From NCBI GenBank assembly GCA_017508105.1, contig JAFVZP010000051.1:1-34877 (forward strand): a stretch of 34,877 nucleotides of DNA. Reading direction: 5' to 3'. Source of the stretch: Clostridia bacterium (GTDB taxonomy: Bacteria > Bacillota > Clostridia > Christensenellales > Borkfalkiaceae). The notes under the pieces are model-generated. The model had not been told where the DNA came from. It ran no database searches and was given only the letters and a program-made list of their open reading frames with translations. Shown piece after piece: positions 1 to 34,877 of the stretch (its first letter is position 1; each line of letters starts with the position of its first letter). The position numbers and the translations under genes are program-made.

Positions 1-1
1 T

Positions 2-130
2 TATTCAAAGTCTACAGGCACGGCAACAGGCGCGAAGGGCCATAATCTTACGGAGATTTCCGCAGAGGCGACCTGTACCGAGGACGGCTACACGGGAACG
101 GTATGTAAGGCATGTGATTACGCAGCAAGC
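2..130 (+). CDS. Fragment of a repeat-containing surface protein (partial, no start)
   Basis: Frame 2 is open from the window edge and reads as part of a cysteine-containing repeat, with GHNLTEISAEATCTEDGY at about residues 13-30 followed by a V-C-K-A-C-D-Y segment. The pattern (His-Asn, then A-T-C-T-E-x-G, then C-x-x-C) is typical of repeats in very large secreted or wall-attached proteins of Clostridia. Sense coding ends near 119-131. Beyond that the same frame turns into Arg-rich nonsense, because it runs antisense to ilvA. Neither start nor end of the gene is present. The similarity is judged by eye from the repeat pattern. The fragment could be a real rearrangement remnant or, more simply, a mis-joined contig end. 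Confidence 0.5.
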
Positions 131-521
131 GCAACGCCTCGGTGTAGGCGTCGTCGTAAACGCCGGAAACCAAGCAGATTTCCGCCCCGTACGAACGGGT
201 GGCTTCCACCTTGGAGATGGGTGCGCCGTCGGGCAGACAGATAAGCGATTTAATCTTATTTTTTTTCGCGGCAAGGGCTACGCCTTGGGCATGGTTGCCT
301 GCTGAGCAGGCAATAACGCCTTTTTTCTTGTCCTCGTCGGAGAGCTGAGAAATTTTATAATACGCGCCGCGAACCTTAAACGAACCGGTAACCTGTAAGC
401 ATTCGGGCTTCAAATACAACTGACAGTTGTCCGTGAGCCTAGGTGCGGCAACGATGTCCGTCTGGCGCACGGCGTCCTTTAAAACGTAGGCAGCGTGATA
501 AATTTTATCCAATGTAAGCAT
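126..521 (-). CDS. ilvA: Threonine ammonia-lyase, N-terminal part only (truncated at junction)
   Basis: PLP-dependent threonine dehydratase, which makes 2-oxobutanoate from threonine for isoleucine synthesis or threonine catabolism. The start at 521 is chosen because AGAGGT lies just upstream and the protein then begins MLTLDKIYHA, as in the family. The PLP-lysine motif GSFKVRGA (Lys49) is present, followed by SAGNHAQGVA and the GVYDDAYTEAL segment near residue 130. After that the family would continue to about 400 residues, but the reading turns into unrelated sequence at about 119-131. The rest of the gene is therefore missing. A strong sigma-A promoter lies upstream (554-582). Identification of the family is firm; whether the gene is truly broken in the organism is not known. 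Confidence 0.85.
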
Positions 522-553
522 AACAATCGACCTCTTATGATGAGATATATTCA

Positions 554-582
554 AGTATAGCAATTCTCTTTGTAAATGTCAA
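554..582 (-). promoter_or_regulatory. Sigma-A promoter for ilvA
   Basis: On the minus strand TTGACA (577-582) and TATACT (554-559) are separated by exactly 17 bases. It lies 33 bases before the ilvA start and after the NUDIX gene end, so ilvA has its own promoter. Confidence 0.8.
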
Positions 583-601
583 TGAAAAAGAGAACGCCAA
601 T

Positions 602-1135
602 TTATTTTCGGTTTAAAAGATACTGTTGCAGGGCTACGATGGTTTTGGAATCCTGAATTTCGCCCGAGCGTATCATCTCCCACACCTTTTGCACTTCGAT
701 ATATTCCGCGTTCAAAAATTCGTCTTCGTCCAAATGGGCGGTACCATGCCTGCAATCAAGCGCTTCAAACAGGTGTATTTTTTCGGTGGAATAGCCGCAG
801 GTGGGGTAGTAGGTGACGAGGTGTTTCATTTCTCCCGCTTCTATTCCGGCTTCCTCGCTCAGCTCCCGTTTTGCCGCCAAAGCGGGGTCTTCGCCCTTCT
901 CCAGCTTTCCGGCGGGAATTTCATAAATGCTCTTGCCGAAGGCGTAGCGGTATTGCTTGACCAGTAAAACCTTTCCGTCCTCGACGTATAAAATTCCAAC
1001 CCCGCCCGAATGCTCAACGATTTCCCGCTTGCACGGCTTTCCGTCGGGCAGCAGAGCGTCATCCGAGCGAACGGAGAGGATTTTACCTTGATATACGTAG
1101 TTTTTTCGTACGACCTTTTCTTCCAAAACGTCCAT
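602..1135 (-). CDS. nudF: NUDIX hydrolase, ADP-ribose pyrophosphatase type
   Basis: A 177-residue protein with a complete Nudix box: Gly76, then E-x7-R-E-L-S-E-E-A-G-I ending at residue 98, which fits G-x5-E-x7-REUxEExGU. Family members of this length and with the preceding I-P-A-G segment hydrolyse ADP-ribose to AMP and ribose 5-phosphate, using Mg at the box glutamates. The protein is soluble and cytoplasmic. The gene follows the unknown gene at 1152-1898 by 16 bases and is probably co-transcribed with it. The ribosome site is weak (AGGATAA). The substrate is inferred from similarity to the YqkG/NudF group and could be another nucleoside diphosphate derivative. Confidence 0.85.
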   Translation of the reverse strand: MDVLEEKVVRKNYVYQGKILSVRSDDALLPDGKPCKREIVEHSGGVGILYVEDGKVLLVKQYRYAFGKSIYEIPAGKLEKGEDPALAAKRELSEEAGIEAGEMKHLVTYYPTCGYSTEKIHLFEALDCRHGTAHLDEDEFLNAEYIEVQKVWEMIRSGEIQDSKTIVALQQYLLNRK

Positions 1136-1151
1136 TATATTATCCTATATT

Positions 1152-1898
1152 TTATAATTGTTCGGTCAGCGCAAACATTTTAAGCAAGTTTTCGTTGGAT
1201 TGTTTGGTATAAGCAACCAAATAATAATACCCAATCAACAGCGCCTTTATCTGGTTTTCCTCGGCGCTCTTGATTGCAGCGTACAGCTCGTTCAACAGCG
1301 TTGCGCCTGCGGCCTTGTCCGTATCGGGCAAAAGTCCTTGTGACAGCGCCGTCATTTCAGCGTGTACGACGGCGGAAAGCTCGTTAAAAATTACTTTCTT
1401 GCTCTTTTTTCCGCCGTTATGCACGTTTGACGCGGAAAATGCGTCCGCGGTGTGGGTGCTTTCGGATTTGGGTAAAAACTGTTCGCTGACGGCGTTTTTG
1501 AAGGGAACAATCACCTGCGCCAAAAACAGCTCAAAGGCCTGGGTATAGCTACCGTCCTCTGCAAAAAAGGTCTGCAGGAACTGATTGAAATTGATGACCT
1601 GATTGTCGATGTCCACGAGCAGGCAAAAGAGAAAGGCTACCCGTTCGGCAGGGGCTTCGGGCAGGAGCAACACGCCCTTGTTCTGCGTGCCGTCGGGAGA
1701 GGGACGCAAATATAATTCCTGCGCCTTTAAATAATCGAAGGAGGCCGTCGCCCGTTGCAACCAGGAAACGAGCGCCGGAACGGTTGCAAGTCCACGCAAC
1801 AGATCGCTGATTTTAGAGGGCGCTAAAATAAATTTTGCCTGCAACAAATCGTCGCATTTATTCAAGAAATTGCCAATCTGCATTTCAATGGTATCCAT
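1152..1898 (-). CDS. Unknown protein, 248 residues
   Basis: I do not recognise this family. The protein is soluble and mostly helical by composition, with no signal peptide, no membrane segment and no metal-binding cysteine cluster. Residues about 150-170 (KSESTHTADAFSASNVHNGG) look like a flexible linker between an N-terminal part of about 145 residues and a C-terminal helical part. The gene has its own extended -10 promoter (1937-1945) and a GGAAAG ribosome site, and it leads a two-gene unit with the NUDIX hydrolase. Base composition matches its neighbours, so transfer is not indicated. The context gives no firm function. Confidence 0.7.
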   Translation of the reverse strand: MDTIEMQIGNFLNKCDDLLQAKFILAPSKISDLLRGLATVPALVSWLQRATASFDYLKAQELYLRPSPDGTQNKGVLLLPEAPAERVAFLFCLLVDIDNQVINFNQFLQTFFAEDGSYTQAFELFLAQVIVPFKNAVSEQFLPKSESTHTADAFSASNVHNGGKKSKKVIFNELSAVVHAEMTALSQGLLPDTDKAAGATLLNELYAAIKSAEENQIKALLIGYYYLVAYTKQSNENLLKMFALTEQL

Positions 1899-1936
1899 AA
1901 ACGCACTTTCCTTTTTTAATGGAATTTATTTTCTCT

Positions 1937-1945
1937 ATTATACCA
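1937..1945 (-). promoter_or_regulatory. Extended -10 promoter for the unknown gene and nudF
   Basis: The minus strand reads TGGTATAAT, a TGn extension plus perfect TATAAT, 38 bases before the start at 1898. No convincing -35 is visible, which an extended -10 does not need. Confidence 0.6.
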
Positions 1946-1984
1946 CAAAAAAAATAAAAAGTTGTACTTTTTTTTATAAATATC

Positions 1985-2012
1985 TTGATTTTTTATAAAA
2001 AATATGTATAAT
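1985..2012 (+). promoter_or_regulatory. Sigma-A promoter for the DUF4364 gene
   Basis: TTGATT (1985-1990) and TATAAT (2007-2012) with a 16-base spacer in a very AT-rich stretch, 19 bases before the start codon. It is back to back with the promoter at 1937-1945. Confidence 0.65.
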
Positions 2013-2031
2013 ATATGTACGCAGGTAAATT

Positions 2032-2559
2032 ATGTTACAGGTCAAAGGCGAAACTTCCACGAACAAATTAATAATTTTATTCGTTTTCGATAAAATGGAA
2101 ACGGCGCTGTCCGAAAAGATATTGGTGGACATCTGCTGTTCGAGCAACGACTGGCTCAATTATATGGATTGCGTTTCCTTGCTTCGAAAGCTGTTGGACG
2201 ACGGTTTTTTATGTGCCATTCCCGGGGATGAGGAATCGCTGTACACCATCACGCCCGACGGCAGGGAGAGCTTGGCAAACTTCTATATCAACATTCCAAA
2301 GAGTATTCGGGAAGAAATTTCGGTCTTTGTCAAGAAGAATATTGCGCGCTTTAAAAAGAAACAGGAATGTAAAGCAGACTACTATCAGAACAAAGACGGT
2401 ACGTATACCGTATTTTTAAAAATTCTTGCGCCCGTGCAGCCCATGCTCGAACTGAAATTCGTCGTACCCGATAAAAAGACGGCGAACAACATTTATAAAA
2501 AATGGGAGGACAAGGCGTCCGAACTGTATTCGGTCATTTACGAAACGCTGGTAGACTAA
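2032..2559 (+). CDS. DUF4364 family winged-helix-like protein
   Basis: A 175-residue soluble protein resembling the DUF4364 family found in Clostridia. The N-terminal part (about residues 10-75) has the rhythm of a winged-helix DNA-binding fold: helices around KLIILFVFDKM and WLNYMDCVSLLRKLL, then a short wing with LYTITPDGR. The C-terminal half (about 95-170) is predicted alpha/beta. The family is annotated as a putative transcriptional regulator, but its targets are not known to me. The gene starts 19 bases after a good -10 box with little room for a ribosome site (CAGGTAA). It is followed after 20 bases by the TSCPD gene, so the two are probably one transcript ending at 2864-2899. Confidence 0.7.
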   Translation: MLQVKGETSTNKLIILFVFDKMETALSEKILVDICCSSNDWLNYMDCVSLLRKLLDDGFLCAIPGDEESLYTITPDGRESLANFYINIPKSIREEISVFVKKNIARFKKKQECKADYYQNKDGTYTVFLKILAPVQPMLELKFVVPDKKTANNIYKKWEDKASELYSVIYETLVD

Positions 2560-2579
2560 CCGACAAAGGAGGAAAAATT

Positions 2580-2855
2580 ATGTTCACGTATTCAACCAAC
2601 GGTACTTGTTCCCGTCAAATCGTGTTTGACGTTACGGAGGGGGACAATACCTTGCACAACGTAAAATTCATCGGCGGATGCAGCGGTAATTTGCAGGGCA
2701 TCGGCAAATTGGTGGAAGGCAAAAATATAGACGAGGTGGAAAAATTATTGGCGGGCATTCGTTGCAGGGGCAACACGTCCTGTCCCGACCAGCTCTCGCA
2801 AGCCATCACCGCGTATAAAAGAGCCAAAGCCGAGAAAGAAAAAAACCGCAAATAA
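2580..2855 (+). CDS. TIGR03905-type TSCPD domain protein
   Basis: A 91-residue protein with four conserved cysteines (10, 34, 62 and 68), the last in the eponymous T-S-C-P-D motif. It matches the short TSCPD/TIGR03905 family of Firmicutes. The domain also occurs at the C-terminus of some class II ribonucleotide reductases, so nucleotide metabolism or a metal-binding accessory role is plausible but not shown. The start at 2580 is chosen because AAAGGAGG sits 8 bases upstream. A longer reading from 2502 would overlap the preceding gene and lacks this site. The last residues are Lys/Glu-rich. Confidence 0.8.
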   Translation: MFTYSTNGTCSRQIVFDVTEGDNTLHNVKFIGGCSGNLQGIGKLVEGKNIDEVEKLLAGIRCRGNTSCPDQLSQAITAYKRAKAEKEKNRK

Positions 2856-2863
2856 CAAAATTA

Positions 2864-2899
2864 AAAGAGGCTTGACAGATTGTCAAACCTCTTTTTTTG
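2864..2899. terminator. Rho-independent terminator, probably bidirectional
   Basis: AGAGGCTTGACA and TGTCAAACCTCT form a 12-base stem with one mismatch and a 3-base loop, followed by seven T. The complementary strand also ends in T-rich sequence, so it can serve the convergent cysteine-rich gene. Confidence 0.85.
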
Positions 2900-2942
2900 T
2901 TATGCCTTATTCAAAGCGCGGTGCCTTTTCGCCTATTTTCGA

Positions 2943-3209
2943 TTAGCAGCCGCAGCCACCGCACAAATTATTCACGATGCTGGCAAGCGAGCCGTTTCTG
3001 CACCAGCAGAACAAGAGCGCGATGAGAATGGGCCAGCCGCAGCCGCTGAAAAGATTTTCCAAACAGAAGTTTCTGCCGGAAAGCACAAAGGCGAGAATCA
3101 AAAGCCAGAGCCAACCGTTGCTATTGCAACCGCAGTCACATCTGCGGTCACATCCGCAGCCGCAGCCCGAGCCCGAACGGTCGTTATTGTTACAACAAGA
3201 ATTGCACAT
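2943..3209 (-). CDS. Cysteine-rich membrane miniprotein
   Basis: An 88-residue protein with 16 cysteines. The N-terminal third alternates Gly and Cys (C-x-C-x-C pairs at 16-28). Two short hydrophobic segments follow (W-L-W-L-L-I-L-A-F-V-L and P-I-L-I-A-L-L-F-C-W), and the protein ends in C-G-G-C-G-C. The start at 3209 is set by TAGGAGG just upstream; a longer reading to 3353 has no ribosome site. I do not recognise a named family. The layout resembles short Cys-rich, single- or double-span proteins often seen in Clostridia, which may sit in spore or cell envelopes or bind metal. Both functions are guesses. Confidence 0.65.
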   Translation of the reverse strand: MCNSCCNNNDRSGSGCGCGCDRRCDCGCNSNGWLWLLILAFVLSGRNFCLENLFSGCGWPILIALLFCWCRNGSLASIVNNLCGGCGC

Positions 3210-3357
3210 TATGTAAAACCTCCTATAATGCACGGAAAGGTGAAATTCAGTGTGTATGCTTCCCGTGTTTTCGTGTATATTAAATAGTATTATAAAACAC
3301 AAAAAAATGTTACAAGGCATTCCAAGCGAAAAAAAGCCGTATTCAGCGCTCATTTAG

Positions 3358-3386
3358 TTGCCAAAATGTAAAAACATTGTTATAAT
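3358..3386 (+). promoter_or_regulatory. Sigma-A promoter for the ECF S component-coaX-hom operon
   Basis: TTGCCA (3358-3363), a 17-base spacer and TATAAT (3381-3386). Transcription would begin near 3393, leaving a leader of about 130 bases before the start at 3527. Confidence 0.75.
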
Positions 3387-3392
3387 AATATA

Positions 3393-3526
3393 ACTGTATA
3401 CTGGTTTGCGGATACGTTTGAGTGGAGTGTCAAATACCGTTCAAACGGTTCGACGGACAAAAATGCAGTAAATTCTTTTTTATGACACAGCCATTTTGCA
3501 AAAAAGGCTGATGGAGGTAATTGAAT
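3393..3526 (+). promoter_or_regulatory. Structured leader of the ECF S component operon
   Basis: This gene-free leader holds several pairings. GTTTGA (3416-3421) can pair with TCAAA at 3430-3434 or with TCAAAC at 3441-3446, so the two are mutually exclusive. ACCGTT/AACGGT (3436-3449) forms a compact dyad. CAGCC/GGCTG (3488-3510) closes a stem that ends three bases before the GGAGG ribosome site. No known riboswitch class is recognised. The dyad might instead be a repressor operator. Confidence 0.4.
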
Positions 3527-4126
3527 ATGTCTAAGGAAAATAGCTTTTTTTCTGCAAGGAACGTTGCACTGTTGGGCATTTTACTCGCGCTCGTAGTGGT
3601 ACTGCAAAGCTTAGCCTCGGTCGTACCCCTGTTCGTAACGCTCAATCTGGCATTAATTCCCATCATCTTGGCGGGAATGCTGCTGGGCGCATGGGCGGGT
3701 GCGTTCGTTGGATTTGCCTGCGGCGTCATCGTACTCATTCAGGTGGTTATGGGCTTAAACGCTTTCTACGTTCTGATTTGGACGAACAGTCCCATCGTCA
3801 CCACGCTCATTTGCTTGGTTAAAACGACGGTGGCGGGTGGCGTTGCCGGAGCGATTTTTTCCTTATTAAAGAAAAAAAATAAATACGTCGGCGTATTTCT
3901 TGCTTCGGGCATCGTTCCCGTGCTCAACACGGTGCTGTTCATTCTCGGTTGCCTTTGCATGAGCGATACCATGCGTCTGATGGCAGGGGACGCCGCCAAT
4001 ATTTTGCTGTTTATCGTCGTTGACGTGGTTACAATCAATTTCTTTTTGGAATTTGCAACCTCGTTGATCGCTGCCCCCGCGCTGCACACCGTATATACGG
4101 TAGCCCAAAGACGTATTCAAAAATAA
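3527..4126 (+). CDS. panT: ECF transporter S component, probably pantothenate (PanT-like)
   Basis: A 199-residue integral membrane protein with about six hydrophobic spans, including L-L-G-I-L-L-A-L-V-V near residue 15 and a Gly-rich L-L-G-A-W-A-G-A-F-V-G near 55. Size and layout fit substrate-binding S subunits of energy-coupling factor importers, which work with shared EcfA/A'/T subunits encoded elsewhere. The next gene, 14 bases downstream, is pantothenate kinase, which makes pantothenate the likely substrate. The ATG at 3527 has GGAGG nine bases upstream; an in-frame TTG at 3521 is too close to that site. The family is fairly sure; the substrate is inferred from context only. Confidence 0.75.
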   Translation: MSKENSFFSARNVALLGILLALVVVLQSLASVVPLFVTLNLALIPIILAGMLLGAWAGAFVGFACGVIVLIQVVMGLNAFYVLIWTNSPIVTTLICLVKTTVAGGVAGAIFSLLKKKNKYVGVFLASGIVPVLNTVLFILGCLCMSDTMRLMAGDAANILLFIVVDVVTINFFLEFATSLIAAPALHTVYTVAQRRIQK

Positions 4127-4140
4127 AAGGTATATAACGT

Positions 4141-4938
4141 ATGATTATCTGCATAGATATAGGTAATACAAACATAAAATACGGCATCTACGAAGGGGAC
4201 GAGTTGCTCATTTCCTTCCGCGTTGCTACCGATAACAAGCGTACCTCGGACGAATACGGCGAACAGCTCATGAGCGTGCTGCGCTTCAAGGGTGTGCGCT
4301 GTCAGGAAATTACGGGCGGCATTATGTCCTCGGTTGTACCCTCGTTGGATTACACCATTGCGCACATGTGTAAGGTCTATTTGAACTTCAAGCCCTTACA
4401 GCTTGCCCCGGGCTTAAAATCAGGGCTTTCCATTCGTTGCGACAACGCAAGAGAGGTCGGCGCAGACAGAATCGTCAACTGCGTATCTGCGCTCGTTACC
4501 CATCAGAACGCGGGCATGCCCCTCATCGTTATTGATTTTGGCACGGCAACGACCTTCAATATCATCAACTGTGAAGGGGAGTTCATCGGTGGCGTCATCG
4601 CCCCCGGAATTAAGGGCTCTTTGGACAGCTTGGTCGGCGGAACGGCAAAGCTTCCGAGGGTAGAAATCGAAGCACCCAAGAGCATTATTGCAAAAAATAC
4701 GGTCACCAATATGCAGGCATGCATCGTGTTTGGCTTTGCGGGCTTGGTGGAATACATCGTCAAGCGCATCAAAAAGGAATTGAAGGCCGATGCGGTAAAG
4801 ACCATCGCCACAGGCGGGTTCAGCGAAATCATCGCCAAGGAAATTTCCTGTATTGACGTGGTGGATAAATTATTGACGTTAAACGGTTTAAAATATTTAT
4901 ATTACTTAAATAGTTCAGAGGAGAAAAAGACAATATGA
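4141..4938 (+). CDS. coaX: Type III pantothenate kinase
   Basis: Phosphorylates pantothenate, the first step of CoA synthesis. The 265-residue protein has the ASKHA-fold phosphate motifs: D-I-G-N-T-N at 6-11, an E-V-G-A-D-R-I-V-N motif near 105-113, and D-F-G-T-A-T-T near 131. The A-P-G segment in the following G-G-V-I-A-P-G-I is also typical. Type III enzymes need a monovalent cation and, unlike CoaA, are not inhibited by CoA. The gene sits between the S component and hom and overlaps hom by four bases (ATGA), implying translational coupling. Length is normal for the family. Confidence 0.95.
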   Translation: MIICIDIGNTNIKYGIYEGDELLISFRVATDNKRTSDEYGEQLMSVLRFKGVRCQEITGGIMSSVVPSLDYTIAHMCKVYLNFKPLQLAPGLKSGLSIRCDNAREVGADRIVNCVSALVTHQNAGMPLIVIDFGTATTFNIINCEGEFIGGVIAPGIKGSLDSLVGGTAKLPRVEIEAPKSIIAKNTVTNMQACIVFGFAGLVEYIVKRIKKELKADAVKTIATGGFSEIIAKEISCIDVVDKLLTLNGLKYLYYLNSSEEKKTI

Positions 4939-6218
4939 AGAAAGTCGGCGTAGCCATTTTAGGACTTGGCACTGTCGGTGGCGGCACGTACAGAATCATT
5001 ACCGAACACAGAGAATTTTACCAAAAGACGCAGGACATTGATTTAGACGTGGAGTGCGTTTTGGAGCTCAACAAAGACCGCATTGCCGCTTTGGGTGTTC
5101 CCGCGGAAAAGGTTGCGGCAAACATTGCCGAAGTTGTTTCCAACCCCAACGTAGACATCGTTGTGGAAATGATTGGCGGTATCGGCGTGGCCAGAACCTT
5201 TGTACAAGCGGCGCTCAACGCCGGTAAATCGGTCGTTACCTCCAACAAGGAACTCATTGCAAAGTATTCCTACGAATTGGAACACATCGCCCGCAGAAAG
5301 AATTGCGGACTGTACTATGAGGCAAGCTGCGTGGGCGGCGTGCCCATCATTCGCACCCTGTTGGACGGCTTGCAGGCAAACTGTATCTTGTCCATGATGG
5401 GCATCGTCAACGGTACGACCAACTATATTTTGGATAAAATGACCAACGAGGGCGCCTCTTACGAGGAAGTTTTAAAACAGGCGCAGGCGCTCGGCTATGC
5501 CGAACTCGACCCTACGTCCGACGTTGAGGGCTTCGACTCTACCTATAAGCTCTCCATTCTTTCCTCCATGGCGTTCCATACCAAAATCCCTTATACTAAA
5601 ATTTACAGAGAGGGTATCACGACCATTTCGCAAGAGGACATTGCCTACGGTAAGGAACTCGGCTACGTCATCAAGCTGCTCGCCATCGGTAAAAATACCC
5701 CTTCGGGCATTGAAGTCAGAGTGCACCCCACCTATGTCCGCGACAACCATCCCTTGGCTTCGGTCAACGATGCGTTCAACGCCGTATATATCACGGGCGA
5801 CGCCGTGGACGACGTCATGCTCTACGGCAGAGGCGCAGGCGATTTGCCTACGGGCAGCGCCGTGGTCAGCGACGTTATTTTTGCCGCTACCCATTCGGAT
5901 ATTAAATACTCCACCTTTAAAAACACCGCCAACGCCGATAAGCAAACCAAGTTCGTTACCAATTTCTCCAGCGCTTATTATCTGCGCATGACGGTCAACG
6001 ATAAGGTCGGAACACTCGGCAAAATCGCCACCATCTTCGCCCGTCAAAACGTATCCATCGGCGAGATGATTCAAAAGGACTGCGATGAAAACGGCAACGT
6101 AACGCTCATCTTCATCACGCACGAAACCAAGGAGCAGAGCATCAAAACGGCTGTTTCCAAAATCGCTTCTCTGGAAAACGTCTGCAAGGTGGACAGCCTT
6201 TTGCGCGTCGTATCTTAA
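4935..6218 (+). CDS. hom: Homoserine dehydrogenase with C-terminal ACT domain
   Basis: Reduces aspartate semialdehyde to homoserine, the branch point for threonine and methionine. The 427-residue protein has an N-terminal nucleotide-binding motif G-L-G-T-V-G-G-G (10-17), the catalytic-domain signature around N-G-T-T-N-Y-I-L and the A-x-x-D-P-T-S-D-V-E-G-x-D segment near 195-205. The ACT domain from about residue 350 usually gives feedback inhibition by threonine. It overlaps coaX by four bases. thrB and thrC are absent here, so hom is uncoupled from the usual threonine operon. The linkage to coaX may reflect shared aspartate-family supply (beta-alanine for CoA), which is inference. Confidence 0.95.
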   Translation: MKKVGVAILGLGTVGGGTYRIITEHREFYQKTQDIDLDVECVLELNKDRIAALGVPAEKVAANIAEVVSNPNVDIVVEMIGGIGVARTFVQAALNAGKSVVTSNKELIAKYSYELEHIARRKNCGLYYEASCVGGVPIIRTLLDGLQANCILSMMGIVNGTTNYILDKMTNEGASYEEVLKQAQALGYAELDPTSDVEGFDSTYKLSILSSMAFHTKIPYTKIYREGITTISQEDIAYGKELGYVIKLLAIGKNTPSGIEVRVHPTYVRDNHPLASVNDAFNAVYITGDAVDDVMLYGRGAGDLPTGSAVVSDVIFAATHSDIKYSTFKNTANADKQTKFVTNFSSAYYLRMTVNDKVGTLGKIATIFARQNVSIGEMIQKDCDENGNVTLIFITHETKEQSIKTAVSKIASLENVCKVDSLLRVVS

Positions 6219-6241
6219 TAATATAAGGAATATATCGGACT

Positions 6242-7123
6242 ATGAAGGGACTTATCGTCATCAACGCATACTCCGAAAACGGGGACTACCTCTATCAGGC
6301 GCACCGCCTTTTAGAGGAGTTTTCTTTTCGTGGCGTTTGCGTAGAACTTTATAAAAACCGTTGCGGTATGGGCAGTATCCTGCCGAACGGCGAAATTGAG
6401 CTTGCAACCGACGCCGACTTCGCCGTGTTTTTAGATAAGGATAAATACGTCATGCGCCTTTTGGAGCAAAAAGGCGTGCGTCTTTTCAACCCCGCTTCCA
6501 CCATAGAGCTTTGCGACGATAAAATGCTCACACACCTGCATTTGGCACAAAAGGGCATACCCATGCCCAAGATTATTCCCGCTCCCTTCTGTTATACGCC
6601 CCAAGCGGATATTCCTGAAACCTATACAAAAACGCTGATTTCTTCCCTCGGCTTACCCGTCGTCGTCAAGCATAGCTACGGCTCGTTGGGCAGGGAAGTA
6701 TTTTTGGCAAAGACCGAGGATGAGCTTTTCACACTCGCACAAAATCTGCGTTTGACGCCGCATTTTTATCAGCAGTACGTCGCTGAAAGCCACGGCAAGG
6801 ACTTGCGCGTCATCGCCGTCGGTAAGCAGCCCATTGCAGCCATGCTCCGCACCTCCAATGAAGATTTTCGCTCGAATATCGCCTTGGGCGGTAGGGGAGA
6901 ACCCTTTGCGCTTACGCAGGAAATTATCACGCTCACGCAAAAAATCACTTCGGCGCTTTCGCTCGATTATTGCGGCATCGACTTTTTATTCGGCAAAGAG
7001 GGCTTAATTCTTTGTGAGGTCAACTCCAACGCCTTTTTCAAGGGAATGGAAAAAGCGACGGGCATCAATATCGCCGCCGCTTATACGGAGTATATTCTTC
7101 AAACTTTAAAAGAGAAGGTTTAA
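6242..7123 (+). CDS. RimK-like ATP-grasp ligase, substrate unknown
   Basis: A 293-residue ATP-grasp protein of RimK/LysX type. The nucleotide-binding Lys lies in V-V-V-K-H-S-Y-G-S-L-G-R-E-V near residue 140, and the Mg-binding C-terminal motif is C-E-V-N-S-N-A-F-F-K-G near 258. These enzymes activate a carboxylate as acyl phosphate and join it to an amine, for example adding glutamate to a protein or forming peptides. It follows hom by 23 bases in the same operon and converges with ispDF, whose end overlaps by four bases with no terminator between them. No carrier protein such as LysW is nearby. The family is sure; the reaction partner cannot be told. Confidence 0.85.
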   Translation: MKGLIVINAYSENGDYLYQAHRLLEEFSFRGVCVELYKNRCGMGSILPNGEIELATDADFAVFLDKDKYVMRLLEQKGVRLFNPASTIELCDDKMLTHLHLAQKGIPMPKIIPAPFCYTPQADIPETYTKTLISSLGLPVVVKHSYGSLGREVFLAKTEDELFTLAQNLRLTPHFYQQYVAESHGKDLRVIAVGKQPIAAMLRTSNEDFRSNIALGGRGEPFALTQEIITLTQKITSALSLDYCGIDFLFGKEGLILCEVNSNAFFKGMEKATGINIAAAYTEYILQTLKEKV

Positions 7124-8244
7124 ATTTCTTTCAATAACACGTTTGCCGTTACGGTAATGCCCTTGCCCTCGCCCACGAAGCCCAAGCCCTCGGCGGTGCC
7201 GGCGGTAATGCCCACGGCAGAGAGGGGAAGCGAAAGGGCGTTTGCCAAGCTTTGGGTCATGGCAGGCATGAACTTGGCGAGCTTTGGCTTTTCCGCCTGC
7301 ACGGCAACAGAGATATTACAGGGAGTAAATCCCTGTTTTTTTATTTCCTGCATCACTGATTGCAGCATTTTCATGCTGTCCGCATTCTTCCATTTCTCGT
7401 CGGTATCGGGGAAATAATGCCCGATGTCGGGCAAGCCCACGGCGGAGAGCAGCGCGTCCATCACGGCGTGTATCAATACGTCCCCGTCCGAGTGCGCCAC
7501 CAAACCGCTGTGCGAGGGAATTTTTACCCCTGCCAAAACAATAAAATCCTGTGGCTTGCCAAAGGCGTGCGTGTCGATGCCTACGCCCACTCTTGCGGGC
7601 ATGGTAGGCTGAAAATCCTCTGAAAAGGTCATTTTTTTATTGCGTATATCCCCTAAAAAAATCTGCGGGGGGCGGATGAATTTTGCGTACACGGCGGAGT
7701 CGTCCGTGTAGCGCTCCTCGCTGATTTTTTCATACGCTTTGATAATTTCTTCACGCAAAAATCCCTGCGGAGTCTGCACGGTAAACACCTTGTCCCGCTC
7801 GGGCACTTGCTCAATTTTTCCTTGATTTGCAATCACCACGGTATCGGTCGTCGCCAAAGCGCACACGCCGCTGCCGTGTTTTTTTACGCTCTCAATGCAG
7901 TCGGAAATAATTTTTTGACTGACGTACGGTCTTGCCCCGTCGTGGATTAACACAATCTCACCCGATGCGTGCGACAGGGCGCTTTGCACGGATTTCGTAC
8001 GGGTTTCGCCCCCCAATACCACCTTGCATACGGGGTATTGGCGTAAAAGCGCCTCTATATCATCTCTATCGCTTACAGAGGTAGCGACAATGACCTCAAA
8101 AACATCCTCACGCAGGAAGTTCTGCACGGTTTTTTCCAGCACGCAAACGCCGTTGTTCTCGGGCATGGGTACCAGCAATTTATTTTTTTCAAAGCCTGCG
8201 CGCTCGCCTCTTCCTGCGGCGCAGATAATGACGGAAACTTTCAT
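7120..8244 (-). CDS. ispDF: Bifunctional IspD-IspF, MEP pathway
   Basis: A fusion of 2-C-methyl-D-erythritol 4-phosphate cytidylyltransferase (about residues 1-215) and MECDP synthase (about 217-374). IspD shows the CTP-binding start I-I-C-A-A-G-R-G-E-R and the H-D-G-A-R-P motif at 101-106. IspF shows the metal ligands Asp224 and His226 in G-I-D-T-H, the A-H-S-D-G-D segment, and a glycine-rich end with T-A-E-G-L-G-F-V-G-E-G. The two enzymes act at steps three and five of isoprenoid synthesis. Fusions of this kind are known in several bacteria. The gene lies six bases after rqcP and is likely translated from the same message, with a GGAG site. Confidence 0.95.
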   Translation of the reverse strand: MKVSVIICAAGRGERAGFEKNKLLVPMPENNGVCVLEKTVQNFLREDVFEVIVATSVSDRDDIEALLRQYPVCKVVLGGETRTKSVQSALSHASGEIVLIHDGARPYVSQKIISDCIESVKKHGSGVCALATTDTVVIANQGKIEQVPERDKVFTVQTPQGFLREEIIKAYEKISEERYTDDSAVYAKFIRPPQIFLGDIRNKKMTFSEDFQPTMPARVGVGIDTHAFGKPQDFIVLAGVKIPSHSGLVAHSDGDVLIHAVMDALLSAVGLPDIGHYFPDTDEKWKNADSMKMLQSVMQEIKKQGFTPCNISVAVQAEKPKLAKFMPAMTQSLANALSLPLSAVGITAGTAEGLGFVGEGKGITVTANVLLKEI

Positions 8245-8250
8245 TTTTTC

Positions 8251-8496
8251 TCACTCCGTGATAATTTCGTAAAGCGAAGGGGCGTCGTTCTTTTTAACCA
8301 CTTCCAAAACGTTCAGAATGCGAAAGCGCAGGCGGTCGGTGGCGTACTGAATTTCCACCACGTCGCCCACCTTTACCTGGTGTGCGGGCTTCACTTCTTT
8401 TCCGTTGATGAATACCTTGCCCTGCTTGGCGGCTTCCTGCGCTACCGTGCGGCGCTTTAAAATGCGTGAAACCTTTAAAAATTTGTCAATTCTCAT
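8251..8496 (-). CDS. rqcP: RqcP (YabO), S4-domain ribosome quality-control factor
   Basis: An 81-residue S4 RNA-binding protein, starting M-R-I-D-K-F-L-K-V-S-R and containing G-K-V-F-I-N-G-K and V-G-D-V-V-E-I. It matches B. subtilis RqcP closely along its length. RqcP binds the 50S subunit with RqcH and peptidyl-tRNA and supports alanine tailing of stalled chains. The start at 8496 is chosen because GGAGC lies eight bases upstream and the protein then begins like the family; a TTG further out would add seven residues without a site. It heads the rqcP-ispDF unit, divergent from rpoBC. Confidence 0.9.
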   Translation of the reverse strand: MRIDKFLKVSRILKRRTVAQEAAKQGKVFINGKEVKPAHQVKVGDVVEIQYATDRLRFRILNVLEVVKKNDAPSLYEIITE

Positions 8497-8556
8497 GGAA
8501 AAATGCTCCAAAAACAATTATTTTTATAACGATTTTAAAAAGTTTGGTAAAATTGG

Positions 8557-8585
8557 TTGACAAACCCGAAAAAAGTGTTTAAAAT
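8557..8585 (+). promoter_or_regulatory. Sigma-A promoter for rpoBC
   Basis: TTGACA (8557-8562), a 17-base spacer and TAAAAT (8580-8585). It gives a leader of about 260 bases before rpoB. The gene-free stretch 8497-8851 is otherwise very AT-rich, with no clear hairpin, and no ribosomal protein gene precedes rpoB. Confidence 0.75.
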
Positions 8586-8851
8586 AACATAATGTATTAT
8601 TATGCGTATTTTGCGCTTTTTTGGATTTTTACCAAAAATTAACAGCGAAAATGCGGCAAAAAATGCTTAAAACAGCAAGAAAAACCCAACATTCAACAAA
8701 TACAGTATACCGCAAATTTTTAAATCTGTAAAGGGTTTTTCAAAATTTTTAAAATTTTAATTTTGGTAACATGATTTTTATCGATGAAAAGATATACTCG
8801 GTAAATCGCTCGTTATTATAAAAAAATAAGAAAAGGAGCAAACAAACCGAC

Positions 8852-11800
8852 ATGAATTTACCTATTGTCAAGTACGGCAAAAACGAAAGACGGAAATTCG
8901 GTTCCATTGACGAAGTAATCGAGATTCCCGACTTGGTAGAAATTCAAAAAGACAGCTATCATTCCTTCATCAACGAGGGGATTGCCGACGTCTTTGAAGA
9001 TTTTTCTCCCATTACGGACTACTCCGACCACTTTGAGATGTACTTCTTGGAGCACGAATTCGCCGCCAAACCCAAGTACGACGAAAAGGAATGCAGAAAC
9101 CGTGACGCTACGTATGCCAAGGCCCTTCGGGTCAAGGTAAGACTGGTCAATAAGGTCAAGCAGGAGACGGTCGACCAGGAAGTCTTTATGGGCGACATTC
9201 CTTTGATGACCGAGCACGGTTCGTTCATCATCAACGGCGCAGAACGCGCCATCGTTTCCCAGCTCGTGCGTTCCTCGGGCGTGTATAACGCATCCGAAAA
9301 GGACAAAAAAGCAGGTAAGGAAATTTTCAATACCACCGTTATCCCCAACCGTGGGGCATGGTTGGAGCTTGAACAGGACTTACAGGGCGTGCTCTGGATT
9401 AAGGTAGACAGAAAGAGAAAGCTGTGCGCTACCGTGCTCTTGCGTGCCTTGGGCTTCGGCTCTGACAGAGCTATTTCCGAGCTCTTCGAAGGGGACAAGA
9501 TGATCGAAAACACCATCGCCAAGGATACGGTAAAATCCGAATCCGAGGGCTTGGTTGAACTCTATCGCCGTCTGCGTCCGGGCGAAGTGCCCACCGAAGA
9601 ATCGGTTAAACAGCATTTAAACAACCTCTTCTTTGACGCACGCCGTTACGACGTAGTCAAGGTTGGCCGTTATAAATTCAACAAAAAGCTGAACTTGGCG
9701 TACAGATTGCCCGGCTGCCGTGTTGCCGACGACGTTATCAATCCCCAAACGGGTGAAATTTTGGCAGAGGCAGGTCAAAAAATTTCCGAGCAGAAGGCCA
9801 AAGAAATTCAAAACGCCGGCATCAATGAAATTTTCGTTCTCGTCAAGGACGAGGAAGAAGGCGAAATTCGCCACAAAATTATCGGTAACAACACCGTAGA
9901 CTTCTCCGCAGTCAGTGATTTCGACCCCAAGAAGCTCGGTTTACTGCCCACCGTCTACTATCCCAACTTCGTATTCTCTCAGAAGATTGCCGAAGAGTTA
10001 AAAACGGACGACGTGGAAACGGTTGCCGCACGCTACGTTGAGGAAATCAATAACCTTTATTATACGCAGGAAAAGAAGGACGTCGCAGACGAAAAGCCCG
10101 AAGAAAAGAAGAACAGAGAAAAGAGAAACATCAACCGTATCCGCTTTGTTACGGCTTGTAAGCTCTTCCACGAAATTCTGGGCGCGCCCGAACGTGAGCT
10201 TTCCAAGGAAGAAAAGAAGGCAATCAAGCCTTTAATCGAAAAGCTCAACCACAAGCACATCACGGTGGACGATATCATCGCTTCCATCTCCTCGAACATC
10301 GACCTTCGCTACAACATCGGTACGGTGGACAACATCGACCACCTCGGCAACCGCCGCGTGCGTTCGGTTGGCGAGCTCCTGCAAAACCAACTGCGCGTGG
10401 GTATTGCAAGATTGGAGCGTTTAATTAAGGAAAGAATGGCGACGCAGGACCCCATGGAGGTTACGCCCGCCAGCTTAATCAATATCCGCCCTGTATCCGC
10501 GGCAATCCGTGAATTCTTCGGCTCCTCGCAGCTCTCGCAGTTCATGGACCAGACCAACCCCATCTCGGAATTGACGCACAAGCGTAAGCTCTCCGCGCTC
10601 GGTCCCGGCGGTTTGAACCGTGACCGCGCTACCTTTGAAGTGCGCGACGTTCACCACTCGCACTACGGCAGAATGTGTCCCATTGAAACGCCCGAAGGTC
10701 AGAACATCGGTTTGATTTCCTCGTTGGCTACCTTCTCCCGCGTCAACGAATACGGCTTCATCATGTCGCCGTACAGAAAGGTAGAGCATACCTACGATGA
10801 GAACGGTAAAATTCTTTCGACCTACGTCACCGATAAGGTAGAATACCTCACGGCAGACGAAGAGGATAAATATTTCGTAGCGCAGGCAAACGAACCCTTG
10901 GACGAAAACGGCTACTTCAAAAACCAACTCGTCGGTTGCCGTCATCAGGATTTGATTACCGAATTGCCCGCCGACAAGATGGACTACATGGACGTATCCC
11001 CCAAACAGCTCGTATCGGTTGCAACGGCGCTCATTCCTTTCTTGGAAAACGACGATACCAACCGTGCGCTCATGGGCTCGAACATGCAACGTCAGGCAGT
11101 GCCTCTGTTGAAGACCGAGGCTTCCATCGTCGCAACCGGCGTTGAAGCGGCAATCGCCCGTGACTCCGGCGTTATGGTAACGGCAAAGGAAGGCGGCGTG
11201 GTCATCGGCGCAGCTTCCGACAAGATTACGATCAAAGAGGATAGCGGAATTATCACCGAATATCCCTTGAAGAAATTCGAACGCTCCAATCAAGGCACCT
11301 GTTTGAACCAAAAGCCCATTGTCAACACGGGCGACAGAGTGTTCAAAGGGGAAGTCATTGCCGACGGTCCTTCGACCAACAACGGCGAGCTGGCGCTCGG
11401 TAAAAATATTTTAATCGGCTATATGGAATGGGAAGGCTACAACTTCGAGGACGCAATCTTGCTCTCCGAAAAGTTGGTACAGGACGATGTATTCACTTCC
11501 ATTCACATTGAAGAATACGAAACCGAAGCCCGTGACACCAAGCTCGGCGCTGAGGAAATCACCCGTGACATTCCCAACGTCGGTGACGACGCCTTGAAGG
11601 ATTTGGACGAGGACGGTATCATTCGCATCGGTGCGGAAGTACACGGCGGTGATATTCTTGTCGGTAAAACCACCCCGAAGGGCGAAACCGAGCTCACCCC
11701 CGAAGAAAGATTGCTCCGCGCCATCTTCGGCGAAAAGGCAAGAGAGGTCAGAGATACCTCTTTGAAGGTACCTCACGGTGAAGGCGGCGTTATCGTAGAC

Positions 11801-12883
11801 GTCAAGGTATTCACCAGAGAGAACAAAGACGAATTGCAACCCGGCGTCAATAAGGTTGTAAGAGTATACATTGCGCAAAAGCGTAAAATCCAGGTCGGCG
11901 ATAAGATGGCAGGCCGTCACGGCAACAAGGGCGTTATCTCCCGTGTATTGCCTCAGGCGGATATGCCCTTCCTCGCAGACGGTACCCCCTTGCAAATTCT
12001 GTTAAACCCCTTAGGCGTTCCTTCCCGTATGAACATCGGTCAGGTATTGGAGGTGCACCTCGGCTACGTCTGCAAACAGCTTGGCTGGAAGATTGCAACC
12101 CCCGTATTCGACGGCGCAACCGAGTCGGACATCGAACAGCTCTTCCGTGAAAACAATATCCTGAACCCCGAGGGCAAGGTAGACGGTAAGTTCCAGGTAT
12201 TCGACGGCAGAACGGGCGAACCCTTTGAAAACAGAGTAACCGTCGGCGTACAGTATATGATTAAGCTCATTCACTTGGTCGACGATAAAATCCACGCACG
12301 TTCCATCGGTCCTTACTCCATGATCACCCAACAGCCCCTCGGCGGTAAAGCGCAGTTCGGCGGTCAGCGTTTCGGTGAAATGGAAGTTTGGGCGCTCGAA
12401 GCGTACGGCGCGGCACACATTTTGCAGGAAATTTTAACCGTCAAATCGGACGACATCGTCGGCCGTGTCAAGACGTACGAATCCATCGTTAAGGGCAACA
12501 ACATTTCCGAACCGGGTATCCCCGAAGCCTTTAAGGTATTATTAAAGGAATTGCAGTCCTTGGCTCTCGACGTAAGAGTGCTCACCGAAAACAACAGCGA
12601 GCTCATCTTGCGTGAATTTGAGGAAGAGGACGAACCCGTCGACCGTCGCTCCATGCGCAGCACGCCCGTCAGCGAAGCCGAAGAGGAAGAAACCTTCGAC
12701 CTCGGCTCTTTCGACGACGAGGACGACGAAGAAGTCGGCTCGCTCTTTGCGGACGAGGACGATGAGGAAGAATTGCTCTCCGACGACCTTGACTTCGACG
12801 ACGAGGACGATATGAGCGACGTGGACGAAGACCTTCGTTTTGACGATTTATTCGGCGACGAAGACGACGAAATAGAAGAATAA
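8852..12883 (+). CDS. rpoB: RNA polymerase beta subunit with large insertion and acidic tail
   Basis: Beta subunit of RNA polymerase, 1343 residues against about 1190 in B. subtilis. The core is intact: the rifampicin region [10 protein letters not shown] followed by T-H-K-R-K-L-S-A-L has the sensitive residues, the [13 protein letters not shown] block follows it, and K[15 protein letters not shown] is present in the C-terminal half. Two additions explain the length. One is about 120 residues between I-I-G-N at 346 and [11 protein letters not shown] near 469, rich in Lys and Glu. The other is an acidic tail of 87 residues from about 1257. The ribosome site is AAAAGGAG. rpoC follows after 12 bases. 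Confidence 0.98.
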
Positions 12884-12895
12884 CGGGAGGATAAT

Positions 12896-16921
<4,026 letters not shown>

Positions 16922-16932
16922 TTAAAAACAAC

Positions 16933-16969
16933 AAAAAAGTCTTTGTGAAAATTCACAAAGACTTTTTTT
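16933..16969. terminator. Bidirectional terminator between rpoC and trkH
   Basis: AAAAAAGTCTTTGTGAA and TTCACAAAGACTTTTTT pair perfectly around a two-base centre, with T runs on both strands. The genes on either side converge, so it can stop both transcripts. Confidence 0.95.
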
Positions 16970-16984
16970 ATTACTTGAAAAATA

Positions 16985-18445
16985 TTATTTTTTTAACCAA
17001 GTCATGGGGGTTAAGGTCAGTAAGAGGGGATAAATCTCCAATCTGCCCAGCAGCATGGTGATGGATAAGAGTATTTTAGACAAAGGGGAATAAGCCGCAT
17101 AGCTGGACATGGGACCAATTGCTCCAAGTCCGGGGCCGATATTATTCAAGCATGCCAGTGTCGCCGAAAGATTGGTTTCAACGGCAAGGTCGCTTGCCAC
17201 TCCCGTATCCAAAGAGAGCAGTAAAAATACTACCAAAAAGATAATCACGTAGACGGTCAAATACGAGCTTGCGCCGTTCAACGTTTCTTCGTCCAAGCGT
17301 TTTCCTTCCATTTTAACCACGGTGGAGGTGCGAGGGTGTAGTACCTTTTTCAAATCGTTGACGGTTTTCTTAATTAAAATCATCAACCTTGACACCTTAA
17401 ACCCGCCTCCCGTGGAGCCTGCGCAAGCGCCCACGAACATGAGCATCAATAGTACCGTTCTCGCCATCGCGGACCACTGCGCGAAGTCTGCCGTGGCAAA
17501 CCCCGTCGAGGTCATCAGCGAGGACACCTGGAAAAAGGAAATCCGAACGGTATCGGCAATGTTGCCGTATAAGGCAAAGACGTTAAAGCCAATCGCTACG
17601 GTAGCGGTAAATATGATGCCGAGGTATACCCACAGCTCTCTGCTTTTAAAAAAGCTACCGATTTTTCCGAGAATTAACAGATAATATAAATTAAAATTAA
17701 CCCCGAACAGCATCATGAAAACGGCAATTACCCACTGTATATAGGGGCTATAGCTCGCAATGCCGTCTGCTTTTACGCCAAAACCGCCCGTGCCGGCAGT
17801 ACCGAAGGCGTGTATGGCGCTTTCAAACAAATCCATGCCGCCGAACAACAGCATAATGAGCAACACCAAGGTAAGCGCCATGTAAATGACGTACAAAATG
17901 ATTGCCGTATCTCTGGCTTTTGGTGTAACCTTATCCACGATGGGACCGGGCATCTCGGCGCGCAAAATATGAATGGAGCGATCGTCCGATTTTCCCGAAA
18001 ACGCCAAAAAGAACACCAAAACGCCCATGCCGCCGATCCAATGCGTAAAGCTCCGCCAAAAGAGCATTCCCTTCGACATACTCTCCACGTCGGTCAAAAT
18101 AGAAGCACCCGTCGTGGTAAAACCGCTCACGGTTTCAAACAAAGCGTCGATATAATTGGGTATCTCGCCACTGATGACGAAGGGGAGCGCTCCGACCAGC
18201 GATACCGCCAGCCAAGCCAACGCTACGGTTACCAAGCCTTCCTTTGCATACACGAACCGATTTTTGGGTTTACAGAGAAAGACCATACCCATGCCCAAAA
18301 CGAAGGCAATACACGCGGTAATAAACAACGCAAACGCCTGCCACCATTCGGTGTAAATCATCGCCACGACGGTGGGGAGAAGCAGGAGAATACTCTCAAT
18401 GCGCAGCACCTTGCCTATCGTATTGAAAACCATTCTGTAATTCAT
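16985..18445 (-). CDS. trkH: Trk-type potassium uptake channel subunit
   Basis: Membrane subunit of a Trk/Ktr K+ (or Na+) transporter, 486 residues, with four repeated membrane-pore-membrane units. The selectivity-filter loops are visible in order: T-T-T-G-A-S, G-T-A-G-T-G-G-F-G, T-S-T-G-F-A, and N-N-I-G-P-G. The glycine in each loop is kept, which in this family favours K+. The start follows the trkA stop by five bases, and its GAGG site lies at the trkA end, so the two are coupled. It ends just after the shared terminator with rpoC. Confidence 0.93.
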   Translation of the reverse strand: MNYRMVFNTIGKVLRIESILLLLPTVVAMIYTEWWQAFALFITACIAFVLGMGMVFLCKPKNRFVYAKEGLVTVALAWLAVSLVGALPFVISGEIPNYIDALFETVSGFTTTGASILTDVESMSKGMLFWRSFTHWIGGMGVLVFFLAFSGKSDDRSIHILRAEMPGPIVDKVTPKARDTAIILYVIYMALTLVLLIMLLFGGMDLFESAIHAFGTAGTGGFGVKADGIASYSPYIQWVIAVFMMLFGVNFNLYYLLILGKIGSFFKSRELWVYLGIIFTATVAIGFNVFALYGNIADTVRISFFQVSSLMTSTGFATADFAQWSAMARTVLLMLMFVGACAGSTGGGFKVSRLMILIKKTVNDLKKVLHPRTSTVVKMEGKRLDEETLNGASSYLTVYVIIFLVVFLLLSLDTGVASDLAVETNLSATLACLNNIGPGLGAIGPMSSYAAYSPLSKILLSITMLLGRLEIYPLLLTLTPMTWLKK

Positions 18446-18450
18446 ACAAA

Positions 18451-19818
18451 TTACCTCGCAATAATATCCGAAAGGCTTAAAATTCTCTTGCCTTCGGCAA
18501 CGATTACAACGTCGTCACCGGGTAAAATAACGTCGTCGCCCGTCGGGATGATGGCTTTGCGTCCACGGGTAATGCCCGCAACCAATACGTTTTCGTGCAA
18601 TTTCATCTGTTTTAAGGGGATATTGGTATATTCAAAATCGCTTAAAACCTTAAATTCCAAGGCTTCCGCCATACCGTTCATCAGCGAATACAGCGTTTCA
18701 ATTTGACTGCCCAAGGAATTTTCCAAGGCTCTGGCGTATTTGACGATGACGTCTGCCGCAATTTTTCTCGGTGAAATCATACATGCCAAGCCCAGTTTTT
18801 CGGCGATTGAGGAAATCTCGTCCCGTTCTGCTCTGCAAATGACCTTGGGCACCTCTTGGGACATAGCGTAGAAGGAAATTAAAATATTGTCTTCTTCTCT
18901 GTCGGTCAGTGCAACGAATGCGTCGGTATTCAAAATTCCCTCTTCCATCAATAGCTCTTGGGACATTCCGTCGCCGTGAATGACGGTTATGTTGTCGGGC
19001 AATAGCTCGCAAACTTCCTCGCAGCGCTTTTGGTCGCATTCTATCAAGCGTACTGCCTGACGGCTGGAAGTCAGCATCTTGGCAAGGTAGGTAGAGGTCG
19101 TTCCCGCGCCCACGATGATGACGTCCTTGACGGATTTTTGCGCCTCGCCAAAGGCGTTCAACAGTCGCTGGGCTTCCCGTTTGGAAATGACGATGCCGAT
19201 TTTATCCCCCGTCTTTAACTGGAAGTTCCCCTTGGGGATAAAAACTTCTTCTCCGCGCTGTACGGTGGCAATTAAGAAGTTTTCCTTATGATGCCGTTTT
19301 TTAAGCTCCATCAAAGAGATGCCGTCCAAGGCAGAGCTCTCCGAAAGCAACACTTCTATAATGGCAATCTCCTTTCCTGCAAAGGTTTCCACCTTGGTTG
19401 CAGAGGGGAGCTTTAAAATCTGATATATTGCCTCGGCGGCGAGCCGCTCGGGGTTGATTGCCATAGACAGCTCCAATTGCTCCTTGAAAAAGTCCAAGCT
19501 GGCGTCGTTATTCTCCAAATTTCGTATGCGCGCTACGGTATAATGCGCGCCCATGCGTTTGGCGGCAAAGCACGCGAGCATATTGAGCTCGTCCGAAGGA
19601 GTTACCGCAATAAACAGTTCCGCCTTATCCACACCCAAGCTTTTCAAATTCTCATATTCGGTTCCGTTGCCGCAAAGACAAATGACGTCGTATAAATTTC
19701 GAATTTCTTCCACGACGTCGGGGTTGCTGTCCACGGCAAAGACCTCGTGGCGTTCTTTTACCAAACTCTCGATGATCGTCTTACCGATTTTTCCGCAACC
19801 CACTACAATAATTTTCAT
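18451..19818 (-). CDS. trkA: Trk system regulatory subunit TrkA, two RCK units
   Basis: Cytoplasmic regulatory subunit that gates TrkH in response to nucleotides. The 455-residue protein contains two tandem copies of an RCK_N (Rossmann) plus RCK_C domain. Copy one starts M-K-I-I-V-V-G-C-G-K-I-G-K-T; copy two starts near residue 230 with V-I-I-V-G-A-G-T-T-S-T-Y. Each has an acidic residue after the second strand (D in A-V-D-S-N and E in L-I-E-C-D), which suits NAD(H) or ATP binding. The ribosome site is AAGGAG. The promoter at 19864-19892 precedes it, and trkH is translated from the same message. Confidence 0.93.
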   Translation of the reverse strand: MKIIVVGCGKIGKTIIESLVKERHEVFAVDSNPDVVEEIRNLYDVICLCGNGTEYENLKSLGVDKAELFIAVTPSDELNMLACFAAKRMGAHYTVARIRNLENNDASLDFFKEQLELSMAINPERLAAEAIYQILKLPSATKVETFAGKEIAIIEVLLSESSALDGISLMELKKRHHKENFLIATVQRGEEVFIPKGNFQLKTGDKIGIVISKREAQRLLNAFGEAQKSVKDVIIVGAGTTSTYLAKMLTSSRQAVRLIECDQKRCEEVCELLPDNITVIHGDGMSQELLMEEGILNTDAFVALTDREEDNILISFYAMSQEVPKVICRAERDEISSIAEKLGLACMISPRKIAADVIVKYARALENSLGSQIETLYSLMNGMAEALEFKVLSDFEYTNIPLKQMKLHENVLVAGITRGRKAIIPTGDDVILPGDDVVIVAEGKRILSLSDIIAR

Positions 19819-19863
19819 GGTAAACTCCTTATTTAAGTTATTCTATGAAAGTGTGATACCATT

Positions 19864-19892
19864 ATTATAACCCATTATTTGTCAAAAATCAA
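19864..19892 (-). promoter_or_regulatory. Sigma-A promoter for trkAH with 0A-like sequence in the spacer
   Basis: On the minus strand TTGATT (19887-19892) and TATAAT (19864-19869) are 17 bases apart. The spacer contains TTTGACAAA (19878-19886), one base from a Spo0A box. Confidence 0.65.
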
Positions 19893-20024
19893 ACCTTTCA
19901 AAGAGAATAATGCGCCATTTGTATTTTTCTTTTCTCTTTTTAAGGCGAATTATTGAGATTTTTCTTTATACAAAATGCGACCCATAACTACAAAACGGGT
20001 CAATTTTCTTTGCTTTTGCTCCGC

Positions 20025-20030
20025 TATACT
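20025..20030 (+). promoter_or_regulatory. Possible -10 box for spoIIGA
   Basis: TATACT lies 19 bases before the GTG start at 20050, giving a very short leader with GGGG as ribosome site. No -35 at the usual distance is seen. In B. subtilis this promoter has an abnormally long spacer and depends on Spo0A, so a poor -35 is not surprising. No clear 0A box was found between 19893 and 20024. Confidence 0.3.
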
Positions 20031-20049
20031 TTTTCCCGGGGAAGAGAGA

Positions 20050-20868
20050 GTGGAAGTTTATATCGAATACGCCATCGTGGAAAATTTCATATTGGACGGA
20101 CTTTTGTTATACCTTTCCTTTAAAACCGTCCGTCTGCCTATATCCAAACCTCGTTTGCTGCTGGCGGCGTTGCTCGGCTCTGTATTCGCCGTTTTGTTTC
20201 CGCTTTTACCCCTGAGCGATGGGTACGCCTTTGCCGTCAAATATCTCTTCGGCGGTATTTTATGTTTGACGGCGGTCTCCAAACAGATAAAAAACGCCTT
20301 GCTTATCCTACCGTTTTTTTATCTGTATACCTTTGCGCTTGGCGGCTTACTCTTGGGCATGGATAGCTTCTTTCTCCAAAACGAGATGGAAAACGGCAAC
20401 TATATTTTGCGCCAAACGCCTGCCTTCACCGTGCTGATATCCGCGCTGGTTTTCGGGATCGCTTGCGTCAAGCTTATTTCCTCGCTCTACCGCCGTTACC
20501 GCAATAAAAAATTATTGTATTCGTGTAAAATCACCTTCAAAGGCATGCAGGTCGAGGGGATCGGACTGCTGGATACGGGCAATTCGCTCACCTTTCACGG
20601 CTCTCCCGTCTGCCTCATTGATAAGAGTCTTTCTAAAAGCTTACTCAATGAAGAAAACTCAAAAGACGTTCCTTTGGAGCGCATGTACGTACATACCGCC
20701 ACGGGCGGAGGAGAACTGAAAATTTTTCAGGCGACGATACAGATATATTCGGAAAACCGGGAGAATATAATAGAGAATGTCTATTTGGCTCTTTCGCCCG
20801 TTGCTTTGGGGAAGGGCTATCAAATTATTCTGCAACCGCAGATATTCAGGGAGGAACAAAGTGTTTAA
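20050..20868 (+). CDS. spoIIGA: SpoIIGA, pro-SigE processing protease
   Basis: Membrane-bound aspartic-type protease that cleaves the pro-sequence from SigE in the mother cell after a forespore signal (SpoIIR). The 272-residue protein has about five hydrophobic spans in its first 150 residues, then a soluble part with the catalytic motif D-T-G-N at 175-178, as in the family. The GTG at 20050 is chosen because GGGG lies about seven bases upstream and the sequence V-E-V-Y-I-E-Y-A-I aligns with the family N-terminus; an upstream ATG at 19975 would add 25 non-conserved residues. It overlaps sigE by eight bases. Confidence 0.93.
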
Positions 20869-21601
20869 ACAACTACTCATAAAATTGACTGACTTATGGA
20901 AAAAACTTCTTCCGCAGCGACAGGCGTTGAGGGAAGAAGAGAACAACGTCATTCACTACATCTGCGGGAGCGAGGCATTGCCCCTGCCCTTCAATGCCGA
21001 GGAGGAGGGGGAGCTGTTGGAAAAATTAAACAACGCTCAGGACGTGGAGCGCATCCGTGCCAGTCTCATTGAACACAATCTTCGCTTGGTGGTGTATATC
21101 GCCCGAAAATTCGACAATACGGGGGTAGACGCCGAGGATTTAATTTCCATCGGCACCTTGGGGCTCATCAAGGCCATCAATTCCTATCGCCTGGAAAAGA
21201 ATATCAAGCTGGCGACCTACGCCTCTCGCTGTATTGAAAATGAAATTTTAATGTATTTGCGCCGCAGCGTGCGATTGAAGGCCGAGGTGTCCTTTGACGA
21301 ACCGCTCAACACCGACTTTGACGGCAACGAACTGTTGCTTTCGGACGTATTGGGTACGGATACCGACGCCGTCTACGGAAAGGTCGAGCACAACGTCGAA
21401 CGGGAGCTGTTGAAAGAGGCGGTGGAAAAGCTGCCCGAACGGGAGAAAAAAATAATCTATCTTCGCTTCGGCTTGAACGGCAAAGAGGAGCTCACGCAAA
21501 AAGAAGTGGCAGACCTGTTGGGTATTTCCCAAAGCTACATATCCCGCTTGGAAAAGAAAATCATCGACCGATTGAAGGTTGAAATTAAAAAAATGGAATA
21601 G
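20861..21601 (+). CDS. sigE: RNA polymerase sigma factor SigE precursor
   Basis: Early mother-cell sporulation sigma factor, 246 residues. The first 30 or so residues form a basic, amphipathic pro-sequence. The likely cleavage lies before the G-S-E-A-L-P motif (residues 36-41), by alignment with B. subtilis. Regions 2 and 4 are very conserved, for example [28 protein letters not shown], and the C-terminal [10 protein letters not shown] recognition helix. The GTG start at 20861 has AGGGAGGA upstream and overlaps the spoIIGA end, which is the usual coupled arrangement. Confidence 0.97.
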
Positions 21602-21627
21602 AGTAAAGAGTAAAACAAAAAAAATTT

Positions 21628-21637
21628 GCGCATACTG
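21628..21637 (+). promoter_or_regulatory. Possible SigF/SigG -10 element before sigG
   Basis: GCGCATACTG fits the SigF pattern GGnnAnAnTR with one mismatch and the SigG pattern CATnnTA with one mismatch. A -35 is poor (GAGTA at 21608-21612). Transcription from it would start near 21644. Confidence 0.35.
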
Positions 21638-21673
21638 ACAGTGCCTCCAAACTGTGGATACATACGGGAGGTA
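21638..21673 (+). promoter_or_regulatory. Leader fold that can hide the sigG ribosome site
   Basis: ACAGT (21638-21642) pairs with ACTGT (21651-21655) around an eight-base loop that contains CCTCC (21644-21648). That CCTCC is complementary to the GGAGG of the sigG ribosome site (21667-21671), and the pairing extends to seven bases (TGCCTCC with GGAGGTA). The combination would be either an H-type pseudoknot or two competing stems. Both block ribosome binding. Confidence 0.55.
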
Positions 21674-21680
21674 AAAAAGT

Positions 21681-22457
21681 ATGATGCAAAAGGTAGAAAT
21701 TTGCGGTGTACAGACGTCGGGCTTGCCCCTGCTCTCCGCCGAGGAGAACGAATCGCTCATTCTTCTCTTAAAACAGGGAGATGCGGCAGCGCGTGAGAAA
21801 TTCATCGTGGGCAATATGCGGTTGGTGCTGTCCCTGGTCAAGCGCTTCTGGTCCAAGAACGCCAACGCCGACGACGTATTTCAGGCGGGCTGCATCGGCT
21901 TAATCAAAGCCATCGACAATTTTGACGTGAGCGTGGGGGTAAAGTTTTCCACCTACGCCGTACCCATGATTTTGGGGGAAATTAAGCGCTATTTAAGGGA
22001 TGGCAACTCTCTAAGAGTCAGTCGCAGCATTCGGGATACGGCGTATAAAGTGTTGAAGGTGCGGGAAAAGCTTGAAGAGCAGTCCCAAGAATCCAGCATC
22101 GAAAATATCGCCAAGGAAATGAACGTTGCGGTCAAAGAGGTGGTCTATGCGTTGGATGCAATTTCCGACCCCGTTTCACTGTACGAGCCCGTCTATAATA
22201 AATCGGGCGACGCGCTTTTGCTGATGGACCAAATTTACGATGAAAAGAACAACGACGAAATCTGGACCGAGCACGTTGCGTTGGGAGAAGCCATGAATCA
22301 ACTGCAGGAGCGTGAGAAAAAAATTCTCTTTTTGCGCTATTACGAAGGTAAGACCCAGACCGAAATATCCGAAGAAGTGGGAATTTCCCAAGCGCAGGTT
22401 TCCCGATTGGAGAAGAGCGCCATTCAATCCATTCGCTGTAATATTGCGGCGGAATAA
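21681..22457 (+). CDS. sigG: RNA polymerase sigma factor SigG
   Basis: Late forespore sigma factor, 258 residues. It begins with the family signature K-V-E-I-C-G-V-x-T-S-x-L-P and has F-S-T-Y-A-V-P-M-I-L-G-E-I-K-R-Y-L-R-D in region 2. The recognition helix region reads G-I-S-Q-A-Q-V-S-R-L-E-K. The N-terminal V-E-I-C-G tag separates it from SigF. It follows sigE by 79 bases, the order spoIIGA-sigE-sigG found in most spore formers. Two ATG codons occur in a row (21681 and 21684), with GGGAGG nine bases before the first. Regulation appears to involve both a weak forespore promoter and leader folding. Confidence 0.96.
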   Translation: MMQKVEICGVQTSGLPLLSAEENESLILLLKQGDAAAREKFIVGNMRLVLSLVKRFWSKNANADDVFQAGCIGLIKAIDNFDVSVGVKFSTYAVPMILGEIKRYLRDGNSLRVSRSIRDTAYKVLKVREKLEEQSQESSIENIAKEMNVAVKEVVYALDAISDPVSLYEPVYNKSGDALLLMDQIYDEKNNDEIWTEHVALGEAMNQLQEREKKILFLRYYEGKTQTEISEEVGISQAQVSRLEKSAIQSIRCNIAAE

Positions 22458-22463
22458 TCAGAA

Positions 22464-22504
22464 AATAATAACGGTTTTTCTTTATGAGAAGCCGTTATTT
22501 TTTT
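22464..22504 (+). terminator. Terminator after sigG
   Basis: AATAACGG pairs with CCGTTATT, with further weaker pairs toward the loop, followed by a run of T. Confidence 0.85.
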
Positions 22505-22565
22505 GCGCTTGTAAAATTTTATAATTTTTTTATGCCATTCAGTAGATTTTTTTTTAAAAATATTT

Positions 22566-22598
22566 TATAATAAATAGGAATGGTATACTCTGTATACC
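22566..22598 (+). promoter_or_regulatory. -10 box and 7-base palindrome before the phosphate transporter gene
   Basis: TATAAT (22566-22571) lies in AT-rich sequence. Eleven bases further is the perfect dyad GGTATAC-TCT-GTATACC (22582-22598), which would cover about +4 to +20 of the transcript. A second -10-like TATACT (22584-22589) overlaps the dyad. The arrangement suits a repressor operator. Confidence 0.5.
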
Positions 22599-22641
22599 TT
22601 TTAAAAACCACACTTTACGAAAAATAAAGGAGATTTTACGA

Positions 22642-24342
22642 ATGTCAACCTTACTCGCAAGCGCAGCTCTGGATTTTAACGATTATTTTTCAGCTGTCAT
22701 CGGACTTTTAGCAGGGCTTGGCGCACTCCTCATCGGCTTTAAGCTGTTGAGCGACAACATGGAAAAAATTGCCTCCGGCGGCTTGAAAAAAATGTTTTCC
22801 AAGGTATCCAAGAGCAAACTCGCAGGCGTGGGCATCGGTGCGGCTGCAACGGCAATCGTGCAGAGCTCGGGCGCTACCACGGTCATGATCGTCGGCTTCG
22901 TCAACGTCGGCATCATGTCCTTGTATCAGGCAACGGCGATGATCATGGGTGCCAACATCGGTACGACCATCACGGCACACATTGCCTCGCTCGACGGCTT
23001 AGACTTTGGTTTCAGCATAGACATCGTTGAAATAGCCACGGCATTCACCGTTGTGGGCATCTTCATGAATATGCTCTGCAAAAAGGACAGTTTAAAGACA
23101 ATCGGTCTGATTTTAGGCGGTTTGGGCTTGGTATTCGTCGGTTTGGAGGGCATGAGCGCATCCATGAAAGTGTTCAGCGAGGTAGAGGGTGTAAGAACGC
23201 TGCTCGCAAACATTGACAATCCGTTTTTACTCTTGCTTGTGGGCGTTATCTCCACGGCGCTCATTCAATCGTCCAGCGCAACCACTTCCATCGTGCTCAC
23301 GATGGCGAACGCCGGACTCATGATGGGATCGAACGCCACGGGCGTAATTTATTTCATATTGGGTACGAACATCGGTAGCTGCGTAACGGCAATGATGTCT
23401 TGTATCGGCGCAAACCGCAATGCAGTGCGCACTTCGGTTATCCATTTGATGTTCAACGTATTGGGCGCAGCATTGTTCTTTATCCTGCTCAATATCTGGG
23501 ATATAATCGTTGCTCCTTCCAACTTTATGGATATGACCATCGGAGCAATTTTCTCCAATCCCGGTCAGCAAATTGCCGTATTCCACACGCTGTTCAATCT
23601 TACCTGTACTGCCCTGTTCCTGCCGTTTGTCGGTGTATTCGTCAAGCTTTCGGGCTTGATTGTACCCGAAAAGAGAGAAACGGTGCAAAAAGTTACCTTT
23701 ATGGACAAGCGTATGTTATCCACGCCGGCGATCGCCATCGAGCAGCTCGGCAAAGAGCGCGTGCGCATGGCTGACATGAGCATGGAAAACCTTGCCGTAG
23801 CACTCGATTCTTATTTGAAACGCGACGAAAGCACTACCGAGGCCATTTTAGCCAAGAACGAAGAAATTACCGCACTCAACAGAGAAATTGCCGACTATCT
23901 CGTGCAGGTGTCCAGCGGCGATATCTCCTTACGCGACGAAAAAATCATCTCCGCATTGCATAAAGATATCGGTGACATTGAGCGTATTGCCGAAATTGCC
24001 GATAACCTCACCAAGTATACCAGACGCGAAATCAAGCACAATATGACCTTCTCTGCGGGCGTCAACGAAAAGGTAGAGGAAATGTTCAAGAAAATTCAAG
24101 ACCTGTACGCCGAGGTCAGAAAGGTGCTCGTCAATAAGGATTTCAGCGGGCTTTCCGCGGTGGACGAATTGGAGAACGACGTAGACGTTATGCGTAAGCA
24201 GTTGGTCAACGACCATATCGAGCGCTTGAACGCCGGTCAGTGCAAAGCCGAAAACAGCAGCGTATTCATCAACCTCGTCTGCAATTTAGAAAGAGTTGGC
24301 GACCATTTGTGCTTCGTTGCCCATTCCATGGAAGAGGTATAA
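22642..24342 (+). CDS. Na+/Pi cotransporter family protein with PhoU-like tail
   Basis: A 566-residue membrane protein of the NptA/PNaS family. The N-terminal 340 residues hold two inverted-repeat halves, each with the family's Q-S-S motif: V-Q-S-S-G-A-T-T near 73 and I-Q-S-S-S-A-T-T near 209. The C-terminal 200 residues are helical, with long Lys/Glu stretches and E-R-V-G-D-H near the end, as in PhoU. It probably imports phosphate with sodium, though some members in Firmicutes may move other anions. AAAGGAG precedes the start. A terminator follows at 24364. Confidence 0.88.
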   Translation: MSTLLASAALDFNDYFSAVIGLLAGLGALLIGFKLLSDNMEKIASGGLKKMFSKVSKSKLAGVGIGAAATAIVQSSGATTVMIVGFVNVGIMSLYQATAMIMGANIGTTITAHIASLDGLDFGFSIDIVEIATAFTVVGIFMNMLCKKDSLKTIGLILGGLGLVFVGLEGMSASMKVFSEVEGVRTLLANIDNPFLLLLVGVISTALIQSSSATTSIVLTMANAGLMMGSNATGVIYFILGTNIGSCVTAMMSCIGANRNAVRTSVIHLMFNVLGAALFFILLNIWDIIVAPSNFMDMTIGAIFSNPGQQIAVFHTLFNLTCTALFLPFVGVFVKLSGLIVPEKRETVQKVTFMDKRMLSTPAIAIEQLGKERVRMADMSMENLAVALDSYLKRDESTTEAILAKNEEITALNREIADYLVQVSSGDISLRDEKIISALHKDIGDIERIAEIADNLTKYTRREIKHNMTFSAGVNEKVEEMFKKIQDLYAEVRKVLVNKDFSGLSAVDELENDVDVMRKQLVNDHIERLNAGQCKAENSSVFINLVCNLERVGDHLCFVAHSMEEV

Positions 24343-24363
24343 TTTAAAACATCTGAACAATGA

Positions 24364-24397
24364 AAACGAACGGTATTTTATTGCCGTTCTTTTCGTT
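24364..24397 (+). terminator. Probable terminator between the Na/Pi gene and uppP
   Basis: GAACGGTA (24368-24375) pairs with TGCCGTTC (24382-24389) with one wobble and a six-base loop, followed by TTTTCGTTT. The T run is interrupted, so termination may be partial. Confidence 0.6.
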
Positions 24398-24434
24398 TAC
24401 CTCAAAGAATAAATATATTTCATAGGAGAAATCT

Positions 24435-25268
24435 ATGGATTTTATAGAACTTTTAAAAGTCATACTTTTGGGTATCGTGGAGGGCATTACCGAATGGTTG
24501 CCCGTCAGCAGTACGGGGCATATGTACCTCATCGACGAGTTTATTCCGCTGAATATGAGCGAGGCGTTCAAGGAAATGTTCTTCGTCGTCATTCAGTTGG
24601 GTGCAATTTTCGCCGTTATTCTGGCGTTTTTCAAGCAGCTGTGTCCCGTCGGCATCAAGGATAAAAAGCTGACGTTAGAAAAAGACGTGTGCTGTATGTG
24701 GCTCAAAGTTGTCGTGGCCTGTATTCCCACTGCTGTTTTGGGCTTTTTGCTCGACGATTTTTTAGAGGAGCATCTCTACAACGGCGTGGTCATTGCCATT
24801 ATGCTCATCGTCTACGGCGTAGCCTTCATCGCTGTGGAAATCTGGAATAAAAAACGCACGCCCCGTATCAATTCCATTGCCGAAATCACCTTTCAAACGG
24901 CAATTTTATTCGGACTTTTTCAATCGCTCGCCATGATTCCCGGCACCTCCCGTTCGGGTGCCACCATCGTCGGAGCGCTGCTCATCGGCGTATCCCGCAC
25001 CACGGCGGCGGAGTTTTCCTTCTTCCTCGCCATTCCCACCATGTTCGGCGCAAGCCTATTGAAGGCAGTCAAATTCTTGGTGGAAGGCAACGAGCTTATA
25101 TTTTCCGAAATTTCCGCGCTCATCGTGGGCATGGCTGTCGCTTTCGTGGTATCGCTCGCAGTCATTAAGTTTTTAATGAGCTTCGTGAAAAAGCACGATT
25201 TTAAAATTTTCGGCTGGTACCGCATCGCTCTCGGCGCCGTCGTCCTCGCCGTATTTTTTCTTTTATAA
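24435..25268 (+). CDS. uppP: Undecaprenyl-diphosphatase UppP (BacA)
   Basis: Membrane phosphatase that turns undecaprenyl diphosphate into the monophosphate carrier needed for peptidoglycan; extra copies raise bacitracin tolerance. The 277-residue protein has about eight spans and both family motifs: E-G-I-T-E-W-L-P-V-S-S-T-G-H at 16-29, and P-G-T-S-R-S-G-A-T with the catalytic Arg near 173. AGGAG lies nine bases before the ATG. It appears monocistronic, or read through from the weak terminator upstream. Confidence 0.96.
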   Translation: MDFIELLKVILLGIVEGITEWLPVSSTGHMYLIDEFIPLNMSEAFKEMFFVVIQLGAIFAVILAFFKQLCPVGIKDKKLTLEKDVCCMWLKVVVACIPTAVLGFLLDDFLEEHLYNGVVIAIMLIVYGVAFIAVEIWNKKRTPRINSIAEITFQTAILFGLFQSLAMIPGTSRSGATIVGALLIGVSRTTAAEFSFFLAIPTMFGASLLKAVKFLVEGNELIFSEISALIVGMAVAFVVSLAVIKFLMSFVKKHDFKIFGWYRIALGAVVLAVFFLL

Positions 25269-25323
25269 ATTAAGAATTGTATGGCTATAATCTAACCGAT
25301 TAACGCATAAAAGGGGAATCACC

Positions 25324-26523
25324 GTGAATTTGCTTAAAAAAATTTATTGCAGGGGCTTTCAGGCAATTATGCGTATCGCTCTGCCTTTTTTGCCCTATCG
25401 CACGCCAAAGGTATACGACAGCGTTCAAGAAATACTCCCGCTTTTATTGGATAAGGGCTATAAACGGGTACTGCTCGTCACCGATAAATCCATTCGGGCA
25501 CTCGGCTTGACTTTGTCGCTCGAACAAGCCTTGCAGCAAAAGGGCATTGCCTGTGCCGTATACGAGGATACCTGCCCCAATCCCACGGTTCAAAACGTAG
25601 AGTCGGCAAGGGAGTTATACTTAAAGGAAAGCTGTCAATGCATCATTGCGTTTGGCGGCGGCTCGCCAATGGACTGTGCCAAAGCCGTCGGCGCAAGAAT
25701 TGCTTATCCCAAAAAGAGCTTGCGTGGCTTAAAAGGGCTTCTGCGCGTACGCCGAGCCATTCCTATGCTTATCGCTATTCCCACCACAGCGGGTACGGGC
25801 AGCGAAGTAACACTGACCGCCGTCATTACCGACACCGAAAAGAAGGATAAATACACAATCAACAGCTTTCCGCTTATTCCTTCAATTGCCGTACTTGACC
25901 CTGAGGTCACCTATTCTCTGCCGCCGCATCTCACGGCAACCACGGGCATGGATGCCCTCACCCACGCAGTAGAGGCGTACATCGGGCGTTCCACCACCAA
26001 GCAAACGCGGGCGCAGTCGTTGCACGCGGTGCGGCTTATATTTGAAAATATCAAGCGAGTGTATGATTGTGGGCAAGACTACACCGCTCGCGCCAATATG
26101 CTCCAAGCCGCCTATCTTGCAGGGCTTGCCTTTTCCAAATCGTACGTTGGCTACGTACACGCTGTCGCACACTCGTTAGGGGGACGGTATAACATTCCGC
26201 ACGGACTCGCCAACGCCGTGTTGTTACCGCACGTTTTACAGACGTACGGCGCAAAAATACACAAAAAGCTGTATGCACTCGGACGCGCGGCAGGGGTGGT
26301 GGACGCCGCCGATTGCTATGCTACGGGCGCGGCTAAATTCATTGAGGCGATCAAAAAATTAAATCAAAGCATGAACATTCCCCAAGCCTTGTCGGGCATC
26401 CGACGGGAGGATATTCCTCTTTTGGCGGCGCATGCCGATCAGGAGGCAAATCCGCTCTATCCCGTGCCCGTTTTAATGGACGCCGATGAGTTAAAATTGC
26501 TCTACGAGCTCGTCATTTCGTAA
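25324..26523 (+). CDS. Iron-containing alcohol dehydrogenase
   Basis: A 399-residue group III (Fe-ADH) enzyme, oxidising or reducing an alcohol/aldehyde with NAD(P). The nucleotide-binding G-G-G-S-P-M-D is at 111-117 and T-T-A-G-T-G-S-E at 154-161. The four metal ligands are all present: Asp210, His214, His279 and His293, with spacings of 4 and 14 between paired ligands as expected. The first 22 residues (basic, then hydrophobic) look like a short extension. The start is GTG with GGGGAATCACC upstream. TATAAT at 25286-25291 may be its -10 box. The alcohol used cannot be inferred from sequence or context. Confidence 0.9.
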   Translation: MNLLKKIYCRGFQAIMRIALPFLPYRTPKVYDSVQEILPLLLDKGYKRVLLVTDKSIRALGLTLSLEQALQQKGIACAVYEDTCPNPTVQNVESARELYLKESCQCIIAFGGGSPMDCAKAVGARIAYPKKSLRGLKGLLRVRRAIPMLIAIPTTAGTGSEVTLTAVITDTEKKDKYTINSFPLIPSIAVLDPEVTYSLPPHLTATTGMDALTHAVEAYIGRSTTKQTRAQSLHAVRLIFENIKRVYDCGQDYTARANMLQAAYLAGLAFSKSYVGYVHAVAHSLGGRYNIPHGLANAVLLPHVLQTYGAKIHKKLYALGRAAGVVDAADCYATGAAKFIEAIKKLNQSMNIPQALSGIRREDIPLLAAHADQEANPLYPVPVLMDADELKLLYELVIS

Positions 26524-26576
26524 AAAGCCATAAACAATTTTGCATAATTAATCGTTGACTTTCATATATATGCCTT

Positions 26577-27545
26577 GTGAAGGCAGTTTTAAAGACAACT
26601 TTTACCGTCGTCGGTTCAGTCATCGGCGCAGGATTCATTTCCGGTAGAGAGCTTGTCCGCTTTTTCGGCGGAGAAGCTTTTTTTCCCGTTCTTTTGTTGA
26701 CCGCCTGCCTGTTCTTTTTGTATTTCTATTTTCTTTTCTCCTTTGGCACAAAATACGGCTCGTTAGACGGATTTTTAAACGGCGTATTTCCAAAATTTTC
26801 GGTTGTCATACGCGTTTCTTTTTTAATTTGCTCCTTTGTCACCGTCACCGCCATGCTTGCAGGGGTCAACGCTTTACAGCCGAAATTTTCCCCTTATATC
26901 GCAATTTTAACTGCAATCTTCTCTTTTTTCACCGTCAAAAAGGGCATTGACGGTTTGCACACCGTCAATGCTGTTCTCGTTCCCGCTATTGTTGTATACG
27001 TAGTCGTTTCGCTTTTGCTTACGGGGAACTTTACCCTCGCCAACAGCCTTGAAAACTCGGGCATGGGTATTGTCTTTTGTGTGTTATACGTTTGCATGAA
27101 CGGTTTTTTAAGCGCGCCCGTCATCATCGAAAGCGGCGCCAAACTCACTCATAAAAAACAAATCGTTTTATCCTCGCTTCTTGCCACGGTGCTCATCGTG
27201 GCTTGTATGGCGCTCATTCTCGCTGCCATCGGCGCAACGCCGGGTGCAGCCGAACGCGTCATGCCGTTGGTGTTCGTATTAAAAGAGGGGAAGCTCTTTC
27301 TTTTGTGCAGTTTTTTAGGCATCATCACCACGCTGATTTCCGCCTATTACCCCTTGCATACCGCCGTTAAGGGCGTAAAAATAAAGGAAGCCGCAAGACT
27401 TTTAATACTGTCCGCAGCATCCCTTTTTGCCTGTTGGGGGTTGGATAAAATTGTGGAAACCGTTTATCCCGTCATCGGGATTTTGGGCGTATTCTTTTTA
27501 ATTGCGTCCGTTCTTTACGACCAATTTTTCCAAAAGCACCACTAA
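26577..27545 (+). CDS. YkvI-like membrane protein, APC/LeuT-fold
   Basis: A 322-residue protein with about ten hydrophobic spans. The first span, V-V-G-S-V-I-G-A-G-F-I-S-G-R-E, carries the glycine-rich unwound-helix motif of LeuT-fold amino acid or cation transporters. It resembles YkvI of Firmicutes, whose function is unknown to me. The only fitting start is GTG at 26577, without a recognisable ribosome site; the TATATATG sequence before it is in another frame. Its end overlaps the convergent ABC permease gene by 48 bases, an unusual length. Transport is likely; the substrate is unknown. Confidence 0.75.
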   Translation: MKAVLKTTFTVVGSVIGAGFISGRELVRFFGGEAFFPVLLLTACLFFLYFYFLFSFGTKYGSLDGFLNGVFPKFSVVIRVSFLICSFVTVTAMLAGVNALQPKFSPYIAILTAIFSFFTVKKGIDGLHTVNAVLVPAIVVYVVVSLLLTGNFTLANSLENSGMGIVFCVLYVCMNGFLSAPVIIESGAKLTHKKQIVLSSLLATVLIVACMALILAAIGATPGAAERVMPLVFVLKEGKLFLLCSFLGIITTLISAYYPLHTAVKGVKIKEAARLLILSAASLFACWGLDKIVETVYPVIGILGVFFLIASVLYDQFFQKHH

Positions 27546-28313
27546 AAAATACATTATTCCGGCAAGCGTGCATAAAATGACGGTTGCCGCCATCACGAGG
27601 TCGAGCTTAAACACCTGACCGCCGTAGACAATTAAATACCCTAAGCCTGCCTTTGATACGATGTATTCGCCCATAATCGAGCCAATCCACGCCATACCTA
27701 CGTTGATTTTTAACATAGAGATGAAGGTGGGCAGGGAAGAAGGAATGACCAGCTTTTGTAAAATTTGTATCTTCCCCGCCCCCATGGATTGCAGCAGTAA
27801 AATTTTATTTTTATCCGTGGCGATGAATCCGCTCAGCATATTTAAAATGGCAATGATGATGCCGATGAGCACGGTAATGGCGACGATGGCTTTGCTCCCC
27901 GTACCGCACCAGATAATAATCAGCGGTCCGAGCGCAATTTTGGGTAGGGAATTTAAAACCACGATGTATGGCTCCAAAATTCTCCGCAAGGTCTCGCTCC
28001 ACCAAAGCAGTAGTGCAATCAGATAGCCCGCCACCACCGCAATGGCAAAGCCTGCCAGCGTCTCGCCGAGCGTAACCCCCACGTGATAAAACAGCGTTCC
28101 CTCTACGTACAGCGAACCGATGGTCAATACAATGCGGGAAGGGGAGCTGGTAATAAAGGGATTGACGATTTGTAAATCGGCAAGCAGTTCCCATACGCCC
28201 AATAACAGCACCAACAGTAGGATACGGGTAATTTGCACGACGAGGCTCACCCGTTTTTGTTTTTTCAAATAGAGCAAATGCTCCCTGGAAAACTCGGCTT
28301 TGGTCTTTTTCAT
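27498..28313 (-). CDS. ABC transporter permease, NitT/TauT type
   Basis: A 271-residue inner-membrane permease with six spans and the binding-protein-dependent loop E-x-x-x-x-x-G-A-x-x-x-x-I-L near M-G-A-G-K-I-Q-I-L. It matches SsuC/TauC/ThiX-like permeases for sulfonates, nitrate or thiamine precursors. The ATG at 28313 is chosen: it overlaps the ATPase stop as ATGA, and GGAGG lies 11 bases upstream. An in-frame TTG at 28331 would overlap the ribosome site. It is the last gene of a three-gene importer operon; its 3' end overlaps the YkvI-like gene. Confidence 0.9.
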   Translation of the reverse strand: MKKTKAEFSREHLLYLKKQKRVSLVVQITRILLLVLLLGVWELLADLQIVNPFITSSPSRIVLTIGSLYVEGTLFYHVGVTLGETLAGFAIAVVAGYLIALLLWWSETLRRILEPYIVVLNSLPKIALGPLIIIWCGTGSKAIVAITVLIGIIIAILNMLSGFIATDKNKILLLQSMGAGKIQILQKLVIPSSLPTFISMLKINVGMAWIGSIMGEYIVSKAGLGYLIVYGGQVFKLDLVMAATVILCTLAGIMYFLVVLLEKLVVKNGRN

Positions 28314-29053
28314 ACGTTCAACTGCCTCCAAAGCATCTCAAACCAACCCGAAAACTCCTTTTCCTCCCGCCGTTGCAGCGGTTTTGTGTTTGCATCGAAA
28401 TGCAGAACGTGTTCTCCCACGACGTGCGCCGGTCGCTTGCTCAGAACCAGCACTCTGTCCGCCACCGAAATGGCTTCGGAGATGTCGTGCGTGATGAGCA
28501 GTGCCGTCTTTTTTTCACTGCGAATGATATTGTACACGTCGTCGCAGACGTTCAGTCTGGTCTGATAATCGAGCGCGGAGAAGGGTTCGTCAAGCAGCAG
28601 CATGGTGGGGTCGCTCGCCAACGTGCGAATGAGCGCGGCGCGCTGGCGCATACCGCCCGAAAGCTGGTCGGGATAGCTCTTCAAAAAATCCCCCAAGCCG
28701 TATTTGATTGCCAAATCCAACGCCTTTTTCCGATTTTCCGCCGTATGGGTGTTTTTAATTTCCAACGGCAAAAGAATATTTTTTTCAATCGTGCGCCAGG
28801 GGAACAATTCGTCCTTTTGCAGCATATAGCCAAAAGTAACGTTGTCTGCCACGCTTATCTTTCCGCCGGAGGGGTTCAAAAGTCCCGCCGCCAGAGATAA
28901 AATGGTCGTCTTTCCACAGCCCGACGGACCGATTATTGCAACGAATTCTCCCCGTTGAACGTAAAAATTCAAGTCCTTTACTGCGGCGGTTTCGCCTTGT
29001 GCGGTGTGGTAAATCATCGTTACGTCTTTAAAAGACAGAATTTGATTTTTCAT
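28310..29053 (-). CDS. ABC transporter ATPase, NitT/TauT type
   Basis: The 247-residue ATPase of the same importer. Walker A is G-P-S-G-C-G-K-T-T at 42-50, the signature is L-S-G-G-M-R-Q-R, and Walker B is L-L-L-D-E-P-F-S-A-L-D, followed by the switch His in L-I-T-H-D-I. It follows the binding-protein gene by 40 bases and overlaps the permease by four. Substrate as for the whole system: organosulfur, nitrate-like or pyrimidine compounds are the usual choices. Confidence 0.93.
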   Translation of the reverse strand: MKNQILSFKDVTMIYHTAQGETAAVKDLNFYVQRGEFVAIIGPSGCGKTTILSLAAGLLNPSGGKISVADNVTFGYMLQKDELFPWRTIEKNILLPLEIKNTHTAENRKKALDLAIKYGLGDFLKSYPDQLSGGMRQRAALIRTLASDPTMLLLDEPFSALDYQTRLNVCDDVYNIIRSEKKTALLITHDISEAISVADRVLVLSKRPAHVVGEHVLHFDANTKPLQRREEKEFSGWFEMLWRQLNV

Positions 29054-29093
29054 ATCGTGAATACCTTTCTGCCGTAATACCCCTTACGGCAGC

Positions 29094-30095
29094 CTATTTA
29101 TAAATTTCTCCGTAGACGGCTTGCGCCAACGAAGTGTTGACCAGGTCGGCAAATTTTACTCGCTTGGGCAGTTCGCCTGCGTTGTCGATGATGTCCTGCA
29201 AGCGCGTCAGCGCCGCTTCTTCCATTGCCATATTGCTTACCCAGGAGTCGATTGCCTTATAGCTTTCGATAGACGTGGCGATGGAAGCTTCACTCGTCGA
29301 ATCGAAGGCCGCCTTCAAATGAGGCGCAACCTCTTGGGCGGTGTGTTCGTGTACGTATTTTATCGCCTTGGTAATCGCCCGTAAAAATCCCTTTGCGGTC
29401 TCCTGGTTTTTATTCAGCCACGAGCTCTTTGCCATATAGCAGGTGTAGGGGACTTCGCCCGACGCTTCACCCACCGAAGCCACAATATAGCCCGTGCCCG
29501 CCTGCTGATATTCGGATGCCACGGGCTCGAACATCGTACAGTAGTCGGCTGTTCCGCCCTCAAACGCGGCGGTCATCAGGTTGAAGGCAACGTCAAAGTT
29601 CAAGGTAACGTCCTCGCCGTCCGTCAAGCCGTTCTGGTTCAAAACGTATTCAAAGGTCATGGCGGGTACGCCGCCCTGCCGTCCGGCTAAAATTTCCTTA
29701 CCTCTCAAATCCGTCCATTCAAAATCTGGCTCGTTGACGCGGGAAACGAGGAAGGAGCCGTCCCGCTTGGTCAGTTGACCGAACACCGTGGGTACGTCGG
29801 TGGAACCGCCCGCCAATACGTACAGCGCCGCCTCGGGGCCGCAAAAACCGATGTCCGCCTCACCCGAAAGCACGGCGGACATAACTTTATCGGCGCCCCC
29901 GCCGTTGGTCAGCTCTATTTCAATGCCTTCGTCTTCAAAAAAGCCCATGGAATCGGCCAAATACATGGGTGCATAGAAAATAGAATGGGTAACTTCATTC
30001 ACTCTTACCTTGGTCAAATCGCTCTCTTTTTTACATCCGGCGAGAGGAAAGAGCAATAAAAGTGCGCATAAAACAACAGATAAAATTTTTTTCAT
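29094..30095 (-). CDS. ABC substrate-binding lipoprotein, NMT1/SsuA-like
   Basis: A 333-residue secreted lipoprotein. A signal peptide of 20 residues ends in a lipobox L-A-G with Cys21. The mature part begins with the family pattern: F-Y-A-P-M-Y-L-A-D-S-M-G-F-F, then G-E-A-D-I-G-F-C-G-P. The G-G-G-A-D-K-V-M-S-A segment before it is typical of type II periplasmic binding proteins. SsuA/TauA and the HMP-binding ThiY/Thi5 share this pattern, so the ligand may be a sulfonate, nitrate or a thiamine pyrimidine. No TPP riboswitch is visible upstream, which weakens the thiamine reading. It heads the importer operon. Confidence 0.88.
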   Translation of the reverse strand: MKKILSVVLCALLLLFPLAGCKKESDLTKVRVNEVTHSIFYAPMYLADSMGFFEDEGIEIELTNGGGADKVMSAVLSGEADIGFCGPEAALYVLAGGSTDVPTVFGQLTKRDGSFLVSRVNEPDFEWTDLRGKEILAGRQGGVPAMTFEYVLNQNGLTDGEDVTLNFDVAFNLMTAAFEGGTADYCTMFEPVASEYQQAGTGYIVASVGEASGEVPYTCYMAKSSWLNKNQETAKGFLRAITKAIKYVHEHTAQEVAPHLKAAFDSTSEASIATSIESYKAIDSWVSNMAMEEAALTRLQDIIDNAGELPKRVKFADLVNTSLAQAVYGEIYK

Positions 30096-30150
30096 ACTTT
30101 ACTCCGTTAAAAAATTAGTAATATTATATTGTATGACGTGAGCGGAATAA

Positions 30151-30179
30151 TTGACAATGACGAAAAAATGTTCTATAAT
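30151..30179 (+). promoter_or_regulatory. Consensus sigma-A promoter for valS
   Basis: Perfect TTGACA (30151-30156), 17-base spacer, perfect TATAAT (30174-30179). The leader to the start at 30221 is only about 35 bases, too short for a T-box. Confidence 0.9.
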
Positions 30180-30220
30180 GAATATCCATCTATTTTTAGA
30201 AAAAGGCGGTTGTATCAATT

Positions 30221-32848
30221 ATGGATATGCAAAAGACGTACGCTCCCAAGGAGTTTGAGGATAGAATTTATCAGGATTGGGAACAAAAGGGCTATTTCCG
30301 TGCGGAAATCGACCCTAAAAAGGTTCCCTTCACTATCGTAATGCCTCCTCCCAACATCACGGGACAGCTGCATATGGGTCACGCTATGGACGCCACCTTG
30401 CAGGACACTCTCATTCGCTTCAAGCGCATGCAGGGGTATTCTGCCCTTTGGCTGCCCGGTTGCGACCACGCTTCCATCGCCACCGAAGTTAAAATTGTTG
30501 AAAAAATCCGCAAGGAAGAGGGCAAGGAAAAAACCGACCTCGGCAGAGAGGAGTTTTTACGCCGCGCTTGGGCTTGGAAGGAGCAGTACGGCAACCGCAT
30601 CATGCAGCAGCAACGCAAGATGGGCAGCAGCTGCGATTGGTCCCGTCAGGCCTTCACCATGGACGAACGCTGCTCCAAAGCCGTCCGTGAGGTATTCGTC
30701 AATCTCTACGATAAAGGTTTAATCTATCAGGGCAGCCGCATCATCAACTGGTGTCCCTGCTGTAAAACCGCGCTCTCGGACGCCGAAGTGGAATACTCCG
30801 AGGATGCAGGTGCTTTTTGGCATATCAAATACCCCGTGCAGGGCTCGGACGAATTTTTAGTCGTCGCCACCACCCGTCCCGAAACCATGCTCGGCGATAC
30901 CGCCGTTGCCGTCAATCCCACGGATGAACGCTATATGCACCTCATCGGCAAAAAAATTCTTTTGCCGCTTGTCAACCGTGAAATTACCATCGTCGGCGAC
31001 GAACACGCCGATAAAGAAGTGGGCACGGGCTGTGTAAAAATCACTCCCGCCCACGACCCTAACGACTTTGAAGTGGGCTTACGCCACAACTTAGAAATTA
31101 TCCGTATCATGAATGACGACGGTACCATGTCCGAGAATACGGGTGTTTACGCAGGGTTGGATAGATACGAAGCACGAAAGAAAATCGTCGCCGATTTAGA
31201 GGCGCAGGGTCTGCTTTTAAAGGTAGAATCCATCACGCACAACGTCGGCCACTGCTACCGCTGTCATACGACGGTAGAGCCCATCGTATCCAAGCAATGG
31301 TTCGTAAAAATGGAGCCCTTGGCAAAGCCCGCCATCGAGGCTGTCAACAAAAATAAAACCAAATTCGTTCCCGAACGCTTCTCCAAGACCTACTATAATT
31401 GGATGGAGAACATTAAGGATTGGTGTATCTCCCGTCAGCTCTGGTGGGGACACCGCATCCCCGTTTGGTACTGCCAAGACTGCGGCAAGGTCATCTGCGC
31501 TAAGGAAGACCCCACCGCTTGCTCTAGCTGCGGCAGTCAAAATCTGCACCAGGACGAGGACGTGCTCGATACCTGGTTCTCCTCGGCACTCTGGCCGTTC
31601 TCCACGCTCGGTTATCCCGATAAGACAGCAGACTTCGATTATTTTTATCCCACCGACGTACTCGTTACCGGTTACGACATCATCTTCTTCTGGGTAGCGA
31701 GAATGATTTTCTCCGCCCTTGAACACACCGGCAAGGTGCCTTTCCACGACGTGCTCATTCACGGCTTGGTAAGGGACGAGCAGGGCAGAAAAATGTCCAA
31801 GTCCCTCGGCAACGGCGTAGACCCGTTGGAGGTCGTCGAAAAATACGGCGCCGACTCTCTGCGTCATTCGCTCTTGATGGGCATTGCGCCGGGCAACGAC
31901 ACCCGTTATTCGGACGCCAAGGTAGAATCCGCGAGAAACTATATCAATAAAATCTGGAACGCATCCCGTTTCGTTATTATGAACGCCGAGGATAAAAAAG
32001 TTCCCAAAATCGAGGACATTAAGCTTTCTGCGGCGGACAAATGGATTATTTCCAAGCTGCAAAATTGCATCAAGGAAGTCACTCTCAACCTCAATAAATA
32101 CGAATTGGGCGTGGCTTGCGACTGTCTGTATTCCTTCGTATGGGACGACTTCTGCGATTGGTATATCGAGCTTTCCAAACCTGCGCTCTACGGCGAGGAC
32201 GAAAACAAGAAGCTCGGCGCCATTGCCGTGCTCTGCTACGTCCTGGAAAACGCTTTGAAGTTACTCCATCCCTTCATTCCCTTCGTCACCGAAGAAATCT
32301 ATCGCAACTTGCCCACCGCGAAAGGCAGCATTATGGTTGCGGACTTCCCCCGTTATAACTCCCGCCGCGCCTATAAAAAGGAAGCCAAGGCGTTTGAAGG
32401 GGTCATGGAAATCATCAAATCGGTGCGCAACATCAAGGCAAACGTAAATTGCCCTGCTTCCAAGAAGGTGGATTTATATATCATCGCGCCCGAATCCAAG
32501 CGCCTCATCAACGCCAATAAAAACAGCATTGTCAAGCTTGCCGGCGCCAACGAAATTATTTTCGTGGACGGTACAGGCGATATGCCCGAAAAAACCGTTT
32601 CGCAAGTCTGTGAAATCTGTCAAATTTACATTCCCTTGGGCGAACTCGTAGACGTGGAAAAAGAACGCGTGAGACTGAGCGGAGAGCTGGAAAAAATCAT
32701 CTTTGAAATTCAGCGCGCCAACGGCAAGCTGTCCAATCAAAACTTCCTTGCCAAAGCTCCCAAGAAATTGGTCGACGACGAGCGTGCAAAACTGGATAAA
32801 TACATCGACATCAAGGAAAAGCTCGAAAAACAGTTACAAGAATTATAA
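30221..32848 (+). CDS. valS: Valyl-tRNA synthetase
   Basis: Class I synthetase that charges tRNA-Val. The 875-residue protein has the H-M-G-H form of the HIGH motif at 51-54 (within P-P-P-N-I-T-G-Q-L) and K-M-S-K-S at 524-528. The editing (CP1) domain contains [12 protein letters not shown]. The C-terminal 65 residues are a Lys/Glu-rich coiled-coil arm typical of ValRS. A zinc-like cysteine set (C-Q-D-C, later C-S-S-C) lies near 419-435. The ribosome site is weak (AAGGCGG, 11 bases before the ATG), but the promoter is strong. Confidence 0.98.
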
Positions 32849-32867
32849 TTGAATACAGTTAAAAAAT

Positions 32868-32904
32868 AAAAGAGTGGACTAAATCAAGTGCACTCTTTTC
32901 TTTT
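32868..32904 (+). terminator. Terminator after valS
   Basis: AAAAGAGTG (32868-32876) and CACTCTTTT (32891-32899) form a perfect nine-base stem around 14 bases, followed by CTTTT. Confidence 0.75.
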
Positions 32905-32965
32905 ATGCTATACACAAAAAATTTTCTCTTACAATATTATAATCAAGTGGGGAGGGGAGAAAAGT

Positions 32966-33637
32966 ATGCAAATCGGATTTATTACGGACGGGAAGTTGGT
33001 TCACTTTCAAAAGCGCAGGGATATTCGCCCCGCCCATCTCTACTGCTTTGCCTTCGGCTCTATCGGCGAGGTCAACTATGAAAAAGAAGTCTGCGGTGAA
33101 AGTGCGGAATTGGAAGAGGTTGCGCTCTTTTCCCGCAATTTCAACTGCACGGTCATCGCAGGCTGTTACACGGACACCAAGGGCATCAAGCGAAAATCCG
33201 CCGTGGTTGCCGAAAAGGGAAAAATCCTCGGCATTTCCGATATGACGACGGGTATTGACGGCGATATCTATAAATGCGGCTCGGGCATTCGGGTGTACGA
33301 TACCTCGGTGGGTAAAATCGGCGTGCTCGTGGGTCAGGATATTTATTTTCCCGAGCTCTTCAAAAGCCTGGCGCAGTGCGGCAGCGAGCAAATCGTCTGT
33401 CTGTACGAATCCGTCGGCGATTCTCTCGAACAAATCCTATTGCGCGCCAACGCCTTTTGCTACGGTGTACCCATCTGTATGTGTGCGCATGGCTATGTCC
33501 AAATCGCCGACGTCAGCGGAAAAATTGCCTACGCCACGCCGCTTTCTCCGAGTTATTTCAACGCCGAGCCCTTCAAGGAGTACCATTTAATCGAAACCAG
33601 ACTGCGCGGCTTTCATAAACCACAGGAAATTTTTTAG
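32966..33637 (+). CDS. Nitrilase-fold protein lacking the catalytic triad
   Basis: A 223-residue protein aligning with the carbon-nitrogen hydrolase superfamily: V-G-K-I-G-V-L-V-G-Q-D-I-Y-F-P-E at 115-130 corresponds to the active-site block G-V-x-I-C-Y-D-x-x-F-P-E. The catalytic Cys position is Gly123. The Glu block that normally ends in P-E is F-A-F-G-S-I-G near 28-34, and the Y-R-K-x-H-L block with the catalytic Lys is I-S-D-M-T near 90-94. It is thus probably not an amidase. The ATG at 32966 has GGAGGGGAG upstream; an earlier GTG would run through that site. It lies directly upstream of spo0A, with its own terminator. Confidence 0.75.
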   Translation: MQIGFITDGKLVHFQKRRDIRPAHLYCFAFGSIGEVNYEKEVCGESAELEEVALFSRNFNCTVIAGCYTDTKGIKRKSAVVAEKGKILGISDMTTGIDGDIYKCGSGIRVYDTSVGKIGVLVGQDIYFPELFKSLAQCGSEQIVCLYESVGDSLEQILLRANAFCYGVPICMCAHGYVQIADVSGKIAYATPLSPSYFNAEPFKEYHLIETRLRGFHKPQEIF

Positions 33638-33667
33638 AAAAAGGGAGTCGTTTCACTCCCTTTTTCT
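33636..33667 (+). terminator. Terminator after the nitrilase-fold gene
   Basis: AGAAAAAGGGAGT and ACTCCCTTTTTCT form a perfect 13-base stem with a six-base loop. The stem begins inside the stop codon of the preceding gene. Confidence 0.9.
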
Positions 33668-33692
33668 GTACTCATCGGACTATTTTACAAAA

Positions 33693-33700
33693 TTCGACAA
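33693..33700 (+). promoter_or_regulatory. Spo0A (0A) box upstream of spo0A
   Basis: TTCGACAA, which is TTGTCGAA on the other strand, matches the Spo0A-binding consensus completely. It lies 48 bases before the -35 box of the spo0A promoter, a position suited to self-regulation. Confidence 0.6.
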
Positions 33701-33740
33701 ATTAATTTAAAATAATACCCTATATTTTATAAAATAATGC

Positions 33741-33769
33741 TTTACTTTTGTAAAATAATGTATTATAAT
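33741..33769 (+). promoter_or_regulatory. Sigma-A-like promoter for spo0A
   Basis: TTTACT (33741-33746), 17-base spacer, perfect TATAAT (33764-33769), 33 bases before the start codon. No SigH-type promoter was recognised. Confidence 0.65.
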
Positions 33770-33802
33770 GGAAATACAATAAACGATACGAGGAGATAAT
33801 GT

Positions 33803-34567
33803 ATGAAAAGCAAGAAAATTGTTATTCTGGAAAACAACGAAGAATTGAAGTGCAAGCTGGTGGAGGTCTTTCAAAAGGGCGGGCACAACGTGTGTGGTGT
33901 CAGTGACGACGGCGCCGAGGGGCTGCAGATGATTGAAAGCTTGCGCCCCGACTTGGTGATATGCGAGCTGTTTTTGAAGAACGTTGACGGTATCGGCATT
34001 CTGGAAGCATTGAAAGGGTCGCAAACCATGTGCATCATGATTGTCGCCAGCGCAGACGACCGTTTAATCGAACGGATTATGTCCAAGGGCGCAAAGTACT
34101 GTCTGTTCAAGCCCTTCTCGCCCGAGATGGCGCTGCAACGGGTGGACGAGCTGTTCTCGTTTGAAAATTCCGTCAAGGTAGAGGGGATAAGGGATACCGT
34201 CTACACCAAACGCGGAGCGACGTTGGAGGAGAAAATCAGCAATATTTTTATATCCATCGGCATACCGCCGCACATCAAAGGGTATAATTATTTACGGGAA
34301 GGCATTAAAATGGCGGTGGAACGTCCCGACATCATCAACAACATCACAAAGGTGTTGTATCCGCAAATCGGTGAAAAGTATTCTACCACGGCAAGCAAGG
34401 TCGAGCGCGCCATTCGCCACGCCATTGAAGTGGCTTGGAATAGGGGACGCATTGAAGTCATCAACGCTATTTTCGGCGCAAGGGTATATATCGGCAGTGA
34501 AAAACCCACCAACAGCGAATTTATTGCCTTGGTGGCAGACAAGCTCATTTTGGAAACTATGGTGTAA
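33803..34567 (+). CDS. spo0A: Spo0A, sporulation master regulator, atypical receiver
   Basis: Response regulator that starts sporulation, 254 residues. The C-terminal DNA-binding domain (about 140-254) is nearly identical to the family, including H-I-K-G-Y, I-T-K-V-L-Y-P, and the recognition helix [18 protein letters not shown]. The receiver (1-120) is divergent. The phospho-acceptor Asp56 of B. subtilis is Glu55 (codon GAG, 33965-33967). The acidic pair Asp10-Asp11 is Glu10-Asn11, and the conserved Thr is Val81. Lys103 in F-K-P-F remains. Classical phosphorylation looks doubtful, while DNA binding should be intact. GAGGAGA is the ribosome site. A terminator follows. Confidence 0.95.
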
Positions 34568-34590
34568 GTTCAATCATTTTTTTCTCTTAA

Positions 34591-34627
34591 AAAACGGAGG
34601 TAGCGCAGTTTGCAACCTCCGTTTTTG
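34591..34627. terminator. Terminator after spo0A, probably bidirectional
   Basis: AAAACGGAGGT and ACCTCCGTTTT form a perfect 11-base stem, flanked by A on the left and T on the right. It can also end transcripts coming from the minus-strand genes beyond. Confidence 0.85.
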
Positions 34628-34629
34628 TT

Positions 34630-34788
34630 TTACTGTCTGCTGCGTTTGCGCCAGTCGAAAAATCCGTACAAATCGTTGCATAAAAAAGCGCAGTAGCTGA
34701 TAATACTCGGCAAAAGCCCCGCGCCTTTGAATAGCGCCAACGACCAAAGTACAATTAAAATAATATCGTTTAAAATGTAAAATACAGT
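34630..34788 (-). pseudogene. Small membrane-protein ORF without a usable start
   Basis: An open frame of 52 codons on the minus strand reads about N-D-I-I-L-I-V-L-W-S-L-A-L-F-K-G-A-G-L-L-P, then a second hydrophobic stretch, ending C-N-D-L-Y-G-F-F-D-W-R-K-R-S-R-Q. It looks like a sensible protein: two short spans and a basic tail. The frame has no ATG or GTG in its N-terminal part, and no ribosome site. Only an internal TTG exists, after the first hydrophobic residues. It may have lost its start, use a rare start such as ATT, or contain an error. I do not recognise the family. Confidence 0.35.
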
Positions 34789-34814
34789 TTATTTAAATTG
34801 ATTTAGTTTTCAGT

Positions 34815-34877
34815 TTAATATACGGTTTTGCCGTAACAGTCCATCGCCACGACGACGGGGAAATCCACCACTTCCAA
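34815..34877 (-). CDS. Class I fumarate hydratase beta subunit, C-terminal end (partial)
   Basis: The minus strand from the window edge reads L-E-V-V-D-F-P-V-V-V-A-M-D-C-Y-G-K-T-V-Y and then stops. This matches the C-terminus of the beta subunit (TtdB/FumB-like) of iron-sulfur fumarase or tartrate dehydratase, where V-x-D-F-P-x-x-V-x-x-D is usual. Only 20 codons are seen, so the choice between fumarase and tartrate dehydratase cannot be made. The gene start and probably the alpha subunit lie to the right of the window. Confidence 0.65.
   Translation of the reverse strand: MEVVDFPVVVAMDCYGKTVY

Follow-up and report, generated by a model that had tools for sequence, protein, structure and literature searches.

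The window studied here (the whole stretch of DNA analyzed, 34,877 nucleotides, on contig 26 in a draft assembly totaling 1.16 Mb) carries, immediately before spo0A, a gene for a nitrilase-like protein, hereafter NIT. The question raised by this locus is whether NIT serves the Spo0A encoded next to it, as a preliminary description proposed when it cast the protein as a catalytically dead, ligand-binding controller of Spo0A. The analysis makes it probable that NIT is a dead nitrilase fold held under selection, with no conserved link to Spo0A. The features of the locus are as follows.

30221..32848, + strand: valS, upstream neighbor of NIT (sequence reading, neighborhood)
32863..32904, + strand: terminator-like hairpin between valS and NIT, with A-rich and U-rich arms (folding, z -5.7)
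32966..33637, + strand: NIT pseudo-nitrilase ORF, including the stop (ORF reading, PF00795, AlphaFold2 model, structure alignment)
33635..33668, + strand: terminator-like hairpin directly after NIT, separating it from spo0A (folding, -19.3 kcal/mol, z -5.8)
33803..34567, + strand: spo0A, a neighbor that forms no conserved unit with NIT (TIGR02875, E = 4e-69)

Results

NIT retains the nitrilase fold

The NIT reading frame runs on the + strand from an ATG at 32966, preceded by a G-rich, ribosome-binding-like stretch (GGGGAGGGG), to a TAG stop at 33637, and encodes 223 amino acids. The product matches PF00795 (CN_hydrolase) with E = 3.4e-8 and 33.6 bits, above the cut-off of 23.2, and a match to the same family was found in 26 of the 30 NIT homologues checked. 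An AlphaFold2 model built from a 52-sequence alignment (pLDDT 88, pTM 0.86) was used as a Foldseek query, and the top 50 hits were all nitrilase-superfamily structures; alignment of the model to the PH0642 amidase (1j31) with VIA-align gave a Z of 24.8 over 213 residues at an rmsd of 2.8. These structural comparisons indicate that the fold of NIT is the nitrilase fold, shortened by ~40 residues. As modeled, NIT thus has the alpha-beta-beta-alpha (PF00795) architecture of the nitrilase superfamily, and the retained fold pattern noted in the preliminary description is borne out, as is the quoted nitrilase-like motif, which occupies residues 119-130 (GVLVGQDIYFPE). A single other PF00795 protein was found in the genome (G000:C15), part of a 640-aa frame and, by its size, a NadE.

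The catalytic residues are replaced throughout the homologues

Catalytic sites were mapped by profile-profile alignment of NIT against catalytic nitrilases from related genomes. The codons discussed are listed below, with their conservation among 120 homologues.

33053..33055, + strand: codon F30, aligned with the catalytic Glu; Phe in 105/120
33239..33241, + strand: codon D92, not a nitrilase catalytic residue; invariant, 120/120
33242..33244, + strand: codon M93, aligned with the catalytic Lys; Met in 99/120
33332..33334, + strand: codon G123, position of the nucleophilic Cys; Ala in 69, Gly in 31, Asp in 7, Ser in 6, Cys never
33338..33340, + strand: codon D125, matching Asp in the C-x-D motif of nitrilases; invariant, 120/120

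Where the catalytic nitrilases read LFPE, YRKAH, and ICWD at the Glu, Lys, and Cys sites, NIT reads CFAF, SDMTT, and VGQD, whereas all 30 comparator nitrilases from Clostridia carry E, K, and C there (counted by eye). The nucleophilic Cys is therefore missing from NIT (Gly123) and from every one of the 120 homologues, in 100 of which the site is Ala or Gly; the general-base Glu and the triad Lys are missing too, with Phe30 and Met93 in their places. The region of the second Glu, between the Lys and Cys sites, is shortened and gapped in the NIT profile alignment. Both substitutions first read from the single sequence, Gly for the nucleophile and the exchanged Glu and Lys blocks, thus hold at the aligned sites. 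With Phe, Met, and Ala/Gly at these sites across the homologues, no strictly conserved Lys column, and the purifying selection described below, the earlier suggestion of a catalytically dead protein that keeps its fold is well supported.

Other positions are conserved. D92 and D125 aside, E41 is kept in 118 of the 120 homologues, S56, S78, and G85 are near-invariant, and Y38 is among the invariant or nearly invariant residues. Cysteines recur at positions 67 (99/120), 138 (101/120), and 145 (91/120). These columns could suggest that NIT is an enzyme whose active site was re-invented around another Cys (67, 138, or 145, each conserved in 76-84%) or around the invariant or nearly invariant acidic residues D92, D125, and E41. 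A new active site made from E41, D92, and D125 is conceivable. Several observations weaken the idea: no Lys column is strictly conserved among the 120 homologues (K117 is either K or R), the cysteines are absent from diverged members that keep the gene order, no metal-ligand motif was seen in NIT, and D125, like R160, is an ordinary fold residue of nitrilases. We consider a re-invented site improbable. A relocated Cys-Glu-Lys triad, for example through Cys67 or Cys145, was judged unlikely from residue conservation, because no strictly conserved Lys is available to complete it.

NIT is widespread and under purifying selection

A scan of genome contigs with the single protein returned no relatives, and the homologues were recovered with an alignment of the closer rows. 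NIT orthologues are present in 36 of the 37 genomes sampled from its family, a group of uncultured gut Clostridia, and in 42 of 61 relatives once one genome whose match is a true nitrilase was left out; beyond that family, this first sample also had NIT-bearing genomes from six more families of the order. The larger sample of the order has NIT in 50 of 248 genomes, spread over nine families. Pairwise NG86 dN/dS between relatives ranged from 0.05 to 0.14 (nine pairs, eight giving values), figures that are rough because synonymous sites are nearly saturated. NIT is under purifying selection.

The loss of the catalytic residues could by itself describe a nitrilase gene decaying toward loss, and no NIT copy was detected in the congener G003, whose genome is 91% complete. 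Set against this are the low dN/dS, near-universal presence in the family, the invariant new residues, and retention of the gene after relocation (see below), which together make decay hardly credible. NIT is not a decaying gene; near-universal retention in the family despite loss of the triad marks it as a real pseudo-enzyme.

Adjacency to spo0A is confined to one genome

The interval between NIT and spo0A is 165 bp, and the second of the two strong hairpins that flank NIT separates the genes. A simple consensus terminator scan of 32700-34877 reported no sites despite these hairpins being strong by folding; its rules probably overlook hairpins of this kind, whose U-run is part of the stem. 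With a hairpin on either side, NIT is probably transcribed alone, and its cotranscription with spo0A is unlikely.

When two whole-genome searches were compared, NIT lay beside spo0A in this genome only. In congeners whose NIT is 66-71% identical, no valS or spo0A lies within 1.5 kb of the gene, and the spo0A loci, read directly in congeners and in other relatives, showed varied neighbors. The preliminary description had NIT standing where spoIVB precedes spo0A, and of this the position holds, as NIT is indeed the preceding gene. It is no simple replacement of spoIVB, because another family of the order keeps the spoIVB-spo0A pair and because the neighbors of spo0A vary within the family of NIT itself. 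The neighbors read in family members include ABC-F, gltA-like, and gatB genes among others, and the spoIVB motif GMSGSP was not seen beside spo0A in the family members read. In that other family of the order, the spoIVB-spo0A pair was found intact (G037).

The Spo0A of the window is atypical at its phosphorylation site, as had been suspected, with EN as the acidic pair and Glu in place of Asp56. The alteration is not particular to the locus. The phospho-Asp is absent from 28 of the 34 Spo0A proteins read in the family (that of the window included), the substitutes being E, S, G, N, or A, and is kept in 16 of 17 read outside the family. Erosion of the site is a separate, family-wide trait. Most Spo0A proteins of the family were also seen to be without the full acidic pair and to keep the DNA-binding domain.

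These counts bear directly on the proposal of NIT as a regulator dedicated to the adjoining Spo0A, replacing phosphorylation with control by ligand or protein. The two genes do adjoin in the window, NIT is near-universal in a family in which 28 of 34 Spo0A proteins have no phospho-Asp, and the genomes with NIT are nearly all spore formers as judged by SpoIVA (49 of 50, versus 159 of 198 genomes without NIT in the order sample; Fisher p 0.001, a test that ignores kinship and is confounded by descent). However, the adjacency is limited to a single genome, a hairpin separates the genes, and of the 38 NIT-positive genomes read, 10 have a Spo0A that keeps the Asp, 6 in the family and 4 of 5 outside it. 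NIT does not closely track loss of the phospho-Asp; G003, the congener without detected NIT, has an atypical Spo0A as well, and the association follows one clade. Dedicated control of Spo0A is thus very improbable, and a conserved neighborhood with atypical Spo0A, the check suggested for it, was not found. A link of NIT to sporulation in general is compatible with the SpoIVA counts. Elsewhere in the window, at 19975-22457, a spoIIGA-like ORF and two sporulation-type sigma factor ORFs follow one another (read by eye), an arrangement consistent with a spore former of small genome.

The ancestral position of NIT is between dus and trmL

Neighboring genes were named by reading their protein sequences. 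The most widespread arrangement, found in many genera, is spoVT - murJ/spoVB-like - mazG - dus - NIT - trmL. Of 38 loci drawn from many genera, roughly half have NIT next to dus, an adjacency that recurs in four further families, and many have it next to trmL. Where NIT is absent, dus and trmL stand side by side, as seen in three families. In the genome of the window, the dus cluster lies on contig 14, and gyrase genes occupy the expected place of NIT. The ancestral position of NIT is therefore spoVT-murJ/spoVB-mazG-dus-NIT-trmL, and in its own lineage the gene moved recently to the site between valS and spo0A. Relocation without loss of the gene has occurred in several genera, that of the window included. 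Relocated copies were seen near valS, rex, or adhE in several genera, and after valS in the window.

A second pseudo-nitrilase lies upstream of trmL

Another Clostridia family (f73) has, in four genomes, a pseudo-nitrilase of 272-275 aa encoded directly upstream of trmL, which is followed by pgk, tpi, and gpmI. It keeps the catalytic Glu (CFPEMH) and has Met for Lys and Ser for Cys; SpoIVA is present in all four genomes. When NadE and the fast-evolving rows were left out of the tree, the f73 proteins and NIT grouped together against the catalytic nitrilases (92/92); the full tree did not recover this grouping, and an AU test does not reject it (p 0.116). The partial grouping and the shared position at trmL suggest, short of proof, one lineage of stepwise catalytic loss, of which the f73 protein is possibly an earlier stage.

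Discussion

NIT keeps the nitrilase fold but should be incapable of Cys-Glu-Lys amidase chemistry, and it is most likely maintained as a noncatalytic binding or scaffold protein. A partner protein or small ligand could be bound through the former active-site face, for which Y38, E41, S56, S78, D92, and D125 are candidate binding residues. The former pocket is probably hydrophobic now (F30, M93, A/G123), which makes the old nitrilase substrate an unlikely ligand.

The process that NIT serves is far less certain than the dead fold. The best lead is RNA modification or translation upkeep, given dus and trmL, with sporulation second. In its specific form, NIT would aid the tRNA-modification enzymes Dus and/or TrmL as a noncatalytic subunit or substrate sensor. 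The recurrent adjacency to dus (about half of the 38 loci, plus four further families) and to trmL speaks for this, as does the f73 pseudo-nitrilase immediately upstream of trmL in four genomes. However, gene order along trmL-pgk-tpi-gpmI is conserved in its own right, so that NIT may be a mere passenger there, and several lineages, that of the window included, have NIT away from both dus and trmL; the conserved gene order may reflect common descent rather than function. We regard an aid to Dus or TrmL as possible but unlikely in this specific form. A broader speculation, which taken as a whole is quite unlikely to be right, would make NIT one of a line of pseudo-enzymes, so far undescribed, that arose from nitrilases in spore-forming Clostridia. 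Catalysis would have been lost in steps, first through Lys to Met and Cys to Ser or Ala/Gly and later through Glu to Phe, and the protein would now serve for binding within the conserved neighborhood spoVT-mazG-dus-trmL. Such a protein could be a sensor of a metabolite or of tRNA state feeding into sporulation where Spo0A has largely lost its phosphorylation site.

Conserved bacterial nitrilase-fold pseudo-enzymes appear to be little described: our search of the open-access literature found no work on them, which is no proof of absence. The loss of catalytic residues in NIT is defined and family-wide, which makes a noncatalytic role testable. The analysis also removes a misleading lead, as the position of NIT beside spo0A says little about Spo0A, and the family-wide loss of the Spo0A phospho-Asp merits a study of its own.

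Compared with known members of the nitrilase superfamily, such as the PH0642 amidase (1j31) and the N-carbamoylputrescine amidase AguB, NIT has the whole fold in common, is ~40 residues shorter, and shares 16-18% identity. Their Glu, Lys, and Cys correspond to F30, M93, and G123, and a GQDIYFPE block takes the position of their C-x-D block. The glutaminase domain of the NAD+ synthetase NadE is likewise a PF00795 domain but forms a separate branch of the tree (100/100). The f73 pseudo-nitrilase resembles NIT in having Met for Lys within the shared stretch LGVSxM and in having lost the Cys, and it resembles the ancestral-type NIT loci in lying upstream of trmL in SpoIVA-positive genomes; unlike NIT, it is longer (272-275 aa), retains the Glu, and has Ser at the Cys site.
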